This document shows, one piece after another, positions 1 through 64,000 of a DNA stretch of 64,000 nucleotides. Source of the DNA: Desulfovibrio intestinalis (GTDB lineage Bacteria > Desulfobacterota > Desulfovibrionia > Desulfovibrionales > Desulfovibrionaceae); assembly GCF_014202345.1 (NCBI RefSeq), contig NZ_JACHGO010000007.1, positions 1 through 64,000 on the forward strand. Reading direction: 5' to 3'. Both the position numbers and the translations under genes were made by a program. The notes under the pieces are model-generated. The model was not told where the DNA came from. It made no database searches and saw nothing but the letters and a program-made list of their open reading frames with translations. Every line of letters begins with the position of its first letter. Positions within the stretch are counted from its first letter, which is position 1.

Positions 1-261
1 CTTTTCGAACCCCGTCAATCACTTTTTTCGACTTCGCGAAACTTTGTTTCGCTTGTGTGTCGTTTTGAAGTCACCGCCGTTGCGCGAAACGAGAACTTGC
101 CTCAAAGGGGGTCAGGTGTCAACCAAATTCTTCTTTTTTTATCAGATTGTTGCAGCACTGCGAAGGCAAAATCCGTTTTTACGGCCACAGGGGCGGATTT
201 CCCAAAAAACGGCACATCCTGAAAACTGATGGCCCTTCATAGCAGCCCCCGCAAACCCGGC

Positions 262-1965
262 CTACTGCTCCACAACCAGCACAGAACCAGCGCGCAGATT
301 CTTCTCGTTTACGCCGTTCCACCGCATAAGATCCTCAACGCTGACCTTGTGCTCGCGCGCGATCTTCCACAGGCTGTCCTTGGCCTGGACAGTATATGTA
401 GTTCTGGATGTCTTGGCGGAAGTCTTGCTGCCCACCCTGCCGTCAGAGCCTGCGGATACGCCGCCAGACGGCGCGCCGCCTGGAATGCGCAGTACGGTTC
501 CGGCGTGAAGCGCATTGGGATTGCTTATATTGTTATGATCCTGCAAATCTTTGACGGTGACGTTATACTGCCGGGCCACAGCGTACAGGGTTTCATTGGG
601 CTGCAACGTATGGCTGCCCGATGAAGCTGCCGCACGGGCGGGTTGCGCAGACGCTCGAACTGGCGCTGATGCCGGGGCTTGAGCAACTGATCTGCCAGAC
701 GCGGCTGATTTCTTGTTGTTCTCGTCCCTTGCCGAACCTTTGCTGTCCAGCGCCGCCACCGCTCGGGCAGACATATCCACCGAACGCGGGGCCAACACGG
801 TCTGCCCGGCACTCAACCGGCTTTCACCAGGATTGAGCGCGCGCAACTGGGCAACGGGGATTCCGCTACGGCGGCTGATTTTTTCCCACGAGTCGCCACT
901 ACTGGCCACACGCATGGCACCCCATCCGGCATAGGCCGTGCAACGGGACGACCCCAGAAAAGCCTGGGCCTGACGCTCGTTTCTGGCAGGCACATAAACA
1001 AAGGTTGAACGCCCCGTATCCGTAATCCGGCGTTTATGATGGCGGTTATAGACTGCAAAGTCGCTCCAGCTCATGCCGCAGGCATCGGCCAGACCATTGA
1101 GGTCAGTGCCGGGGCGCGCCGTGAGGCGCAGCACGCCCGGCGCGTTTTCAGGCCGGATGGACTCAAAACCCAGTTCTGGCAGGTTGCGCATGATCTTGGT
1201 GATCGCCAGAAAGCGCGGCACATACTGCTTGGTTTCGTCACGCAGCTGAGCCTTGTCGTCAAGCATGTGGTTGCGGGCCTTGACCTCATAGAAGTTCTTG
1301 CCGCCTGTGCCTTCCTTGGCGCGGCTGATCTTGCCCTCGCCAGCGTTGTAGGCGGCGACGGCTGTAGGCCAGTCGCCAAAGTAGTCGTACAGTTTCTGCA
1401 GATAGTCCGCCGCTGCTTCCGTTGATTCATAAGGATCGAGACGCTCGTCGGTCCACCAGTCCTGCGTGAGACCAAAGCGCTCGCCAGTGGCGGGCATGAA
1501 CTGCCACGCGCCAGTGGCGCCCACGGGAGAGCGGGCATCGACCCGGTAGCCGCTTTCTACAATAGCAAGATACGCGAGATCTTCGGGAATACCGCGCGAG
1601 CGAAAGACCTGGCGGGAATAGTTCAAATACCCTTCTGCCCTTTTGGAAAACACGCAGACAGAGTTGCGCCCCTTGCGCAGGTAGTACTTGTACTGCCGCG
1701 TCACGTCATCCATAGCTTCGGGGGGCACGTTCTTATCCACCTGGCTTGTGGATTTGAGCGCCGCCATTTCTTTGCTGCTCAGAGGTGTGGGATCATCATC
1801 GGGGATGGAAAAGGACACACCACGCTTGCCAGATCCGCCGTCCTGCCGTGAGGCGCAGCCTCCGGCCAGCATGAGGCAGCACACGGCTGCCAGCACACAA
1901 AGGCGAAGACCAACAGTTGCGCCCTTGCGTCCTTGCGCAGCAATGTCCATACTATATACCGTCAT
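262..1965 (-). CDS. mltD: membrane-bound lytic murein transglycosylase, MltD-like, with LysM repeats
   Basis: A lytic transglycosylase that would cleave the glycan strands of peptidoglycan in the periplasm. The start at 1965 (protein begins MTVYSMDIAA) follows a good AAGGAG ribosome site; longer upstream starts would put about 46 odd residues ahead of the signal. The N-terminus is a lipoprotein signal (hydrophobic run ending in LAGGC), so the protein is probably lipid-anchored. The middle carries an SLT domain with the catalytic Glu in IVESGY, then GATGAWQFMP and AAYNAGEG. The C-terminal half holds three LysM-like units separated by Ala/Ser-rich linkers, the last two being clear (NETLYAVARQYNVTVKDL and DSLWKIAREHKVSVEDL). 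About 567 residues, as expected for MltD. It is divergent from the rRNA methyltransferase gene at 2102. Confidence 0.9.
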   Translation of the reverse strand: MTVYSMDIAAQGRKGATVGLRLCVLAAVCCLMLAGGCASRQDGGSGKRGVSFSIPDDDPTPLSSKEMAALKSTSQVDKNVPPEAMDDVTRQYKYYLRKGRNSVCVFSKRAEGYLNYSRQVFRSRGIPEDLAYLAIVESGYRVDARSPVGATGAWQFMPATGERFGLTQDWWTDERLDPYESTEAAADYLQKLYDYFGDWPTAVAAYNAGEGKISRAKEGTGGKNFYEVKARNHMLDDKAQLRDETKQYVPRFLAITKIMRNLPELGFESIRPENAPGVLRLTARPGTDLNGLADACGMSWSDFAVYNRHHKRRITDTGRSTFVYVPARNERQAQAFLGSSRCTAYAGWGAMRVASSGDSWEKISRRSGIPVAQLRALNPGESRLSAGQTVLAPRSVDMSARAVAALDSKGSARDENNKKSAASGRSVAQAPASAPVRASAQPARAAASSGSHTLQPNETLYAVARQYNVTVKDLQDHNNISNPNALHAGTVLRIPGGAPSGGVSAGSDGRVGSKTSAKTSRTTYTVQAKDSLWKIAREHKVSVEDLMRWNGVNEKNLRAGSVLVVEQ

Positions 1966-2101
1966 GGTGATCTCCTTGTCTGCCCGGCTTGCCATGAGCC
2001 AGGAAGATGCGTACACAGCCGCATGACTGTGGACGCCCTTGTCCTCGTAATTTTTACCTCGGCCACCCGTGGGGGCCGTTTTACCTCGTGCGGAGGCGTG
2101 C

Positions 2102-2902
2102 ATGCATACTCAATCTGAAGACGCCCCTCTTCTCCCGGGCCTCAAACCCGTGCTGGAACTGCTGTCCAGCGACCCGCAGCGCATTGACTGCGTGTTCTGC
2201 AAGAAGGGACTTCGTGGTCCCGAGGCTCGCGAAATGCAGAACCTCTGCCGGAAAAACGATGTGCGCTTTACTCTGGTGGATCCGCCTGTGCTCGACCGCC
2301 TGTGTCGCCCCGCCAGTGGCGGCAACCGTGACGCCGGGCGCGATGCCGTGGGGCATCAGGGCGTGGTGGCCCGCTTGTCTGTCACCAGCTTTTGCGAGCT
2401 TGAAGACATTTTTGCCACCGTGGAGCAGGCTCCCCTGCCCATAATCCTTGCCCTCGATCAGGTGCAGGACCCCGGCAACGTGGGTACGCTCTGCCGCACC
2501 CTTTACGCCCTGGGGGGCGCGGGCATCATTCTGCCCCGCCACAACAGCGCCTATCTTGGACCAGCCGCGCGCCGCGCCGCCGCAGGCGCTCTTGAGCATC
2601 TGCCCGTAGCCCGCGTGACCAATCTGGGCCATGCCCTGGACAGCGCTGAAGAGGCCGGGTTGACCATCTACGGCGCTGGAGGCCAGGCGGGTTCCGGCAG
2701 CCTTGACGCCTTTGCCGAACCTATGCGCCTGCCCGCCATTCTGGTGCTGGGCAATGAAGACAAAGGCTTGCGGCCCGGCGTTGCCAAACGTTGCGCACAT
2801 ATGATGCGCATACCGTTGGCGCGAAGCTTTGACTCGCTTAATGTGGCCCAGGCCGGGGGCATTCTGCTGGGACTGGCTGCGGCTGCGCGCGCCAAATCCT
2901 GA
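2102..2902 (+). CDS. rlmB: SpoU/TrmH-family RNA 2'-O-methyltransferase, RlmB-like
   Basis: An AdoMet-dependent ribose methyltransferase of the SPOUT superfamily; RlmB modifies a guanosine of 23S rRNA. The three signature motifs are present: DQVQDPGNVGTLCRT (motif 1), VLGNEDKGLRPG (motif 2) and IPLARSFDSLNVAQAGGILL (motif 3). The N-terminal part fits an RNA substrate-binding domain. The start at 2102 (MHTQSEDAP) is preceded by GGAGG six bases upstream. About 266 residues, normal for the family. The exact target nucleotide cannot be read from the sequence, so the rlmB symbol is a best guess within the family. Confidence 0.85.
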   Translation: MHTQSEDAPLLPGLKPVLELLSSDPQRIDCVFCKKGLRGPEAREMQNLCRKNDVRFTLVDPPVLDRLCRPASGGNRDAGRDAVGHQGVVARLSVTSFCELEDIFATVEQAPLPIILALDQVQDPGNVGTLCRTLYALGGAGIILPRHNSAYLGPAARRAAAGALEHLPVARVTNLGHALDSAEEAGLTIYGAGGQAGSGSLDAFAEPMRLPAILVLGNEDKGLRPGVAKRCAHMMRIPLARSFDSLNVAQAGGILLGLAAAARAKS

Positions 2903-3026
2903 TAAGAGTCCGATGCAGTAAACCGCGACTTCAACACGCGGTTTGCGCAAAGAACAAGAACGCCTTGTTGCGTTTAACAAGGCGCACGCCCTCTTATTTA
3001 CACAACTAAGCGCCATCAGACAACTC

Positions 3027-3060
3027 AAAAAGGAAATGTCACAGACATTTCCTTTTTTTA
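3027..3060. terminator. bidirectional intrinsic terminator
   Basis: A 10-bp stem (AAGGAAATGT at 3030-3039, ACATTTCCTT at 3045-3054) with a 5-base loop is flanked by A and T runs. It can end both the methyltransferase transcript (+) and the flagellar operon (-). The remainder of the 2903-3249 gap shows no gene or other signal. Confidence 0.85.
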
Positions 3061-3249
3061 TTGAAAGACAAACTCTTTCTGTATTTTTTCTAGACTTATT
3101 CTGATCTGCGATATTGGCGGCTTTATCTATGCTTTTTTGTACATCATACTGATTATACAAAGTCCGATACATAGTGCATCGTCCGCAGCATTGAGCAAGG
3201 GGAATATCCCGCGCTTGCGTTGAAGAAGATATAAGAGAACCGCATACAG

Positions 3250-3519
3250 CTAGCGCACATAGTTGGGGATGTTGATGAAGACGTCACGCGTGAAGGTTAT
3301 CATGCGTTCCATCAGCCAGGGCAGGGCCAGCAGCAGGGCCAGAAACATGCAGACGATCTTGGGGATAAAGGTCAGGGTCATCTCCTGAATCTGGGTGGCA
3401 GCCTGAATAACGCTGACAAGCACACCAACGCCCAGCCCCACAGACAGCATGGGCAGAGCCATCATGAGACACAATTCAATGGCCTGGCGGCCAAAACCGA
3501 TAACGAAATCAGGAGACAT
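3250..3519 (-). CDS. fliQ: flagellar export apparatus protein FliQ
   Basis: A small membrane component of the flagellar type III export gate. The start at 3519 (MSPDFVIGFGR) gives 89 residues, the usual FliQ length; an upstream start would add 12 atypical residues. There are two hydrophobic segments, and the family pattern VLVSVIQAATQIQEMTLTF is followed by PKIVCMF. It is the last gene of the fliL-fliN-fliO-fliP-fliQ run. No fliR follows, although fliR usually comes next. Confidence 0.95.
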   Translation of the reverse strand: MSPDFVIGFGRQAIELCLMMALPMLSVGLGVGVLVSVIQAATQIQEMTLTFIPKIVCMFLALLLALPWLMERMITFTRDVFINIPNYVR

Positions 3520-3597
3520 GCGCTTACCCCCGAGGGAATTTTTTGACACTGCCAATCACTGGCGCTCTGTAGATACAAAAATGATGCCAGTTCCACG

Positions 3598-4392
3598 TCA
3601 GAGAAGGAAGCTGTTGACAAGCGATCCCACCAGCAAATTCCAGCCGTCAACCATAACAAAAAGCAGCAGTTTGAACGGCATGGAAACCATCATGGGCGGC
3701 AACATCATCATGCCCATAGCCAGCAGCACGCTGGAGATGACCATATCCAGCACCAGAAAGGGAATATAGATGAGAAAGCCGATGGTGAAGGCTGTCTTCA
3801 GTTCACTGATGACAAAGGCCGCAGCCAGCAGCATGGTAGGAACTTCTTCCTTGCTCTTGGGGGCTTCCATTTTACTGATGGAATAGAAGATGGAAAGGTC
3901 TTTTTCGCGGGTATGCTTGAACATGAAGGTACGCAGGGGGGCCTGCGCCTTGTCCAGAGCTTCTTTATAGTCCATGCGTTCGCTGAGGTAGGGCTGCAAG
4001 GCGTCGTCGTTGATCTGCTTGCCCACAGGATACATGATGACCACCGTCATAAAAATGGCGAGGCTGGCCAGTATCTGGGTAGGCGGCAACTGCTGTACGC
4101 CCATAGCCTGACGCAGGAAGCTGAACACGATGATGATGCGGGTAAAACTGGTGACCGTGAGCATGATGGCCGGAGCCACGGAAAGGACGGTGAGCAGAAA
4201 GAGAATTTCCAGCAGCACCGAGACTTTTTCCGGCGATTTTGCGCCGCCGGCAAGGCTGAGCTGCAAGGTGGGCATGGCCATGTCCTGAGCGGCATGGGCC
4301 AGATGGGGCAGCAAAAGAAGAAGACTAGCGGCTGTCAGTACCGCGAGTGGCGTCTTCCATGACTTGTTGAAAATTTTTGTCCTGCGGCTCAT
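3598..4392 (-). CDS. fliP: flagellar export apparatus protein FliP
   Basis: A core subunit of the flagellar export gate in the inner membrane. It has a cleavable-looking signal (LAVLTAASLLLLLPHLAHA), then family patterns such as VTSFTRIIIVFSFLRQAMG and FLIYIPFLVLDMVISSVLLAMGM, with a C-terminal hydrophobic block. About 264 residues. The start overlaps the 3' end of fliO by 68 bases, which suggests coupled translation; the signal peptide supports using the first ATG. Confidence 0.95.
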   Translation of the reverse strand: MSRRTKIFNKSWKTPLAVLTAASLLLLLPHLAHAAQDMAMPTLQLSLAGGAKSPEKVSVLLEILFLLTVLSVAPAIMLTVTSFTRIIIVFSFLRQAMGVQQLPPTQILASLAIFMTVVIMYPVGKQINDDALQPYLSERMDYKEALDKAQAPLRTFMFKHTREKDLSIFYSISKMEAPKSKEEVPTMLLAAAFVISELKTAFTIGFLIYIPFLVLDMVISSVLLAMGMMMLPPMMVSMPFKLLLFVMVDGWNLLVGSLVNSFLL

Positions 4393-4972
4393 GCTGCGCC
4401 TGCTCCTCGGTCAGAAGGGTTATGTGCTGGTCGGTCACGCCCAGCAACAGCCTTCTATTCAAAAAGCGTACCACCATAAGCCCCTTACGCGGGCCCAGCG
4501 GCAATTGCGCTTCCATAACCAGAGCTCCCTTGGGCAAGGCCCCCGGGCGCGGCAAAAAATTGAACTTGCCAAAACGGCGTACCAGCCACACAACCAGCCA
4601 CAATATGGCCACCAGCAAAAACAGAATGCCCACAGCCTGCGCGTAGCTGCCCCAGGAAAAGGAGCTTTCGCCAAGGCCCGTGCTGTGTTCCGCCGCCTTG
4701 GCAGCCGCCTGCCCGGCCAGGCCGCCGTCGAGACTGTCAGAAAGGGTATCGGCAAAACGGCCCGCAGCCTGCGCCGCAGCGCCAAGCCCCTGACGGGCCA
4801 GTTCCACGGCGTTGTCCACCACCCGGTCAAGCCCCGGCAACGAGGCCGCACCCTGCTCCACAGCGCCACGCACCGCCTGCCCCGACATGCCCGCTTCAGT
4901 AGCAGCGGGCAAGGAAGAAGACGCCACGCCGCCCGAAGCGGCGGAGGCTGCTGCATGGACGAGGCTAGCCAA
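4325..4972 (-). CDS. fliO: flagellar biosynthesis protein FliO
   Basis: A membrane protein that helps assemble the FliP-containing export gate. One strong transmembrane segment (AVGILFLLVAILWLVVWLVR) is followed by a cytoplasmic FliO domain (GPRKGLMVVRFLNRRLLLGV, EEQAQ). The N-terminal ~100 residues are Ala/Gly-rich and poorly conserved, as is common in FliO. The start overlaps the fliN stop by 8 bases, so the genes are probably translationally coupled. Family identity rests on the C-terminal domain and on position between fliN and fliP. Confidence 0.85.
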   Translation of the reverse strand: MASLVHAAASAASGGVASSSLPAATEAGMSGQAVRGAVEQGAASLPGLDRVVDNAVELARQGLGAAAQAAGRFADTLSDSLDGGLAGQAAAKAAEHSTGLGESSFSWGSYAQAVGILFLLVAILWLVVWLVRRFGKFNFLPRPGALPKGALVMEAQLPLGPRKGLMVVRFLNRRLLLGVTDQHITLLTEEQAQHEPQDKNFQQVMEDATRGTDSR

Positions 4973-5540
4973 GCTGCTTTACCCTTTCAATGGGACTGAT
5001 GATGTCCGTCAGGCGCACGCCAAACTTTTCGTTGATGACAACGGCTTCGCCGCGTGCCACAAGCTTGCCGTTCACATAGACTTCCAGCGGTTCGCCAGCC
5101 AGTTTGTTCAGCTCCACCACAGACCCCTGACCAAGTTGCAGCAGTTCGTTGATGAGCAGACGGGTACGGCCCAGCTCGGCAGAGACGTCCAGAGGAATAT
5201 CCAGAATGAAGTCCAGCTCGCGCTTGAGCTTGTTGTCGCCGGGCTGACGCGCCATTTCGGTCATATCCTTGAAATGGGCGTCCGTGGCATGGCCGCCCAT
5301 GCCTGCGCCAGCGCCGCCAAAAGACTGCTGCGGATGCGCCTCTTCGTCCTGGGCCATGCTGGCGGCCCACTGGGCTGCCAGGGCTTCGTCGGCCTGACGC
5401 TGCGCGTCTGCGCCAGCAGGGGGAGTTTCGGACGGGGCGGCGGGTTCGGCAGCGCCGTCTGAAGCTTTGGCTGCATCAGATTCTTGGGCGAGTTCGGCTT
5501 CCCACTGGGCGGCCAAAGCGTCCTGATCTTCCTGCGACAT
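4965..5540 (-). CDS. fliN: flagellar motor switch protein FliN
   Basis: A C-ring switch component that binds CheY-P and sets rotor direction. The C-terminal ~80 residues form the conserved SpoA domain (DIPLDVSAELGRTRLLINEL, then GSVVELNKLAGEPLEVYVNG and LVARGEAVVINEKFGVRLTDI). The N-terminal ~100 residues are acidic, Ala/Gln-rich and contain two similar AAQW..ELAQ / AAQW..SMAQ units, which may be a CheY- or FliM-facing extension. The gene sits between fliL and fliO. Confidence 0.93.
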   Translation of the reverse strand: MSQEDQDALAAQWEAELAQESDAAKASDGAAEPAAPSETPPAGADAQRQADEALAAQWAASMAQDEEAHPQQSFGGAGAGMGGHATDAHFKDMTEMARQPGDNKLKRELDFILDIPLDVSAELGRTRLLINELLQLGQGSVVELNKLAGEPLEVYVNGKLVARGEAVVINEKFGVRLTDIISPIERVKQLG

Positions 5541-5619
5541 AGGTCACCTCTTTGTCTTCCTGCCGCCGGGCGCGTCTGCACCCGGAGCGTTGACCGTGCG
5601 GGCAAAGCCGCGCAAGAAA

Positions 5620-6261
5620 TTATTCGACAACAAAGTCAGTAAAATACACGCGAATAACGCGCTGTGCGCCAAGTATCTGATTAAGGCGCGCCGCCACTTC
5701 GGCCTTGAGCAGCACCTTGCCGTCAGGGCTGGCTATGTCGGCATAGTTTTTACCGGCCAGCAGCATGATGATGGCATCGCGGATGCGGGCGTTGTTCGCC
5801 TGGAGGGCCGCCGAAACATCGGCATTGACCTCCACTTCCATGCTCATTTTAAGATAGCGCCGCCCGGCAGGGTCTGACAGATTGACTGTAATGGACGGCA
5901 AGGGCAGCACCATACCGCCGCTGCGCGGCAGATCGCTCTGCCGCTCGATACGCCCATCGCCACCTGCCTGACCAGACGCGCCCTGATTGCCTTGCCCGGC
6001 TTGTCCGCCCTGCCCCGCCGAGACGGAACCAGCAGACTGCCCAGCGGCGGAAGATGTTCCCGTGGCATCAGTTGCAAGCGCAGCCCCATTGCTGGAGGGG
6101 GTGCGCAAATAGAGCCACCAGTAGCCGCCAAGCCCTGCGCCGCTCAATGTCATGAGCAATATCGCCAAAATAATGACGAGGCGCTTGACCCGGGATTTTT
6201 TCTTGGGACTTTCAGCCTGCCCTTCGGGCAGCGCGGGGGCTTCTTTTTCCTTGGCCGCCAT
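5620..6261 (-). CDS. fliL: flagellar basal body-associated protein FliL
   Basis: A single-pass inner-membrane protein that sits around the stator and supports torque. The start at 6261 (MAAKEKEAPA) has GGAG six bases upstream; the preceding in-frame TTG is less likely. A basic stretch (KKKSRVKR) precedes one transmembrane helix (LVIILAILLMTLSGAGLGGYWW), then a low-complexity Gly/Gln/Ala linker and the periplasmic FliL domain (LPSITVNLSDPAGRRYLKMS, ending IRVYFTDFVVE). It is the first gene of the operon, about 140 bases downstream of yggS. Confidence 0.92.
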   Translation of the reverse strand: MAAKEKEAPALPEGQAESPKKKSRVKRLVIILAILLMTLSGAGLGGYWWLYLRTPSSNGAALATDATGTSSAAGQSAGSVSAGQGGQAGQGNQGASGQAGGDGRIERQSDLPRSGGMVLPLPSITVNLSDPAGRRYLKMSMEVEVNADVSAALQANNARIRDAIIMLLAGKNYADIASPDGKVLLKAEVAARLNQILGAQRVIRVYFTDFVVE

Positions 6262-6400
6262 AATCAACTCCGTTGGCCTTGTGCGGACTCACAGCCGTGC
6301 CGTGCCGCCGTCATGTTCACGGGAGGGACGTCCCCGGAAAACCCCGGAGAGACCCGAAACGCCGCCACCCGCAAAGCCGGCCTCCATGCTGATGCAGACA

Positions 6401-7132
6401 CTATGCCAGAGGCGGCGTTTTGGCCGAGCGCGGCCCGAAAATATCCGTGCCTATGCGCACCAGAGTGGCCCCTTCGGCCACAGCGGCTTCGAAGTCGCCG
6501 CTCATGCCCATAGAAAGCGTGGGCAGGGGCAGACCTGTGTGCTTTTGCAGGCTGTCCCTCAATTGGCGCAGATGGGCAAAATGGGGGCGCGCTGCATCAC
6601 CGGCATCAAAAACCGGGGGCAGGCACATAAGCCCCTGAATGTCCAGGTGAGGACAGTTCTCAAGTACATAATCGGCCAGTGCCGGCAAATCTGCAGGCAT
6701 AAGACCACTTTTTTGCGGCTCGGAGGCAATATTTATCTCGAAAAGCACTGGCTGGCGCTCTTCAGCGCCGCTCATGCGCTTTTCAAGACCGTCGGCAAGC
6801 TTACGCGAATCGAGGGTATGTATGAGGGCAAAGGCGCCGCCCACCTGCGCGGCCTTGCGGCTTTGCACATGGCCGATCATGTGCCAGCGGATGCCTGCGG
6901 CAAGCGTGGAGGACCCGGCGGACGCCGCCAGATCCTCACGTTTCTGCAAAGCTTCCTGCACATAATTTTCGCCAAAATCCACCTGCCCGGCAGCGGCCAC
7001 AACGGCCACCTCTTCCGCCGGATGCAGCTTGGATACGGCAATGAGGGTCACGTCCTCTCTGGCGCGCCCGGCAGCGGCACAGGCTGTGTTCAGCCTGTCC
7101 AGCACATGACGGTAACGGTCCAGCAGTTCCAT
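6401..7132 (-). CDS. yggS: YggS/PROSC-family pyridoxal-phosphate homeostasis protein
   Basis: A PLP-binding TIM-barrel protein involved in vitamin B6 and amino acid homeostasis, with no known catalytic reaction. Family features are the PLP lysine in TLIAVSKLHP, FGENYVQEA, WHMIGHVQSRKA, INIASEPQKSGL and the C-terminal LSMGMSGDFEAAVAEGATLVRIG. About 243 residues. It starts two bases after the era stop, so the two are very likely co-transcribed. Confidence 0.93.
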   Translation of the reverse strand: MELLDRYRHVLDRLNTACAAAGRAREDVTLIAVSKLHPAEEVAVVAAAGQVDFGENYVQEALQKREDLAASAGSSTLAAGIRWHMIGHVQSRKAAQVGGAFALIHTLDSRKLADGLEKRMSGAEERQPVLFEINIASEPQKSGLMPADLPALADYVLENCPHLDIQGLMCLPPVFDAGDAARPHFAHLRQLRDSLQKHTGLPLPTLSMGMSGDFEAAVAEGATLVRIGTDIFGPRSAKTPPLA

Positions 7133-7134
7133 AC

Positions 7135-8058
7135 CTACTCCGCCATCATGCCGATGTCGCGCAAAAAGGCCGCATCTTCGGTCCAGTGCTCACGCACCTT
7201 GACCCACAGTTCCAGATGCACCTTGCCGTCCACCAGAACCTGAATGTCCTTGCGGGCCTCGGTTCCAATGGCCTTGATGGACTGCCCGGCCCGGCCGATG
7301 ACCATAGCCTTGTGCATGGGACGAGCCACATAAATGGTGGCGTGGATGACGGTTTGCCCGCGCTCTTCGTCTTCTTCCCAGTTTTCAATATCCACGGCCA
7401 CAGAATAGGGAACTTCCTGCCGCAGGTGCAAAAAGAGCTTTTCGCGAATTATTTCGGCGGTCATGAAGCGCAGAGGCGCAGTGGAAATCTGGTCTTCGGG
7501 AAACTGAGCCTGCGCTTTAGGCAGATTCTTGTTGATAAGAGCCACCAGATCGGCCAGACCATCCCTGCGCAAGGCAGACACAGGAAAGATTTCGGCTCTG
7601 GGCCACATTTCATGCAGCCGTGTCAGCAGGGGCAGCATGCGGCTCTTGTCGCTGAACAGGTCCACCTTGTTGACCACCACGATCATCGGGCGTTCTTCGC
7701 TGGCCAGAGCCTGAGCTACCGGGGCCAGGTCGCGCTCCAGAAATTCGGGGTGGCGGATGTAGAGGTGGGCGTCCAGTACCGGCATGATAACATCAGCCTG
7801 CCCCAGGCTTTGCCACACAGCCTGGATCATCGTTTTGCTCAGGCGGCCCCGCACCTGTGTGAGGCCGGGCGTATCCATAAAGATAACCTGGGAATCATCA
7901 TTGGTGAGGATGCCCACAATCTGATTGCGCGTGGTCTGCGGTTTGGGCGTGACAATAGTCACCTTCTGCCCGAGAAGGGAATTAAGCAGGGTGGACTTGC
8001 CAGCATTGGGCGGGCCCATAAGCGCCACCCATCCGCAACGGTAGTGCAGGTCGGTCAT
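7135..8058 (-). CDS. era: GTPase Era
   Basis: A GTPase that binds the 3' end of 16S rRNA during 30S maturation. GTP motifs are visible: G1 [10 protein letters not shown]3 DTPG, G4 NKVD. The C-terminal KH domain carries the Era pattern [20 protein letters not shown] and ends with a typical [12 protein letters not shown]. About 307 residues. AGGAG precedes the ATG. It forms an operon with yggS. Confidence 0.96.
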
Positions 8059-8123
8059 TACATCTCCTGGCCGAAAAACCGGCCTACGCTGCGCGCAAAA
8101 GGCGCAGAAATTTTCTTGAGCAA

Positions 8124-8464
8124 TTTCACTTTGAACTTGCTCTGGCGGCTACATGAGCAGCCGCCCGCCGTGAAGGCTTGATTACAGCTTCAGCCGTTGC
8201 TTTAGCCGTTGTGCCGCAGGAAGCTAGGAATAAAGACGGCAATGAGTTACGCAAAAACTTACCCAAAGAGTCGCTGTCGTTATCCGTAAACCGCTGACGC
8301 TGCAACGGCTTACGCGTCCATAGGGCTTGCCCGAACCGTTACGAACCCGTCTTGCGGGGCAGGACAGATCGCTACGGAGAAGACAGCCCGGCTATTTATT
8401 TGCGCGGTTATGCGCCGCAACGGGCGTCTCTTAAACTTTGAGAACGCGTATTCTCAAAGTAAAT
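8124..8464. repeat. dispersed repeat family B, copy 1 (structured)
   Basis: About 340 bases that align over their length with 35005-35280. Both copies begin with TTTCACTTTGAA and end in a hairpin whose right arm is close to the inverse of that start. Copy 1 has a 5' hairpin (GGCGGCT 8144-8150 with AGCCGCC 8159-8165) and a 3' hairpin (ACTTTGAGAA 8435-8444 with TTCTCAAAGT 8451-8460). No open reading frame is shared between the copies. The rest of the 8059-8662 gap shows nothing else. Confidence 0.7.
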
Positions 8465-8662
8465 CTACTCTAGAAACATACTAAATCTGTTTTTCTGTCC
8501 CATATCCGCGCGCTGCGGTCAAGCCGCAAGCCAGCCTTCCTGCCCTTGCGCCGGGCAAAAAGCGCGCTTGCCATACCCTGAAAACCCTCTGTTTTTCATG
8601 TAATTGCTGCAAGCAATTCCCTTGCGTCCGGCAAGCCGCAGACGCCGCCATACTTGACGATC

Positions 8663-9187
8663 ATGCCGTCAACGCTTACTCTCGCGCCCATGTTTACTCT
8701 CTTCACCTACATGGCTCTTATCGTTGGCGTGAACTACGCCTTTGCCGTAACGCCCCTCATTGAGCTGCCCAATGGCGAACTGTGGGCCCCGCTCTCTCTT
8801 GTGGTAGGCTTTATTTTTGTGGTGCGCGATTATGCGCAGCGCCGGGTGGGACACAAAGTGCTGTGGGCCATGCTGGTGGGCTGCATTGTGAGCTGGTATA
8901 TGGCCACGCCCCAGCTTGCTCTGGCCAGCGCCGCCGCCTTTGCAATGGGCGAGATGGGCGACTGGGCGCTGTTCACGTTTACCAATCGCCCCTTTTCGCA
9001 GCGCATACTTATTTCAAGCCTTGTAGGCGCGCCCCTGGACAGCATTGTTTTTCTGCTCATCATCGGCCTTGCCACGCCCTGGTCCATCATAACCATGAGC
9101 GTTAGCAAACTGCTGGGCGCACTGCTGGTGTTCTGGCTGGTACGCCGCCGTGAACAGCGCGAATACGCAATGGGCCTGGGGGCCTGA
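8663..9187 (+). CDS. VUT-family (YhhQ-like) transporter, probable queuosine-precursor uptake
   Basis: A small integral membrane protein with about six hydrophobic segments. The pattern RDYAQRRVG, the run ASAAAFAMGEMGDWALFTF and NRPFSQRILISSLVGAPLDS match the VUT_1 family, whose members such as YhhQ import queuosine precursors. The start is uncertain: TTG at 8654, ATG at 8663 or ATG at 8690 are in frame and none has a strong ribosome site. It stands alone, so the substrate is inferred from the family only. Confidence 0.75.
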   Translation: MPSTLTLAPMFTLFTYMALIVGVNYAFAVTPLIELPNGELWAPLSLVVGFIFVVRDYAQRRVGHKVLWAMLVGCIVSWYMATPQLALASAAAFAMGEMGDWALFTFTNRPFSQRILISSLVGAPLDSIVFLLIIGLATPWSIITMSVSKLLGALLVFWLVRRREQREYAMGLGA

Positions 9188-9578
9188 AAAGGCCGTACTT
9201 TGCACTGAGAAGTGTGCCCGCTTCTTCCTATTCCTGTCACCACAGTGTTTCCCCACACCAATATCCAGCTATGCATGATGTAATGGTGAGAATAGCCTGC
9301 GGTTTGTCTGGTGGAAGGATTATCAGGCAGTCACATCCCGTTTGATGCCCCTCCTGCTGAGGAATCAGCTTTTGCTGCTCTGGACTGATTGCTGCGCAAA
9401 AGTAGCGACGTCTAGGATCAACACAGGCTGATCCTGGACCCGCCTTGATTATCCTACTGACACATGTGAAACGATTTATATTGCGGATGTAATAGAATCA
9501 CGCAACATGTGTCACCTATGGACACATTGCACAAGCCATCTACAGGTTCTAACTAGAGAATTTTAAAGTCAAGATCCC
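9188..9578. other. non-coding gap with a 10-bp inverted repeat
   Basis: No gene is visible. It contains a short hairpin (AGGATCA...TGATCCT, about 9415-9436) and a 10-bp inverted repeat TGACACATGT (9458-9467) / ACATGTGTCA (9505-9514) with a 37-base spacer. The repeat could be a remnant of a mobile-element end or a binding site; neither is demonstrated. Confidence 0.4.
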
Positions 9579-10238
9579 CTAATCAGTAGTTATTTTATAT
9601 AGCACACCATCACGATCAACGATGTTTAACGTATTAGATGCGTATTCTATTATATAGATAGAATCATCATCAATTTTTGCATTCTTAATGTATGTTTCAA
9701 CCCAATCTTTGTTTTTATTTATTTTTTCAATTTCCTCTTCCTGATACTTCCCATTGATATTGAATACTAATGACGGCCACTTATCTTTCTCCAAAACAAT
9801 AGTCAGTTGCCCATCTGGTTCTATTTGAGCAAAATATATTTCAGCTAATGATTTTATCCCTTTAGAGTGTATTTTTGATATTATACTGACTATATCTACC
9901 TTATTGCTGTTTACATTTTCGATAGAGAGCTTGTTATCATCTATAATAACAATGGCCTTACCAATTGTTATTGACCGCAGCTTGTCTATTTTTTTACTTA
10001 AAAATGAGATTATATTAAGGAAGACTACGGATATTATTAATAATATTATGTAGTACAGCATTGATATTTCATTGTTATATATAACACCGCCTATTACAGC
10101 ACCTAGCACAAAGTTCCCAAAAAAGTCTATTGGCGTCATTTGAGCCAATTGTGTTTTACCTGAAAAATTTAAATGAGCTATGACAATAGCGAAGCCTATT
10201 ACTATCTTGCATGTTACTATAATTAAATATTCGGTCAT
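9579..10238 (-). CDS. DUF421 (YetF-like) membrane protein
   Basis: A ~219-residue protein with an N-terminal membrane part (MTEYLIIVTCKIVIGFAIVI, then GNFVLGAVIGGVIYNN and YYIILLIISVVFLNIISFL) and a cytoplasmic C-terminal domain. The patterns TPIDFFGNFVLGAVIGG and ITIGKAIVIIDD fit DUF421/YetF, a family of unknown biochemical role. The gene is strikingly AT-rich, with many Ile, Asn and Lys codons, against GC-rich neighbours. This points to recent horizontal acquisition. No DUF3290 partner, common in other bacteria, is seen. Confidence 0.75.
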   Translation of the reverse strand: MTEYLIIVTCKIVIGFAIVIAHLNFSGKTQLAQMTPIDFFGNFVLGAVIGGVIYNNEISMLYYIILLIISVVFLNIISFLSKKIDKLRSITIGKAIVIIDDNKLSIENVNSNKVDIVSIISKIHSKGIKSLAEIYFAQIEPDGQLTIVLEKDKWPSLVFNINGKYQEEEIEKINKNKDWVETYIKNAKIDDDSIYIIEYASNTLNIVDRDGVLYKITTD

Positions 10239-10403
10239 TTCTTGCCCCTTTAATTATATTAATAATATTGTAGTATTCTTGTTTACCTTGATAAACTGAA
10301 TGCGGCTGCATAGGCTTTCCTGTGCAGCATAAAAAACCTCAAACAGCCTTCCCGCTTAGCCACTCAGAGCACAAACATCTCAACGAGCTAGCATTACCAT
10401 TTT

Positions 10404-10542
10404 TAGAGCATTAAACTTGAAAAAGATTGAATACTCTAGCTGCACAAGAGTGAAGCGCACAGCAACGCGGCGTGGATTCAGCCTGAAATCATATTTTATG
10501 GAAGAACGACAACTTTGAAATGCAATGTATTTTAAAGTTGCC
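10404..10542. repeat. dispersed repeat family C, copy 1
   Basis: A segment starting TTTAGAGCATTAAACTTG resembles 16887-17016 and, inverted, 44751-44857. Shared blocks are CTGCACAAGAGTG, GCGGCGTGGATTC and a terminal hairpin around TTGAAATGCA. It is non-coding and intergenic. Confidence 0.6.
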
Positions 10543-10590
10543 CTACCCCAGAAGGGGATTCATGAAGAGAAAGGGTATGCGAGTGCAAAT

Positions 10591-10630
10591 TAAAAAAAGG
10601 GCTGTCCTACATCTAGGACAGCCCTTTTTC
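10591..10630. terminator. intrinsic terminator of the haem-c operon
   Basis: A strong hairpin, AAGGGCTGTCCT and AGGACAGCCCTT around a six-base loop, flanked by A and T runs. It lies 15 bases beyond the stop of the gene at 10645 on the minus strand and can work in both directions. Confidence 0.88.
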
Positions 10631-10644
10631 ATACTCTGAAAGCT

Positions 10645-12234
10645 CTACTTCTCTACCCGGAAGGTATTGCTGATGATGGTCAGATCTTCCAGCACTTCCT
10701 GCGGCAGATGCCGGAATGGCGGCATGACCGTGCCGGGGTAGCCGTTGGTGATAACCTCAAGGGCACGGGCATGGGTCATTGCGAACTTTTGCAAGTCCGG
10801 GGGCGGGGGCAACAGGGTGTGCCCAAACTCCGTGATCTCGCCTGCAACACCGTGGCAGACCGAGCAGGTTTCAGCCCATACAAACATGGCCTCGCCTTCC
10901 GGCTCGCGGTCCGGCGGCACGTCGGCCTTGCCGTACATGTCAAAACGCTTGCCCATCGTATCCAGCACCATTTCAATCTTTTCGCGGTCATACAGGCGGA
11001 AGTAAGGCATACCTGAGCCGGGTACGCCGTCCCGCACGAGGGTGTATACATACTCCCTGTCGGCGCGAATGGCCGCAATATCCTCTGCAGGAATAAGCAG
11101 ACGCGCGGCCACTGGGCCGTCGCCCTTGCCTTCCAGCCCGTGGCAGGGGGCGCAAGCCTGATCGTAAATGGTGTCGCCGTTATCGTACACGGTCTTGAGC
11201 TTGAGGGCGTAAGCATCCAGCGAAGGCTGCCGGAAGGGATCCATAGTCTTGGCCCGCTCTGTACGATAAGCGTCGTTGGCAGCCTGTAGCGGATTGAGGG
11301 ATTCGTCCTGTATGAACTGGCGGCCCACCAGCATGGCCGCGAAGGCCAGAGGCAGCAGCCAGAGCAAACTGCGGGGCGCGGGCAGCGGCACGGGCCGCGG
11401 GGCTGCCTCTGAAGCTGACTGGCGGGGACGCAGCACCCACAAGACCAGCAGGGCGGCCAGCGCGCCCACTGTAAGCGCCGCTACTATGGTCCAGGTGAGT
11501 TCCGCAGCCACAGTAAACAGCAGAGGGATACCTATGAGGATCTGGGCCAGCGTTGCGCCGAAAACCCAGTTGCGCAAGCGCGGGGCTTTTTCCGGATTGT
11601 TGCGGGTTGAGAAAAAGAGCTGAAAAGCCGCGCCAAGCACAAGGGCTGCACCGATGACGTGCAGATAACGCAGCAGCCAGTGCGGGGCCAATGCGGGCAA
11701 TGTGGCAAAATCCTGCCCGCCCGACTGACCGAACTGGGCCCACAGATGCTGGCGTTCCATAAGAGCCAGCGCCCCGGTAAACACGGCAGGCACGGTGAGC
11801 AGCGCTCCCACGCCTATCACGCCGCAGAGCAGCGCCAGCCACGAGCGGCTTTCCATCGAATGGTTAAATCCGTCAATGAGCAGAAAGGCTACGATAAGCA
11901 GGGGTATCACCGCCAGCCAGGCATAGGCGAACAGCCCTGTGGTGGTGAAGAATGAGTAGGAATAACGTATTTGTATGAGCAACAGGGGCGCAATGCCCAA
12001 AACCACGGCCAGACTTTTGAGGCCCAGGTGGGTGTGCATGAATTTGCTGTTCCAGCTCTGCCCCGGCTGGTCGTTGTTCAGCCAGTCTTGCAAAAAAAAC
12101 ACAAGACCCAGCACCGCTGTACCGACGATAAGCAGCGCAAAAAGCAAATGCAGGCCAAAGGTCACAAAGAGCAGGCCATCGAGCCAACCGTCGGACAGGG
12201 GATGCAGGAGGAAGAGGTCAGTCCACTTGTTCAT
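10645..12234 (-). CDS. multi-pass membrane protein with two C-terminal c-type haem domains, bd-oxidase-associated
   Basis: About 529 residues. The start at 12234 (MNKWTDLFLLHP) lies two bases after the upstream stop; the open frame continues into the upstream gene and gives nonsense there. The N-terminal ~350 residues hold about eight to nine hydrophobic helices (for example LLFVTFGLHLLFALLIVGTA), distantly like a cytochrome bd subunit. Two haem-c motifs follow, CAPCH and CSVCH, in domains resembling class I cytochromes c (CHGLEGKGDG; MPPFRHLP with a possible Met ligand). It would pass electrons between periplasmic cytochromes and a membrane haem centre. Exact subunit role is inference. Confidence 0.65.
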   Translation of the reverse strand: MNKWTDLFLLHPLSDGWLDGLLFVTFGLHLLFALLIVGTAVLGLVFFLQDWLNNDQPGQSWNSKFMHTHLGLKSLAVVLGIAPLLLIQIRYSYSFFTTTGLFAYAWLAVIPLLIVAFLLIDGFNHSMESRSWLALLCGVIGVGALLTVPAVFTGALALMERQHLWAQFGQSGGQDFATLPALAPHWLLRYLHVIGAALVLGAAFQLFFSTRNNPEKAPRLRNWVFGATLAQILIGIPLLFTVAAELTWTIVAALTVGALAALLVLWVLRPRQSASEAAPRPVPLPAPRSLLWLLPLAFAAMLVGRQFIQDESLNPLQAANDAYRTERAKTMDPFRQPSLDAYALKLKTVYDNGDTIYDQACAPCHGLEGKGDGPVAARLLIPAEDIAAIRADREYVYTLVRDGVPGSGMPYFRLYDREKIEMVLDTMGKRFDMYGKADVPPDREPEGEAMFVWAETCSVCHGVAGEITEFGHTLLPPPPDLQKFAMTHARALEVITNGYPGTVMPPFRHLPQEVLEDLTIISNTFRVEK

Positions 12235-12236
12235 GG

Positions 12237-13628
12237 CTACTTCGCCTCCCTGCCCGCTGCATGGGCTGCCGGAGTTTTCGGCGCCTGCGGGATCTTGATA
12301 TAACCCTGCTCTGTTCCGAGCATATAGATATAGTTGGCCAGCAGCAGGCGCTCCGATTCCGATCCGGTAAAGGGCGTCATGAAGGGACCGAGGTTTTCCG
12401 TGATGTCCACAATGGCATTGAGGCTGTCCAGCGTACGCCCGGCCACGCGAATGCCGATATTGTTCAGTCCGCCTTTGACCGTGGTGTGGCACACCCCGCA
12501 ATTGGCGGCAAACAGGGCCTGCCCTGCCACCATATCAGGCGGCAGCTTGCCGCTGTCATCAACCCAGCGCATGCGCGGCAGATAATTCTCGTTCTTTTCA
12601 TCAAGGGCCAGCTTTTCCACCAGCGGCACCTGATTGGCGTACATATAGCCGGGCAGCAGATACGGCCCGCGCACAAATTCGCGAATGCGCTCAAATTCCA
12701 TAACCATAAATACGCACAGCAGAATGGCCGGAATGCAGAGAATGCGGCTTATAATGGGCCAGCGCAGTACAGCGACCAGCCCCGTGAGGCAAAGCACCCC
12801 GACACCCACGGCATTAAGGGTGGGCAAAAAGTCCGGCAGTTGCGACATGTAGGAGGTGGCGACCGCGAACTTCCAGTGGGTCAGATAGGTCATTGGAATG
12901 CGGGAGAAGTAAACCCACGCGCTGACCCCGGCCACGGCCACACAGCCCAGAAACACACCGCCAGCCAGCCGCAGGGCGCTGCCGCGCTCCTGCTGCGTGC
13001 CTTTGAAGCGCCAGGCAATCCAGGCCGCAAGCAACAATGAGCCAATGCCCAGCCCCGCCGCCAGCCGCAGAAACACCTGGGGCACAAAGGTGGGGTTGTA
13101 GTAAGCCTGATCGAAAGTCTGCCCCCAGGGCCAGCCGGCAGGCGTGAGCATAAAGCCCAGAATGCCCGAGATTAGGATGGCCGAAATGACGGCCATGACC
13201 ACATAGCCCCAGCCAAGGGCGGTCAGGCGGCCCGGGTGCTTTTCCGCCAGTTTGTCCCACAGGTAGTAGTAAAAAAGCAGCAGAATGACTTCTGAGGTAA
13301 AGGCTCCCCACTCAATGAACCAGGGCCAGAAAAAGAGGTGGATGAGTGAGCCGATGCCCTCAGGCGCAAGAATGCCCGTGATAAACCAGATGCCCACGCC
13401 CGTCACCGCACCCACGGAAGTGATAACCACCACCACAGGCCCCAGCAAGCTGCGGGTTATGCGTGCCCAGTGCGGCCCCTTGCCCATATACGTCAGGGTT
13501 TGAAAAAGAATGAGCATGGTCATGAGGCCAATGGCCAGACCGTGACTTATGACGACATGCAACACGGCGTCCAGCGCGATGGTCATGCCATCGCCGAGAC
13601 CCGGTATGTGCAATATGGGAAAAATCAT
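12237..13628 (-). CDS. cytochrome bd subunit I-like membrane protein with fused c-type haem
   Basis: About 463 residues with some nine hydrophobic segments. An early helix has His24 and His29 (AVLHVVISHG). The stretch IGSLIHLFFWPWFIEWGAFTSEVILLLFYYYLWDKL-like region (cut here into its key residues Glu106, Glu113 and the closing LWDKL) recalls the Glu-rich helix of CydA. A single CGVCH motif (Cys377, Cys380, His381) near the C-terminus marks a fused cytochrome c domain. Members of the bd superfamily with fused haem c are thought to use cytochrome c rather than quinol. Flanked by the TsdA-like gene and the dihaem partner with two-base gaps, so the three are one transcript. Confidence 0.65.
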   Translation of the reverse strand: MIFPILHIPGLGDGMTIALDAVLHVVISHGLAIGLMTMLILFQTLTYMGKGPHWARITRSLLGPVVVVITSVGAVTGVGIWFITGILAPEGIGSLIHLFFWPWFIEWGAFTSEVILLLFYYYLWDKLAEKHPGRLTALGWGYVVMAVISAILISGILGFMLTPAGWPWGQTFDQAYYNPTFVPQVFLRLAAGLGIGSLLLAAWIAWRFKGTQQERGSALRLAGGVFLGCVAVAGVSAWVYFSRIPMTYLTHWKFAVATSYMSQLPDFLPTLNAVGVGVLCLTGLVAVLRWPIISRILCIPAILLCVFMVMEFERIREFVRGPYLLPGYMYANQVPLVEKLALDEKNENYLPRMRWVDDSGKLPPDMVAGQALFAANCGVCHTTVKGGLNNIGIRVAGRTLDSLNAIVDITENLGPFMTPFTGSESERLLLANYIYMLGTEQGYIKIPQAPKTPAAHAAGREAK

Positions 13629-13630
13629 GG

Positions 13631-14512
13631 CTACTTCCCTTCCGTCAGGGGGATGAGCCGCTCGATCTTGTCAGGATGCGTGGGCACGAACTTGGGCCGG
13701 GGCTGTTCGTGTATGTAGCCCGCCACGTCCAGCGCCTCTTCCTGCGTAAGGGAAGGCGCGTTCTTGGGCATAAAGCGCCATGCGAATATGGACAGGGTAC
13801 GCACCCGGTGCATGCCTGCGCCGTCGTTGTACGAATCGTCGCCCCACACGGGCGGGGCAATGTCTGTGCCTTCGCCGTTGGGGCCGTGGCAGCGGGCGCA
13901 CACGTCCTTATAGACTTTTTCACCGTTGGCAGCATCGGGCTTGTGGGGATTGTCCATACTTTCGGGAATGGCCCAGGGCAGTTTGGCGTATATGGGAATA
14001 TCCTTGGATATCCATTGCAGATAGACCAGCAGAGACTGGATGATCTGTCCGTCCAGCGGCGGCGGCGTTCCGTTCATGCTACGGTCAAAACAGCCCTGAA
14101 TGCGAATGCCGAGGTCTACAGTATATTCATTGCGGTCACGGTAACGCGGATAGGTGGCCCCTACCCCTACCAGCGAGAAGCTCTCCATAGACCTGCCGCC
14201 TTCAAAATGGCAGCTGGAACAGGAGAGTTTGCTGTCTTTGCTGACGTATTCCCCGGCGTACTTGCTGGTTTCCGTCATGATCTTGTAGCCCAGCATAACT
14301 TCGGCCCGGATGCTTTCCGGCGCGTCTTCGGGTCGCGGCGGGTTGAACAGGGCTTGCGCCGCTGGCACGGCCACCCTTTTGGCCGCCGCTTCGGAGTCCA
14401 TAGCCACCCGCTTGATGGTGAGCGTTGAACCGAAGAAAGAGAGCACCCACACACCAAAGACAAGCAATATGGCCGCCAGAGCAAGGCCCAGATATACGCC
14501 ACGGTTTTTCAT
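13631..14512 (-). CDS. dihaem cytochrome c, thiosulfate dehydrogenase (TsdA)-like, membrane-anchored
   Basis: About 293 residues with an uncleaved-looking N-terminal helix (LALAAILLVFGVWVLSFFG). Two haem-c motifs are present: CSSCH (Cys98-His102) and CARCH (Cys205-His209). Between them lies RIQGCFDRSMNG, and in TsdA enzymes the Cys of this motif (here Cys141) is an axial ligand of the active-site haem. TsdA oxidises thiosulfate to tetrathionate or runs the reverse reaction. It is the first gene of the haem-c operon and could feed electrons to, or draw them from, the two bd-like membrane subunits. Substrate is inferred. Confidence 0.7.
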   Translation of the reverse strand: MKNRGVYLGLALAAILLVFGVWVLSFFGSTLTIKRVAMDSEAAAKRVAVPAAQALFNPPRPEDAPESIRAEVMLGYKIMTETSKYAGEYVSKDSKLSCSSCHFEGGRSMESFSLVGVGATYPRYRDRNEYTVDLGIRIQGCFDRSMNGTPPPLDGQIIQSLLVYLQWISKDIPIYAKLPWAIPESMDNPHKPDAANGEKVYKDVCARCHGPNGEGTDIAPPVWGDDSYNDGAGMHRVRTLSIFAWRFMPKNAPSLTQEEALDVAGYIHEQPRPKFVPTHPDKIERLIPLTEGK

Positions 14513-14870
14513 GACAACTCCTGCAGGGGCACGATTCAGCCCGCCCCGGTATGTATGAACTCAATACTTTGTAATTTAGTATGAATATGTTCTCACCCCG
14601 AATGCAGGCTTAATGAGAAATATTCAGTGTATGAATTTCAAAAATACAGAACATTGTCAACAGCACTTCAAAAAAAACGCTATATTTTCGTATAGCTGTA
14701 AACAATATTTATAAAGAAAGAACAGAGGTGCAATGCGGTGCATGAATATTGTTGCATATATATGTTGCAGCAAGCAAATATGGCGGTTTGGGGAACGCCT
14801 GGGCGGCGGGGAATTGGTTGCCGCGTGTAGCGCGAGGCTGGAGAGAGGGGCGTTGCGTTCGTGAAGTGAT
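14513..14870. other. AT-rich upstream region of the haem-c operon
   Basis: No gene is supported. On the minus strand a TTGACA hexamer (14655-14660) could be a -35 element but no convincing -10 follows. The AT-rich stretch 14560-14760 probably holds the operon's promoter. Confidence 0.4.
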
Positions 14871-15935
14871 TCGTGCCCTGCGGGCACGGAGGGTTTTCCA
14901 CGTATGTTGGTTGGCCGCCTGCGCGGCGCGTGGCAAGGTGGGAGTGGCTGCGGGCGCATAGAAGAATGGCGTCGCTTTTATGAAACCATTTGTACCCTGC
15001 GGATACGACGTCTTTCCTTCTCTTTATTTCTGCCGCCTGCGCGGCGTGCGGCAGAAGGGGCCTGTTAGGGGCTGCCGCCCCTTCGAGGCCCCCTCTGCAC
15101 TCCCCCCGAACAACCCCGCTGGGCTTTCGTATCTCTCCACTCCCACGGGGTAGCCTTCAAGGGCTTTCCAAATTCTATCATTTCCCGAGGGCTGCGCGGC
15201 TTTTACTTCGGGAGCTTCCTCGCTTCGCTCGGCGATCTCCCTTCGCACCGCGCAATGCCATCGGGCGCTTTCGCGTTGCATATCAGCTTTGAGCATCTGG
15301 ACGCTTGGGGTTGATGTTGCAAGCTGAGAGAAGAGGCCAATAATGTTTATTGCGTAAAGAATGACCTCGGCACGCGCTGTTTCTCAGACAAGGAACAGGC
15401 CATTGCCGGGGGCGGCGTCATAAAGAACCGAAGCCGACACGTCGGCGAGGTTCGTGCGTAGCCGCTCCCCCAAAAGATACTTGGCGGTCGAGGTCGAACA
15501 GGGGGTGCTTCGGGGGGATGCAAGGGGGGCCCAAACAACATAAGCAAAAAGCCCCCGTGCCCGCAGGGCACAACACGCGTATCTCAATGGCTAGCCCCAA
15601 ACTTTCGTGCCACGCCAATCAGACGCTCCAGTCCCCCCATACAACGCCAAAGCGCCCTATGGCATTGCGCGGCGCGTAGGGAGATCGCCCGACCAAGGGG
15701 AGGGAAGCTCCCGCAGCAATCGCCGCGCAGCCCTCGAAGAATGGTGGAATTGGGAAAGCCCTTGAAGGCTCACTCGTAGAAATGGAGATATATGGAAAAC
15801 CCAGCGGGGTCGTCCGGGGGGAGTGCAGAGGGGGACTCGGAGGGGCGGCAGCCCCTAACAGGCCCCCTCGCCGCCCGCTGCATAGGCGGCCCAAACAACA
15901 TAAGCAAAAAAGCCCCCGTGCCCGCAGGGCACAAA
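14871..15935. repeat. cluster of repeat family A copies (two near full length, two fragments)
   Basis: Fragment at 14871-14960 (minus orientation), near-full copy at 14990-15285 (minus), right-end fragment at 15527-15575 (plus) and near-full copy at 15640-15935 (plus). Marks of the family are a left block TGGCATTGCGCGGCGCG, an inner block CCCTTGAAGGCT, a GGGGAGTGCAGAGGG block, a hairpin-rich core GGGGCGGCAGCCCC and a right-end palindrome GTGCCCGCAGGGCAC. Reading frames are not conserved: the 15640 copy has a TAG after six codons. The region is therefore treated as non-coding. Confidence 0.8.
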
Positions 15936-16014
15936 AGGCTTTATAAAGGCGACTTTATTCTTTTCCAGCCCCGGCTGTCCCCACCACGAAAGCCTTCAAT
16001 GAAGAATCCGCACG

Positions 16015-16839
16015 TTAAAAATCGAGCGTGATTTTCTCGCGTCCCACGGCGATACGGTTTTTCTTAAAACCGTAGCTGCGGGCATAGCGGGCCAGTTCTT
16101 CGAAATGAGAGACGGTTTCACTGACGGCGTGGGCATCGGAACCAAAGCTGATGGCCAAACCAAGATCAGCGGCGATCCGCATGATGGCAGGGCCGGGGTA
16201 CGGTTCGTTGAAGGTTTTGCGCAGTCCGGCAGAGGAAACTTCCATTGCCGTATCAGAATCGCGCATGGCGGCAAGTGCCCTGGCGATGAGATCAAGACTG
16301 CCGGGCTGTTTCAGCCACGCCTGAAAGTCGTCGTAGCAGCAGACCTTGATGAAATCGGGGTGGGCAACCACGTCCACCAATCCGCTGGAAGCAAGCCGGG
16401 CCATTTCTTCATAATAGGCGGTAAAACGCGCAAAACGCTGCGGCTGAGTAAAATCAGCCGCCCAGCTGCGGGGCGACCCCACAGGCACGTCATGCACAAA
16501 ATGCAGACCGCCAATCACATAGTCAAAGGGATAGAGGCCCAGAATGTTTTTCATCCAAGCCATATTGACAGGCAGCCAGTCCAGCTCCATGCCGAGCAGC
16601 ACCTGAGGGCTGCCGGAAGGCACGTTTTGCTTGAGAGCCAGCACCGCCTCTACATAGGCGGGAAAGGTAACGCTGAGATCGCCGGTATACAACGGGCAGG
16701 CATAGCCGGGAGGCAGGGGTGAATGCTCTGAAAGGCCGTACCAGTCAAGCTGGCTGCCCCTGGCTGCCTCGTACATGTCGGCAACAGTGTCGCGCCCGTG
16801 AGCAGCCAGGGTGTGATTATGCAGATCCGCGCGTATCAT
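16015..16839 (-). CDS. PHP-family histidinol-phosphatase-like hydrolase
   Basis: A metal-dependent phosphoesterase of the PHP superfamily. The N-terminal motif DLHNHT, the GLSEHSP segment, GMELDW, GGLHFVHD, VDVVAHPDFIK, MEVSSAG and SFGSDAHA are the expected metal-binding blocks. Length (~274 residues) and arrangement match the HisK/HisJ histidinol phosphatases of histidine biosynthesis. hisI and hisG lie about 4 kb away but are not in the same operon, so the histidinol-phosphate role is likely, not proven. Confidence 0.8.
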   Translation of the reverse strand: MIRADLHNHTLAAHGRDTVADMYEAARGSQLDWYGLSEHSPLPPGYACPLYTGDLSVTFPAYVEAVLALKQNVPSGSPQVLLGMELDWLPVNMAWMKNILGLYPFDYVIGGLHFVHDVPVGSPRSWAADFTQPQRFARFTAYYEEMARLASSGLVDVVAHPDFIKVCCYDDFQAWLKQPGSLDLIARALAAMRDSDTAMEVSSAGLRKTFNEPYPGPAIMRIAADLGLAISFGSDAHAVSETVSHFEELARYARSYGFKKNRIAVGREKITLDF

Positions 16840-16886
16840 GCCTCACTCATACTCCCAAGTTGAAGCAAAGGCCACCCTGCAAAGAC

Positions 16887-17016
16887 TGGAGCATTTTACC
16901 CTTAACAAGTTGAAATACCCTGAGGCTGCACAAGAGTGCAGCGCGGCGTGGACTCTGCCGAAAAGCGGTTTTCGGCAGAATGGCAACATTGAAATGCAGT
17001 GCATTTCAATGTTGCT
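16887..17016. repeat. dispersed repeat family C, copy 2
   Basis: It fills nearly the whole gap between the PHP gene and ribF. It has two perfect hairpins: CTGCCGAAAA...TTTTCGGCAG (about 16956-16978) and GCAACATTGAAATGCA / TGCATTTCAATGTTGC (about 16983-17015). The last hairpin ends just beyond the ribF stop and may also act as its 3' end, though no T run follows. Confidence 0.65.
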
Positions 17017-17021
17017 CGACT

Positions 17022-17960
17022 CTAAAGACGAATAAAGGCCGCCAGAATGCGCCGCGCGTGGTCGACGTCAGCCGCGATCTGTTCTTTGAGGGCATCCACG
17101 GAGTCAAAGCGCTTTTCTCCCCGCAGGTGTTCCACAAAATCCAGCCGCATGGCCTGACCGTAAAAATCCCGCCCGCCTTCAAGCAGGAAGGTTTCTACAG
17201 TAAGCTCGTTGTCGCCGAAGGTGGGTTTGCGCCCGATGCAGGTAACGGCGGGCCATGTATGGCCGTCTGCGCCTGCGGGGGTTGCGAGCGTGGCATAGAC
17301 CCCTTCGGTGGGAATGACCACCTGCGGACGTGCCAGATTGGCCGTGGGAAAACCCAGTCCCGCGCCGCGCCCGTCACCGTGCACAACCTCGCCGCTGAAA
17401 CCGTGAAAACGGCCAAGCAGGCGGGCAGCCTCACGCACATCGCCCTCGCCGATAAGCTTGCGCAGCGTTGTGGAGCTGACCACAGTGCCGTCCACAACCA
17501 CAGGGGCCAGCTGCTCGACGCTAAACCCGGCGTCCTCGCCCAGGCGGCGCAGCGTATCTACATGTCCGCCACGGTCGCGGCCCAGGGTGAAGTCGTAGCC
17601 GACAACCAGATGGCGCAGATTCAAAGGCGCAAGAAAGGCCTGAACAAAACTGTTGGCATCGTGGGCGGCCAGTTCCGGGGTAAAGGGAAGCTCCAGCACA
17701 TGCTGCACCCCAAGGGCTTCCAGCAGCGTAAAGCGTTCCTCGCGCGTCGTCAGGGGCATATGCCCAAGCTGGGGCGCAACCACCTGCCGCGGGTGCGGCC
17801 AGAAGGTCATGACCACGGGGGTCAGCTTTTCGCTGGCGCACACATCCAGCGTGTGCCGGATAAGTGCCTGATGCCCAAGGTGCACACCGTCAAAATTGCC
17901 GATGGTCAGGCCGCTGTTTTCGAGAAAACTCAATTCTTCAATGGAATGTGCGATATTCAT
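17022..17960 (-). CDS. ribF: bifunctional riboflavin kinase/FAD synthetase
   Basis: Converts riboflavin to FMN and then FAD. The N-terminal adenylyltransferase domain has TIGNFDGVHLGHQAL and VVGYDFTLGRDRGG; the C-terminal flavokinase domain has GEVVHGDGRGAGLGFPTANL and GVYAT. About 312 residues. The ATG at 17960 is chosen over an in-frame TTG five codons upstream. Confidence 0.95.
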   Translation of the reverse strand: MNIAHSIEELSFLENSGLTIGNFDGVHLGHQALIRHTLDVCASEKLTPVVMTFWPHPRQVVAPQLGHMPLTTREERFTLLEALGVQHVLELPFTPELAAHDANSFVQAFLAPLNLRHLVVGYDFTLGRDRGGHVDTLRRLGEDAGFSVEQLAPVVVDGTVVSSTTLRKLIGEGDVREAARLLGRFHGFSGEVVHGDGRGAGLGFPTANLARPQVVIPTEGVYATLATPAGADGHTWPAVTCIGRKPTFGDNELTVETFLLEGGRDFYGQAMRLDFVEHLRGEKRFDSVDALKEQIAADVDHARRILAAFIRL

Positions 17961-18031
17961 ATCTGCCGGTTCCAAGGCAAGGCGTCAGCGCAGTAAGGCC
18001 CCGTATAACCGGGTCCCGCGCGCTGACGGCC

Positions 18032-18550
18032 CTATATTAGCCTGTCGAATATATGTTTGTAGAGTTTGCGGATGTGCAGAACGAGCTTGAGGTTGGCGCT
18101 TTTGTCAGCCTTTTCGCTCTGGGAGAAAAAGGAGGTCAGGTGGCGGGCCACATTGCTGAAATCGCCGTCACCCATTGGCTCCAGCATACCCCAGTACTCG
18201 CGGCCACGCGTCAAGACCAGCGCACTGGCCCTGTCCCTGTGTTTTGCGGCATATTCCCGCAAAAAAGTGTCAAACATCACGTCCGCATCCTGCGGAAAGG
18301 ATCTGGCAAGGGCCAATCGCCACAAAGCCATATACAGCCCGCGCAGCTCAAGCAGCATCTGACGGCGGCGCAAAAACTGCATGCGCCCCACGCCCAGATA
18401 TGCCAGTTCCACAGTAAAATCCGCGTCAGCGTACAAGGCCATGAAGTTATCCAGGGCCTGCCGCATGGTGTCGGAAAGAACGACGGATGACGCCGCTTCC
18501 GGGGATATGGTTTCAGAAGCTGGTCCCGAGGTGTCGTCCATATGACGCAT
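18032..18550 (-). CDS. conserved hypothetical protein
   Basis: I do not recognise this ~172-residue protein. It is helix-rich with many Leu, Arg and Met residues in the middle (YLGVGRMQFLRRRQMLLELR) and no signal peptide or membrane helix. GGAG lies four bases before the first ATG; a second ATG at 18541 is also possible. It starts 14 bases after the helicase stop, so the two are probably co-transcribed. Confidence 0.7.
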   Translation of the reverse strand: MRHMDDTSGPASETISPEAASSVVLSDTMRQALDNFMALYADADFTVELAYLGVGRMQFLRRRQMLLELRGLYMALWRLALARSFPQDADVMFDTFLREYAAKHRDRASALVLTRGREYWGMLEPMGDGDFSNVARHLTSFFSQSEKADKSANLKLVLHIRKLYKHIFDRLI

Positions 18551-18564
18551 AGAACTCCGTCAGC

Positions 18565-20304
18565 TTATTCAGCAGTATCCGTTTTGCTTTGCACATTCCG
18601 GGGCGCAGTGTCCCCGGCATCCCTGCCCTGTTGACCGTCACGGCGGCGCGGAGAACGGCGGCGTTTGCCCGAACGGGCCTCCGCATTTTCGCCGCTGGCA
18701 GTTCCGTTACAGTCACTTTGCTCGCCGTTGGCGCTTTTGCCGCCATTACCACCGTTGCCGCCTTTGGAGTTCCTGCCGTTACGGCCCGAACCCCCACGGC
18801 CTGAACTGTGCCGTGCGCCCTCGCTCTGCCGGGCGGGACTGGGCGAAGACTGATCGGGAAAGCGACTTTCACGCAGGCTTTCCTGATGGGCTGAATCCAG
18901 CAGCATGGCCAGCAGCAACGTGCTGTCTTCGCCATCACCTTCAGCGGCGAGTTCGCGCGCCAACTGGACATAGCGGGCCACACGCATGCGCTCAAGGCCT
19001 GTCAGATTACGAAAACGTCCTTCAAGAATGGCCGTCAGGCGTGTGCCTGCCACGCGGGCCACGTCTTCATCCGTGGGCAGCGGCATGGGGATAAGACCAA
19101 TCTTGTAATGCTTGGCAATGCGGTCAAGCTCCATACGCTGCATGACGTCCACCAGAGAAATCACTGTGCCAGCGGCTCCGGCGCGTCCGGTACGTCCGGC
19201 GCGGTGGATGTAGCTTTCGTGGTCTTCGGGCGGCTCATAAAGAAAAACGTGCGACAACTCGGGGATGTCAATGCCGCGCGCGGCAACGTCCGTAGCGACC
19301 AGATACTGCAGCTTGCCCTGGCGTATCTTTTCCAGCACAGCTTCACGCCGGGACTGGGAAAGGTCGGCGGAAAGCTCATCGGCGCTGTAGCCAAAGCCCT
19401 GCAACACCCCGGTCACATAGTGCACGTTGGACTTGGTGTTACAAAAAATGATGGCCGAAGCGGGATTTTCCGTCTCCAGCAGGCGTACCAGGGCGCGGTC
19501 CTTGTCCATGGGCTTTACTTCGCAAAAAAGATGCTGCACTTCGGCCACATGCACTTCTTTTTGCGAAAGAGAGAGCATGGCTGGCGCGGACATGAACTCC
19601 CCGGCCAGTTTAAGCACATGCGGCGGATACGTGGCCGAGAACAAGCAGGTATGAATGGCCCGCCTGGGCAGGTAGCGCTGTATCTCCTTCATGTCCGGGT
19701 AAAAACCGATGGAAAGCATGCGGTCGGCCTCGTCGAAGACCAGTTCGCGCAGGTCTTTGAGGTCCAGGGTACGGCGCAGCAGATGGTCCAGCACACGGCC
19801 AGGGGTGCCCACGATAAGCTGCGCCCCTTCACGCAGGGCGTCCATCTGTTTTTTGTAGCCCACGCCGCCGTAAACGGCGGCGGTGACGATGCCCGTGCCC
19901 TCAAACAGCACCGCGGCCTCACGCTCAACCTGCACGGCCAGTTCCCGCGTAGGGGCCAGCACAAGCGCCTGCGGAGCCTTGAGGTCTGCAGACAGGCGGG
20001 GCAGCATGGGCAAAAGATAGCAGCCGGTTTTACCGCTGCCCGTGCGCGACTGCACCATAATGTCGCGCCCTTCAAGCAAATAGGGGAATGCCAGAGACTG
20101 AACAGGCATAAGCCCCTGCCAGCCCGCGCGTGCGCAAGCTTCGCGCATGCCTTCGGGCAGATCGGCCATAGTCACTCGCGGCAATGCGTCTTCGGGCTCG
20201 CTGACGGATATGCCGCTAAGCGGGGTATCCGCAACGTCTGCTGACGTATTTTCCACTGTTGTGACGGCGGCGTCCGGATCGGAGGGTGATTGATGTTCAG
20301 ACAT
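18565..20304 (-). CDS. DEAD-box ATP-dependent RNA helicase
   Basis: An RNA-unwinding ATPase, likely in ribosome assembly or mRNA turnover. Motifs in order: Q-motif-like region ending PVQSLAFPYLLEG, Walker A SRTGSGKT, APTREL, VFDEAD, SAT, and HRAGRTGRAG in the second RecA domain. The C-terminal ~130 residues are low complexity and Gly/Arg/Asn/Lys-rich (GRGGSGRNGRNSKGGNGG, later KRRRSPRRRDG), a probable RNA-binding tail. About 579 residues. Which E. coli helicase it matches functionally cannot be said. Confidence 0.92.
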   Translation of the reverse strand: MSEHQSPSDPDAAVTTVENTSADVADTPLSGISVSEPEDALPRVTMADLPEGMREACARAGWQGLMPVQSLAFPYLLEGRDIMVQSRTGSGKTGCYLLPMLPRLSADLKAPQALVLAPTRELAVQVEREAAVLFEGTGIVTAAVYGGVGYKKQMDALREGAQLIVGTPGRVLDHLLRRTLDLKDLRELVFDEADRMLSIGFYPDMKEIQRYLPRRAIHTCLFSATYPPHVLKLAGEFMSAPAMLSLSQKEVHVAEVQHLFCEVKPMDKDRALVRLLETENPASAIIFCNTKSNVHYVTGVLQGFGYSADELSADLSQSRREAVLEKIRQGKLQYLVATDVAARGIDIPELSHVFLYEPPEDHESYIHRAGRTGRAGAAGTVISLVDVMQRMELDRIAKHYKIGLIPMPLPTDEDVARVAGTRLTAILEGRFRNLTGLERMRVARYVQLARELAAEGDGEDSTLLLAMLLDSAHQESLRESRFPDQSSPSPARQSEGARHSSGRGGSGRNGRNSKGGNGGNGGKSANGEQSDCNGTASGENAEARSGKRRRSPRRRDGQQGRDAGDTAPRNVQSKTDTAE

Positions 20305-20737
20305 GTATTTATCCCGGCGGCATGCCGCCTTTAAATATGATTTCGCTAACGTATGAGCATGCCATAGCGCGATTAATTGCGCAAGTTACCTTGAATCACG
20401 CCGTACTGCGGGGGTGCACAGCGGGGCTGCCCCCACACCCTTTCGCTGGTTGTGAGCAAAAAATCATCACATGGGCAAACGAAACAGGGCCGCACCCCGG
20501 CAGCACACGCCTGCTGCGCAACGCAAATCTTGCGGCTGCCGCAACAGGCTTTTTACCCGGTATTTTTGACGTAAAAGAACGCATGAAGCAATGCAGGGCA
20601 TGTATTTACCTTCTATAACAGGCTTTGCTTGCGTCTCACTGCGCTTGCGGTTAGATTTGTTCCCTTTGCCGGACAACGCGTGCCGTGCAAAACACTGCCC
20701 GGCGACACATGGCTGCCGCCTTTTTCAAGGAGTGTGT
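20305..20737. other. intergenic region between divergent helicase and hisI
   Basis: No gene supported. It contains a GC-rich hairpin near 20408-20438 (GGGGG...CCCCC). I searched for a His-rich leader peptide ahead of hisI and found none. Confidence 0.5.
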
Positions 20738-21151
20738 ATGACAGCCCCAGAACCGAAGCCCGCCGCCGTTCCCGGCGAGGGCTTCACCCCTGACTTCAGC
20801 AAAGGTCTTCTGCCAGCCATAGCGCAGGACCACGCCAGTGGCGAGGTTCTCATGTTGGCCTATATGAATGAAGAGGCATGGCGCAAGACCCTTGAAACCG
20901 GCGAGGCCCATTACTGGAGCCGCAGCCGCAAGCAGCTCTGGCACAAGGGCGGCACATCCGGCCATGTGCAGAAAGTTTGCTCAGTGCGGCTGGATTGTGA
21001 CAGTGACACGGTACTGCTGCAGGTGGAACAGATTGGCGGCGCGGCCTGTCATACGGGGCGGCGCACCTGTTTTTACCGGGAATGGAAGGACGGCGCAGCA
21101 AGCATTTGCGCCCCTATGGTTTTTGACCCTGAAAAAGTCTACGGCGTATAA
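20738..21151 (+). CDS. hisI: phosphoribosyl-AMP cyclohydrolase
   Basis: Third step of histidine synthesis: opens the purine ring of phosphoribosyl-AMP. The start at 20738 ([10 protein letters not shown]) follows AAGGAG. Family motifs are [34 protein letters not shown] and the zinc cysteines in VRLDCDSDT and [10 protein letters not shown]. About 137 residues: it lacks the HisE pyrophosphohydrolase half found in fused enzymes. hisG follows after 13 bases. Confidence 0.95.
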
Positions 21152-21164
21152 TAAGGACAGCATC

Positions 21165-22058
21165 ATGAGCGCGGATATGAAGCCCATCATCAAACTGGGC
21201 GTGCCCAAGGGTTCGCTGGAAGAAGCCACTATCAATCTTTTTGAACGCGCGGGCTGGAAAATCCGCAAGCATACGCGCAACTATTTTCCAGATATCAACG
21301 ACCCCGACATTACGGCTTCATTGTGCCGCGTGCAGGAAATTGGCGGCTATATTGAGGCAGGCGTGCTGGACGTGGGCATCACTGGCCTGGACTGGCTGAC
21401 CGAAAGCAACCACGACGGCAACGTCGTGCACGTCTCTGACCTTGTGTACTCCAAGACCTCCAACAGGCCCTGCCGCTGGGTGCTGGCTGTGGCGGGCGAC
21501 GCCCCCTACCGCACCGCCGCCGACCTGGCCGGAAAGCGCATCGCCACAGAACTGGAAGGCATGACCCGCCGCTACTTTGAAAATGCTGGCGTGAAAGTGG
21601 ACGTTTTTTATTCCTGGGGCGCTACTGAAGCCAAGGTTGTAGAAGGCCTTGCCGACGCCATCGTGGAAGTGACCGAAACCGGCACGACCATTCGCGCGCA
21701 CGGATTGCGGATCATTGACGAAGTCATGATTTCCTACCCTGTGCTCATTGCCAACAAGGAAGCCTGGGCCGACCCCCGCAAGCGCGCCAAAATCGAGCAG
21801 CTTGACCTGCTGCTTCAGGGCGCACTGCGCGCCGAGAATCTGGTGGCGCTCAAGATGAACGCCCCGTCAGACAACCTTGCGGCCATTCTTGAGATGCTGC
21901 CGTCGCTCAATTCCCCCACGGTATCCCCCCTGCGGGACGAAAAATGGCTTTCCGTTGAATCCGTGGTACAGATCGACGTGGTGCGCGACCTTATCCCGCG
22001 CCTACGCGAGGCCGGAGCCGAGGGCATTATTGAGTTCGCTCTGAACAAGGTCATCTAG
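21165..22058 (+). CDS. hisG: ATP phosphoribosyltransferase, long form
   Basis: Committed first step of histidine synthesis. The start at 21165 (MSADMKPIIKLGVPKGSL) follows AAGGA; the open frame further upstream overlaps hisI and is not real. Motifs are GVPKGSLEEAT, LDVGITGLDW, ATELEGMTRRYF and the PRPP loop DAIVEVTETGTT. About 297 residues, long-form HisG with a C-terminal regulatory domain (VVQIDVVRDLIPRLREAGAE). Feedback inhibition by histidine is expected from the family. Confidence 0.95.
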   Translation: MSADMKPIIKLGVPKGSLEEATINLFERAGWKIRKHTRNYFPDINDPDITASLCRVQEIGGYIEAGVLDVGITGLDWLTESNHDGNVVHVSDLVYSKTSNRPCRWVLAVAGDAPYRTAADLAGKRIATELEGMTRRYFENAGVKVDVFYSWGATEAKVVEGLADAIVEVTETGTTIRAHGLRIIDEVMISYPVLIANKEAWADPRKRAKIEQLDLLLQGALRAENLVALKMNAPSDNLAAILEMLPSLNSPTVSPLRDEKWLSVESVVQIDVVRDLIPRLREAGAEGIIEFALNKVI

Positions 22059-22067
22059 CAACATGAT

Positions 22068-22105
22068 AAGGGCGGCCTGCGCAGAAGCGCGGGCCGCCCT
22101 TTTTC
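22068..22105 (+). terminator. intrinsic terminator after hisG
   Basis: AAGGGCGGCC pairs with GGCCGCCCTT around a GC-rich loop and is followed by TTTTTCCTTTT. Confidence 0.88.
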
Positions 22106-22177
22106 CTTTTCAGCCCAGCACCACATTTTGTGGCAGCCGTGCCGCCTGCAATTTCCCCGTCCATACAAGGAGCTCTC

Positions 22178-22957
22178 ATGAGTAATGACGCCAGCCGCGA
22201 TTTTATTGACAATCTGCCCGAGCTTGGCCCGGACGAAACCTTCTGCTTTGACTGCAACCCCGACGTGCCCTGCTTCAATCGCTGCTGTGCGGAACTTACC
22301 CTGCCGCTCACCCCTTACGACATTTCGCGCCTGCGCCGGAACCTTGGCATGAGCAGCGAGGCTTTTCTTAATACCTTTACTACCCTGCGCTCATTCCCCG
22401 ACACGGGCTTTCCCCTGCCCATGCTGCGCATGCTGGACGGACCGGAAGAACCATGTCCTTTTGTGACGCCCGCGGGTTGTTCCGTGTATGAAGACAGGCC
22501 CGGCGCCTGCCGCTATTACCCCATCGGGCGCGGCACAAAAATGGCTGCCGACGGCATCGCCGAACGATTTTTTCTTGTGCGTGAATCCCATTGCCACGGC
22601 TTCGACAAAGGCACCAGCCGCACACCGCACCAGTGGATGGAAAACGAAGAATTGCAGGCCTTCAACGAAGCCAACGACCGCTACATGCGCCTCATGGCGC
22701 TGGTACGCGCCAGCGGCAAACCCCTGGATGCGCGCATGGCCACCACAACGGTGCTTTGCCTCTTTCAGCTCGACAAATTCCGTGAACTTATCGCGGCCAT
22801 GAAAATATTCAGCCATGTAGACGTAAGCGAATCACGCAAAGCAGCCATTATGGAAGACAGCCAGGACGGGGACGTGGCGGCCCTGTACTTTGCGCTGGAT
22901 TGGCTGGAACTGATGCTTTTCGGGCAAAGTCAGGGCCTTGCAAAAAAACAATTATGA
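22178..22957 (+). CDS. YkgJ-family cysteine-cluster protein
   Basis: A ~260-residue protein that likely binds zinc or an Fe-S cluster through its cysteines: CFDCNPDVPCFNRCCAEL near the N-terminus, then GCSVYEDRPGACRYYPIG and SHCHGF. This spacing is the UPF0153/YkgJ signature; the biochemical role is unknown. The start at 22178 follows AAGGAG. It has its own short upstream region after the hisG terminator. Confidence 0.85.
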   Translation: MSNDASRDFIDNLPELGPDETFCFDCNPDVPCFNRCCAELTLPLTPYDISRLRRNLGMSSEAFLNTFTTLRSFPDTGFPLPMLRMLDGPEEPCPFVTPAGCSVYEDRPGACRYYPIGRGTKMAADGIAERFFLVRESHCHGFDKGTSRTPHQWMENEELQAFNEANDRYMRLMALVRASGKPLDARMATTTVLCLFQLDKFRELIAAMKIFSHVDVSESRKAAIMEDSQDGDVAALYFALDWLELMLFGQSQGLAKKQL

Positions 22958-23333
22958 GTTTTTTTTCACAATAACACGACAACCCTATAACTTTCACACG
23001 AAACCAAGCAAAGAGGTGCGATTTTTTGTTCTTTAGTGCCAACTGTTTGGATTGATTGACGCAAAACAACCTCAAAAAGGTGACAATTAATCCTCTTTTG
23101 GCACGAAAAACCGTTGCTCGTGATAAATTTCTTTTACAAACAGTAAAGAATATGTCACGGTAGCTCCGTGTATGGGAGAAGACAGGTAGCTTTCATTTTT
23201 TCATGAAAAAACTACTTGTTACAAACACAAGGCTGCACCGGGGCGCGCCGCGCAGCCATATGTGCCTGTACATGTCATTGTTGGGGCCATGACCTACGGC
23301 CGTTGGCCGGCCACAATCGTATTGGAGGAGAGT
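22958..23333. other. intergenic region upstream of the TauE operon
   Basis: AT-rich, no gene. A short inverted repeat GTGCCAA / TTGGCAC (about 23036-23102) flanks a GTGACAATTAATCC stretch that could be part of a promoter. Nothing firmer is visible. Confidence 0.4.
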
Positions 23334-24596
23334 ATGAGTTTTGGCAGACAAGTGTATGAGTTTCTGCTGAGCGGCTCACAAGCTTACGCAAAATGGGATC
23401 TGGAGGTATCAACCTCCATTCTCAAAAACCGCAAAAAGATGCTATTCTTGCTGGCACTCGTTGTTCCAGTTCTTGCGGTCTGCATGGCTGAAGCTTATGA
23501 GTACCATGAAATGCTGGGCGGCAAATCCGCCTACGCGCCCGCCTTCTACACCACTAACATCTTTCTGGCGTCCATAGCAGTGGGCCTTGCCGCCGGTCTT
23601 ATCACGGGGTGTATTGGCGCTGGCGGTGGCTTCATCATTACCCCGGCGCTTATGGCCGTGGGCGTCAAAGGCATCTTGGCGGTGGGCACAGACCTGTTCC
23701 ACATTTTCGCCAAGGCCATCATGGGCACCACGGTGCACAAAAAGCTCGGCAACGTTTCGGGCAAACTGGCCGTGGCATTCTTGGCCGGATCCATTATCGG
23801 AACATTTATCGGCGGTGCCATCAATAAAGGCCTTTATAACGCCGACCCCCTGCTTTCTGAATTGTTCATTAGTAGTATTTATGCTGTTTTGTTAGGTTTT
23901 CTTGGGTTCTATGCTTTGTTTGACTTTTTGAAGAGCTCGCGCGGCGGCGCTGCCGCCAGCCAGGACGCCCACGGCGGCAGCTCAGGCATGACCGGCCTCG
24001 CTGTGAAGCTTCAGGGCCTTCGCATGCCCCCAATGATTTCCTTTGATGAAGACCTCGTGCCTGGCGGCCGCCGTATTTCCGGCTGGATTGTCGCCGCAGG
24101 CGGCGTGTTTGTGGGCCTTTTGGCCGCCATCATGGGCGTGGGCGGCGGCTTCGTCACCTTCCCGATGTTCGTGTACATCTTCGGCGTGTCCTCAATGACC
24201 ACCGTTGGTACCGACATTCTGCAGATTATCTTTACTGCGGGTTTTGCCGCCATTGGCCAGTACGCCATTTACGGCTACGTGTTCTACACCCTGGCCATCG
24301 GCATGCTGCTCGGTTCACTGCTTGGTATCCAGGTTGGCGCTCTGACCACCAAGGTGGTTAAAGGCATCCACATCCGCGGCTTCTATGCTATCTCCATCAT
24401 TGCCGGCTTTATCAACCGTGCCGCCACCCTGCCCAAAAAGCTGGTGGAAATGGAAGTGCTGAACTGGTCGCCCAGTATTGTGGGTATTATCGAAAGCGTG
24501 GGCAACGTCGTATTCTGGGTCGTTGTGGCGTTCTTCGGTGTCTGGGTATTCAGCAAGTTCTTCCTTAATATAGGCAAGCTCAGAGGGGAGGCCTGA
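23334..24596 (+). CDS. TauE/SafE-family sulfur-anion exporter
   Basis: A polytopic membrane protein of the TauE/SafE (DUF81) family, whose members export sulfite, sulfoacetate or related anions. About 420 residues, longer than typical. Two repeats show the family glycine motif: GLITGCIGAGGGFIITPALM and GLLAAIMGVGGGFVTFPMFV, each with a following TVGTD-like turn (AVGTDLFHIF, TVGTDILQII). GGAGG lies just before the ATG at 23334. It is translationally adjacent to the next gene. In a sulfate reducer the likely cargo is a sulfur anion, but this is inferred. Confidence 0.85.
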   Translation: MSFGRQVYEFLLSGSQAYAKWDLEVSTSILKNRKKMLFLLALVVPVLAVCMAEAYEYHEMLGGKSAYAPAFYTTNIFLASIAVGLAAGLITGCIGAGGGFIITPALMAVGVKGILAVGTDLFHIFAKAIMGTTVHKKLGNVSGKLAVAFLAGSIIGTFIGGAINKGLYNADPLLSELFISSIYAVLLGFLGFYALFDFLKSSRGGAAASQDAHGGSSGMTGLAVKLQGLRMPPMISFDEDLVPGGRRISGWIVAAGGVFVGLLAAIMGVGGGFVTFPMFVYIFGVSSMTTVGTDILQIIFTAGFAAIGQYAIYGYVFYTLAIGMLLGSLLGIQVGALTTKVVKGIHIRGFYAISIIAGFINRAATLPKKLVEMEVLNWSPSIVGIIESVGNVVFWVVVAFFGVWVFSKFFLNIGKLRGEA

Positions 24597-24598
24597 TT

Positions 24599-25330
24599 AT
24601 GCTCGTACATGCTAAAGCACCCTTTATCCGTGGCTGCCTGCTGCTGGTTTCGTTCCTGATCCTTTTTGTGATCATGCTCATGCCCCTCATGAAGGATGAG
24701 CTTGGTAACCATATGACCGGTCTGCAGTACGCGGACAACGTGTTCAACGAACTGTCCAAGGGATCTTCCTACTTCATTCCTGGCGTGCGTAACAGCGTCA
24801 AGACGGTGGAAGGCAAGACCGTTGAGCTCAGCGTCAAGCTCAAAAAAGCTGACTTGGCTGAACTGGCGGGGATGGTGCTCGAAAAGTCCGGCGCAACTGA
24901 AGTGCGCGTAGAAAACGGCAAGGTCACCTTTTCCGGTAACCTCGGCGTTATCCTGACTTCGGCCACTGACGACGCTAACAACCTGTACAATAACGATGCT
25001 GACGCAGTTGCGCAGAAGTACGACGGCCAGCCCGCCCTCAAGGTTGCGGCTGCATGGTGGTACCTGCTTTCGCCCAGCATCAAGGAACTGCAGAAGCAGC
25101 ACAAGATTGAAGAAGCCCAGGTCGTTGACAACGTTATGCGTCGCGCCATCGAACCCGGCAACAACTTCTTCAGCGTGCCGCCTGCCAAGGTGTCCGAGCA
25201 TCTTATTCTCATGAGCGCCATGCTCATCTTCTATGTGCTCTACACCCTGTGGTACGGCTTTGCCATCTTCGAACTTTTCGAAGGCATGGGCTTGGCCATG
25301 ACCAAGTCCAAGGTAAAGCAGGAAAGCTAG
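24599..25330 (+). CDS. membrane protein paired with the TauE exporter
   Basis: I do not recognise a named family. About 243 residues with one N-terminal helix (LLLVSFLILFVIMLMPLM), a ~170-residue presumably periplasmic domain, and a second helix near the C-terminus (LILMSAMLIFYVLYTLWYGF). The gene begins two bases after the exporter stop, so it is probably an accessory subunit. Confidence 0.75.
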   Translation: MLVHAKAPFIRGCLLLVSFLILFVIMLMPLMKDELGNHMTGLQYADNVFNELSKGSSYFIPGVRNSVKTVEGKTVELSVKLKKADLAELAGMVLEKSGATEVRVENGKVTFSGNLGVILTSATDDANNLYNNDADAVAQKYDGQPALKVAAAWWYLLSPSIKELQKQHKIEEAQVVDNVMRRAIEPGNNFFSVPPAKVSEHLILMSAMLIFYVLYTLWYGFAIFELFEGMGLAMTKSKVKQES

Positions 25331-25351
25331 ACGCTTCCTGATCCAACGCTT

Positions 25352-25386
25352 AAACGGGCTGCCTGCAAGGGCAGCCCGTTTTTGTT
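25352..25386 (+). terminator. intrinsic terminator of the TauE operon
   Basis: AAACGGGCTGCC pairs with GGCAGCCCGTTT around TGCAAG-type loop and runs into TTTT. Confidence 0.9.
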
Positions 25387-25539
25387 ATGGCTAACGCCAC
25401 AAGGAGAACTATGAAATGTAAGGCAGCGTCAGCATGTTCTAGAGCCTATTGCCCTTGAGGCAAGATGCCCTCAACGGTGTCATCCTGACCGAAGATGCAA
25501 TGATTGCGAAATTCGCGCTGCGTGCACTCTCGCACAACG

Positions 25540-25765
25540 TCAAAGCTTGCCCGGTGATGGCATTGCGCGGCGCGCAGGGAGATCCCCCGACCAAAGGGAG
25601 GGAAGCTCCCAAAGCAAAAGCCACGCAGCCCTCGTGAATTGGCGGAAGGTGGAAGACCCAGCGGGGTTGTCCGGGGGAGTGCAGAGGGAGCCTCGGAAGG
25701 GCAGCAGTCCCCTAACAGGCCCCCTCTGCCGCACGCCGCACAGGCGACCCAAATGGAACACTGCC
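25540..25765 (+). repeat. repeat family A, truncated copy
   Basis: Contains the left block TGGCATTGCGCGGCGCGCAG, GGGAGGGAAGCTCCC, CCCAGCGGGGTTGTCCGGGG and the CCCCTAACAGGCCCC core. The right-end GTGCCCGCAGGGCAC palindrome is missing, and the middle (the CCCTTGAAGGCT block) is deleted. Confidence 0.75.
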
Positions 25766-26700
25766 AGAACATCCCAGAGCAGGTTCCTTTTGAGTTTCTT
25801 CACAGTTAGAAATTAAAATATCCTAAAGCGGCCGGTGCACGCGCCCCAATGAAGCGCAACTATAATTGTGTTACATTTTGGCCCCATGCTGTTGCGTAAA
25901 CGTCTTTTGACCGCAGGCAAAAAACGCAGCAACATTATTGCAAAGCTCCACATGAAAAACGGCGGCAAAACGGGCAGGCGACCGCCGTAAGACACAAGCG
26001 CTATTTCTGTTCTTGCACAGGGCTTGTCCGCCCCCTGGCTGGCGTCTGCACACGCAGTTCCTGAGCATTTCAAAATTGAAATGCTCTAGAGGCTTCAGGC
26101 GATGCGACTCAACGGCTGCGAAGGCAACGTGCGCACAAATTTTGTTTATTCAGAGTGTTACATGCTGTACCGGACATATCTCAACTGCGGGCGCATGTTC
26201 ATAAAAGCAACCTGTTCCAGCATCGCATGCTGGCAATCAGAGTATTGGGCAGCAATGCCAATAGTATCTTGAGCGCGAAGGGTCTACACAGCGGCTGTAA
26301 TATACTCCAATTTTCCATACACCCATGTTGCAGATGATTTTTTAAATATGAAATACGGAACATTTTAAAATTGTCCGGCCCATCCAGCTGAATTACTATA
26401 CCATCAAACAACAAACAGGATAAAAATGCACATGATATACGCCCCATTTTGCTTCAAACAAAACAGCGCTTTCATTGACTAACTGATAACCCTATCGTAA
26501 TATAACTTATTAGCTTTTATGCCATAATACCTTCCTATCAGGTAGGCTTTTCATCTGAACGGTAAACTCTGCCCAACCTTACGAAAAAGCCTCTGTGCGT
26601 GTCCCGAAGATTTTTAATTCATCCTTCTATGAATAATGCTCCGGGAGCGACCTTCCTTCGTGAAAACAGCCGCCCCCCGGCAGCACAGAATGAGAGCTAA
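25766..26700. other. long non-coding gap with an isolated hairpin
   Basis: No gene is supported. At 26063-26086 a near-perfect hairpin (GAGCATTTCAA / TTGAAATGCTC, two-base loop) followed by TAGA matches the end motif of repeat family C, probably a solo remnant. Confidence 0.5.
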
Positions 26701-27573
26701 ATGACCGCTGCCAACACTTACTGCCTCTGGAACTCCAACACTACAGAAGCCTTTGCCAACGCCATGCGGCAAAGGGTCAGCGTGCGTATCAGAAGTTGCC
26801 TGCTTCATGAGGGCAATCTGGCGGATATGGTTTTTCACGGCAAATTTCGCAGTGTTGAAGGGCGTGAGGTACAGTTCATAGTACGTCATAAAGAGGTGAT
26901 TCCGGGCAAAAGCAAAGCGCTGGAAAACACCTGCGAATTCTTTTTTTGCCTGGAAGAGGAAAGTTCTTCCGGTAAGGTTCGCATGGGGTATCAAGGGCCA
27001 GGAATAGTGCTGGAAGTTGGCCAAAACGAGAAAAACGAGTTGCGCAACTTGCGCCTGCGTCTTGCCAAGGACTGCTCCGTGCGGCAGATGCGCCGGGATA
27101 AAAGAGTTCCCTGGAGCACAGACCGCAGCCGCCTTGCGGGCGTTGTACCACTGGAAGATGTGCCCGCCACAAGGACAGATCTGCGCGCCCTGCTGGCCCA
27201 GTACTACAACTCCAGCCACCCCAACCCGCTGCCACTGGTCAACATTTCCGCAGGCGGCGTATGCGCCTGCATTCCTGAAGAACTGGCCAAGCTTTCTCTA
27301 ACAAGTAACTTTTCCTACCTTTTCTTCATTGTGCCCAACAAGGCTCCAGCATCTGCACAGCCCTACATTTTTCTTTCAAAAAAAATGGGCCTCTGCCGCA
27401 ACTTGTGCGATGAGGGTACGGCTCTGAGGCTTTTGTTTACCGAGGAGCTCAACTGGGATTCTCCAGGGCCGAATCTCAAATGGAACGACATACTCGCCTC
27501 GGGCTCCAGCCGACTGCGCACCTGCCTTGAGGAATATTATGACAACGAGGACGAAATTTCGCTGACCGCTTGA
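26701..27573 (+). CDS. PilZ-like domain protein, possible c-di-GMP receptor
   Basis: About 290 residues, no membrane helix. An RQMRRDKR segment (RxxxR) precedes by about 80 residues the strand LVNISAGGVCACIPEE, where NISAGG fits the [D/N]xSxxG half of the PilZ c-di-GMP motif. The N-terminal ~110 residues could be a YcgR-N-like beta domain. The spacing between the two half-motifs is longer than usual because of an insert, so binding is uncertain. It stands alone between long non-coding gaps. Confidence 0.6.
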   Translation: MTAANTYCLWNSNTTEAFANAMRQRVSVRIRSCLLHEGNLADMVFHGKFRSVEGREVQFIVRHKEVIPGKSKALENTCEFFFCLEEESSSGKVRMGYQGPGIVLEVGQNEKNELRNLRLRLAKDCSVRQMRRDKRVPWSTDRSRLAGVVPLEDVPATRTDLRALLAQYYNSSHPNPLPLVNISAGGVCACIPEELAKLSLTSNFSYLFFIVPNKAPASAQPYIFLSKKMGLCRNLCDEGTALRLLFTEELNWDSPGPNLKWNDILASGSSRLRTCLEEYYDNEDEISLTA

Positions 27574-28415
27574 ACGGTCTTTTGCCCCAATCTGCGCCTG
27601 TATGGGCCGCATGGTGGACTGGACGCTGATGCAAATCAGCCGCCGCCTGCGTTTTTTACACGCATCTGCGCCCTCTGCACTTCTGCCTGACGTCTTTAGG
27701 TCGGGTCACTTTGGGAATGTACATTCTCAAGCTTCACGATGCGCTTGTTACGTCCCGAGTTCAGCTGACATTCGCATTCTCGAATGAATAACACCTGTGA
27801 AATGCGAAACATTGCACAGGTGATCTGCACTGGGGCTTACTTCACAACGCGTAAAGCATCCTTAATTTTGCGGGCAATGCCTGAAGCCGCCCCTGCGGCT
27901 CAACGCCGATTGGTGGCAGGCGGCTACCGACGGCGTCGACCAGTGGCAGCCGCAATCGACTGTGTATTCCTCCAATTGCATGGCTCTAACTGCCTCACGC
28001 CCCCAATAACACCCCCTATTCATCTCTGGCGGTGTCGGCAAAATGGCGGCTCGCTCGTCCGCTACGGGGCTGATAGCCCATCGCACTCAAGTGCGAACAC
28101 CGTTCACTTGCCTTCAAGGCAACCCAAGGCGTTGGCGCATAAGCCGTAGTCAGACACCGTCAATTTATTTGCTCCAAGCGCGCAAAACTGGCAAACCGCC
28201 GGGCATCATGTGTACGCTCTGGCACTCATGATTTTCACCAACACTCCAGGCCAGCCAAGTGTTTTCGAGTGTTTTCGGCGCGTTGTTCGAGCCGCGCCCG
28301 CCACGTCCGCACATGTCCATCGCTCTTTCATATGCCCGGGCAGGGAAAATTTGCCTGGCTCTGTTGGTGGCATTCAAATTGCATATTTTCAGAGCACCCG
28401 CCCCAAGCGGAAAGT
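27574..28415. other. non-coding gap
   Basis: Several short open frames exist but none has a ribosome site or recognisable product. Nothing is called here. Confidence 0.5.
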
Positions 28416-28446
28416 TTGACCCCACCCGCGCATGCGGCCATATAAT
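28416..28446 (+). promoter_or_regulatory. probable sigma-70 promoter of the gene at 28460
   Basis: TTGACC (28416-28421) and a perfect TATAAT (28441-28446) are 19 bases apart. Transcription would begin close to 28453, only about 7 bases before the ATG, with the AGAGGA ribosome site at the very 5' end. Confidence 0.55.
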
Positions 28447-28459
28447 AGAGGACACCGTC

Positions 28460-28708
28460 ATGGAAATTTCCGGCATCAATGCATTCCATCCCTTCACGTT
28501 CCCCCGCACCGACAAGGACGATTCCGGCTCCACCCCCGCCGCCGTGCAGGATGTTGTTAATCTGAGCACCCCCAAGCTGCTGGAAGATAATGAAGTGGAT
28601 TCTGTCATGGATGACACCCTTAATATGATCGCCCAGGACAACGTTGGCGCTCTTTCAGTCCACAGCGGCCTGAGCCAGAGCCGGGTTTTTGCCCTGCTCG
28701 GCATGTAG
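28460..28708 (+). CDS. small conserved hypothetical protein
   Basis: 82 residues beginning MEISGINAFHPFTFP, acidic, no signal peptide or membrane segment. AGAGGA lies eight bases before the ATG. A central acidic segment (VVNLSTPKLLEDNEVDSVMD) and the ending SQSRVFALLGM look structured but I do not recognise the family. Longer upstream extensions of the frame are not supported. Confidence 0.65.
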   Translation: MEISGINAFHPFTFPRTDKDDSGSTPAAVQDVVNLSTPKLLEDNEVDSVMDDTLNMIAQDNVGALSVHSGLSQSRVFALLGM

Positions 28709-28755
28709 CCCTGCAGGCTGCGAACATAAAATTTCGCAACGTATACAGTGAAAAT

Positions 28756-28834
28756 TTGACACTTGCTCAGGCTTGAGGCTATCGTTCTCAGTCTGCACTT
28801 GGCACAGAACTTTGTTCTGTGCCGTGTTTTTTAC
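28756..28834 (+). promoter_or_regulatory. tyrS promoter followed at once by a terminator-like hairpin
   Basis: TTGACA (28756-28761), 18 bases, TATCGT (28780-28785). From 28801 a perfect 10-bp stem GGCACAGAAC / GTTCTGTGCC with a TTT loop is followed by GTGTTTTTT. The hairpin would start near +9 of the predicted transcript. It may end transcription from the gene at 28460, or act as an attenuator of tyrS. Confidence 0.55.
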
Positions 28835-28880
28835 TAACAGCACTGTATTATTACCGCAGCCAGCATAAGAGGACAGGGTG

Positions 28881-30077
28881 ATGACCGATATTGACCGCCA
28901 AATGGCTACCATCAAGCGCGGCGTGGCCGAACTGATCGACGAGAAAGAATTACGTAAAAAAATCGCTCGCGGTAAGCCCCTGCGCATCAAGGTGGGCTTT
29001 GACCCCACCGCTCCTGACCTGCATCTGGGGCACACGGTGGTCATGCACAAGATGCGCCATTTCCAGGAACTGGGGCACCATGTGATCTTTCTTATCGGTG
29101 ATTTCACCGGGCGTATCGGTGACCCTTCCGGCCGGTCTGAAACCCGCCCCCCCCTCACCGAAGAACAGGTGATGGCCAATGCAGAGACCTATAAAAAACA
29201 GGTCTTCAAAATTCTTGATCCCGAAAAAACCGAAGTTGCCTTCAACTCGGCCTGGCTTGGCAAGATGGACGCCACAGACTTCATCAAACTGGCCTCCAGC
29301 TACACTGTGGCCCGCATGATGGAACGCGACGACTTTGAAAAGCGCTTTCGCGAACAGCGCCCCATTTCCATTCACGAATTTCTTTATCCGCTCTGCCAGG
29401 GCTATGACTCCGTCGCGCTCAAAAGCGACGTGGAAATGGGCGGCACTGACCAGAAGTTCAACCTGCTGGTCGGGCGCAACCTTCAGGCCCACTACGGCAT
29501 TGAAAGCCAGTGCATTCTTACCATGCCCCTGCTGGAAGGCACGGACGGCGTGCGCAAGATGTCAAAATCTTACGGCAACTATATCGGCATCGACGAAGCG
29601 CCCTCAGAGATCTTTGGCAAAGTTATGGCTGTCTCTGACGAACTTATGTGGCGCTACTACGAACTGCTTTCTTCCAAAAGCCTTGAAGACATCGCCAGCC
29701 TGAAAGAACGCGTTGCTGGCGGCGATGTACACCCCAAGGCAGCCAAGGAAGCCCTGGCGCACGAAATGGTCAGCCGCTATCACAGCCCCAAAGACGCGGA
29801 CGAAGCTCAGCAGGGATTCAATGCGGTTTTTGCTGGCGGCGGCGTACCGGACGACATGCCCGAGCACCAGTGCCAGAACGGCGAAGACAGCACCCCGCCT
29901 GTTTTTCTTGAAGCCGCAGGCCTTGTCAAAAGCCGTGGTGAAGCCAAACGCCTTATGAAGGAAGGCGCGCTTGCCATTGACGGCCAGCGTTGCGAAGACG
30001 CAATAAGCCCCCTGCCCGCAGGCGAATATGTGGTAAAGCTCGGCAAAAAGCGCTTTCTCAAGCTTACTGTACGCTAG
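28881..30077 (+). CDS. tyrS: tyrosyl-tRNA synthetase
   Basis: Charges tRNA-Tyr. The class I signature appears as HLGH in [14 protein letters not shown] and the KMSKS loop as [12 protein letters not shown]-terminal S4-type RNA-binding domain is present ([20 protein letters not shown]). About 399 residues. ATG at 28881 is preferred to the GTG one codon upstream, with AGAGGA in front. Confidence 0.95.
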
Positions 30078-30104
30078 CCTGTAATCCGCGCGCACGGTAA
30101 TTTT

Positions 30105-30150
30105 GCCATAAAAAACGGCAGCCATTATACAGGCTGCCGTTTTTTATGGC
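30105..30150. terminator. intrinsic terminator after tyrS
   Basis: A 19-bp perfect stem (from GCCATAAAAAACGGCAGCC at 30105-30123 to its complement ending at 30150), with T and A runs built in, works in both directions. Confidence 0.92.
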
Positions 30151-30296
30151 GTATCAAATTTTTGAAGCTATACAAGAACTGAAATTCCCAAGGGTTCTGG
30201 CTGCACACCTGTTGCCCCACAGGCAGACCTTACGGTACTGGCAGCGCCTGCCCCCGCATTCAAGAGCTCACTGCGCAAAAGGCGATCCGCAGCAGC

Positions 30297-30857
30297 CTAA
30301 TTGCCCGATGCGGTTCCCGCTGACTCAAGAGCGCCCTTTGAAGTCATTGCACCAGCTACAGATGCCAGATCTGCCGCCCTATTGGCAGTCAAACCGCCCG
30401 CCTTACCTGTCAATCCTTCAAAATTGTTTGGTAAAGCACCAGATAAACTGTCTGCCAAACTACCTGGAAAATTGGCAACCGCCACTGTTGGTGCAGGATT
30501 TTCCGCCGATGCAGCGCCCCTGTTGTCCCCCAGATTTTTCTGATTTTGCCTGGCTTTTCCTTCAAGCCGCCGACGCAGTTCATCCAGATTTCTTTCTGAT
30601 GTCTCAAGCGTGCTCTGCTGCATGTCAAAGCCCATTTGCCGGGCGGCTTTTTTGCCTTCAAGCATGCGTTGCGACTCGTTTTCCGCTGCGGCGGCCGCAG
30701 CCATGCCCGCGGCCAGAATACTGCATTGCCTGCTGGACATGGCCTGCTTGTCTACTTGAGCAGCCAGATGCCTGCCTTTGGCATAGCGCGATTCTTCGCT
30801 GCTGGCGTTAAAAAAATTCTGCGCCATCATGCTGTCTGAACCGATTCGTATACTCAT
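30297..30857 (-). CDS. hypothetical protein, Ala-rich
   Basis: About 186 residues, not recognised. The N-terminal half is helical (AAGMAAAAAAENESQRMLEG, then ETSERNLDELRRRLEGKARQ) and may form a coiled coil; the C-terminal half is low-complexity Ala/Gly/Ser/Asn. There is no signal peptide and only a weak ribosome site (TGAGG). Confidence 0.55.
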   Translation of the reverse strand: MSIRIGSDSMMAQNFFNASSEESRYAKGRHLAAQVDKQAMSSRQCSILAAGMAAAAAAENESQRMLEGKKAARQMGFDMQQSTLETSERNLDELRRRLEGKARQNQKNLGDNRGAASAENPAPTVAVANFPGSLADSLSGALPNNFEGLTGKAGGLTANRAADLASVAGAMTSKGALESAGTASGN

Positions 30858-31007
30858 GACGGCCTCAGCGGATTCTGATAATTTTTTGATGCTCCCTGTT
30901 TATAGCATCGGCTTGCGCAGCAAATACATTAGAAAAAAACATATTCAAATTTGCGCTTCAATGGCTGAAAGAGACGTGCACTGCCTCTCCGATCCGCTGC
31001 TTGCGTA

Positions 31008-31700
31008 TCAGCAGTCCAGCGCCATTTCCGCCGCCGCAGTGGCGTGCAGCAGCGTTGTGTCCAGCATGGGGGCGTCGGTATCCTGCGGGCGCACCAGCAG
31101 GCCTATCTCTGTGCAGCCAAGCACGATGCCCTGCGCGCCCTGCCCGCGCAGCCCGTCAATGACAGACAGAAATTTTTGCCGCGAAGCCTCGTCAATGCGG
31201 CCCATACACAGCTCCTTAAAAATGACGTCATTAATCATGCCCCTGTCTTCGGCATCAGGAGTGAGCACCTCAATGCCCCGGCGCTGCAACACGCCACTGT
31301 AAAAGTCTTCTTCCATTGTGTAGCGTGTGCCCAGCAAGGCAGCCCTGGTCATACCCCGGCGCAACAATTCGTTGGCCGTGACCTCCGCCAGATGCAGCAA
31401 AGGAATGTTGACAGCTGCCGCCACCTGTGGAGCCACCTTGTGCATGGTGTTGGTGCAGATAAGCATAAAATCCGCCCCGCCCCGCTCCAGACGACGAGCT
31501 CCGTCTGCCAAGATGGCCGCGGCATCGTCCCATCGGCCTTCGGCCTGACAGGTTTCAATTTCAGCAAAGTCCACACTGAACAGCAGACATTTTGCCGAAT
31601 GAAAGCCGCCAAGCCGCTGCTTAACCACGCGGTTTATTATCTGATAATAGGAAACCGTACTCTCCCAGCTCATGCCGCCTAACAGGCCGATGGTTTTCAT
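31008..31700 (-). CDS. aspartate/glutamate racemase family protein
   Basis: Cofactor-independent amino acid racemase of the RacD/YgeA type. The two catalytic cysteines are visible, in MLICTNTMHK and GIVLGCTEIGLL; GLLGGMSWEST is the N-terminal family motif. About 230 residues. ATG at 31700 follows GGGAG. Divergent from the PFK-2 gene with about 100 bases between. Confidence 0.88.
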   Translation of the reverse strand: MKTIGLLGGMSWESTVSYYQIINRVVKQRLGGFHSAKCLLFSVDFAEIETCQAEGRWDDAAAILADGARRLERGGADFMLICTNTMHKVAPQVAAAVNIPLLHLAEVTANELLRRGMTRAALLGTRYTMEEDFYSGVLQRRGIEVLTPDAEDRGMINDVIFKELCMGRIDEASRQKFLSVIDGLRGQGAQGIVLGCTEIGLLVRPQDTDAPMLDTTLLHATAAAEMALDC

Positions 31701-31799
31701 GTTTGCTCCCTGCATGTGATGGTGCAGTGCGGCGCCGTCTGAACGTCCGCTTGCTTTTATTTGGGGGTCTTATACCGTACTCTGCCAAGGGGAGGCCAT

Positions 31800-33017
31800 A
31801 TGCACAAACTCTATGTAGCCATGGTGGGGCTGCCCGCCCGCGGCAAGTCCACGCTGGCCAAACGTATTCGCGACGGCCTGATGGCCGAGGGCATTCAGGC
31901 AAAGCTCTTCAACAACGGCGACATGCGCCGGGCGCTTATGGGCGCGGAGTCTACCAGCCCTGATTTTTACAATCCCTCCAACGCGGCGGGGCGTGAAGCC
32001 CGTGAAATGATCTGCCGCCGCAATATGGATCTGGCCCGTGGATGGCTGGCCGATGGCGGCGAAGTGGCCATTTTGGACGCCACCAATGTAAGCCGCGGCC
32101 GCCGCCGCATGATTGAGAGCACGCTGACCGACCACCCGGTGCTGTTTGTTGAGTGCGTCAACGAGGACCAGCTTTTGCTCAAGGCATGTATCCGGCGCAA
32201 AACCACGCTGCCGGAATACGCGGCCTACAGCGAAGAAGAGGCCCTGCAAAGCTTCATGAAGCGTATAAGCTACTATGAAGCCATCTACGAACCGCTGGAA
32301 GAAGAAAAATTCTGGCTCTGCGTGGACTCCACAGCCAACCGGATTCTGGCAGAGCGCCCCTGTGAAGGCTCGCCCTTCTACCCGGCCATACGCGAAATTG
32401 TGGTCAGCGCATGGGTTCACTGTCTGTATCTCGTACGCCACGGACAAACGGAATTCAACGTTCGCGGCCGTATTGGCGGCGATCCTCCCCTCACGGCCAA
32501 GGGCCGTGCCCAGGCCCAAGCCCTGGCCCAGCACATGCGCCATAAGGAAATCGACTGGGTTTTCACATCCACCCGGCTACGTTCGCACGAAACGGCTACC
32601 CCATTGCTGGCCGAGCGCCCCGGAGCGCACATAATGGCCTTTAAAGAATTTAACGAAATTTGGGCCGGAGACTGCGAGGGCATGCTGTACAGCGAGATAC
32701 GGGAAAGAATGCCCCAGGTCACGGCCGGGCGCAATGCCAACAAATTTTCCTATGCCTATCCCAATGGTGAGAGCTACGCTCTGCTGGGCGAACGCGTACA
32801 GCGCGGCCTGCGGCGTGCCCTGTTTCTTGCTGGCGACACCCCCCTTGTCATTGTTGGACATCAGGCTATCAACCGGGTCTTGCTGTCGCTGTTTTTACGG
32901 CAACGAAGCGAGGACGTGCCCTACATTTACATCCCCCAAAACCAGTATTACCACATCAGCCTGACACCACGCCGCAAGGTCTTTGAGAGGGTTCCCTATC
33001 AGGATGACAGCAGGTAA
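31800..33017 (+). CDS. bifunctional 6-phosphofructo-2-kinase/fructose-2,6-bisphosphatase
   Basis: Makes and breaks fructose 2,6-bisphosphate, the glycolysis regulator best known from eukaryotes. The N-terminal kinase has the Walker A loop GLPARGKST (Lys16), almost the human sequence, plus FNNGDMRR and LDATNVSRGRRR. The C-terminal phosphatase has LVRHGQTEFNVRGRIGGD (His214), FNEIWAGDCEGM (Glu286) and IVGHQAINR (His354), the catalytic set of FBPase-2. About 405 residues, shorter at both ends than animal enzymes. ATG at 31800 follows GGGAGG. Both active sites look intact. Confidence 0.9.
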   Translation: MHKLYVAMVGLPARGKSTLAKRIRDGLMAEGIQAKLFNNGDMRRALMGAESTSPDFYNPSNAAGREAREMICRRNMDLARGWLADGGEVAILDATNVSRGRRRMIESTLTDHPVLFVECVNEDQLLLKACIRRKTTLPEYAAYSEEEALQSFMKRISYYEAIYEPLEEEKFWLCVDSTANRILAERPCEGSPFYPAIREIVVSAWVHCLYLVRHGQTEFNVRGRIGGDPPLTAKGRAQAQALAQHMRHKEIDWVFTSTRLRSHETATPLLAERPGAHIMAFKEFNEIWAGDCEGMLYSEIRERMPQVTAGRNANKFSYAYPNGESYALLGERVQRGLRRALFLAGDTPLVIVGHQAINRVLLSLFLRQRSEDVPYIYIPQNQYYHISLTPRRKVFERVPYQDDSR

Positions 33018-33224
33018 ATCTTACTAGTTCGCTTGTCTTTATTAATAATAAGTTTTACCATTATTCACACTGGAATTATGGGCGGTAGCGCCATTCTGAT
33101 TTTGCGTCTTGTAAAATACGGATTTTATGGCGATAACCCTCAAGGAAAACCCTTATTAACCGATTGGTATATATGTTGGCCCCTGCACATGTTGTAAGGG
33201 CAATTAAGAACTAAGGACACCCCA

Positions 33225-34985
33225 ATGAAACTACAAACAAAACTTTTGGCCGGGTTTATTATTTCGGCCCTAATCACTTTGTCGGTAGGCATCTTTGCCG
33301 CTTCACGGCTGCACGATATGAGCAAGGCCGACACTGTTCTGTACACCCGCGCCGTGGAGCCTATGGGCGACCTGCTTAATATCGCAGCGTATTTTCAACG
33401 CATCAGACTTAACGTGCTGGACTTCATAAGCACAAACAATGAAGCCACAAAAGAACGCTCACGCACGGTCATTCCCCAGTTTCGTTCAATAATTGACAGC
33501 AGCGCTGTCAAAGTGGAAGCGACCCTGATTTCTGACGAAGCTCGCAGGATCATAGCTGAATACAAGGAACGGCGGCAGGATTTCCGAAAGCTGACCGATA
33601 CAGTCATGGCTATGGTTGAGACAGGCAACAAGGAAGAAGCCTACACGCTGTGGAGCGGCAAGGGCCGGGAAATATCCACGGCCTACCAGAAGGCCATTGA
33701 CGCCCTTGTAGCCTCCAAGCGCGAACAGGGCAGCTTGCTGGCCACCCACAACGCTACTCTGGCCGATACGTCAAGCTATCTTTTGTACATTGCCCTTGGT
33801 TTCGGACTTTTGCTTTCCATCACTATGGGTGTTTTGCTGACACGCAACATCATGCAGCAGCTTGGTGAAGACCCCGGCTATCTGGCCAGCGTGGCGGGCG
33901 AAATCGCGCGTGGCAACCTTGAAGTGAACTTCCGGGCGCAAAAGCGGCCCGGCGGCGTCTACCATGTGATGCAAAGCATGGTTGGCACCATGAAGGAAAA
34001 AATAGCCGAAGCCGAAGAAAAAAGCGCAGAAGCAGCCCGTCAGGCCGATCAGGCCAATATTGCCATGAAGGAAGCTCAGGAAGCCAAGGATGAAGCCTTG
34101 CACGCCAGAGCAGAAGGCATGTTGCAGGCTGCAAACCAGCTTGAAAATGTGGTGAATATCCTCACCTCGGCATCCGAAGAACTTTCGGCGCAGATTGAGC
34201 AGTCCAGCCGGGGTTCTGACGAGCAGTCCCTGCGCATCAGCGAAACTGCTACCGCTATGGAACAGATGAACGCCACAGTGCGCGAAGTGGCGAGCAACGC
34301 GGGGCACGCTTCTGAAATGTCCGGCAATGCACGCGCCCAGGCTCAGGAAGGCGAGAACATCGTATCCAGAGTGGTGCACGGCATTAACGAAGTGTCCAGG
34401 CAGAGCCAGGAAATCAAGCAGGATATGGATACCCTGAGCCATCAGGCCGAAGGTATCGGCCAGATTATGGGCGTCATTTCAGACATCGCAGACCAGACCA
34501 ACCTGCTGGCGCTCAACGCTGCCATTGAAGCAGCCCGTGCTGGCGACGCCGGACGTGGTTTTGCAGTTGTGGCCGACGAGGTGCGCAAACTGGCAGAAAA
34601 GACTATGTCTGCCACGCATGAAGTGGGCCAGGTTATCAGCGGCATTCAGGAAGGTACCCGTAAAAGTGTGACCGGGGTGGACCTTTCCATCAGCACCATT
34701 CAGGAAGCAACCAACCTTGCCAACCAGTCGGGCCAGACCCTGCGCAGCATCGTTGAACTGGTGGACCAGACCAACGATCAGGTGCGCTCCATTGCCGCTG
34801 CCAGTGAGGAACAGTCTGCAGCCAGTGAAGAGATCAACAGGTCTGTGGAGCAGGTAGCCACCATATCCGGCCAGACGGCGTCAGCCATGGGCCAGGCTGC
34901 CCAGGCTACGGCGGAACTGGCACGCCAGTCGCAGGTTCTGCAGCGTCTCATCAATGAGATGAAGGAAGAAAGCAGCAAAATCTAA
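33225..34985 (+). CDS. methyl-accepting chemotaxis protein
   Basis: A chemoreceptor of about 586 residues. TM1 ([20 protein letters not shown]) and TM2 ([20 protein letters not shown], near residue 190) bracket a periplasmic four-helix-bundle sensor of ~150 residues. A HAMP-like segment and a coiled coil follow, then the signalling hairpin with [20 protein letters not shown] and [11 protein letters not shown]. It would report to CheA/CheW. The ligand is unknown. It stands alone. Confidence 0.95.
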
Positions 34986-35004
34986 GGCTGTTATGCTAGA
35001 GCAC

Positions 35005-35280
35005 TTTCACTTTGAAATATTCAGGCGTTTGCGTGAACAGACGCCCGCCGTGGAAGCGTAAGCGCAGCTTCAGCAGTTGCGACGCAGGAAGCTACGGATA
35101 AGGACGGCTGAGTTACGCTAAAATCTTGCTCAAAGAGTCGTTGCCTTTATCTGTAGCCCGCTAACACGGCAACAGCTAACGCACCAGCAGGGTTTACGAA
35201 AATAAGACAGCGCCGCTATTTGCGCGGTTAAACGCTGTAGCGGGCGTGTCTTAAATTTTGAAATATATATTTTCAAAATT
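35005..35280. repeat. dispersed repeat family B, copy 2 (structured)
   Basis: Aligns with 8124-8464. 5' hairpin GGCGTTTG (35024-35031) with CAGACGCC (35038-35045); 3' hairpin AATTTTGAAA (35254-35263) with TTTCAAAATT (35271-35280). Stem bases differ from copy 1 but pairing is kept. Confidence 0.7.
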
Positions 35281-35327
35281 AACCAGCCTGAACGCCTGAG
35301 AACTCCCGGTCCAGGCAATAATTACGC

Positions 35328-35358
35328 GAAGCCGCGCACATCATACGTGCGCGGCTTC
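35328..35358 (-). terminator. possible terminator after ilvN
   Basis: GAAGCCGCGCAC pairs perfectly with GTGCGCGGCTTC around a 7-base loop. No clear T run follows on the minus strand, so it may be a weak terminator or an mRNA-end hairpin. Confidence 0.5.
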
Positions 35359-35381
35359 TGCTATACAGCAACCCAAATTTT

Positions 35382-35678
35382 TTAATGTTCAAGGCATCCT
35401 GCCAACTTGCTAAAGACCGCGGGTTCAGCTTGCCCTACCCGCACATCCAGCACGTCGTGCAGTTTGCTCACCTGTTTGATGATCTGATCCATACGGCCGT
35501 CATCCTTGACCACCAGCCACATGCGGCAGGTGGCTCCGCCAGCTTCGGGAGTAACCAAGATCCCCTCAAGGTTGTAAGCACGCCCGGCAAACAGACCGCA
35601 GATATGCGACATGACGCCGGGATGGTTGTTAACACTCAGGCGCAGCATAGTAAGAGCATTTTTGATGGAACTGTTCAT
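35382..35678 (-). CDS. ilvN: acetolactate synthase small (regulatory) subunit
   Basis: Regulatory ACT-domain subunit of acetohydroxyacid synthase. About 98 residues, the short IlvN type. ACT features are LSVNNHPGVMSHICGLFAGR and YNLEGILVTP. It normally gives valine feedback inhibition. The start overlaps the ilvB stop by four bases (ATGA), so translation is coupled. Confidence 0.93.
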   Translation of the reverse strand: MNSSIKNALTMLRLSVNNHPGVMSHICGLFAGRAYNLEGILVTPEAGGATCRMWLVVKDDGRMDQIIKQVSKLHDVLDVRVGQAEPAVFSKLAGCLEH

Positions 35679-37357
35679 AACGGACTCCCCTCAATCATTT
35701 GGCTGTTGGCCGCACCGGGCGGCACCATCGGAAAAACCTTGTCTTCTGCGCGCACCTGAACTTCAATCAGGCAGGGGCCGGGCTTGGCCAGAAATTCTTT
35801 CAGTACGCGCTGTGGGTCTTTTTCAGTATTGAGTCTGGCCGCAGGCAGACCAAAACCCTTTGCAATCTGCACAAAATCTGTGCGGGTGGTATAGGCGGAA
35901 CAGGTGATCCTGCCATCAAAGAAAAGATCCTGCTGTTGCTGCACAAGCCCCAGCCCGTTGTTGTTGCACAGAATAATTTTCACATTGGCCCCGGTTTCAG
36001 CAGCGGTGGCCATTTCCTGAATATTCATAAGCAGGCTGCCGTCGCCGGTAAAACACACAGCTGTGCCCCCGCGCAGTTCGAGTGCCGCGCCTATGGCAGC
36101 GGGCAGGCCAAAGCCCATAGTGCCCAAGCCGCCAGACGTCAGCCACTGGCGTGGTCTGCTCATGGGGTAAGCCTGGGCCACACGCATCTGGTGCTGGCCC
36201 ACATCCGTGGCAATAACCGCCTCGTCGGTCAGCAGATCCGCCACATGGCGAATGATACCGTATGGCGAAAGAATGTCGTCTTCCCGGTCAAACCGCAGTC
36301 CGTGCGTGACTTTGCAGTCAGCTACGCGGTCCAGCCAGCAATCGCGCCTGCGTGGCTGCAACAGGGGCATAAGCAAACGCAAAGCCTGAGTGGCGTCTGC
36401 GGTCAAACCCACCTGCGGCATGCGCAGCTTGCCTACTTCACTGGCGTCGATATCGATATGGATAAGCCCGCTCTTGGGGCAAAAACTGTCCAGACGCCCG
36501 GTGGCCCTGTCGCCCAAGCGAGCGCCCACCACTACAAGAACATCGCATTCTTCCACCAGCATGTTTGAAGCACGCGCGCCGTGCATACCCAGCATGCCCA
36601 CGGCCATCTCGTGCCCGTGGGGCACCACGCCAAGCCCCTGCAAGGACATTACAGCCGGAATATGCTGCTGCTCTATAAATTCCAGCACAGCCGCAGCGGC
36701 TTGCGGCGACGATGTGCCGCCGCCAATCAAAAGCAGTGGGCGCTCCGCCGCATTAAGCAGTTCAGCCGCTCTGGATAAGGCGGCGCTGTCTGGCTCGGGC
36801 ATGGGCGAGGCCTTACCGGGTTCGGGCAGGCAGTCCACTCCGGCGGCAGCCACCTGCACGTCACGCGGAATATCCACCAGCACCGGGCCGGGACGGTCGC
36901 TGACCGCGATGGAAAAAGCCTCGGCAATAACTTTCGGCAACTCTTCGGGAGAACGCACAAGAAAATTGTGTTTGGTGGCCGGAATGGACATGCCGTAGAT
37001 GTCCACTTCCTGAAAAGCGTCGGTCCCAATCATGCTTTGCGGAACCTGCCCGGTGATGCAGACCAGAGGAACCGAATCCATGCGGGCATCGGCCAGGGCT
37101 GTAAGCGTATTGGTGGCGCCCGGCCCTGAAGTGGCAAAAAGCACGCCGGGACGGCCAGAAACCCGGGCCATGCCCTGGGCCATAAAGCCCGCGCCCTGCT
37201 CATGCCGCGCCAGTACATGACGGATTTTACCGCTGCGCCCCAGCGCATCATATAAAGGAAGGTTGAAACCGCCGGGAATACCGGCAATGCAGGTGACGCC
37301 CTGATTTTCAAGCAGGCGGATGGTTAATTCGGCTCCAGAAAGACGTAACATCGCCAC
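35675..37357 (-). CDS. ilvB: acetolactate synthase large subunit
   Basis: Thiamine diphosphate- and FAD-dependent first common enzyme of branched-chain amino acid synthesis. TPP motif CFTGDGSLLMN...NVKIILCNNNGLG, the catalytic Glu region LARHEQGAGFMAQG, and the FAD-region block LDSFCPKSG are visible. About 560 residues. It is preceded on the same strand by a leader peptide and terminator (37404-37559), so expression is probably attenuated by Val/Leu/Ile supply. Confidence 0.95.
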   Translation of the reverse strand: MAMLRLSGAELTIRLLENQGVTCIAGIPGGFNLPLYDALGRSGKIRHVLARHEQGAGFMAQGMARVSGRPGVLFATSGPGATNTLTALADARMDSVPLVCITGQVPQSMIGTDAFQEVDIYGMSIPATKHNFLVRSPEELPKVIAEAFSIAVSDRPGPVLVDIPRDVQVAAAGVDCLPEPGKASPMPEPDSAALSRAAELLNAAERPLLLIGGGTSSPQAAAAVLEFIEQQHIPAVMSLQGLGVVPHGHEMAVGMLGMHGARASNMLVEECDVLVVVGARLGDRATGRLDSFCPKSGLIHIDIDASEVGKLRMPQVGLTADATQALRLLMPLLQPRRRDCWLDRVADCKVTHGLRFDREDDILSPYGIIRHVADLLTDEAVIATDVGQHQMRVAQAYPMSRPRQWLTSGGLGTMGFGLPAAIGAALELRGGTAVCFTGDGSLLMNIQEMATAAETGANVKIILCNNNGLGLVQQQQDLFFDGRITCSAYTTRTDFVQIAKGFGLPAARLNTEKDPQRVLKEFLAKPGPCLIEVQVRAEDKVFPMVPPGAANSQMIEGSPL

Positions 37358-37403
37358 AAGGCTCCTTTTGCGTTGGCTGGGGCTCGCTGGCGGTTTTCCG
37401 GTA

Positions 37404-37437
37404 TAAAAAAACCCCGCCAGCTCGCGCCGGCGGGGTT
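37404..37437 (-). terminator. ilv attenuator terminator
   Basis: On the minus strand AACCCCGCC, a 10-base loop, GGCGGGGTT (hairpin 37410-37437) runs directly into a seven-T tract. It lies between the leader peptide stop and ilvB, about 50 bases before the ilvB start, so it would block ilvB unless read through. This is the position of a transcription attenuator. Confidence 0.85.
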
Positions 37438-37463
37438 CAGATATGTCTTTTATTCTTCCCTGC

Positions 37464-37559
37464 TTATGACGCGCCTAAAGATCGGTCCCGTACTACTAGG
37501 CCGACCATAACGAGGCAAATCATGCCGCTGAAAGAGGAAGAAGTGTTATACATTGTCAT
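37464..37559 (-). CDS. ilvB leader peptide (branched-chain-rich)
   Basis: A 31-codon frame from ATG at 37559 ends at TAA 37464-37466; a 19-residue version could start at ATG 37523. The shorter form reads MICLVMVGLVVRDRSLGAS, with eight Ile/Leu/Val residues, six of them within ten residues. This is the pattern of the E. coli ilvB and ilvGMEDA leaders. The ribosome site is weak for either start, so the start is unsettled. Not conserved-protein coding; a regulatory element. Confidence 0.7.
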   Translation of the reverse strand: MTMYNTSSSFSGMICLVMVGLVVRDRSLGAS

Positions 37560-37569
37560 ACCGTTTTTA

Positions 37570-37599
37570 AGCTACAGCCGTTTCCCCGGCCTTGTCAAC
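37570..37599 (-). promoter_or_regulatory. candidate ilv promoter
   Basis: On the minus strand a perfect TTGACA (37594-37599) is followed after 18 bases by TAGCTT (37570-37575). The start would be near 37563, just ahead of the leader peptide. Confidence 0.5.
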
Positions 37600-37641
37600 A
37601 AATTTGAAGATTATCCTTGCCGCCGTATCGCGGACTTGCCG

Positions 37642-39228
37642 CTATTTGCCCTTCTTACCCCTGCCGGATGCTGGCAGCAGGCGTACGGCGCGCACTTCAT
37701 CGATGCGCCGCTTGTCCATACGGGTAATTTCCAGCTCCCATCCCTGATAATGCAGGCGTTCGCCCTTTTCAGGTATGCGGCCAAGCCTCTCCAGAATGAA
37801 TCCGGCCAGCGTGGCGCTGTCGAGACGTTTGGGCAGGCTGATGCCGAGCCAGCTTGCAAAAAGATCCACTGTGAGCCGCCCCGGCATGACCCAGCTGCCG
37901 TCAGGACGGCGACAGGCTTCCGGCCCGGCGGGCATATCGCCCATCTGCCCGGCCAGCACGCTCAAAAGTTCCGCCGGGGTGATTATGCCTACCACGCTGC
38001 CGTATTCATCACGCACAAAGGCCAACGGCGTGGGGTGCGTGCGAAAATCTTCCATAATCACAGGCAGGGGCGTATGCTCAAAGATTGTGGGCGCGGGCCG
38101 AATGAAGTTTTTCAGCTCCCATTTTTCCGTGTGGTGCTCGTCCTCACGCATAAGGATGTCGCCGGGGTGCACTACCCCAAGCACTTCATCGGTATCGCGC
38201 CGCAGCACGGGCAGCCACGCCAGACGCGACGCCGCCGCATGCCGGCTCACCGTATCCCGGTCGGCATTACTGTCCAGCCAGTTTACACGCTGGCGCGGCA
38301 CCATGATGAACCGGGCGGTGCGCCCGCCAAGGCGGATAACACGGGCAAGCATGGCCCGTTCTTCTGGCGCGAACAACAGTTCTTTGGTTTCACCTGCCAG
38401 GGCGGCCGCGTCGAGTTGGGTATCGCCCTGCCCGGGTGCACTGCCTCCCAGAATATTCAGAATCACGCGGGCTGTGGATTCACGCATGTCACGCATGCTG
38501 AAACGCCTGCGCCGATTGCGCAGCGCCCACTGATTGCACATCTCCACCAACAGGGAAAAGACAATGGCCGCGTACATGTAGCCCTTGGGAATATGGAAGC
38601 CCAGACCATCGGCCAGCAGACTCAGGCCGATCATGAGCAAAAATCCCAGACACAGCACAATGACCGTGGGGTGACGCTCCATAAAGCCAAGCAGCGGCCC
38701 GGCGGCCATGACCATAATACCCATGGCGATAACCACCGCCAGCATCATGATGGAAACATGTTCCACCATACCCACTGCCGTGATGATGGAGTCCAGCGAG
38801 AACACTGCGTCCAGCACCACCACCTGGAAAATTACCTGCCAAAATCCGACATGGTGTTCGGTCTCTCCGGCGTATCTGCCGCTGTGGCCTTCAAGCCGGT
38901 CATGCAACTCCATCGTGCCCTTGAGCAGCAGAAAGACACCCCCCGCCATTAGAATGAGGTCACGCGCTGAAAAGCCGTGTCCTCCAAGCTCAAACAGAGG
39001 TGTTGTCAGCGTGGCCAGACGGGCCATGACGGTAAGCAGCGCCATACGCATGAGCAAAGCCAGCCCAAGCCCAACCAAAAAGGCCTGACGCTTGCGGTCG
39101 CCGGGCAGCCTTCCCACAAGAATGGAAATGAAGACCAGGTTGTCCACCCCAAGCACAACTTCCAGCAGTACCAGAGTGCCCAGACCAGCCCAGGCAGAGA
39201 GATGCGTAACCCATGAAAAATCCAGCAT
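37642..39228 (-). CDS. TerC-family membrane protein fused to CBS and CorC domains
   Basis: About 528 residues from ATG 39228 (MLDFSWVTHLSAWAGLGTLV). The N-terminal half is a TerC domain with LVLLEVVLGVDNLVFISILV and VVVLDAVFSLDSIITAVGMV, whose Asp-containing helices are the family mark; TerC proteins are linked to metal-ion export. A CBS pair follows (LGVVHPGDIL; VRDEYGSVVGIITPAELL), then a C-terminal CorC/HlyC-type domain (WVMPGRLTVDLFASWLGI). This YoaE/YegH-like architecture is known. Substrate unknown. Confidence 0.9.
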   Translation of the reverse strand: MLDFSWVTHLSAWAGLGTLVLLEVVLGVDNLVFISILVGRLPGDRKRQAFLVGLGLALLMRMALLTVMARLATLTTPLFELGGHGFSARDLILMAGGVFLLLKGTMELHDRLEGHSGRYAGETEHHVGFWQVIFQVVVLDAVFSLDSIITAVGMVEHVSIMMLAVVIAMGIMVMAAGPLLGFMERHPTVIVLCLGFLLMIGLSLLADGLGFHIPKGYMYAAIVFSLLVEMCNQWALRNRRRRFSMRDMRESTARVILNILGGSAPGQGDTQLDAAALAGETKELLFAPEERAMLARVIRLGGRTARFIMVPRQRVNWLDSNADRDTVSRHAAASRLAWLPVLRRDTDEVLGVVHPGDILMREDEHHTEKWELKNFIRPAPTIFEHTPLPVIMEDFRTHPTPLAFVRDEYGSVVGIITPAELLSVLAGQMGDMPAGPEACRRPDGSWVMPGRLTVDLFASWLGISLPKRLDSATLAGFILERLGRIPEKGERLHYQGWELEITRMDKRRIDEVRAVRLLPASGRGKKGK

Positions 39229-39296
39229 ACAATTATGCTCCGGGGCTGTGCCCCTTCTTGTGAAACAGACTTCTGCCGAAAATGCCGGCCTGCCCT

Positions 39297-39336
39297 GAAA
39301 AAAAGACAAAAGAGGGCCGAAGCCCCCTTTTGTCAG
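39297..39336 (-). terminator. intrinsic terminator of the rpsB-tsf operon
   Basis: On the minus strand GACAAAAGGGGGC, a TTCG loop and GCCCTCTTTTGTC are followed by a run of about seven T. Confidence 0.92.
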
Positions 39337-39412
39337 TAACTTGCTGCGCCCGAAGGCGTACTATAGTTGGCCGGATGGGCAGACCCTTCCGGCTCGGACA
39401 AGTCGGATATCA

Positions 39413-40270
39413 TTATACGGCAGCAAGCTGGATGCGCTCGAAGCCAGTGACAACGATTTCGTCGCCAATGGTCTTGCCAGCTTCACGCACGATGTCGTTG
39501 ATGGTCTTTTTGTCGTCGCGGATGTAAGGCTGTTCCATAAGGCACACTTCCTTCTGGAACTTTTTCACAGCGCCGTCAGCAATTTTGTCCACGATGTTGG
39601 CGGGCTTGCCTTCTTCCAGGGCCTTCTGGCGGTAAACTTCGCGTTCACGTTCCACAGCGGCGGGGTCAAGGCAAGCAGCGTCAAGAGCCATCGGGCTGGC
39701 GGCAGCCACCTGCATGGCGATATTCTTGGCCAGTTCCTGCACTTCGGGCTTGGCGGCGCTTTCGGCCTTGCCGCAGGTCAGGAACACCAGCACGCCGATC
39801 TTGCCATTGGCGTGGATGTACTGACCGATCACGGAGCCATCAGAAGGCTTGGTGTGGCGGGCAAACTTGCCAATCTGCATGTTTTCGCCCACAGAGGCGA
39901 TAAGCTGGGTCACTTCTTCACCCATAAGGGCTTCAAGGGCCACAGCGTCAGCGGGGGCATTGTCCAGCACGCTTTTGGCCATCTGGGCGGCCATGGCCTG
40001 GAACTGCTCCCCACGGGCCACGAAGTCGGTTTCGCACAGAAGCGAAGCCATAGCCACGGTCTTGCCGTCATCGCTCAGGGTCACGGTCACAAGACCTTCG
40101 CTGGTGGCGCGGCCAGATTTTTTGGCGGCCTTGGCCATACCCTTCTGGCGCAGCCAGTCAACGGCCTTTTCCAGGTCGCCTTCCACTTCCACCAGAGCTT
40201 TTTTGCAATCCATCATGCCCGCGCCAGTCATTTCGCGCAGTTCTTTTACCATTTGAGCGGTGATAGCCAT
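39413..40270 (-). CDS. tsf: translation elongation factor Ts
   Basis: Nucleotide exchange factor for EF-Tu. N-terminal UBA-like region TAQMVKELREMTGAGMMDCK with KKALVEVEGDLEKAVDWLR, then LLCETDFVAR, the EF-Tu contact. About 285 residues. ATG at 40270 follows GGAG. Co-transcribed with rpsB 140 bases upstream. Confidence 0.97.
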   Translation of the reverse strand: MAITAQMVKELREMTGAGMMDCKKALVEVEGDLEKAVDWLRQKGMAKAAKKSGRATSEGLVTVTLSDDGKTVAMASLLCETDFVARGEQFQAMAAQMAKSVLDNAPADAVALEALMGEEVTQLIASVGENMQIGKFARHTKPSDGSVIGQYIHANGKIGVLVFLTCGKAESAAKPEVQELAKNIAMQVAAASPMALDAACLDPAAVEREREVYRQKALEEGKPANIVDKIADGAVKKFQKEVCLMEQPYIRDDKKTINDIVREAGKTIGDEIVVTGFERIQLAAV

Positions 40271-40409
40271 TGTATTCTCCAAAATGCGTCCGGCCTGCCG
40301 CCGGAGTTATCAAAAGTACACTTAAATTTGCCCTGCTGCATCCAAACAGGGGCAGCGCAGCCATATATCAGGTTGCGCTGCCCCAAAAATGCAAAAGCAG
40401 TAAAGCCGT

Positions 40410-41186
40410 TTATTGGGCGGCAGCAGCTTCGGCCACAGCCTCGGTAGCAGCAGCCTTTTGCATGGCTTCTTCGGCGTTGGCAACTTCGCCCTTGTGGTCT
40501 TTGCTCATGGCTTCGCCTTCCATGCAGGCTTCAGCGAAAGCGGCCACAAAAAGCTTGATGGCGCGGATGGCGTCATCGTTGCCGGGAATGATGAAGTCGA
40601 TGACATCGGGGTCGCAGTTGGTGTCGGTCACGGCCACAATCGGGATGCCAAGCTTGCGGCATTCCTTGACGGCGATGTCTTCACGATGCGGGTCGATGAT
40701 GAAGGCAAGCTGGGGCAGACGATCCATGTTCTTGATGCCGCCGAGGGTCTGTTCCAGCTTCTTCATTTCGCGTTCCAGAAGCAGAATTTCTTTCTTCTGG
40801 TAGCGGTTGATGCTGCCGTCGGCAAACATGACTTCCAGCTTCTTCAGGCGATCAACGCTCTTCTGAATGGTGACAAAGTTGGTGAGCGTGCCGCCCATCC
40901 AACGGTTGGTCACATAGTACTGACCGGCGCGACCGGCTTCAGCGGCCACAGCTTCTTGAGCCTGGCGCTTGGTACCAATAAAGAGAACCTTGCCGCCCTT
41001 GGCCACAGCGTCCACAACTTTGTCGTGGGCAATGCGGAAGAGCTTCACGGTCTGCTGCAGGTCGATGATATGGATACCGTTACGCGCGCCGAAAATGTAG
41101 GGACGCATCTTGGGGTTCCAGCGGCGGGTCTGGTGACCGAAATGCACGCCGGTTTCCAGCATTTGCTTCATGCTGACATAAGCCAT
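40410..41186 (-). CDS. rpsB: 30S ribosomal protein S2
   Basis: Small-subunit ribosomal protein. [32 protein letters not shown] and [20 protein letters not shown] are hallmark blocks. Start ATG 41186 has GGAGG upstream. The C-terminus is an Ala/Glu-rich tail. About 258 residues. Confidence 0.97.
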
Positions 41187-41335
41187 TGGGATTCCTCCAA
41201 AGGGTTGTTTTCTTCCACCCACGCCCTGACCCTGCAACCCGATGTTGCGCCTGTGGCGCAAAAAGAACGCCGCCACACGCGGCATCCCACCGGGCACCCC
41301 GGGCCGCTGCCTGGGTGTGCTTGATAGAAAGCGAG

Positions 41336-41364
41336 TACATACATGATCGCGCCGCGCTTGGCAA
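41336..41364 (-). promoter_or_regulatory. candidate rpsB-tsf promoter
   Basis: On the minus strand TTGCCA (41359-41364), 17-base spacer, TATGTA (41336-41341). It leaves a ~145-base GC-rich leader before rpsB that could host S2 autoregulation; no motif is identified. Confidence 0.5.
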
Positions 41365-41791
41365 GCGTTGACGCGCTCTTTTTGGCCGGGACTGCCCCGG
41401 AATTTACTTCATCATAAACCTGTGCCGCAAATAATTCCTTCAATAGCAGAAAATCTTTTTACATATCAGGTGATGCCGGCACAAGGCAGATTTCCTGTTA
41501 TATTAACGATAACGGACTTTTTATGAAGGAGTCCACACCATACATAACAGACATAAATAAAAGGATAAATTTTCCATACACGCAACCAAAAAGGCGTTCA
41601 CGGCGGTACTGCTTACAATAAATTGAGGAGCCGCTATTGCCGAACCCGAGGCAAAAGCAGCACGGCTAGCGATAACGCGGGCTCGCGGCGCACGGCCTGC
41701 CGCCCCTTTTCAAACACCGTCACAGCCCTTATAGTTCAGGCTCAACTGCCGTTAAAAACAACAAGCCCTAAAAATATTTGCAGGAAATATC
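41365..41791. other. intergenic region between divergent rpsB and the M16 protease
   Basis: No gene is supported. A 32-codon frame starting near 41524 has no credible ribosome site. Promoters for both directions should lie here. Confidence 0.4.
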
Positions 41792-44704
41792 ATGAACAAT
41801 ACTGGCTTTACTCTTGTTACAGAACAACATTTGCATGAAGTGGATGGCACGGCACGGCTGTGGCGGCACGACGCCACTGGCGCGCAACTGCTCTCCATCA
41901 ATAATACCGACGAAAACAAGTGCTTTGGCGTGAGCTTTCGCACGCCGCCCACCGATTCCACGGGTGTGGCCCATATTCTGGAACATTCCGTGCTCTGCGG
42001 CTCTGACAAGTACCCGGTCAAGGAACCCTTTGTGGAACTGCTCAAAGGCTCCCTGCAAACCTTCCTCAACGCCTTCACCTTTCCCGACAAGACCTGCTAC
42101 CCGGTGGCAAGCTGCAACCTGCGCGATTTTTACAACCTCATCGACGTCTACATAGACGCCGTTTTTCACCCGCGCATCAGCGAAGACATCCTCAAGCAGG
42201 AAGGCTGGCATGTAGACGCCCCCAGCGCCGACTCCCCCTGGTCGTACAAGGGCGTTGTTTATAATGAAATGAAGGGCGTCTACTCCTCGCCGGATTCCGT
42301 GCTTTCGGAACAGAGCCAGCAGGCCCTTTTCCCCGACACCCTGTACAGCCTTGATTCTGGCGGCAATCCCGAACGCATCCCCGACCTCACCTATGAGGCT
42401 TTTTTCGACTTCCACAGCAACTACTACCACCCCAGCAACGCCCGTTTCTTTTTCTGGGGCGACGACCCGGAAGCCGAACGCCTGCGCCTCGTCAACAAAG
42501 CGCTGCAAGGCTACACGGCGCGTCCCGTGGATTCCACCGTGCCCCTGCAAAAACGCCTGGACACACCGCGCCAGATCGAAGTGCCCTATGCCGCCTCTGA
42601 AGGCGAAAAACGCGCCCTGCTCACGGTCAACTGGCTGCTGGGCGAACGCGGCGAAGTGAACCAGGCCCTGCTTATGGAAATGCTGGAACACATCCTTGAA
42701 GGTCTGCCCGGTTCGCCCTTGCGCAAGGCGCTCATCGCCTCCGGCCTTGGCGAAGATACCACGGGCTGCGGGCTGGAAACCGACCTGCGCCAGATGTACT
42801 ACTCCACCGGGCTCAAGGGCGTGGCCCCCAAGGATGTCCCTCAGGTCGAAATACTTATTTTTGAAACGCTGGCCCAGCTTGCCGAAGAAGGTATTCCCAA
42901 GGCCGCCGTGGAAGCCGCCGTCAACACGGTGGAATTCGCCTACCGCGAAAACAATTCCGGCCGCTTTCCGCGCGGCCTTTCGGCCATGATCCAGTCGTTG
43001 TCCACATGGCTGTACGACGGCGACCCGTTGGCTCCGCTTGCCTGGGAAGCTCCGCTTGAGGCCCTCAAGGCGCGTATTGACGCTGGCGAACCCGTATTTG
43101 AACAAGCCATTAAGGACTGGTTCCTGAACAACCAGCACCGCGCCACAGTGATTCTGCTGCCCGATACCGAACTGGGCAAGACCCGCGACGAGGCTGAAAA
43201 AGCCCGTGTGGACGCGATACAGGCAGCCGCAACGCCGGACGAACGCGCGGTTATGGTGGCCGAAACCCTGCGGCTTGAAGAAGTGCAGAGCGCGCCCGAC
43301 AGCCCCGAGGCTCTGGCCAGCATTCCCGCCCTGGGCCTGGAAGACCTGCCCCGTCAAAATGCCTCCATTCCACGCAGCATAGTGGAACTGCCCGAAGTGG
43401 CCCTGAGCCACGAACTGCCCACACAGGGCATTGCCTACACAACGCTGTTGCTGCCCCTGAGCAATGTGCCGGACCACCTTGTGCCCCTGCTGCCGCTGCT
43501 TTCCCGCTGCCTGACAGAAACGGGCACGGCGCGGCGCGACTTTACGGAACTTGGCGCACTTATGGCGGCCAAAACCGGCGGCGTGGGAGCCGATCCCGTG
43601 ATGGGCACCGTGCGCGAAAGCCGCGAAACCCTGAGTTTCCTCGGCATTTCCGGCAAGGCCGTATACGACAAGCTGCCCGACCTTTTTGGCATCATGCATG
43701 AAATCCTGCTGGAACCCCTCAAGGACACACAGATTATTGAAGAGCGCCTGGGCCAGATGCTTCTGGAAGCCAAGGCCCGTTTGGAAAATGCGCTTCAGGC
43801 GGCGGGACACGCTGCGGTAAGCGCCCGCCTGCGGGCTCGTTTCACGGGTGCGGGGGCTCTGGCTGAACGCACCTCTGGCCTGAGTTATCTTGAAAGCGTG
43901 CGGTCCATGCTCCAGCGCCTTGAAAAGGAGCCGCAAAGCCTTTTGGCCGACCTTGAGGAACTGCGTTCCCGCATCGTGGCCCGCCCCGGAGCTATTTTTG
44001 ACTGCACCGCCGAGGCCTCTGGCCTTGCGATGGCTGAAACCCAGATACGCCAGCTGCTGCAGGCCCTGCCCCCGGTACGCCCCGGAGCAGCCAGCGGCAT
44101 AGGCGCGGCCCCGATGAGCCTGCCAGCAGCCGAAGCCTTTATTGCCCCGGCCCAGATCAACTATGTGGGCAAGGCCGCCAACATCTACGATCAGGGCTAT
44201 GTGTACCACGGCTCTGCCAGCGTTATCCTGCGCTACCTGCGCATGGGCTATCTGTGGGAGCGCGTGCGCGTGCGCGGCGGCGCTTACGGCGCGTTCTGCA
44301 GCCTGGACCGCTTGGGCGGCACCCTTGTTTGCGCCTCCTACCGCGACCCCAACGTGGATGCCACACTTGAAGCCTTTGACGGCATGGCCGACTTTTTGCG
44401 CGGCTTCAAGCCTGACAAGGCCCAGCTGACCCAGGCCATAGTTGGAGCCATTGGCGATCTGGACAGCTATTTGCTGCCCGACGCCAAGGGTGCACAATCC
44501 CTGAATCGCTGGCTCAGCAACGATACGGACGCCGCCCGCGGCATCATGCGTGAAGAAATACTCACCACCACTGAAAAACACTTTAGCGATTTCGCCGAAG
44601 TGCTGGCAGAAGCCTCCAAAACCGGAGACATCTGCGTACTGGGCGGCCCCAAGGCCGAAGCTGCCGCCAAGGAACACGGCTGGCAGAGCAGCAAGCTGGT
44701 ATAA
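41792..44704 (+). CDS. M16C zinc metallopeptidase, PreP-like
   Basis: A ~970-residue two-lobed peptidase like presequence protease, which degrades short unstructured peptides inside its chamber. The inverted zinc motif HxxEH is HILEH (His61, Glu64, His65); the distal Glu region is YNEMKGVYSSPDSV. PreP-family blocks include LCGSDKYPVKEPF and LNAFTFPDKTCYPVAS. No signal peptide, so probably cytoplasmic. Ribosome site AGGAA. The equally long open frame on the opposite strand is a codon-bias shadow. Confidence 0.93.
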   Translation: MNNTGFTLVTEQHLHEVDGTARLWRHDATGAQLLSINNTDENKCFGVSFRTPPTDSTGVAHILEHSVLCGSDKYPVKEPFVELLKGSLQTFLNAFTFPDKTCYPVASCNLRDFYNLIDVYIDAVFHPRISEDILKQEGWHVDAPSADSPWSYKGVVYNEMKGVYSSPDSVLSEQSQQALFPDTLYSLDSGGNPERIPDLTYEAFFDFHSNYYHPSNARFFFWGDDPEAERLRLVNKALQGYTARPVDSTVPLQKRLDTPRQIEVPYAASEGEKRALLTVNWLLGERGEVNQALLMEMLEHILEGLPGSPLRKALIASGLGEDTTGCGLETDLRQMYYSTGLKGVAPKDVPQVEILIFETLAQLAEEGIPKAAVEAAVNTVEFAYRENNSGRFPRGLSAMIQSLSTWLYDGDPLAPLAWEAPLEALKARIDAGEPVFEQAIKDWFLNNQHRATVILLPDTELGKTRDEAEKARVDAIQAAATPDERAVMVAETLRLEEVQSAPDSPEALASIPALGLEDLPRQNASIPRSIVELPEVALSHELPTQGIAYTTLLLPLSNVPDHLVPLLPLLSRCLTETGTARRDFTELGALMAAKTGGVGADPVMGTVRESRETLSFLGISGKAVYDKLPDLFGIMHEILLEPLKDTQIIEERLGQMLLEAKARLENALQAAGHAAVSARLRARFTGAGALAERTSGLSYLESVRSMLQRLEKEPQSLLADLEELRSRIVARPGAIFDCTAEASGLAMAETQIRQLLQALPPVRPGAASGIGAAPMSLPAAEAFIAPAQINYVGKAANIYDQGYVYHGSASVILRYLRMGYLWERVRVRGGAYGAFCSLDRLGGTLVCASYRDPNVDATLEAFDGMADFLRGFKPDKAQLTQAIVGAIGDLDSYLLPDAKGAQSLNRWLSNDTDAARGIMREEILTTTEKHFSDFAEVLAEASKTGDICVLGGPKAEAAAKEHGWQSSKLV

Positions 44705-44711
44705 GTAGTGC

Positions 44712-44747
44712 AAGGGTGGGGCGGTTTTTGTGCCGGCCCACCCTTTA
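44712..44747 (+). terminator. probable terminator after the M16 gene
   Basis: AAGGGTGGG pairs with CCCACCCTT around a GC/T-rich loop; the tail TAATT is only weakly T-rich. Confidence 0.6.
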
Positions 44748-44750
44748 ATT

Positions 44751-44857
44751 AGAGCGTCTTGCACTTCAATGATGCATTTTTCGGCAGAATCCGCGCCGCG
44801 CTGTGGCGCTCTAGTGCAGCGTGAGAGTGTTCAAACTTTTTCAAAAGTACATTGCTC
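44751..44857. repeat. dispersed repeat family C, copy 3 (inverted)
   Basis: Inverse orientation relative to copies at 10404 and 16887. On the minus strand it shares the GCGCGGCGCGGATTCTGCCG block, the CTGCAC element and flanking TAGAGC ends. Non-coding, between the M16 gene and the EIIC-EAL gene. Confidence 0.55.
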
Positions 44858-45028
44858 TGATGCATATTGTCTGGTTGCCTGACGTATTTTTTAACGTAAA
44901 GCCAGGTTGAAAAAACGCGGTAGCCCCACAGATAATTTTTTGATTTTACAGTGAAAGCAAGGATGCAACGAGAGCACCCGGAGTAACCACGGCTACGGGC
45001 AAAAACTCTCATCTCAAACAGGAATGCT

Positions 45029-47170
45029 ATGTCCGCCAGCTCTTTCGGCTACCCACTCATCGACCTGATCGACAGACTCAGCGCGCAGCCGGTCTGCATC
45101 GCCGTCAGGCGTGGGCTGATTATTGTTCTGCCGCTCGTTCTTGTGGGCGCGTTCATGATAATGCTGGCAAACATCCCCTACGAACCCGCCCAACTGGCCA
45201 TTGACCGCGCGCTTGGCCCCACATGGCGGCAGGTTTGTAAAAATCTCATTGACGGCACATTCTCCATCGCCTCTCTGGCCCTGCTGTGCGCCATAGGCGG
45301 AGTAAGCGCCGCACATGCCAATCAGAAAAGGCAGACGCCATACGTCAGCCCAATAATGATGGCCACAGTGACGCTTTCATGCTTTTTCGTGCTAATCGCC
45401 CCGCTCAAATCCGGTATTGGCGATACGGCTTTTTCACTAAGCAGCGGCCTGTTGCTTGCCATGTGCATTGCTCTGGCTACCAGCAGTATTTTTCTGCGCC
45501 TGTCGCGCTGTTCATGGCTGCACCTGCCTGTGGAAATGGCCGGAAATGACCCGGTGGCCCGCGACGTTTTCACGCTCATCCCCGCGTCCATCATCACTAT
45601 TCTTTTTTTTGGGCTCATTCGCGCGGCGCTTGTGGCCCTGGACATGGCCAACCTGCACGAACTGTCCGAACGCATTCTTGTCCACCCCTTTTCCAAGGGC
45701 GGCGACAGTCTTGGATTTGGCGTGCTCTACAGCATGGCCTCGCAGGTGCTCTGGTTTTTCGGCGCGCACGGGCCCAACATGCTTTTTGCGGTGGAGAACG
45801 ACATTCTCATTCCCGCCGCACTGACCAATATGAACGCCATTGCCAGCGGCACGGCGCCTCCTTTCATTTTCACCAAAATGTTCTTTGACGCGTATACCCG
45901 CATGGGTGGCTCGGGCTGCACACTGGCTTTGTGTCTGGCCATTTTTCTTCGCGGCAAAGACCGCGGCGTCAAAAAGCTGTGCCTGTTCGCCCTGCTGCCC
46001 ACACTGTGCAACGTCAACGAACCTCTGCTGTTCGGCATCCCCCTTGTGCTGAACCCTGTGTACTTTATTCCCTTTATCCTGGTCCCCGCTGTACAGACGG
46101 TCATCGCCTATACGGCCACGGTTACCGGCTTCATTCCCCCAACTTCGACAGACATTGCCTGGACCACGCCCGCGCTCATGAGCGGCTACATTGTCTCGGG
46201 TTCAATCAACGGCCCCATACTTCAGGCAGTGAATCTGCTTGTGGGCCTGCTGATCTATATGCCTTTTGTCGTCATTTCCGATGCCATTCGCGAAAAGCGG
46301 AGCAAACAGGTCATGCAGAATCTGTTTACAGCAGCCAACGGCGGCGGCGTGTCAGACAACCGCAAGTGCCTGGGGCAACCCGGCGAGGTCGGACGGCTTG
46401 CCAATGCTTTGGCAGGAGATCTGACCCGCGCCCTTGATGAACCGGGGCAAATCTATCTGGTGTACCAGCCCCAGTTCAACAACGAGACTGGGCGCGTCAC
46501 TGGCGTGGAAGCCCTGCTGCGCTGGAACCACCCGGCCTACGGCAACATTGCGCCGCCCATAACGGTGGCTCTGGCGGAAGATACGGGCAACATAGACCGC
46601 CTTGGCCGGTTTGTTCTGGAAGAAGCGTGCAGGCGCAGAGCTGCCTGGAGTGGCTTTGTGGACGCTGACATGATTATGTGCATCAACGTCTCGCCCGTGC
46701 AGTTGCAGAATCCGAAATTTTCTGGCTATGTGTGGAACGCGCTCAGTGATGCGAGCCTGAAACCCGGGCAGCTTGAACTGGAAATTACCGAGTCTTCAAT
46801 GATCAAGCCAGAATCAAGCGCTCTGGAAATGCTCAGAAGCCTGCACACCGACGGAATCAGGGTTGCCATTGACGATTTCGGCATGGGGTACGCCTCACTG
46901 CGCTACCTGCGGGCCTTTCCCGTCAGCACGGTCAAGATTGACCGCTCCCTGACGGAACACATCGACAACAATATCAACCAGCAGATCGTGCGCAGCGTGC
47001 TCGAGTTGAATCAAAGTCTGGGCATCAGCACCGTGGTGGAAGGCGTTGAAAACCGGAAACAGCTCAACTCTTTCACTTCGATGGGTTTTTCTACCTTTCA
47101 GGGATATTTTTTCAGCCGCCCCCTGTGCGCCAAAGCTTGCCTTGCGTATATCAACGCCAACCGGGGCTAA
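45029..47170 (+). CDS. PTS EIIC (lactose/cellobiose type) fused to an EAL c-di-GMP phosphodiesterase
   Basis: A 713-residue fusion. Residues ~20-425 form a polytopic PTS permease domain of the cellobiose/diacetylchitobiose family: FFGAHGPN (His247) and NVNEPLLFGIPLVLNP (Glu331) match the sugar-site His and Glu of ChbC, at nearly the same numbers. Residues ~455-705 are an EAL domain with GVEALLR (Glu494), CINVSP (Asn553), LELEITES (Glu585), IDDFGMGYASL (Asp615/616), VKIDRS (Lys636), EGVEN (Glu671) and QGYFFSRPL. All catalytic positions look intact. No EIIA/EIIB gene is nearby, so the permease half may act as a sugar sensor. Confidence 0.9.
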   Translation: MSASSFGYPLIDLIDRLSAQPVCIAVRRGLIIVLPLVLVGAFMIMLANIPYEPAQLAIDRALGPTWRQVCKNLIDGTFSIASLALLCAIGGVSAAHANQKRQTPYVSPIMMATVTLSCFFVLIAPLKSGIGDTAFSLSSGLLLAMCIALATSSIFLRLSRCSWLHLPVEMAGNDPVARDVFTLIPASIITILFFGLIRAALVALDMANLHELSERILVHPFSKGGDSLGFGVLYSMASQVLWFFGAHGPNMLFAVENDILIPAALTNMNAIASGTAPPFIFTKMFFDAYTRMGGSGCTLALCLAIFLRGKDRGVKKLCLFALLPTLCNVNEPLLFGIPLVLNPVYFIPFILVPAVQTVIAYTATVTGFIPPTSTDIAWTTPALMSGYIVSGSINGPILQAVNLLVGLLIYMPFVVISDAIREKRSKQVMQNLFTAANGGGVSDNRKCLGQPGEVGRLANALAGDLTRALDEPGQIYLVYQPQFNNETGRVTGVEALLRWNHPAYGNIAPPITVALAEDTGNIDRLGRFVLEEACRRRAAWSGFVDADMIMCINVSPVQLQNPKFSGYVWNALSDASLKPGQLELEITESSMIKPESSALEMLRSLHTDGIRVAIDDFGMGYASLRYLRAFPVSTVKIDRSLTEHIDNNINQQIVRSVLELNQSLGISTVVEGVENRKQLNSFTSMGFSTFQGYFFSRPLCAKACLAYINANRG

Positions 47171-47481
47171 ACCGCAGAATAGCCGAAACCTCCGGCATCT
47201 GCGCTGCGGCATGAGCTCGGGCCTTGTCGGCCAACTTTATTCGTAGCTGCGTAAACCCTACTGTGGAGTGCCCATGCGCCTGCCCTTCTGCACACATGCC
47301 ACACAGAATGGCGGTTCACGCAGCCTGTCCGCCCCGGCATGCCAACTGGCGCGCACGGCGGGAAGCCCCGCCATTTTTGACCTGACAGTCAGAAACACGG
47401 CTGCCGCAGCAGCACCCTTTTTTCATCCCACCCGCAGTACGGCCACTATTGAACGCCAGCTGACAGGGTAAAATTACAGCC

Positions 47482-48321
47482 ATGCCTGAAGCAACAACCT
47501 CCTCCTCTTTCACAGCAGCGCCAGCCACATCAAGCAATGCTGACGGGCATCCCCTTGCGGGACGCATCGCCGCTCCATCCTTTGTGATTCCCGCCAATGT
47601 CGCTCAAAATGCCCATTTTCTATCGGGCAAGGTGGACGAGGTAGGTCTGTGCCTTTTTGAAGCGCAAGGCTGCCTGGACTATGGCCCCGCAGATCTGCCA
47701 GACGCCCTTGCCCGCCTGCCCTTGCGCTGGCACGCCCATCTCCCTGTGGATCTGCCCTGGCCCGCGCGTCTGGCCGCAGACAATACGCATCCGGCCCGTG
47801 ATGCCGCCCGGCTGGCACTGGCTGTACTGGACAGGATCCGCACCCTTGTTCCGCACATGATCTTGCAGGCGGCTGTTCTGCATCCGCCAGAAGGATCTGC
47901 TGCTTTTCAGCGCCGTATGCTGACAGATTTTGCAAAGCACTGGCATGGGCAACAGCAGCCCGCACCGCCCCTTTTACTGGAAAATGTGGCACACAGCGAC
48001 GTTATTTGCTTGGGAGACGCTTTCCTCGCAGATCACGGCATGGGCCTTTGTCTGGACGTAGGACATCTCCTGGGCTATGGTCAATCTGCTCTGTTGCATT
48101 CCGCCCTGCCCAGTCAGGCCGCCATGTTGCATTGGAGCGCTCCGGGCAATAGTGACCAGCATCTGCCGCTTACGGCTCTTACGCCCGCGCAACACTGCAC
48201 TGCCCTGCGCCTTATGGCTGACGCGCCTCCTACCGCGACCCATATGGTGGAGATTTTCAACTGGGACGGCCTTGCGGCATCACTGCCCGTTTTGGCTGCC
48301 CTTGCCAACGAGTCACAGTAA
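47482..48321 (+). CDS. cbiR: CbiR-like cobamide-remodelling phosphodiesterase
   Basis: A TIM-barrel protein of the AP-endonuclease-2/xylose isomerase fold. The N-terminal PSFVIPANVAQNAHFLSGKV followed by DEVGLCLFE resembles CbiR, which cleaves the nucleotide loop of cobamides so the lower ligand can be exchanged. Putative metal residues occur in LLLENV, LCLDVGHLLGY, MLHWSAPG and MVEIFNWDG. About 279 residues. The ribosome site is weak and no cobalamin riboswitch is visible. It precedes the DHH gene by 77 bases. Identification is by pattern memory. Confidence 0.7.
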   Translation: MPEATTSSSFTAAPATSSNADGHPLAGRIAAPSFVIPANVAQNAHFLSGKVDEVGLCLFEAQGCLDYGPADLPDALARLPLRWHAHLPVDLPWPARLAADNTHPARDAARLALAVLDRIRTLVPHMILQAAVLHPPEGSAAFQRRMLTDFAKHWHGQQQPAPPLLLENVAHSDVICLGDAFLADHGMGLCLDVGHLLGYGQSALLHSALPSQAAMLHWSAPGNSDQHLPLTALTPAQHCTALRLMADAPPTATHMVEIFNWDGLAASLPVLAALANESQ

Positions 48322-48398
48322 TATGGGAGCCGGGCCGGAAAAACCCGGTCTGGAAATAAAAACGCGCTGTTGCGCAATCAGGGATCAGCCCCGGGAGG

Positions 48399-49484
48399 AT
48401 GACCACAGCAATGCTGCCCAATGCCGAACTTGTTGCCCACATGAAGGAGTGGCGACAGAATCTGGACAAGGATGACCGCTGGTGCATTCTCATCAACGCG
48501 GACCCTGACGCTCTGGCTTCGGCTATGGCCCTCAGGCGTATCATTTTGCCGCGCGTACACAATGCCGATATCGCCCGAGTCAATGAAGTGACCCGGCCCG
48601 ACAATCTGGCCATGATACGCTACCTGCGCATCCCCGTGCGCGCATGGCAACCCGAAAAGGCCGAACAATATACCCGTTTTGCCATGGTGGATTCGCAACC
48701 GCACCACCACAAGGCCTTTCAGGGCATTGCCTTTGACTGCATCATCGACCACCACCCCCTGCCGCCCAATGGGGGCTGCTTTATACCCTCTGCGCCGTCC
48801 CTTTGCGACATACGCCCGGGGCTTGGTGCAACTAGCACCATTATGACACGGTATTTTCAGGCGCTGCGCATGCGGCCCAGCCCCAGGCTGGCCACGGCCC
48901 TGCTGTACGGCATCCGCACGGATACCGCCGCCTTCGAGCGCTCCGGCGATGAAGACGACTTTCGCGCCTATCAATGGCTTTCGCGCCATGCAGACAACAG
49001 CCTGCTGCGCCGTATCATCCGCAGCGAGTATCTGCGTGAATGGCTGCCGCTGTTCTCACGCGCCTTCCGCAACCTTACAGACTGCCGCAGCAACGGAGCT
49101 TTTGCATGGCTCAACGAGGTCAACAGTGCCGACCTGCTGGTGGCTGTGGCCGACTTCTTCACGCGGGTGCACGACCTCAAGTGGATTGCAGTTGGCGGCA
49201 TTGTGGGCAAGACCGTCATTGTTATCTTTCGCGGTGACGGCGGAAGAGACATCGGACGTCTGGCCGATGCCTGTTTTTACGATGTGGGACAGGCCGGAGG
49301 CCACCGTAATCTGGGCCGGGCGGAATTTCCCCTTGAAGCCGTACCAGCCGATATGCGCCCCGGCGATTTTGTGCTCAAGCGGCTTGAAACCCGCAAACTG
49401 CGCCCTCAAAGCACGCCCAATGACACCGCGCCAGCTCAGGGGCAACCGGCCGCCAAGGCCAAACCAGAAAGTAATGGCAAGTAA
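48399..49484 (+). CDS. DHH-family phosphoesterase
   Basis: A RecJ/NrnA-like phosphoesterase. The DHH motif is IIDHHPLPP; ILINADPDALASAMAL and FAMVDSQP carry further metal Asp residues, and ATSTIMTRYF is the following helix. The C-terminal DHHA1 portion includes VGGIVGKTVIVIFRGDGGRD. It may degrade short RNAs or a nucleotide signal; the substrate is not evident. GGAGG abuts the ATG at 48399, so ATG 48411 is an alternative start. About 361 residues with a low-complexity tail. Confidence 0.82.
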   Translation: MTTAMLPNAELVAHMKEWRQNLDKDDRWCILINADPDALASAMALRRIILPRVHNADIARVNEVTRPDNLAMIRYLRIPVRAWQPEKAEQYTRFAMVDSQPHHHKAFQGIAFDCIIDHHPLPPNGGCFIPSAPSLCDIRPGLGATSTIMTRYFQALRMRPSPRLATALLYGIRTDTAAFERSGDEDDFRAYQWLSRHADNSLLRRIIRSEYLREWLPLFSRAFRNLTDCRSNGAFAWLNEVNSADLLVAVADFFTRVHDLKWIAVGGIVGKTVIVIFRGDGGRDIGRLADACFYDVGQAGGHRNLGRAEFPLEAVPADMRPGDFVLKRLETRKLRPQSTPNDTAPAQGQPAAKAKPESNGK

Positions 49485-49529
49485 AAACAACTTATTACAA
49501 AAAAAACAGCACAACTTTTCAATAATTTC

Positions 49530-49559
49530 TTGACAGCGCCCCGTTAACAAGCGTAATTC
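49530..49559 (+). promoter_or_regulatory. promoter of the aromatic amino acid operon
   Basis: A perfect TTGACA (49530-49535), 18 bases, TAATTC (49554-49559). It would start transcription near 49566, leaving about 25 bases before the leader peptide. Confidence 0.6.
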
Positions 49560-49591
49560 TTCTCTTGAAGTTTTTAATAAGGATTTTTGTG

Positions 49592-49696
49592 ATGCAGCGC
49601 ATTTCTTCCAACCACACCTCCGCTTACGCCGCTAGCTTTTATAGCTGGTATTTTTTTGCGTACTTTATGGATGCCTGTGGTCGGGAGCTTCGCTGA
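49592..49696 (+). CDS. aromatic operon leader peptide
   Basis: A 34-residue frame too short for routine annotation. It starts at ATG 49592 after AAGGA (8-base spacing) and ends at TGA 49694-49696. Codons 16-25 read FYSWYFFAYF: eight aromatic residues in ten, with Phe, Tyr and Trp all represented, and Tyr12 just before. The stop lies 24 bases ahead of a terminator hairpin. Position, composition and folding all fit a ribosome-stalling leader that senses Phe, Tyr and Trp charging. I know of no named symbol for it. Confidence 0.88.
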   Translation: MQRISSNHTSAYAASFYSWYFFAYFMDACGRELR

Positions 49697-49757
49697 CGCG
49701 AAAAGAAAGTTAGCAAGTTCAAAGGGCCGCAGGCAAACCGCCGGCGGCCCTTTTCTT
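49672..49757 (+). promoter_or_regulatory. attenuator: terminator and competing antiterminator of the aromatic operon
   Basis: Terminator: AAAGGGCCGC (49721-49730) with GCGGCCCTTT (49744-49753), then TCTT. Antiterminator: TGCCTGTGGTC (49672-49682) can pair over 11 bp (two G-U) with GGCCGCAGGCA (49725-49735), which removes the terminator's left arm. A ribosome stalled on the aromatic codons leaves 49672-49682 free; one reaching the stop covers it. A possible earlier pairing is GCTAGCTTT (49631-49639) with AAAGTTAGC (49706-49714), 9 bp with one G-U. Confidence 0.82.
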
Positions 49758-49860
49758 GTATGGGCAGCCGGCCCAAAAGTTAGCCGCCGAGCGGTCCATG
49801 GCGACAGGCAGTATGTAATTGATCTGCAATACGCAGCACAGCAACTGAAAGGAGCAAGCC

Positions 49861-50658
49861 ATGTACCTTGGCAAAAAAGTCCGTCTGGAACGCATTATCA
49901 ATCGTGAGAACGGGCGCACCATTATTGTACCTATGGATCACGGCGTTACCATCGGCGCTGTCGACGGTCTTGTAGACATGCGCGAAGCCGTCAACGACAT
50001 GGCCACAGGCGGCGCGGATGCCGTGCTCATGCACAAGGGCCTTGTTCGCTGCTCCCACCGCAGCGCCGGCAAGGACATCGGCCTAATCGTTCATCTTTCC
50101 GCCTCCACAGCCTTGACGCCCAACGGCAATACCAAAACACTGGTGGGCACGGTAGAAGAAGGCATCAAACACGGCGCAGACTGCGTTTCTGTTCACGTCA
50201 ATCTTGGCGACCCCAACGAGCGCCTCATGCTGGCCGACCTGGGCCGGGTGGCCGAAGCTTGCGACAACTGGCATATTCCCCTGTTGGCCATGATGTACGC
50301 CCGTGGCCCGCAGATCAAAAACGGCTTTGATAAAGATGTGGTGGCCCACTGTGCCCGCGTAGGCGTGGAACTGGGCGCAGACATCGTCAAAGTTCCTTAC
50401 ACAGGCGATGTAGACAGCTTCTCTGAAGTGGTTTCCTCCTGCTGCGTACCCGTGGTTATCGCTGGTGGCGAACGTATGGAATCCACCCGCCAGATCCTCC
50501 AGATGGTTGCTGACTCCGTCAAAGCGGGCGGTGCGGGCATTTCCGTGGGCCGCAACGTGTTCCAGCATCCCAACCGTGTTGCCCTGGTCAAGGCGCTTCG
50601 TGCCATCGTGCACGAAAATGCTTCCGTCAGTCAGGCCATGACCATTGTGGGGGAATAA
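49861..50658 (+). CDS. 2-amino-3,7-dideoxy-D-threo-hept-6-ulosonate synthase (AroA'-type)
   Basis: First enzyme of the archaeal-type route to dehydroquinate, which condenses a deoxy-ketohexose phosphate with aspartate semialdehyde. It belongs to the DhnA/class I aldolase family; IIVPMDHGVTIG, GADAVLMHKG, LLAMMYARGP, GADIVKVPYTGD and VVIAGGERM are conserved, with the Schiff-base Lys in IVKVPY. About 265 residues. It is the first structural gene after the attenuator. Ribosome site GGAG. Desulfovibrio vulgaris is known to use this route. Confidence 0.9.
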   Translation: MYLGKKVRLERIINRENGRTIIVPMDHGVTIGAVDGLVDMREAVNDMATGGADAVLMHKGLVRCSHRSAGKDIGLIVHLSASTALTPNGNTKTLVGTVEEGIKHGADCVSVHVNLGDPNERLMLADLGRVAEACDNWHIPLLAMMYARGPQIKNGFDKDVVAHCARVGVELGADIVKVPYTGDVDSFSEVVSSCCVPVVIAGGERMESTRQILQMVADSVKAGGAGISVGRNVFQHPNRVALVKALRAIVHENASVSQAMTIVGE

Positions 50659-50660
50659 AC

Positions 50661-51644
50661 ATGTCGCGCATTTACTTCAACTGCATGCCCTTCGATAAGG
50701 AAGACGTAACTCTGGCTCTTGAGTCTGGCGTGGACGGCGTTATTGTTCCCGCCGCACAGGTTGAGCATGTGGCTGGTCTTTCGCGCTGCGCCGTGTGGGC
50801 CGCTGAAGAAACGCCCCTGGCCGAGCTTAATGCCAAGGCTGATGAAGAAGCCGTACTGCAAAGGCTGCTTGCCGGAGAGCGCGTGGTGCTGGCTCGCGGC
50901 TGGGAGGTAATACCTGTAGAAAACCTTCTGGCCCAGAGCGACAGTGTGCTGGCTGAGGCTGGCACTCTGGACGAGGCCCGCCTTGCCGCAGGAATTTTGG
51001 AACGCGGTGTGGCGGGCATTGTTGTATCTAGAGAGGGCATCTCAGACCTCAAGGACATCGTAGCCCAGTGCAAGAGGATTCTTCCCCGCGAAGAACTGCT
51101 GCCCGGCGTGGTCACCCGCGTGGAACCAGTGGGCCTGGGGCATCGCGTATGCGCCGACACCCTTTCGCTGCTGCGCAAGGGCCAGGGCATGCTGGTGGGC
51201 AATTCCAGCGCGTTCACCTTCCTTGTGCATGCAGAAACCGAGCGCAATGAATATGTGGCAGCACGCCCCTTCAGGGTCAATGCCGGGGCCGTGCATGCCT
51301 ATGTACGCCTGCCTGAAGACCAGACCACCTACCTTGGCGAATTCAAGGCCGGACAGGAAGTGCTTATTGTGGACTACACCGGCGAAACCAGCGTGGCCAC
51401 CCTTGGCAGGGTCAAAATTGAAGTTCGGCCCATGCTGCTGGTGGAAGCCCAGGTGCAGACCGAAGACGGCGTAAAAACCGGAGCTGTTTTTCTGCAAAAC
51501 GCAGAGACCATCCGCCTGACTACGCCCGAGGGAGAAGCCATAAGCGTTGTGAGCCTCAAAGTCGGCGACCGCGTTCTTTGCCGCCTGGATGAAGCAGGCC
51601 GCCATTTCGGCATGCGCGTGCGCGAAGACATCCGGGAGGTATAG
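50661..51644 (+). CDS. 3-dehydroquinate synthase II (AroB'-type)
   Basis: NAD-dependent oxidative deamination and cyclisation of the ADH product to 3-dehydroquinate. The segments GILERGVAGIVVS, ETERNEYVAARPFRVNAGAV and YLGEFKAGQEVLIVDYTGET match the archaeal DHQ synthase II family, not the common AroB. About 327 residues. It starts two bases after the previous stop. Confidence 0.92.
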   Translation: MSRIYFNCMPFDKEDVTLALESGVDGVIVPAAQVEHVAGLSRCAVWAAEETPLAELNAKADEEAVLQRLLAGERVVLARGWEVIPVENLLAQSDSVLAEAGTLDEARLAAGILERGVAGIVVSREGISDLKDIVAQCKRILPREELLPGVVTRVEPVGLGHRVCADTLSLLRKGQGMLVGNSSAFTFLVHAETERNEYVAARPFRVNAGAVHAYVRLPEDQTTYLGEFKAGQEVLIVDYTGETSVATLGRVKIEVRPMLLVEAQVQTEDGVKTGAVFLQNAETIRLTTPEGEAISVVSLKVGDRVLCRLDEAGRHFGMRVREDIREV

Positions 51645-51645
51645 T

Positions 51646-52875
51646 ATGGACGGCAGCAACAGCCACTGGCCCGGTTCCGCCCCTCTGCCGGGGGCGGAAG
51701 AACAGACCCACAATGCTGACGAGCGTCTTTCGGCCATCCGCACTGAAATCGACTCTGTCGATCAGGAACTGCTGGATCTTTTCAACCGCCGTGCTTCGCT
51801 CAGCCGAGAGGTGGGACACATCAAGGCCGATGTGCCGGGCATCATCTTCAAGCCCGTGCGTGAAAAGGAAGTGCTGGACAGCCTGGCCGCCCGCAATCCC
51901 GGCCCTTTGCCAGAGGATCATCTGCGGGCCATCTGGCGCGAGATATTTTCTTCGTCACGCGCCCTGCAACGCCCGCAAAACGTCGCCTACCTTGGACCGG
52001 AAGGCACATTTTCCTACTTTGCCGGGGTGGAATATCTGGGGCATGCGGCCACTTTTCACCCCTGTAACGATCTGGTGCAGGTGTTTGAAGAAGTGTCTTC
52101 GGGGCGTTGCGAACTGGGGGTTGTTCCTCTGGAAAACTCTCTGCAAGGAACCGTTGGCGTCAGCTTTGACCTTTTTCTCAAGCACGATGTTTTTATTCAG
52201 GCAGAGCTTTTTTCGCGTATTTCTCACTGCCTTTTGAGCAATGTGCCTTCCCTGGCCGCCGTGCGCACCGTGTATTCGCACCCCCAGCCTCTGGCCCAGT
52301 GTGGCGGCTGGCTGCGCACCCATTTGCCCAATGCGGGACTGGTGCCGGTAGAATCTACCGCCGCTGCCGCCCAACGGGCCGCGCAGGGGCCAGACCAGGG
52401 ACATACCGCCGCCATCGGCCACGGCAAGCTGGCCGATCTTATGGGCCTTGGCATTCTTGCCAGCCGCATTGAGGACGAGCCCGGCAACTGGACGCGCTTT
52501 GTCATCATCGGCCCCAAGGTCAGCGGCGGGCAGGGCGGCAACAAGGTGCAGAATCCCCAGCCCGGCCATACCGGGGCAGACAAAACATCGCTGCTTTTCA
52601 CCCTGCCCGACAAAGCAGGAGCGCTTTCGCATGTGCTGGATCTGCTGGCGACGCACGGCATAAACATGCGCAAGCTGGAATCGCGCCCCCTGCGCGGCCA
52701 GTGCTGGAAGTATGTTTTCTTTGCCGATGTGGAAAGTGACCTCGAAGATCCCCGCTATGCCGATTTGCTGACAGCTCTGCACGAGACCTGTACCAGTTTT
52801 CGCATTTTGGGCAGCTACCCTATGGGGCCGCAGCTGGACCGCCTTGACCTTCACACGGATGAATCGGAGCAGTAA
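51646..52875 (+). CDS. pheA: bifunctional chorismate mutase/prephenate dehydratase
   Basis: Converts chorismate to prephenate and then phenylpyruvate. An N-terminal AroQ-type mutase (LSAIRTEIDSVDQELLDLFN, with RASLSREVGHIK) precedes a dehydratase domain (VAYLGPEGTFSYFA, GVVPLENSLQGTVG, NWTRFVIIG) and an ACT domain for Phe feedback (SLLFTLPDKAGALSHVLDLL, with the ESRP motif in KLESRPLRG). About 409 residues. GGGAGG precedes ATG 51646. Confidence 0.95.
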   Translation: MDGSNSHWPGSAPLPGAEEQTHNADERLSAIRTEIDSVDQELLDLFNRRASLSREVGHIKADVPGIIFKPVREKEVLDSLAARNPGPLPEDHLRAIWREIFSSSRALQRPQNVAYLGPEGTFSYFAGVEYLGHAATFHPCNDLVQVFEEVSSGRCELGVVPLENSLQGTVGVSFDLFLKHDVFIQAELFSRISHCLLSNVPSLAAVRTVYSHPQPLAQCGGWLRTHLPNAGLVPVESTAAAAQRAAQGPDQGHTAAIGHGKLADLMGLGILASRIEDEPGNWTRFVIIGPKVSGGQGGNKVQNPQPGHTGADKTSLLFTLPDKAGALSHVLDLLATHGINMRKLESRPLRGQCWKYVFFADVESDLEDPRYADLLTALHETCTSFRILGSYPMGPQLDRLDLHTDESEQ

Positions 52876-52880
52876 GAATC

Positions 52881-54335
52881 ATGAGCCAGACCAAGGACAC
52901 CGTGGCAGTCGCCAACAATGTGAGCGCTACAGGCGCAGTGGAAACTGTGGCAGTTACCGCCCCGGCTTCAAAGTCGGTTTCGCACCGCTATCTTATGGGC
53001 GCAGCCCTGGCCCACGGCACATCCATTGTGCGCCACACGCTTGAAAGCCGCGACCTGGAACGCACCCGTGCCATCCTTTGCGCGGCAGGCGCAACAATGG
53101 AAGAACTGCCCGAAAGCACCGCCTCTTCCGGGGCGTGGCGCGTTACGGGCATGAACGGCAGGCCTTCGGGCGGCACCGCCGCAGCACCCCTCTCCTGTGA
53201 CGTGGAGGAATCGGGCACCACCTGCCGCCTGCTTACGGCAGTACTGGCCGCCGGGCACGGGGTGTTTCGCATCCACGGCGCAGGGCGCATGCACGAGCGG
53301 CCCATTGCCGAGCTGACCAACGCTCTGGCCACACTGGGAACAAAAACCGCCTTTGAAGAAAAGCCGGACTGTCCGCCCTGTGTCATCACCGCCGACGGCC
53401 TTGACCCAGCGCTATGCAACGGCATGGTGGAACTGGGCATGGATATATCCAGCCAGTATTTTTCAGGCCTGCTGCTGGCCGCGCCTATGGGGCCAGCCCC
53501 CCTGACCCTCTCTCTGGGCGGGCAAAAGGCCGTGTCCTGGCCCTATGTTGGCCTGACGCTGCAATGCCTTACAGACTACGGCATCAAGTTTGAAGTGCAC
53601 ACCCGCCAGACCCCCGAGGCCCAGTGGAGCACACTGCCCGACGGCGCATGGCGTCAGCTTGCCGAGGCCCGGCCCGGCTGTTTGCGCGTCACCGTGCATC
53701 CCGGCCACTACCGCGCCGGAGAATACACGGTGGAAGGCGACTGGTCGGGCGCGTCCTACCTGCTGGCCGCTGGCGCTTTGGGCCGCCGCCCTGTACGTGT
53801 GGAGGGTCTGCGCGCCGACTCCCTGCAAGGCGACCGCGCCATGCTGGAAATTTTGCAAAAAATGGGAGCACAGGTACGCGTGGAGCCGCAGGCAGTCACG
53901 GTGTCTCCCTCCCGTCTGCACGGCGTGGAACTGGACATGGGGCACTGCCCCGACCTTGTGCCCACGGTAGCCATGCTGGCGGCCTTTGCCCAGGGTTCCA
54001 CGCGCATCCGCAATGTGGCCCACCTGCGCCACAAGGAATCTGACCGCATCAAGGCTCCGGCCATAGAACTTGCCAAAACTGGCGTTATTGTGGACGAACT
54101 TTCAGACGGCATGCTCATCAACGGTCTTGGCGGGCGCAACAATGGCAAGCCCAACCATCCCGTACTGCCGGAAGGGCAAAACCTGTCGTCCCACAACGAC
54201 CACCGTATCGCTATGTCGCTGGCTCTGCTGGACTTGTGCCAGCCCGAAGCCACAGTGCGTTCCCGGCTGGACGATCCCTCTGTGGTCAGCAAGTCATTTC
54301 CGCAGTTCTGGAATATATGGGAGAAGCTGGCATGA
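52881..54335 (+). CDS. aroA: 3-phosphoshikimate 1-carboxyvinyltransferase (EPSP synthase)
   Basis: Penultimate step to chorismate. Family patterns are APASKSVSHRYLMGAAL, EESGTTCRLLTAVLA, LGMDISSQYFSGLLLAAP, VEGDWSGASYLLAAGAL, LRHKESDRIKA and NDHRIAMSLALL. About 484 residues, with insertions such as a segment around residues 80-100. The place of the usual GNAGTA loop is taken by ESGTT, a divergent form. The stop overlaps the tyrA start (ATGA). Confidence 0.95.
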   Translation: MSQTKDTVAVANNVSATGAVETVAVTAPASKSVSHRYLMGAALAHGTSIVRHTLESRDLERTRAILCAAGATMEELPESTASSGAWRVTGMNGRPSGGTAAAPLSCDVEESGTTCRLLTAVLAAGHGVFRIHGAGRMHERPIAELTNALATLGTKTAFEEKPDCPPCVITADGLDPALCNGMVELGMDISSQYFSGLLLAAPMGPAPLTLSLGGQKAVSWPYVGLTLQCLTDYGIKFEVHTRQTPEAQWSTLPDGAWRQLAEARPGCLRVTVHPGHYRAGEYTVEGDWSGASYLLAAGALGRRPVRVEGLRADSLQGDRAMLEILQKMGAQVRVEPQAVTVSPSRLHGVELDMGHCPDLVPTVAMLAAFAQGSTRIRNVAHLRHKESDRIKAPAIELAKTGVIVDELSDGMLINGLGGRNNGKPNHPVLPEGQNLSSHNDHRIAMSLALLDLCQPEATVRSRLDDPSVVSKSFPQFWNIWEKLA

Positions 54336-55231
54336 CAGGCCAAACTGACCCAACCCAAAAAGCGGAGGAGCCTACAGCCCATAACGCGGTGAGTCAGGCA
54401 GAAACGGCGGATCAGGCCGCTCGCCAGAATCCGGCTCCGTCCACCCTCCGCAGCGCGCGGGGCAAAACAGTTATTGTGGGTTCGCAGGGACGCATGGGGG
54501 CCATGCTTGTCAAACGCGCCTCCGCTGCGGGTCTTGTGGTGGAGGGTGTGGATGTGCCCCTCACGCCGGAAAAACTGGCAAAGGCCTGCGCCGAAGCACA
54601 CATGGCCATCATTTGCGTGCCAGCCGCCGTATTTGACGATGTGACCACTGCCGTCTGCCCTCATTTGCCGCCCACTGCAGTGCTGGTAGACATCACTTCG
54701 GTGAAGGAACAACCCCTGCGCCAGATGGAACGTATCTGGCCCGGCCCGGTGGTAGGCACACATCCTCTTTTCGGCCCAAGCCCCGAACCCGAAGCAGACC
54801 TGCCTGTGGCCATCACGCCCGGCCATCATACGGCGCAGGACCATCTGGCCCTGGTCGAAAACTTTTTTGCCGACCTTGGCTGCCGCACATTCCTGACCAC
54901 GGCGGAAAAGCATGATCAGGCTATGGCGCGCATTCAGAACATGAACTTTATCACCAATCTTGCGTATTTTGCCCTGCTGGCAGGCCAGGACGACCTGTTG
55001 CCCTTTCTTACACCGTCTTTCCGGCGGCGGCAGAATTCGGCCCGCAAAATGCTCACAGAGGACGCCCGCCTCTTCGCCGGGTTGTTTGAGGCTAACGCCC
55101 ACAGCCATGAAGCCGTGCGTCAGTTCCGGCAAATGCTCAACCTGGCCGCAGCGGGTGATATTGATCTGCTGTGTGAACGGGCTGGCTGGTGGTGGCCGGA
55201 AGAGGTCGCCACAGGCGAAGAAAAACAGTAA
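54332..55231 (+). CDS. tyrA: prephenate dehydrogenase family protein
   Basis: NAD(P)-dependent oxidation of prephenate toward tyrosine. The Rossmann motif is VIVGSQGRMGAMLVKRASAA, with VDITSVKE and VGTHPLFGPSP further on. The N-terminal ~40 residues are a variable tail. About 299 residues. The start at 54332 overlaps the aroA stop, so translation is coupled. It is the last gene of the operon here; a terminator follows. Confidence 0.92.
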   Translation: MTGQTDPTQKAEEPTAHNAVSQAETADQAARQNPAPSTLRSARGKTVIVGSQGRMGAMLVKRASAAGLVVEGVDVPLTPEKLAKACAEAHMAIICVPAAVFDDVTTAVCPHLPPTAVLVDITSVKEQPLRQMERIWPGPVVGTHPLFGPSPEPEADLPVAITPGHHTAQDHLALVENFFADLGCRTFLTTAEKHDQAMARIQNMNFITNLAYFALLAGQDDLLPFLTPSFRRRQNSARKMLTEDARLFAGLFEANAHSHEAVRQFRQMLNLAAAGDIDLLCERAGWWWPEEVATGEEKQ

Positions 55232-55258
55232 AGCAAACTGCTGCTTATGGAATATTTT

Positions 55259-55296
55259 GAGGCGTGGTTTTTTATAAATCCGCGCCTCTCGTTTTT
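55259..55296 (+). terminator. intrinsic terminator of the aromatic operon
   Basis: GAGGCGTGG (55259-55267) pairs with CCGCGCCTC (55280-55288; one G-U), followed by TCGTTTTT. Confidence 0.82.
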
Positions 55297-55365
55297 ACCT
55301 GCGCAATGGCAATCAATAAGCTAACGCGAATCGCCGGGAAAGAAGGACGTTATTTTTGCATGGGA

Positions 55366-56287
55366 TATTAATGCCCTGCGGGTACGATGGCTTTTCTTCT
55401 CTTTAGTTCTGCCGCACGCCGCGCAGGCGGCCCAAATAACAGAATCTGAAAAGCCTCCGTGCCCGCAGGGCACAACACATTTCTCCCAAAGACCAACCCC
55501 CAACTTTTGCGACAACCAAGCCCCAAGAGCCCATATCCCTCAAAAACTGGCACACAACGCGAAAGCGCTCGATGGCATTGCGCGGCGCGCAGGGAGATCA
55601 CCCGACCAAGGGGAGGGAAGCTCCCGCAGCAATAGCCGCGCAGCCCTCGCGAAATGGTGGAATTGGGAAAGCCCTTGAAGGCTCACCCGTGGAAATAAAG
55701 ATATATGGAAAACCCAGCGGGGTCGTCCGGGGGGAGTGCAGAGGGGGCCTCGGAGGGGCGGCAGCCCCTAACAGGCCCCCTCGCCGCCCGCTGCGAAAGC
55801 GGCCCAAACAGCATAGACAAAGAAGCCTCAGTGCCCGCAGGGCATATCCTTCCCCGCAAAAGCAGTTTTATTCTTCCTCACCCGCTTGCCGGATAACCCC
55901 GCCCCACAAGCACAACGCTCTCCTTTCAAAGACCAAATTCTGAATTCTCACGATTACCCCCCAAGCGTCCAGACTACCCCAAAACTGACACGCCACGCGA
56001 AAGACCACGATGGCATTGCGCGGCGCGCAGGGAGATCACCCGACCAAGGGGAGGGAAGCTCCCGCAGCAATAGCCGCACAACCCTCGCAAAATTATGGAA
56101 TTGGGAAAGCCCTTGAAGGCTCACGCGTAGAAATGGAGATATATGGAAAACCCAGCGGGGTCGTCCGGGGGGAGTGCAGAGGGGGCCTCGGAGGGGCGGC
56201 AGCCCCTAACAGGTCCCCTCGCCGCCCGCTGCGAAAGCGGCCCAAACAAAAGGAACGGGAAAGCCTCAGTGCCCGCAGGGCACGACT
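55366..56287 (+). repeat. repeat family A: fold-back fragment and two near-full tandem copies
   Basis: Fragment at 55366-55475 combines an inverted right end (GCCCTGCGGGTACGATGG) with a direct right end (CCTCCGTGCCCGCAGGGCAC). Near-full copies lie at 55560-55850 and 55995-56287; they are nearly identical in their cores, differing at scattered positions. Both carry an open frame of ~100 codons beginning MALRGAQGD, but the 15640 copy has an early stop and the copy at 14990 shifts frame. No ribosome site precedes the ATG. Confidence 0.8.
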
Positions 56288-56349
56288 CACTTCTCTCAAA
56301 GACCAGACCAAAACTTTGGCAGCAAGCAAACCCTAAACTACCTACCCCC

Positions 56350-57576
56350 TTAGTGCCGCCGCCGTGCGCTCGCCTCCACGGCATCCCCTTCACGCAGGTA
56401 CATGCTCAACCCAAGCGAAAGCAGCAGCAAAATGACAAAAACCATATCCGCAGCTCCATAGCCGCCTGTGAGTTCATACGAATACCCCATGATGGGATAC
56501 CCCACGCAGCGCAGCATGATGAAGATGGACACGAACTTGTAGGAAGGCAAAAAATTACCGCTGCCATAATAGTAGGAAACCACCGCTGGCAGCACCGTCC
56601 ACAGACCGCCCACGCATAGCCCGAAACTGAGGCTGAAAATGGTCATGGTCCATACGCTGGCTGGCAAAAAACCAAGACACAAACTCAAGGCGCAGGCCAA
56701 CATGATGCCGTGGGCGGCTGTCAGGGGGGTGAAACGGTCGCAAACCCAGCCCCAGGCATATTTGGCCAGGGCTGCGCACAGTGCGGCGGAGCAGGCCAGC
56801 AGCATGGCGGGATAAGGCGCAATGCCCAAATCCACAAAACGGGGTTTCATCTGGCTCATGACCGACGAACTGACCATCAAAGCCAGGCCAAAGGCCACGC
56901 CCATACAATAGGCACGGGGCGAATGCAGCAACCCGGAGAAAGAAGTGTCCGGCGCGGGCCGCTTGCGGCCCATCATAGGTTCATGCCTTCTGCCGTCGGG
57001 GTGCAGATGCATGGTCTGCGGCGTATCACGCACCAGCACCCACGCCAGAGGAGCCAGAGCGCAGGTCAAAAGACCGATGACAAGATAGGCTACGCTCACG
57101 TCAAAATGATTGATAAGCACCATACTTGCCAAAGGCAGCACAACACCCGACAGGGACGTGCCCGCGTTGGCTATGCCGAACGCCCTGCCGCGAAAATAAT
57201 GAAACCAGTTGCTCATCAAGGCATTGCCAACCACGCCGCCGCATATCTGAGTGGCGCTCCAGGCAATGGTGAACAGCAGGGTGAAGAGCATCATGTTGCC
57301 CGTCATGCCCTGAAGAATGGTAGCCACACCGCCCACCAGCGCCCCCACGGTCATGAGATAGCGCAGTGAAAAACGGGTGGATAATGAAGCCGCCACAGGC
57401 ATGGCCAGTTGCCCTACCAGAGAGGCTACGGCCATGCTGATATTGAGTTCTGCGCGAGTCCAGCCATAGGCTGTACACAGGGGTTCCATAAAGGCGTTCA
57501 TGCAATAGAGCACACTGCCCTGAAGCATGAAATTGCCGCCCATAGAAAGCAGGCTGATTTTCCACCCGTAAAACAT
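56350..57576 (-). CDS. major facilitator superfamily transporter
   Basis: A 12-helix secondary transporter of ~408 residues. The start at 57576 (MFYGWKISLLSMGGNFMLQG) follows GGGGAAG. The pattern FYGWKISLL...YGWTRAELN and a central loop (RDTPQTMHLHPDGRRHEPM) resemble the oxalate/formate antiporter-type MFS group, whose substrates are often monocarboxylates. Substrate unknown. It stands alone between the repeats and the flhB region. Confidence 0.85.
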   Translation of the reverse strand: MFYGWKISLLSMGGNFMLQGSVLYCMNAFMEPLCTAYGWTRAELNISMAVASLVGQLAMPVAASLSTRFSLRYLMTVGALVGGVATILQGMTGNMMLFTLLFTIAWSATQICGGVVGNALMSNWFHYFRGRAFGIANAGTSLSGVVLPLASMVLINHFDVSVAYLVIGLLTCALAPLAWVLVRDTPQTMHLHPDGRRHEPMMGRKRPAPDTSFSGLLHSPRAYCMGVAFGLALMVSSSVMSQMKPRFVDLGIAPYPAMLLACSAALCAALAKYAWGWVCDRFTPLTAAHGIMLACALSLCLGFLPASVWTMTIFSLSFGLCVGGLWTVLPAVVSYYYGSGNFLPSYKFVSIFIMLRCVGYPIMGYSYELTGGYGAADMVFVILLLLSLGLSMYLREGDAVEASARRRH

Positions 57577-57893
57577 TTCTTCCCCAATACAGGGGCCTGT
57601 CAGGCCGCCCCTTGCGCACATGACCAATGCAGAAACCTGCGGCCATATTTTGCTTTTATTGCGGTCTTGCCGGCATTGCGGTCAACCCTGTCAACCGATG
57701 ATCTTTTATTCTGGCGCAGTAAAACAGCACGCATGCCCGCCTGCTCGAAGTACAAGCTGTTCGGCAGCGGCCCGCCTGCCACGATGCGCAAGCATATGAA
57801 AGCCCATACACCCCTTGTTGTACATCCTCAAGCCCTTAGCGCCCTGCGTAGCTGATGCCCTACCCATAAAAACTGCGCCAATCCTCTATGAAT

Positions 57894-57925
57894 GAGGGAC
57901 ACATGGATGCAGTGCGTCCCTTTTT
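57894..57925 (+). terminator. terminator-like hairpin upstream of the flhB promoter
   Basis: AGGGAC (57895-57900) and GTCCCT enclose an ACATGGATGCAGTGC-type loop region and run into TTTTT. It would insulate flhB from upstream plus-strand transcription. Confidence 0.6.
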
Positions 57926-57930
57926 CATCG

Positions 57931-57945
57931 GGCACGCTTTTTGCT
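57931..57945 (+). promoter_or_regulatory. sigma-54 (-24/-12) promoter of flhB-flhA
   Basis: GGCACGCTTTTTGCT matches the sigma-54 consensus with the -24 GG and -12 GC correctly spaced. Transcription would begin near 57957, about 50 bases before flhB. Early and middle flagellar genes are commonly under sigma-54 control. Confidence 0.75.
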
Positions 57946-58006
57946 GTTTGCTATGGCGCACGGCTTTTTCTTAAAGCCGCGCCAATATAACGACGGCGGA
58001 TATGGC

Positions 58007-59086
58007 ATGTTCGGCACACAAAAAGATCCCAGTAAAACAGAAAGCGCTACCCCAAAACGCGTCAATAAACAACGCGCCGAGGGCAATGTTCCAAAATCGC
58101 AGGAACTGGGCAAGGCTGTAAGCCTGCTCGGCGGCATGTCCATTCTTTACGCATGGATAGGCCCAATGAGCGAAGAAATAAAAAAGATCTTCCGCCATTT
58201 TTTGAGCCATGCCTGGGAATTCGACCCCAACCCGGAGAATGTATACAGCCTGACGCTGGAGCTTATGGTCGAAATCTGCAAGATCATCATGCCCGTTCTG
58301 CTCACGCTGGCCTTTCTGAGCATGCTTGCCCAACGCCTTCAGGTGGGCAAACTGTGGACCACCAAAGTTTTCAAGCCCAAGATGCAGCGTTTCAATATCT
58401 TCAAGGGTATCAAACAGATGCTCTTTTCGCCCCAGACCATACTACGCACCATAAAAAGCCTGTTATTTTCCATAATCCTGTCCCTTATTCCCGCATGGAT
58501 CATTTATAAAGAATACGAAAATTTTCTGCCTATGTATTATGCCACCACCGAAGGCGTGGCCATATACATGCTCAAAATGGCGTTCAAGCTGGCAAGCTAT
58601 GCTCTCATACCCATTCTTATCATTGCGGCCTTTGACGTGTGGCAGTCGCGCTATGCGTACAAGGAAAACATGAAGATGACCAAGGATGAAGTGAAAGACG
58701 AGCACAAGCAGGCCGACGGTGACCCCAAGGTCAAGAGCGAACAGCGCAAAAAGATGATGGAGGCCATGAGCAAGCGCATGTTGCAGGACGTGCCCAAGGC
58801 TGACGTTGTCATCACCAACCCCACACACATCGCCGTGGCCCTACGCTACAACGTGTCCGAGGCTCCGGCCCCGGTGGTGGTGGCTATGGGCGCGGACCAC
58901 CTTGCTGAAAAAATCAAGCATATAGCCCGCGAAAACAAAATTCCCATTCGCGAAAATGTGCCTCTGGCACGGGCTTTGTATAAGTCTGCCGAAGTGGGCG
59001 ATATGATTCCCGAGGAGCTGTACAAGGCTGTAGCCACGGTACTGGCGGCCATCTGGAAGCTCAAGCCAAGGGTTCACAATTCATAG
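58007..59086 (+). CDS. flhB: flagellar export protein FlhB
   Basis: Substrate-specificity switch of the flagellar export apparatus. The N-terminus (KTESATPKRVNKQRAEGNVP) and four hydrophobic helices are typical. The autocleavage site NPTH is present in VVITNPTHIAVALRY. The start at 58007 (MFGTQKDPSKTE) is chosen; earlier in-frame starts would lie inside the promoter. About 359 residues. flhA follows after 52 bases. Confidence 0.95.
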   Translation: MFGTQKDPSKTESATPKRVNKQRAEGNVPKSQELGKAVSLLGGMSILYAWIGPMSEEIKKIFRHFLSHAWEFDPNPENVYSLTLELMVEICKIIMPVLLTLAFLSMLAQRLQVGKLWTTKVFKPKMQRFNIFKGIKQMLFSPQTILRTIKSLLFSIILSLIPAWIIYKEYENFLPMYYATTEGVAIYMLKMAFKLASYALIPILIIAAFDVWQSRYAYKENMKMTKDEVKDEHKQADGDPKVKSEQRKKMMEAMSKRMLQDVPKADVVITNPTHIAVALRYNVSEAPAPVVVAMGADHLAEKIKHIARENKIPIRENVPLARALYKSAEVGDMIPEELYKAVATVLAAIWKLKPRVHNS

Positions 59087-59138
59087 TATTTCCAGTGTGC
59101 TCTCCTGACCGGGACCACATAAACGAGGTGTCAGAAAA

Positions 59139-61238
59139 ATGGCTGCAGCAATCATCCCCAAGATGGATTACAGCAGGTTTTCAAAAAATGGCGAAATCAT
59201 GCTGGCCGCTGGCGTGGTCATCATCCTTTTCGTCATGCTGGTGCCACTGCCCACCTTCTTTCTGGACATTATGCTCTGCGTGAGTATTTCCATATCATTG
59301 CTGGTGCTTATCACCACGATGTTCATGACTTCGCCGCTGGAATTCACCATCTTTCCGTCCCTGCTGCTGGTGACAACCCTGCTGCGGCTTTCACTCAACG
59401 TGGCCGCCACCCGTCTTATTTTGCTGAATGGCGATATGGGCGTGGACGCGGCAGGTTCCGTCATTCGTGCCTTCGGCGAATTCGTCGTGGGCGGCAGTTA
59501 CGTGGTGGGCGCGGTCATATTCATGATCCTGTTCATTCTGAACAAAGTGGTCATTACGGCAGGTACCACGCGTATCGCCGAAGTGGCCGCGCGTTTTACC
59601 CTGGATGCCATGCCCGGCAAGCAGATGGCCATTGAAGCTGACCTCAACGCCGGGCTCATTGATGAAGAGCAGGCCACAGCCCGGCGCAACGGGCTGCGCA
59701 AAGAAGCCGACTTCTACGGCGCAATGGACGGTGCGTGCAAATTCGTTTCAGGTGACGTGAACGCGGGTATGTTCATCACTCTGGTCAATATCGTCGGCGG
59801 CATCATCATTGGTATGGTGCAGAAAGATATGGACTGGAACACGGCGCTCACCACCTACTCCCTCTTGACCATCGGTGACGGCCTGGTTTCCACCATTCCC
59901 TCCATCATCGTGTCCACGGGCACGGGCCTGCTGGTGTCGCGCGCGGCATCCGAAGCCAAGATGGGCGAAGAATTTCTGGCGCAGCTTACATTCAACAGCC
60001 GTGCGCTCAGGATGGTCTCGGCGGTGCTTCTGCTTTTCGCACTTGTTCCCGGCCTGCCCACCCTGCCCTTCCTGGTCATTTCTGCGCTCATTTTCACGGT
60101 AGCCCGCCTCACGGACAAAAACGAAGCCCAGGACGAAGCCAGGGAAAAGCAGGAAAAGAAAGCCAAGGCTGGCTCCGGCACCGCCGACACACCGGAAGAA
60201 GTACAGGCCCTTCTGCCTCTGGATACGCTGGAGCTGGAAGTGGGCTACGGCCTCATCCCGCTGGTGGACGAAGAACAGAGCGGCAACCTGCTGGCGCGCA
60301 TACGCTCCATCCGGCGGCAATTCGCCCTGGATATGGGCGTGGTCATTCCCTCATTGCACCTGCGCGACAACCTGCAGCTGAAGCCCGGCCAGTATTCCCT
60401 GCTCATCAAGGGCAATCAGGTGGCCTCTGCGGAAATTCTTGTGGACCATTTTCTGGCAATGGATCCCGGCAATGTGACCACCAAAATTCACGGCATAGAG
60501 ACACGCGAACCCGCCTTCAATCTGCCTGCCCTCTGGATACCGGACAGCCAGCGCGAAGAAGCCATGCTGGCGGGCTATACGGTAGTGGACCCGGCAACAG
60601 TCATCGCTACCCACCTGACAGAAGTGTTCAAGCGTCACCTGTCGGACTTTCTGGACCGTCAGGCAGTGCAAGGCCTGCTGGACACCGTGGCCAAGCATTC
60701 GCCCAAGGCTGTGGAAGACCTTGTGCCGGGCGTGCTGCCTCTGGGCACAGTGCAAAAGGTGCTGCAACTTCTGGTGCGGGAAAATGTGGGCATTCGCGAT
60801 ATGCTTACCATTGTGGAAACGCTGGGCGATTTTGGCGGCGGCGTCAAAAACCCGGATATGCTGGCCGAATATGTGCGCGAAAAACTGGCCCGCTCCATTG
60901 TGCGCCCCTATCTGGACAGCCAGGGCACCCTTCCGGTGCTTACCCTGGCCCCCAATGCCGAGCGTATGGTGCAGGAAGGCGTGCGTCAGGCCGACACGGG
61001 TGCAATGTTTCTTTCGCTTAATCCCGCGTCGGCTCAAAAACTGGTGCAAAACATCAACACCGCCGTGGAAAATGCCGTCGGCACCGACGGTCAACCCGTA
61101 CTGCTGGTGAATCCCATCATACGCCCGCATCTGGCGCAGCTGGTCACCCGCTTTCTGCCCTCGGTTCCCGTAATCTCCCAGGCCGAGATTCCGCCAGACA
61201 TCCGGCTTCAGTCCGTGGGCAGCGTGGCTGCCGAATAG
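59139..61238 (+). CDS. flhA: flagellar export protein FlhA
   Basis: Export-gate component with an N-terminal eight-helix membrane domain and a C-terminal cytoplasmic domain that docks chaperone-substrate complexes. Family blocks are TTLLRLSLNVAATRLIL, RIAEVAARFTLDAMPGKQMA, ADLNAGLI, STIPSIIVSTGTGLLVSRA and the C-terminal LVNPIIRPHLAQLVTRFLP. About 699 residues. The next genes that often follow (flhF, fleN) are absent. Confidence 0.97.
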   Translation: MAAAIIPKMDYSRFSKNGEIMLAAGVVIILFVMLVPLPTFFLDIMLCVSISISLLVLITTMFMTSPLEFTIFPSLLLVTTLLRLSLNVAATRLILLNGDMGVDAAGSVIRAFGEFVVGGSYVVGAVIFMILFILNKVVITAGTTRIAEVAARFTLDAMPGKQMAIEADLNAGLIDEEQATARRNGLRKEADFYGAMDGACKFVSGDVNAGMFITLVNIVGGIIIGMVQKDMDWNTALTTYSLLTIGDGLVSTIPSIIVSTGTGLLVSRAASEAKMGEEFLAQLTFNSRALRMVSAVLLLFALVPGLPTLPFLVISALIFTVARLTDKNEAQDEAREKQEKKAKAGSGTADTPEEVQALLPLDTLELEVGYGLIPLVDEEQSGNLLARIRSIRRQFALDMGVVIPSLHLRDNLQLKPGQYSLLIKGNQVASAEILVDHFLAMDPGNVTTKIHGIETREPAFNLPALWIPDSQREEAMLAGYTVVDPATVIATHLTEVFKRHLSDFLDRQAVQGLLDTVAKHSPKAVEDLVPGVLPLGTVQKVLQLLVRENVGIRDMLTIVETLGDFGGGVKNPDMLAEYVREKLARSIVRPYLDSQGTLPVLTLAPNAERMVQEGVRQADTGAMFLSLNPASAQKLVQNINTAVENAVGTDGQPVLLVNPIIRPHLAQLVTRFLPSVPVISQAEIPPDIRLQSVGSVAAE

Positions 61239-61250
61239 GTTTACCATCTA

Positions 61251-61304
61251 TAGAACATAAAAAAGCTGAAGGCCCGCAAGGGTTTTCAGCTTTTTTATGT
61301 TCTA
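61251..61304. terminator. bidirectional intrinsic terminator after flhA
   Basis: A 20-bp perfect stem (starting TAGAACATAAAAAAGCTGAA at 61251-61270) with a GGCCCGCAAGGGTT loop; A and T tracts lie inside the arms. Confidence 0.92.
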
Positions 61305-61320
61305 TGAGGGGCAACCCTAG

Positions 61321-61467
61321 GAACTGTTTCCAAATAAATGATTTTGCACCAAGGGCAAGGAAAAGGGAGGTTTTTACGAAAGGAGTGTACTTTTGCGGTA
61401 CATGACGGGAGTAAAAATTGGCTTCTGACATAGCCCGTTGGGCAAAAGAATTATTTAGAAACAGCCC
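61321..61467. mobile_element. MITE-like element with terminal inverted repeats and CTAG duplication
   Basis: 147 bases without coding capacity. The left end GAACTGTTTCCAAATAA and the right end (minus strand GGGCTGTTTCTAAATAATT) form imperfect inverted repeats extending to TTTTGC, about 27 bases. Both ends are flanked by CTAG (61317-61320 and 61468-61471), a probable 4-bp target duplication. CTAG fits the YTAR target of IS5-group transposases, which could mobilise it in trans. Confidence 0.7.
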
Positions 61468-61902
61468 CTAGCCAAAAATCGGGAGCAGGCGCGGCTTTGC
61501 CCTGCCGTTACGCGGCGAATTCCGTGCACCGCCGCCCGGCGGTTCTGCAAACAGTGGGCGGCGAAGCCTGTGAAGCGAAGGTTGTCATCAGCATGGCTGA
61601 ACGTCCCTGCGGGCTTTCAGTTTTTCCGTTGCAGGCCGTGTGGCTGTAATTCGAAAGCTCTATAATTTTTTTCCCGTTCACGTAACAACGAACGCTGTTT
61701 CAGCATTACAATGTAAAAATATTGACGATTTTTTATTGCATCACATGCGGTGAGATCTTTTAGACCATACTATCAGAACTGTTTTAAAAATATTCGAATA
61801 CTCTATTTGCCACACGGTAACAGCAAAAAAATTTAATTTTGTATTAAAAATTTTTTTAACAAAAAAACAATCCAATATAGTTTCATATTATACTTTAACT
61901 AT
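61468..61902. other. non-coding gap, increasingly AT-rich
   Basis: Nothing recognisable beyond the right-hand CTAG of the MITE. The base composition becomes AT-rich from about 61650, continuing into the XRE gene. Confidence 0.5.
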
Positions 61903-62097
61903 CTATTCTGAAAATAAATCCTTCACACTGACTCCAAGTGCATGCGCTATACTCCAAAGTGTTGACATACGGCACTCTGAAATAAGGTGGCTTCTTGCAC
62001 GCGTTATAGTTTGGCTCGACAAGCCTGTCTTTTCTTCAAGTTCTTTATACGTCACCCCCTTGGCAATCATTATCTTTTTAATATTACTTTTTAGCAT
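61903..62097 (-). CDS. small XRE-family (Cro/C1-type) helix-turn-helix regulator
   Basis: 64 residues that make up a single HTH domain (VTYKELEEKTGLSSQTITRA, then WSIAHALGVSVKDLF). GAGGTAGC precedes the ATG. AT-rich compared with flanking genes, suggesting transfer, possibly with a phage or plasmid origin. A 26-bp perfect palindrome lies 45 bases upstream and is a probable autoregulatory operator. Confidence 0.85.
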   Translation of the reverse strand: MLKSNIKKIMIAKGVTYKELEEKTGLSSQTITRARSHLISECRMSTLWSIAHALGVSVKDLFSE

Positions 62098-62141
62098 GTG
62101 CTACCTCTCGACAAAATACCCTACCAGCCTTGCCCTAACTA

Positions 62142-62167
62142 GTTTACGGTGATATATCACCGTAAAC
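62142..62167. promoter_or_regulatory. 26-bp perfect palindrome, probable operator of the XRE regulator
   Basis: Half-site GTTTACGGTGATA followed by its exact inverse. It is 45-70 bases upstream of the XRE start, where a promoter is expected. HTH regulators bind such dyads as dimers. Confidence 0.65.
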
Positions 62168-62300
62168 CGCTGGAATTATCCGTCATCCTTTGACGAAACG
62201 CTTTGCGTGCTTTTAACCAAGGCTGCAATCCGGCCAGATATGAACAAACTCAATCACTGAACGAGAGCACAAACCACTTGCGGTATTCCTTGGCAGGTAA

Positions 62301-64000
<1,700 letters not shown>

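Follow-up and report, generated by a model that had tools for sequence, protein, structure and literature searches.

The window, i.e. the whole stretch of 64,000 nucleotides from Desulfovibrio intestinalis that was analysed, carries three consecutive genes on the minus strand between positions 14512 and 10645, read in the order P1, P2 and P3. They had been predicted to be separated by two-base gaps and to encode five CxxCH motifs; all three open reading frames are present, both gaps are exactly two bases, and the motifs begin at residues 98 and 205 of P1, 377 of P2, and 361 and 457 of P3. The start of P3 was set at the ATG at 12234, while the list of open reading frames opens it further upstream, at a TTG. 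The genes and their flanking elements are as follows.

13631 to 14512, minus strand: P1, tsdA-like, 293 aa, N-terminal membrane anchor and two cytochrome c domains
12237 to 13628, minus strand: P2, CydA-like, 463 aa, bd-type transmembrane core (1–329) and C-terminal monohaem c domain
10645 to 12234, minus strand: P3, second bd-fold subunit, 529 aa, transmembrane domain (1–321) and two C-terminal cytochrome c domains
10592 to 10629, no strand assigned: inverted repeat resembling a bidirectional terminator, GGGCTGTCCTA-CATC-TAGGACAGCCC, accompanied by A and T runs, read by eye
14622 to 14660, minus strand: upstream block conserved in a three-way alignment with loci L062 and L063
14655 to 14660, minus strand: TTGACA in the upstream block
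14622 to 14636, minus strand: near-palindrome ATTCATACACTGAAT in the upstream block

The inverted repeat is located directly 3' of the P3 stop codon and is of a form not covered by the pattern scan for promoters and terminators, which gave results no better than those of shuffled sequences.

The first gene had been assigned to TsdA, and this assignment holds. In phmmer searches P1 matches TsdA of A. vinosum (4wq7, E=4e-33 over residues 69–276) and 5lo9 (E=1e-32), the PF21342 SoxA-TsdA domain is found at 93–174 with 40.4 bits (cut-off 27), and a second class-I cytochrome c domain (PF13442/PF00034) is located at 193–268.

14441 to 14497, minus strand: sole transmembrane segment of P1 (residues 6–24), membrane anchor by hydropathy
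14207 to 14221, minus strand: haem 1 motif CSSCH (98–102), catalytic haem, aligned with CRHCH49–53 of A. vinosum
14090 to 14092, minus strand: Cys141, ligand of the catalytic haem, aligned with Cys96 of mature A. vinosum TsdA (Cys123 of the precursor)
13886 to 13900, minus strand: haem 2 motif CARCH (205–209), from motif position
13769 to 13771, minus strand: Met248, haem 2 ligand, equivalent to Met209 of A. vinosum and Met255 of C. jejuni

Residues 137–148 of P1 read RIQGCFDRSMNG, and Cys141, on whose alignment the TsdA assignment had been staked, aligns with the catalytic cysteine. The substrate-binding residues of TsdA are Arg109, Arg119, Ser127 and Arg224 in precursor numbering (PMC4423706), and R127, R137, C141, S145 and R236 of P1 match Arg109, Arg119, Cys123, Ser127 and Arg224 of the A. 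vinosum precursor. Cys141 is invariant in 26 of 26 tabulated TsdAs of the module, and so is Met248 among them; the methionine at haem 2 is strictly conserved in TsdA (PMC5146829). As judged from these alignments, P1 is a TsdA-type cytochrome with every catalytic residue examined kept. It shares with the TsdAs of A. vinosum (4wq7) and C. jejuni and with TsdBA (5lo9) the two-haem architecture, the Cys-ligated haem, the substrate-binding Arg and Ser residues and the Met at haem 2. It differs from known TsdAs in being membrane-anchored, in having Phe before Met248 where A. vinosum has Lys and C. jejuni Asn, and in its gene partners, which encode a pair of bd-like membrane subunits and not TsdB or a soluble acceptor.

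P2 shows a direct sequence match to 5doq_A (E=8e-7) and to canonical CydA in hhalign (E=7.6e-7). Its structural model, of moderate confidence (mean pLDDT 69.5), has the CydA fold: compared with ten bd structures, its VIA Z scores are 24.1–26.4 across some 300 residues, whereas ACIII/PsrC subunits score lower (Z 16–18.6). The membrane parts of P2 and P3 are recognized by neither Pfam nor NCBIfam, and a PF01654 scan of the genome misses P2. This was set aside as an argument against bd kinship, since close relatives of P2 pass the Cyt_bd_oxida_I Pfam cut-off (E 1e-15 to 1e-18), 5doq matches and the fold agrees.

13557 to 13559, minus strand: P2 His24, equivalent to His19 of E. coli CydA, 100% conserved in 34 + 35 relatives
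13290 to 13313, minus strand: P2 Glu106 and Glu113, equivalent to Glu99 and Glu107, from hhalign and the relatives' alignment
12690 to 12692, minus strand: P2 Glu313, equivalent to Glu445 by structural alignment end points (VIA offsets 132–133), 97/100% conserved; conserved R316 E317 R320 G P Y come next
12486 to 12500, minus strand: P2 haem c motif CGVCH (377–381), axial Met417, from the relatives' alignment

Over 69 relatives, H24, E106, E113 and E313 are 97–100% conserved. The absence of b/d-haem ligands from the membrane subunits would have spoken against the original prediction; P2 retains the haem ligands of the bd-superfamily active site. The b558 ligand His186 is absent, with Leu187/Arg188 at the equivalent place in hhalign and in the relatives' alignment, and so is the periplasmic Q loop, the loop between TM6 and TM7 (helices 212–243 and 267–287) having about 23 residues. 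P2 thus has the fold and conserved active-site residues of canonical CydAB (qOR) but not its quinol-side features, and haem c domains have been added. The genome also encodes a separate, normal CydA, next to CydB, at 215 kb on the contig.

The model of P3 matches CydA and CydB chains with VIA Z scores of 22.9–25.4, and here too ACIII/PsrC matches are lower (16–18.6). Alignment of P3 to canonical CydA by hhalign gave nothing useful, so its bd kinship rests on the fold; the E-value of P2 against P3 was discarded because the c domains were partly aligned together. Pfam finds PF13442 twice in P3.

12148 to 12150, minus strand: P3 His29 (TM1), invariant in 67 relatives
11659 to 11661, minus strand: P3 His192 (TM5), similar in position to His186, the b558 ligand; invariant in 67 relatives
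11140 to 11154, minus strand: P3 haem c motif CAPCH (361–365), axial Met409, from motif and ligand reading
10852 to 10866, minus strand: P3 haem c motif CSVCH (457–461), axial Met504, from motif and ligand reading

Residues conserved across the relatives are H29, W165, H192, M301 and R305. P3 lacks the oxygen-site acids Glu99, Glu107 and Glu445: no Glu is conserved across the 67 relatives, and E160 is confined to module members. The two membrane subunits had been described alike as bd-like proteins carrying haem c, which is correct for both, but they are not equal, the oxygen-site residues being present in P2 only, while P3 keeps other invariant histidines. Each of the three c domains in P2 and P3 shows His/Met ligation, which is typical of higher-potential haems.

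The OR-C classification of such bd-type enzymes is reportedly due to Murali, Gennis and Hemp in 2021. The OR-C family of the cytochrome bd superfamily has haem c and is without a quinol site, according to two papers that cite this work (PMC10839748, PMC13189123), and a CydA homologue with a cytochrome c domain is found in cable bacteria (PMC13047784). P2 resembles OR-C enzymes in its bd-type core, missing quinol site and own haem c, and the bare P2+P3 core fits this family, whose definition was taken from secondary sources. Unlike OR-C, P3 adds two c domains and TsdA joins the operon. The OR-N type CydAA' of Nitrospinota/Nitrospira also has two CydA-like subunits with cytochrome c proposed as donor (PMC10839748), but OR-N is a separate family. 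A TsdA/bd operon was not found described in a literature search reaching few subscription journals, and no demonstrated activity of any OR-C enzyme was found in the accessible literature. The union of TsdA with an OR-C-like core is the new part, the core itself being already known.

The trio recurs at 33 of 35 loci (a few loci being one genome counted twice), its gene order unchanged and neighbouring genes overlapping or separated by a few bases, in Desulfovibrio, Bilophila, Desulfogranum, Desulfocapsa, Nitrospirae and other MAGs. At L071, from a Zixibacteria MAG, there is no adjacent TsdA and P3 is broken, and L078 has only a TsdA remnant. For 30 operons the distance matrices of P1, P2 and P3 correlate with r = 0.87–0.96, a level that 0 of 2000 permutations reached, and the arrangement is not due to chance. 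The P2 sequences of the module form one clade (SH-aLRT 96; the long artefact branch of L050 was disregarded), as do its TsdAs (98), and these trees show a single origin of the module. In 119 genomes of the family, ten of the eleven full-length TsdAs sit in this operon, and P2 relatives are present in 70. The P2+P3 core on its own has a much wider distribution than the trio and is found also on plasmids of unrelated bacteria; the plasmid regions examined carry TsdA and the bare core, but the trio was not found among them, and the viral contigs searched gave no relative. In other relatives P3 has no c haem, and the core occurs with multihaem cytochromes or no extra partner. The arrangement had been called unusual, which is true of the stable union with TsdA and not of the haem-c core lacking a quinol site, since P2 relatives occur across the family and on plasmids.

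We infer a physical complex, its electron route and direction, oxygen as acceptor, and energy conservation. The operon may encode one membrane-bound, periplasm-facing thiosulfate:dioxygen oxidoreductase fed by cytochrome c and not by quinol, a reading to which we give a probability of roughly 0.5. At the Cys-ligated haem of P1, two thiosulfates would be joined to form tetrathionate. The electrons would leave by haem 2 of P1, which has His/Met ligation, for the pair of His/Met c haems in P3, pass to the single His/Met c haem of P2, and reach the two-haem bd-type site in the transmembrane core of P2, where oxygen would be reduced to water with protons taken from the cytoplasm along a Glu107-type path. 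With cytoplasmic protons used, the charge separation could conserve energy. A dedicated, energy-conserving enzyme of this kind, with TsdA, a c-fed bd-type oxygen site and an intrinsic three-haem c wire united in a single complex, distributed through several phyla of sulfur bacteria that are mainly anaerobic, is a tentative proposal, held a little less firmly. That haem c replaces the quinol route had been suggested as a possibility, and it is supported by the His/Met-ligated c domains and the missing quinol-side features of P2, a loss which is proposed to reflect cytochrome c as donor. Menaquinone has a potential of about -75 mV, and no haem-copper oxidase was found in a search of the genome. 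The thiosulfate/tetrathionate couple is given as +198 mV (PMC9562282). This is too high for feeding menaquinone, and the logical outlet would therefore be an oxidase driven by cytochrome c. Sulfate reducers have been recorded as oxidizing inorganic sulfur compounds with oxygen (Dannenberg 1992, cited in PMC11451228). As a point against this reading, the hosts are mostly anaerobes and the window organism already has CydAB.

TsdA works in both directions (PMC5146829), so the direction of flow cannot be read from sequence, and the main alternative is that P2 and P3 oxidize menaquinol and the c haems feed P1, forming a quinol:tetrathionate reductase that would serve anaerobic respiration. In its favour, the hosts are sulfur-respiring anaerobes, C. 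jejuni TsdA, whose haem 2 likewise has Met without Lys, carries out tetrathionate respiration in vivo (PMC5146829), the fold is also akin to the quinol-handling ACIII/PsrC subunits, and the conserved His29, His192, Arg189 and Arg305 of P3 could serve a b haem or a quinol site. However, the near-invariant equivalents of His19, Glu99, Glu107 and Glu445 are not needed for such a role and the known quinol site is missing from P2, and we consider reverse flow unlikely. Somewhat more doubtful is that P1 uses another sulfur compound (e.g. polysulfide, sulfite plus persulfide, or a thiol) and that the complex is an oxygen defence with that donor. In a subclade of five loci (L034, L035, L038, L065 and L066) on a long branch (0.86) of the TsdA tree, R127, R137, S145 and R236 give way to S/N, K, N and D/N, with Cys141, Met248 and the operon retained, indicating that some modules may act on a substrate other than thiosulfate; the window TsdA and 20 other tabulated module TsdAs, however, retain most or all of the substrate-binding residues. 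Canonical cytochrome bd reacts with NO and peroxide too, and reduction of one of these by the bd-like core with TsdA as electron source, although compatible with the conserved core residues taken by themselves and with no OR-C acceptor proven, is improbable, as the conserved Glu99, Glu107 and Glu445 equivalents are those of the oxygen-reducing site.

Bd-type enzymes without a quinol site have so far been genome predictions with no known donor, and here a donor enzyme is locked on; as its chemistry is known, both donor and acceptor become assayable. If the thiosulfate:dioxygen reading is true, the module would be an oxidase of the bd type that avoids quinol and incorporates a known inorganic donor, and it would account for how a menaquinone organism lacking a haem-copper oxidase could use a donor of +198 mV. 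It would further offer genes as candidates for sulfate reducers' oxidation of thiosulfate with oxygen, and a direct, testable route from thiosulfate to oxygen for 'strict anaerobes'. Its presence in Desulfovibrio and Bilophila relatives places the module both in the gut and in sediments, habitats in which thiosulfate meets traces of oxygen.

The window is the beginning of contig 7 of the host genome (3.44 Mb, 99.97% complete). The three genes lie on its reverse strand, with a two-base gap between each neighbouring pair and five CxxCH motifs among their products. The features of the region are as follows.

14512-13631, reverse strand: ORF for P1, a TsdA-like dihaem protein of 293 aa
13628-12237, reverse strand: ORF for P2, a CydA-like protein of 463 aa with one haem c
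12234-10645, reverse strand: ORF for P3, a protein of 529 aa with two haem c
10592-10629: perfect inverted repeat, with runs of A and of T, after the P3 stop codon, read directly from the sequence
14622-14660: conserved block upstream of P1, common to two close relatives, with TTGACA and the near-palindrome ATTCATACACTGAAT
15000-15300, 15639-15898, 25535-25754 and 55555-56263: copies of an intergenic repeat

The first two repeat copies are in inverted orientation and located just upstream of the operon; members of the family are about 250 bp long and 72–91% identical, and it matches 48 places in the host genome, about half of them over more than 200 bases.

P2 is a bd-type subunit I that lacks the quinol site and carries a haem c. 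It matches Geobacillus CydA (phmmer, E = 8e-7) and, in a profile comparison, canonical CydA across the N-terminal half (E = 7.6e-7), and PF01654 detects it in three relatives within the genus. The AF2 model, with a mean pLDDT of 69.5, aligns to ten bd structures with Z 24–26, against 16–18.6 for ACIII and PsrC. H24, E106, E113, E313, R316, E317, R320, the CxxCH and Met417 are 97–100% conserved among the 34 members of the module and the 35 further relatives compared. Their counterparts in E. coli CydA are His19, Glu99, Glu107, Glu445 and the GRQPW region; sequence alignment places the first three, and structural-alignment end points place Glu445. The position of E. coli His186 is occupied by Leu and the place of the Q-loop by a loop of only about 23 residues, and together with the conserved residues this indicates that the two-haem catalytic core is retained and the quinol entrance lost. 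The nearest named relatives, Desulfovibrio MAGs with P2 proteins 92–95% identical, identify the host as a Desulfovibrio.

P3 is the other bd-fold subunit and carries two c domains. The transmembrane part of its model aligns to bd chains with Z 23–25, and both c domains show His/Met ligation (M409, M504). It lacks counterparts of the acidic residues of the O2 site, but H29, W165, R189, H192, G235, M301 and R305 are kept in nearly all of 67 relatives; H29 or H192 might bind a b-type haem.

Judged by its sequence, P1 is a TsdA: it has a SoxA/TsdA domain above its cut-off and matches A. vinosum TsdA (4e-33) and, at 1e-32, the TsdBA fusion of M. purpuratum. In the alignment Cys141 falls on the ligand of the catalytic haem, and all four substrate-binding residues named in PMC4423706 have equivalents (R127, R137, S145, R236). 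Met248 is the ligand of haem 2 and is preceded by Phe, whereas this position holds the switching Lys in A. vinosum TsdA and Asn in the C. jejuni enzyme (PMC5146829). A single hydrophobic segment, residues 6–24, constitutes the membrane anchor.

The module of TsdA, P2 and P3 is real and old. P2 relatives in 119 genomes of the family form two groups, ten at about 60–100% identity, all with TsdA directly upstream and a c-domain P3 downstream, and the rest near 30%; of the family's 11 detected full-length TsdAs, ten are inside this operon. Among 84,980 species genomes scanned, 21 loci were recovered, and TsdA is adjacent in 19 of them (one cut by a contig end), in hosts including Desulfovibrio, Bilophila, Desulfogranum japonicum, Desulfocapsa, Nitrospirae and a Bacteroidetes-labelled MAG, and a phylum-wide search added four. 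Overall the trio is present in 33 of 35 loci, some being the same genome counted twice, with L071 and L078 as exceptions. The module P2 sequences form one clade (SH-aLRT 96, long stem of 1.24), as do the module TsdAs (SH-aLRT 98) in a tree with plasmid and TsdBA-type TsdAs, and the distance matrices of P1, P2 and P3 are concordant (r 0.87–0.96).

Five loci (L034, L035, L038, L065 and L066), including the MAG named Desulfovibrio desulfuricans SZUA-457, retain the operon with TsdAs on a long branch that lack all four substrate-binding residues and keep Cys141 and Met248. Probably these TsdAs now have another substrate, or their catalytic function has been relaxed to one of electron transfer. In L133 and L134 the module is followed, about 700 bp further downstream, by a second TsdA-like gene (636 aa, four CxxCH, TsdBA-like), a finding consistent with thiosulfate/tetrathionate chemistry running one way or the other.

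The bare core, P2 and P3 without TsdA, is much commoner than the trio, and occurs as an eight-haem fusion, with separate 7–10-haem cytochromes or alone, also on Agrobacterium, Thermus and Methylosinus plasmids. On the Agrobacterium and Methylosinus plasmids (L175, L177) the pair adjoins genes for a histidine-kinase-like ATP-binding protein and a response regulator, which are arranged similarly on both. In most Desulfovibrionaceae (L041–L061) the commoner P2 relative, a candidate multihaem-fed bd-type reductase, joins a CydA-like core bearing one haem c to a multihaem cytochrome, with eight CxxCH altogether in open frames of 820–980 aa; the P3-like gene that goes with it (350 aa) encodes no haem c. 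Plasmid NZ_CP020084.1 of Blastomonas fulva (L184) holds an independent TsdA/cytochrome bd neighbourhood: next to the TsdA homologue are genes for a cytochrome c and a truncated haemoglobin of group II, together with the cydX/cydB of a canonical bd oxidase.

The bd superfamily is divided into qOR, which holds the quinol-site enzymes, OR-C and OR-N, and cytochrome c is proposed as the donor of OR-N, according to PMC10839748 and PMC13189123. In cable bacteria a CydA homologue that carries a periplasmic cytochrome c domain has been proposed as an oxygen reductase (PMC13047784); these bacteria are without TsdA (PMC13293266). A search of the open literature gave no report of TsdA joined to a haem-c bd-type core, and the combination is apparently undescribed there; earlier notice elsewhere is possible.

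The thiosulfate/tetrathionate midpoint is given as +198 mV in PMC9562282, and thiosulfate electrons are therefore not readily accepted by the menaquinone pool; a search of the host genome gave no haem-copper oxidase. Flow could also be reversed, quinol electrons reducing tetrathionate through the complex, since TsdA is reversible and the P2/P3 fold is akin to quinol-handling subunits, but the conservation of the O2-site residues and the lack of a quinol site make this less likely. The c-haem-fed bd site is most likely a fitting outlet for thiosulfate electrons, which would pass from haem 1 to haem 2 of TsdA, and then, in an order of c haems that we infer, to the two of P3, that of P2, the bd core and O2. 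The Glu107-type residue of P2 suggests that the protons for O2 reduction would be taken from the cytoplasm, and the reaction would thus be electrogenic.

Follow-up and report, generated by a model that had tools for sequence, protein, structure and literature searches.

A sugar permease domain fused to a predicted c-di-GMP phosphodiesterase in Desulfovibrio intestinalis, a probable one-component membrane receptor

The window analyzed here, a 64-kb stretch of the Desulfovibrio intestinalis genome, encodes a protein in which an EIIC sugar permease domain is joined to an EAL domain, and EIIC-EAL proteins of this kind form a real, widespread and uncharacterized family of probable receptors. The fusion is probably a one-component membrane receptor, in which a disaccharide bound to the orphan EIIC would alter the breakdown of c-di-GMP by the EAL domain. 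Domain order, residues, missing lactose-type partners, conservation, linker and, for one branch, linkage to chitoporin-like genes were computed directly. What most c-di-GMP enzymes sense is unknown; in the present case a relative of the input domain has been solved and its sugar site is known, and therefore both ligand and coupling are directly testable. The family spans several phyla and includes Clostridioides difficile. If the receptor reading is true, it provides a sugar-binding case of a transporter put to use as a receptor, and EIIC-EAL proteins may connect fragments of chitin with attachment or motility.

Domain composition, sugar site and linker

The gene (Table 1) is a single ORF that encodes 713 residues without interruption. 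Pfam analysis reports a PTS_EIIC domain (PF02378, residues 27-353, E 3e-30, 105.6 bits against a cut-off of 30.7) followed by an EAL domain (E 1e-66). The NCBIfam model TIGR00410 places the EIIC half in the lactose/cellobiose-family IIC (252 bits, cut-off 236), while the score with the cellobiose-specific IIC equivalog TIGR00359 (252 bits) lies below the cut-off of that model (434). The closest solved relatives are ChbC (3qnq) for the EIIC half, with 29% identity, and the EAL domain of BifA (8arv, 1e-52); a profile built from the EIICs of the fusions matches 3qnq at 1.8e-109. PTS_EIIC and EAL are the only Pfam families matched in all 62 aligned fusion members.

Residues H247 and E331 align exactly with H250 and E334 of 3qnq, which we take to be sugar-site residues in the ChbC structure, and W242, N330 and W378 align with ChbC W245, N333 and W382, presumably part of the same site. 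Regarding the EAL half, the full site set is present (E494, N553, E585, D615, D616, K636, E671, E674 and Q691), from which a phosphodiesterase is predicted. The original prediction, a ChbC/CelB-like EIIC that retains His247 and Glu331 and is joined to an EAL domain with all its catalytic residues, is therefore borne out by these matches and alignments. It had also named the loss of these residues in all relatives as a point against it; they and the other sugar-site residues are kept in nearly all of the 92 fusions: W242 in 92, W378 and E331 in 91, H247 and N330 in 90 (position 247 is Asn in the other two), and each EAL catalytic residue in 90 to 92. The five sugar-site residues are thus 98-100% conserved, against a median of 27% for the columns of the EIIC half, of which H247 and E331 are the sole well-conserved His and Glu. 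Of the two patterns with which genome contigs were scanned for fusion loci, one included Glu331 and the second included the DDFG motif, which biases conservation at these positions in the loci so found; the unbiased figure is 15/15, from 15 proteins found independently of the patterns. Between close pairs, dN/dS is 0.08-0.24 for the EIIC half and 0.04-0.22 for the EAL half, values that point to purifying selection on both halves. A degenerate EIIC is ruled out by the retained sugar-site residues together with these low ratios.

The whole-protein AlphaFold2 model (Table 1), computed with 62 homologues as input, predicts that the last membrane helix is a single helix of 44 residues extending into the linker. 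The model of the EIIC half (residues 1-437, pLDDT 89.3) superposes on 3qnq with a Z-score of 26.7 (rmsd 10.5, 334 aligned residues), on the MalT structure 5iws with 16.2 (rmsd 5.1, 348 aligned) and on the MalT structure 6bvg with 8.3 (rmsd 7.9, 326 aligned). The window protein, as modeled, has the EIIC fold, and the large rmsd to 3qnq may reflect a different conformational state. The model of the EAL half superposes on 8arv with a Z-score of 33.3 (rmsd 1.8, 252 aligned). Across phyla, the distance from P412, where the last EIIC helix ends, to Q482, at the entry of the EAL domain, is 71.1 +/- 1.6 residues in 62 fusions. Such a near-fixed length is expected if the geometry of the linker matters for signaling.

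Table 1. Features of the EIIC-EAL gene in the window, and porin genes that follow fusion genes at other loci
Feature	Position or loci	Strand	Basis
EIIC-EAL fusion gene	45029..47170	+	ORF, domain matches, AlphaFold model (pLDDT 88.8, pTM 0.83)
EIIC domain, lactose/cellobiose/chitobiose family, residues 13-425	45065..46303	+	TIGR00410 over cut-off; match to 3qnq, E 1e-48
His247 codon (ChbC His250, sugar site)	45767..45769	+	alignment to 3qnq
Glu331 codon (ChbC Glu334, sugar site)	46019..46021	+	alignment to 3qnq
Last EIIC helix to cytoplasmic linker (predicted helices 394-437 and 452-470)	46208..46438	+	AlphaFold model, linker spacing
EAL phosphodiesterase domain (predicted), residues 464-698, complete catalytic set	46418..47122	+	Pfam, structure match, residues
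Chitoporin-like porin after fusion	L004, L050, L072, L074, L075, L077, L078, L079, L080	same as fusion	
Chitoporin-like porin after fusion, remainder of the 14	L081, L085, L091, L107, L123	same as fusion	

Relatives and the missing PTS partners

The same EIIC-EAL order is found in more than 90 relatives from at least 5 phyla. Counting the D. intestinalis genome in each case, 10 of the 79 genomes of the genus and 8 of the 395 genomes of the phylum return a match, always fused (frames of 727-802 residues in the phylum scan), and all eight lactose-family EIICs found in the 395 genomes are EAL fusions. The patchy presence within the genus counts against the receptor explanation. A scan of genome contigs yields at least 80 fusion loci, in Desulfovibrionaceae, Desulfobulbaceae, Chromatiaceae, Burkholderiaceae, Zoogloeaceae, alphaproteobacteria, Synergistaceae, Clostridia and Planctomycetota. 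Fusions also occur on plasmid records of Vibrio, Photobacterium, Pseudoalteromonas and Tritonibacter, where the annotated ones are labeled solely "EAL domain-containing protein". A frameshift or an assembly join between the halves, which would have undone the original prediction, is ruled out by the single frame and by the same one-frame fusion in independent assemblies. In trees, the sampled transporter EIICs (a small sample, 5 and then 9) are set apart from the fusions by a supported branch; this separation is compatible with a single origin of the fusion, and is not proof of it. The fusion at locus L071, titled as a Candidatus Wolfebacteria MAG, is almost identical in the tree to the Ralstonia pickettii fusion (L068), a sign that the contig may be mis-binned.

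The fusion is the sole PTS_EIIC detected by Pfam profile search in its genome (3.44 Mb, 99.97% complete), and the same genome returns no match to PTS_IIB (PF02302), lactose-type PTS_IIA (PF02255) or EIIA_2 (PF00359), partner domains whose searches matched in other genomes used as positive controls. A working lactose-type PTS permease requires a genome that also encodes its IIA and IIB, and neither, among the types searched, is found in this one. The absence of IIA, IIB and sugar hydrolase genes, originally noted for the vicinity, holds for the neighboring genes examined and, as regards lactose-type IIA and IIB, extends to the whole genome. HPr is present, beside EI and an apparent Man-type IID (the IID read by inspection), and the PTS of this genome therefore seems to belong to the Man family. 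The IIC of that family is unrelated to the lactose-type PTS_EIIC.

The pattern recurs among 40 carrier genomes: 38 have no lactose-type IIA, the two exceptions being Sporomusa ovata and C. difficile, and 29 have no PTS_IIB (PF02302); in the remaining carriers, Clostridia apart, most PTS_IIB matches lie inside long frames resembling fructose-type IIBC. Of nine Firmicutes carriers, six yield no lactose-family EIIC besides the fusion. When the loci of relatives were screened for nearby IIA or IIB genes, only the C. difficile locus L125 was positive, with a separate EIIC alongside. Hidden lactose-type partners were thus rejected, since the own genome has none and the C. difficile pair has its own EIIC. 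The EIIC half of the fusion is accordingly most likely a receptor and not a permease.

In the window, the next gene downstream (47482-48321, + strand) matches the cobamide remodeling phosphodiesterase CbiR, over the NCBIfam cut-off, and is followed by a DHH-family phosphoesterase weakly similar to manganese-dependent inorganic pyrophosphatases (48399-49484, +). Consecutive genes at 49861-54335 (+) encode a DeoC/LacD-type aldolase, 3-dehydroquinate synthase II, chorismate mutase-prephenate dehydratase and EPSP synthase; together they make up a cluster for aromatic amino acids in which the early steps are of the DHQS II type. On the other strand, 37642-39309 encodes a TerC membrane protein fused to CBS and CorC_HlyC domains. 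Rfam analysis reports no RNA element in the window, and a promoter-like match upstream of the fusion gene is at chance level. At other loci, a GGDEF gene lies upstream of the fusion, at 62 bases and in the same orientation in two Chromatiaceae (L055 and L057) and at 10 bases in L118; a GGDEF neighbor occurs beside only 5 of the 80 loci scanned and is hence not general.

Chitoporin-like neighbors and the candidate ligand

In one branch of the tree, comprising Zoogloeaceae and a second Desulfovibrionaceae group, a porin gene lies directly downstream of the fusion on the same strand in 14 of 16 cases (counted as tree rows of that branch), mostly about 24-135 bases away. The fusions at L050 and L091 are identical. 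Compared with solved structures, the porins reach 5e-78 and 8e-64 with chitoporins and no better than 1e-3 with other porins of the OprD type, while their match to the Pfam OprD family is modest. With the NCBIfam ChiP model they score 298-348 bits, below the equivalog cut-off of 750; they are therefore chitoporin-like, and do not qualify as ChiP under this model. Divergence of the porin parallels that of the fusion, down to about 41-46% identity, and the genes outside the pair look unrelated between loci. A planctomycete fusion also has a distant chitoporin-like neighbor (2e-15), divergently placed. This linkage of EIIC-EAL genes to chitoporin-like genes is a contribution of the present analysis.

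A ChbC-family EIIC accompanied by a porin of the chitoporin kind points to chitobiose, or a sugar like it, as the most reasonable candidate ligand for now in that branch. Regarding the window's own branch, the porin neighbors of the sister branch favor a chitobiose-type ligand by inferred carry-over, and the absence of any chitoporin-like gene from the 64 kb of the window counts against this ligand for the window protein. The conserved residues alone do not fix the ligand, and cellobiose and chitobiose are indistinguishable from the present evidence. The beta-linked disaccharide proposed originally is thus plausible and has indirect, contextual support from the other branch; for the window protein itself, it stands as a proposal.

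The receptor reading, its rivals and known systems

In the proposed mechanism, the EIIC of the lactose/cellobiose/chitobiose family, unserved by EIIA or EIIB, would bind in its retained His/Glu site a disaccharide, likely beta-linked, that has reached the periplasm. Occupancy of the site would move the EIIC transport domain, and this movement would be relayed via the long last helix and the fixed-length linker to the catalytically complete EAL domain, changing its rate of c-di-GMP hydrolysis. The cell has a c-di-GMP network for such an output to join, with 25 GGDEF domains in the genome and seven matches to the EAL half of the fusion, itself included. The receptor part of the original prediction is supported by the orphan EIIC, the retained sugar-site residues, purifying selection, the fixed linker and a lineage apart from the sampled transporters. 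Ligand binding and conformational coupling, as well as the sign of the response and the downstream behavior, are inferred. The phosphodiesterase activity and the part in biofilms and chemotaxis that were suggested originally are likewise predictions. More tentatively, and somewhat short of an even chance in our estimate, the family as a whole may be PTS-independent, a permease turned into a detector of chitin-derived disaccharides, which in one branch would form with its dedicated porin, the route across the outer membrane, a two-gene sensing unit, the sugar being neither taken up nor broken down by these genes.

Retained sugar-site residues would be expected of a transporter too, which counts against the receptor reading. 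With its fold and sugar site intact, the EIIC might admit the disaccharide unphosphorylated while the EAL domain reports occupancy or flux, and downhill movement of a substrate is possible in principle for elevator-type carriers. However, EIICs that are not coupled to a IIB generally carry sugar poorly, and no disaccharide hydrolase is found beside the genes checked, so that such a facilitator seems unlikely. If, instead, the EIIC were a mere membrane anchor or dimerization scaffold, the EAL domain would answer another cue; membrane domains of unknown function are frequent in EAL proteins, but the sugar-site residues belong to the most conserved columns while the other His and Glu residues are mostly unconserved, and we hold this to be quite improbable.

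Phosphotransfer would offer a further route, in which the EIIC would be the docking site for a IIB of other origin and phosphotransfer state would control the EAL domain. HPr and EI exist in this genome, a few carriers have a lactose-type IIA (S. ovata and C. difficile), and PMC8846402 treats PTS_EIIC in proteins of this kind as a phosphoreceiver domain. That remark fits poorly with genomes devoid of IIB, as are the present one and most of the carriers counted above, nearly all of which also want a lactose-type IIA; C. difficile apart, most IIB matches look fructose-type inside long frames, and the IIB and IIA genes of the C. difficile locus accompany their own EIIC. A PTS-coupled sensor is therefore very unlikely. 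The least probable alternative, to which we give hardly any weight, is an inactive EAL domain that only binds c-di-GMP, the fusion being then a c-di-GMP receptor and not an enzyme. Degenerate EAL proteins such as FimX and LapD do exist, but the catalytic residues are present in the fusion and in nearly all relatives, and the nearest structures are of the catalytic type.

Compared with known systems, the EIIC half of the proposed receptor resembles ChbC/CelB-type EIICs (TIGR00410, 3qnq) in fold, length and sugar-site residues, and differs from them in having no genomic IIA or IIB, in carrying a C-terminal EAL domain and in falling outside the sampled transporter group. The EAL half shares its fold and catalytic residues with membrane-bound EAL phosphodiesterases such as BifA (8arv) and with EAL enzymes such as DosP; unlike these, the fusion has a sugar permease fold as its input domain and no GGDEF within the protein. 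The PTS_EIIC+EAL architecture has already been catalogued in PMC8846402, where PTS_EIIC is called rare in c-di-GMP proteins and discussed as a phosphoreceiver; its passages on the subject offer no studied case of the fusion. The Pfam domain pair is the same, whereas the present evidence points to ligand binding without phosphotransfer. In the open literature, this source alone was found to name the pair, and no functional study of it was found. PMC8846402 also describes Vibrio cholerae EIIA-Glc and PdeS, in which sugars alter c-di-GMP breakdown via a PTS part; there, phosphorylated EIIA contacts a separate phosphodiesterase, whereas EIIC-EAL is a single protein in a genome with no EIIA of the types searched. 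The ammonium sensor kinase Ks-Amt5, a transporter fused to a kinase whose sensor role was shown by experiment (PMC5764959), likewise combines a transporter fold with a signaling output as a receptor, and the fusion too has a transporter domain joined to a signaling domain, with its own binding-site residues kept. The transporter family, the ligand and the output are different, and the coupling, experimental in Ks-Amt5, is predicted for EIIC-EAL. Membrane one-component c-di-GMP receptors are known as a kind, and what the present analysis contributes is evidence from across the family for a receptor role of an orphan permease.

Follow-up and report, generated by a model that had tools for sequence, protein, structure and literature searches.

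What controls entry into aromatic amino acid synthesis in Desulfovibrio intestinalis, and does the short frame rich in aromatic codons ahead of the operon take part in it? The window (the whole stretch of DNA analyzed, 64,000 nt) carries five genes of this operon:

49861-50658, + strand: aroA′, 2-amino-3,7-dideoxy-D-threo-hept-6-ulosonate synthase (TIGR01949)
50661-51644, + strand: aroB′, 3-dehydroquinate synthase II (PF01959)
51589-52875, + strand: pheA, chorismate mutase / prephenate dehydratase / ACT (longest ORF given; translation probably starts further 3′)
52881-54335, + strand: EPSP synthase (aroA; called aroF in PMC1173090)
54236-55231, + strand: tyrA, prephenate dehydrogenase (longest ORF given; translation probably starts further 3′)

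The regulation of the AroA′/AroB′ route to dehydroquinate has hardly been studied. Searches for both Pfam classes of DAHP synthase (I and II) found none in the window genome, in keeping with a claim of an earlier note on this DNA. We use this absence for the window genome alone: PF00793 also covers KDO-8-phosphate synthase, and most family-wide PF00793 matches have the length of that enzyme, so these counts were unusable for DAHP synthase and were dropped. The same note's suggestion that attenuation could be the main control has to be qualified. PheA has an ACT domain, making feedback inhibition at the PheA step likely, and attenuation need not be the sole control.

From its sequence features, we conclude that a ribosome-mediated transcription attenuator very probably controls the aroA′-aroB′-pheA-EPSP synthase-tyrA operon. 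Its elements are as follows:

49530-49559, + strand: probable promoter, TTGACA, 18-nt spacer and weak -10 TAATTC (inferred)
49579-49583, + strand: Shine-Dalgarno AAGGA of the leader peptide (from sequence)
49592-49696, + strand: leader peptide of 34 codons, reading MQRISSNHTSAYAASFYSWYFFAYFMDACGRELR*, with homologous leaders in relatives
49605-49620, + strand: candidate protector strand, partner of the antiterminator strand in ribosome-free RNA (fold of 49566-49714)
49637-49666, + strand: regulatory codons F Y S W Y F F A Y F, codons 16-25
49672-49682, + strand: antiterminator 5′ strand, within the leader's last codons
49685-49697, + strand: antiterminator inner extension, 5′ side, partner 49709-49720 (from fold)
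49709-49720, + strand: antiterminator inner extension, 3′ side (from fold)
49721-49753, + strand: intrinsic terminator stem-loop, with a U tract to 49757 (-24.6 kcal/mol)
49725-49735, + strand: antiterminator 3′ strand, which is the terminator left arm

The leader is a translatable frame with a start and a ribosome-binding site 5′ of the operon, kept in relatives, and it holds a run of codons for the operon's end products. Translation confirmed both the position of the frame and the run at codons 16-25 that had been read from the sequence earlier, and Phe, Tyr and Trp all occur in this run, bearing out the description of a leader that reads three aromatic amino acids. When the upstream region was dinucleotide-shuffled 1000 times, one shuffle yielded a short frame with eight aromatics in 12 codons. 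A sigma-70 consensus scan of the leader region called no promoter and missed the TTGACA element, a counterpart of which (TTGACA-N17/18-TAAYRT) lies ~55 nt 5′ of the leader in several close relatives (e.g., locus L079).

Ahead of the first structural gene, the intrinsic terminator has the arms AAAGGGCCGC-A-GGC / GCC-G-GCGGCCCTTT followed by the U tract. The sigma-70 scan's single terminator call lay inside the leader (49631-49649); it missed this stem-loop, probably because of the stem mismatch. Folding placed it where the earlier note had, and likewise recovered the 11-pair antiterminator (two pairs being G-U) that overlaps the terminator left arm. The fold of 49566-49770, which the note had proposed as a check, was more stable than 200/200 dinucleotide shuffles (z -3.4). 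With inner helices 49685-49690/49715-49720 and 49692-49697/49709-49714, the antiterminator extends further than previously described, to 23 pairs and -35.6 kcal/mol versus -24.6 for the terminator. The protector helix may hold the antiterminator strand when the leader is untranslated. It was found in 129 of 148 relatives versus 60% in shuffles, a weak enrichment; because this enrichment across relatives is only moderate, we treat the protector as likely, though unproven.

We infer stalling, termination and read-through from these elements. RNA polymerase would be followed along the leader by a translating ribosome. If too little tRNA-Phe, -Tyr or -Trp is charged, this ribosome would stall in codons 16-22 with its front edge short of 49672, leaving 49672-49697 to pair with 49709-49735; the terminator left arm would then be occupied, resulting in read-through. 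With charged aromatic tRNAs, a ribosome at the stop codon would mask the antiterminator 5′ strand, the terminator would form and transcription would end near 49757. Without translation, the protector may trap the antiterminator strand, giving termination by default.

Simulated ribosome positions agree with this geometry, which the earlier note had also proposed. With the front edge set ~16 nt beyond the first base of the P-site codon (footprint positions being general knowledge), all 11 antiterminator pairs are free when the A-site is at codons 16-22 and six are free at codon 25, versus 0 possible at codon 30 or the stop. The complete terminator, once transcribed, is favored in every simulated position, so that kinetics must decide the outcome, as they do in classical attenuators.

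To what extent is this arrangement kept? We collected 189 AroA′ copies from relatives that are not independent of one another. An aromatic leader and then a strong terminator precede ~150 aroA′ genes of the family Desulfovibrionaceae, and leaders with an aromatic run stand before nearly all aroA′ copies that have aroB′ next downstream. A frame with at least seven aromatics in 12 codons is present in 67% of 184 aroA′ upstream regions versus 0.3% in shuffles. A hairpin and U tract follow 158/161 leaders, usually 20-40 nt past the leader stop (a few hairpins are weak or misplaced), and in most relatives the best partner of the terminator left arm lies a few nucleotides past the last aromatic codon. 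The antiterminator exceeds the terminator in stability in 143/148 relatives; antiterminators are weak in some Tyr leaders (L135, L174 and L177). Outside the family, 14 of 25 aroA′ loci, from seven other families of the phylum, have an aromatic leader and strong terminator.

We aligned 85 distinct attenuator sequences (alignment A1). The antiterminator is paired in 97.4% of cells, compared to 36-42% after a shift of the partner by 1-3 columns, and the terminator in 99.2%, with changes on both sides at five pairs. In the antiterminator, both sides change at one pair only, columns 11-84 (U49676-A49731 in the window), which reads UA in 49 sequences, CG in 23, UG in nine and AU in four and is broken in 0; the remaining pairs vary on one side or on none. 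Column 84 faces a non-pairing terminator partner in most sequences (A.G 31, G.G 20, others), and therefore the covariation of columns 11-84 belongs to the antiterminator. The mutually exclusive antiterminator is thus backed by covariation independent of the terminator, and leader, stems and geometry are kept in close and distant relatives alike, so the lack of conservation that the earlier note named as refuting did not occur. Conservation and covariation together support the reading of the locus as an attenuator.

The covarying RNA also bears on how the peptide itself should be read. Leader tails ACG, ARG and ASG accompany terminators GCAGG, GCGGG and GCTGG, respectively, and pairing of the RNA with the terminator left arm explains why the tail is conserved. 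We consider it very unlikely that the leader peptide has an additional trans role. There is a precedent in another phylum, peTrpL of Sinorhizobium (PMC7298713), but between genera the peptide is not conserved outside the aromatic run and the RNA-constrained tail. Such a role would in any case be an addition, and not an alternative, to attenuation. Less probable still is a TnaC-like nascent arrest peptide responding to a free aromatic ligand instead of tRNA charging. The leaders are short and have a conserved ACGRE-like tail, as such a peptide might, but RNA pairing accounts for that tail, and the leaders swap Phe, Tyr and Trp freely yet remain rich in aromatics, a pattern that agrees with codon reading but not with a fixed arrest motif. 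Finally, a terminator is expected after a gene and the upstream DHH-family gene (48399-49484) is co-directional with the operon, but the idea that the hairpin merely terminates this gene behind a chance frame is the most improbable of the three and is refuted by the antiterminator covariation, the hairpin moreover lying ~236 nt past that gene's stop and behind the TTGACA element, the gene going undetected beside many conserved attenuator copies, and the aromatic frame and antiterminator tracking the downstream gene, even at other sites where aroA′ is monocistronic.

Under the attenuator reading, which amino acids does each leader address? The codon content of the leaders matched their gene context. 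At least one Trp codon is present in 27/27 leaders of operons with trp genes versus 6/37 solo copies (Fisher 1e-12), and at least two in 17/27 operons with trp genes versus 0/38 without; Fisher values overstate this evidence because the relatives are not independent, and the within-genome contrast is less affected. In 36 genomes where aroA′ is present both in the operon and as extra copies, Trp codons occur in all of the operon leaders, and the extra aroA′ copies have Phe-only (e.g., RFFFFFFF, L115), Tyr-only (e.g., YAYYYYY, L135) or mixed Phe/Tyr leaders, or none that we found. Mailhella-type operons of aroA′-aroB′-pheA alone (L093, L095 and L100) have leaders that read Phe and Tyr and no Trp. 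The monocistronic aroA′ copies were grouped by leader:

L115, L117, L120, L121, L126, L128, L131, L137, L139: Phe-only leaders
L124, L129, L135, L145, L163, L174, L194, L196, L206: Tyr-dominated leaders
L161, L166, L172, L192, L193, L133, L136, L140, L180, L191: no aromatic leader detected (mostly one clade)

Among the extra copies, L163 (listed above) and L199 also have Tyr leaders. Exceptions to the pattern are the Trp-rich leaders on monocistronic or contig-end aroA′ copies L091, L092 and L101. At L091 and L092, aroA′ has the leader WYYWWY and no adjoining aroB′; UBA3823 also has a Trp-free operon copy, L090. In a protein tree, most Phe-leader copies cluster, as do most Tyr-leader copies, and at least two origins are forced for each; a single shared origin of all Phe-only copies was therefore rejected.

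To find other genes behind the attenuator, we built covariance model R1 from it. At a cut-off of E 0.001, R1 matched in 87/99 family genomes, mostly at aroA′. Strong matches elsewhere lie 5′ of an SSF-family symporter of ~532 residues in 14 genomes, with Phe-dominated leaders:

L277, L287-L295, L298, L307, L308, L310: SSF symporter loci (n=14)

An NCBIfam search assigned no specific substrate to the symporter; from its Phe-dominated leader, we predict that it is a phenylalanine importer. SSF family members in the window genome are distant from it (best 30% identity). Matches 5′ of trpE carry WW leaders (L309, L312 and L318). One match, L301, with leader NYWWRG, lies 5′ of an iron-type alcohol dehydrogenase and may be either chance or a Trp-responsive gene. 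The weaker matches inspected (E ~1e-5 or more) were set aside, being either ordinary hairpins that lack an aromatic leader or the same hairpin read on its reverse strand.

On balance, we favor the view that in Desulfovibrionaceae, and perhaps in the whole phylum, one attenuator scaffold constitutes an aromatic regulon in which leader codons alone set what each member responds to: Phe, Tyr and Trp on the common operon, Trp on trp operons, Phe only or Tyr only on duplicate AroA′ and Phe only on the SSF symporter as phenylalanine importer. If so, attenuation plays the part in the AroA′ route that AroF/AroG/AroH play in the DAHP route of E. coli. These E. coli DAHP synthases are first-step isozymes tuned to Tyr, Phe and Trp by allostery and repressors; AroA′ is an unrelated enzyme, and its tuning would reside in leader codons. 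Since the same switch is re-coded to Phe only or Tyr only in relatives, the target amino acid can be read from the DNA, and control of this route becomes readable from sequence in many sulphate reducers. Through their leaders, the duplicate first-step genes offer a naturally occurring set of re-coded attenuators that share one RNA scaffold, in which the evolution of leader specificity can be studied, and leaders suggest likely substrates for genes beyond the reach of homology, such as the symporter.

Multivalent leaders have precedents in ilvL (Ile/Val/Leu) and thrL (Thr/Ile), each reading several end products of a shared pathway; here, unlike in those systems, the leader is aromatic, and duplicate first-step genes carry versions of the same scaffold that are re-coded to one amino acid each. 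The E. coli pheL/pheA attenuator (Rfam RF01859, Phe_leader) resembles the window attenuator in having a leader with a run of Phe codons, an antiterminator that overlaps the terminator, and biosynthetic genes downstream. Unlike pheL, the window leader reads Phe, Tyr and Trp, has its antiterminator strand within the leader frame and controls entry into the AroA′/AroB′ route. RF01859 gave a full-length match to the leader region far below the gathering score (16.6 bits versus a cut-off of 55, E = 6). At the gathering cut-off, no Rfam family matched the window locus or 12 related loci, and no T-box or riboswitch family matched 49300-50000 up to E = 10. The E. coli trpL/trp attenuator shares the general mechanism and differs in target amino acids and genes.

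An attenuator was anticipated at this type of operon. Table 7 of a 2005 paper, drawn from Merino's website, lists a putative attenuator before D. vulgaris aroA′>aroB′>aroQ-pheA>aroF>tyrA>[trp] (PMC1173090), the same operon type and family; the entry mentions neither a leader peptide and its codon content nor covariation, isozyme-specific versions or a symporter. In the open-access literature on attenuation with Desulfovibrio or the AroA′ route, this paper alone was directly relevant, and nothing was found on leader content, isozyme-specific leaders or the symporter. Aromatic and tryptophan go unmentioned in the excerpted text of Rodionov 2004 (PMC545781). Transcriptomes report that the Desulfovibrio aromatic cluster is regulated under pressure (PMC4162548) and under nitrate or NO, the nitrate effect being called unexplained by the authors (PMC5701242); the word "attenuation" is absent from both. 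The mechanism is classical and the finding, though good, is less novel than the title of the earlier note suggests, the newness being the codon-tuned family around the attenuator.

Elsewhere in the window genome, the trp genes lie on a separate contig with their own leader, MNAFPNTISCSFQGWWWRIQLRRGDVRAK, and terminator (L113:3756-3900, G000 contig C2). This WWW leader is trpL-like, and such leaders are found in 6/6 examined genomes of the genus, five of which also have a terminator there. The second AroA′ of the genome lies beside isochorismate synthase, and no leader was found for it. It follows a chorismate-mutase/PchB-like frame and the isochorismate synthase (L114:2240-4921), and the arrangement suggests that this copy is devoted to making an isochorismate or salicylate product. 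In the window itself, 45029-47170 encodes a 713-aa protein in which a PTS EIIC membrane domain is fused to a c-di-GMP phosphodiesterase (EAL) domain. Two near-identical stretches 3′ of tyrA (55572-55943 and 56010-56336), with frames beginning MALRGAQGDHPTKGREAPAAIAAQPS and a similar frame in L283, are probably a dispersed repeat.
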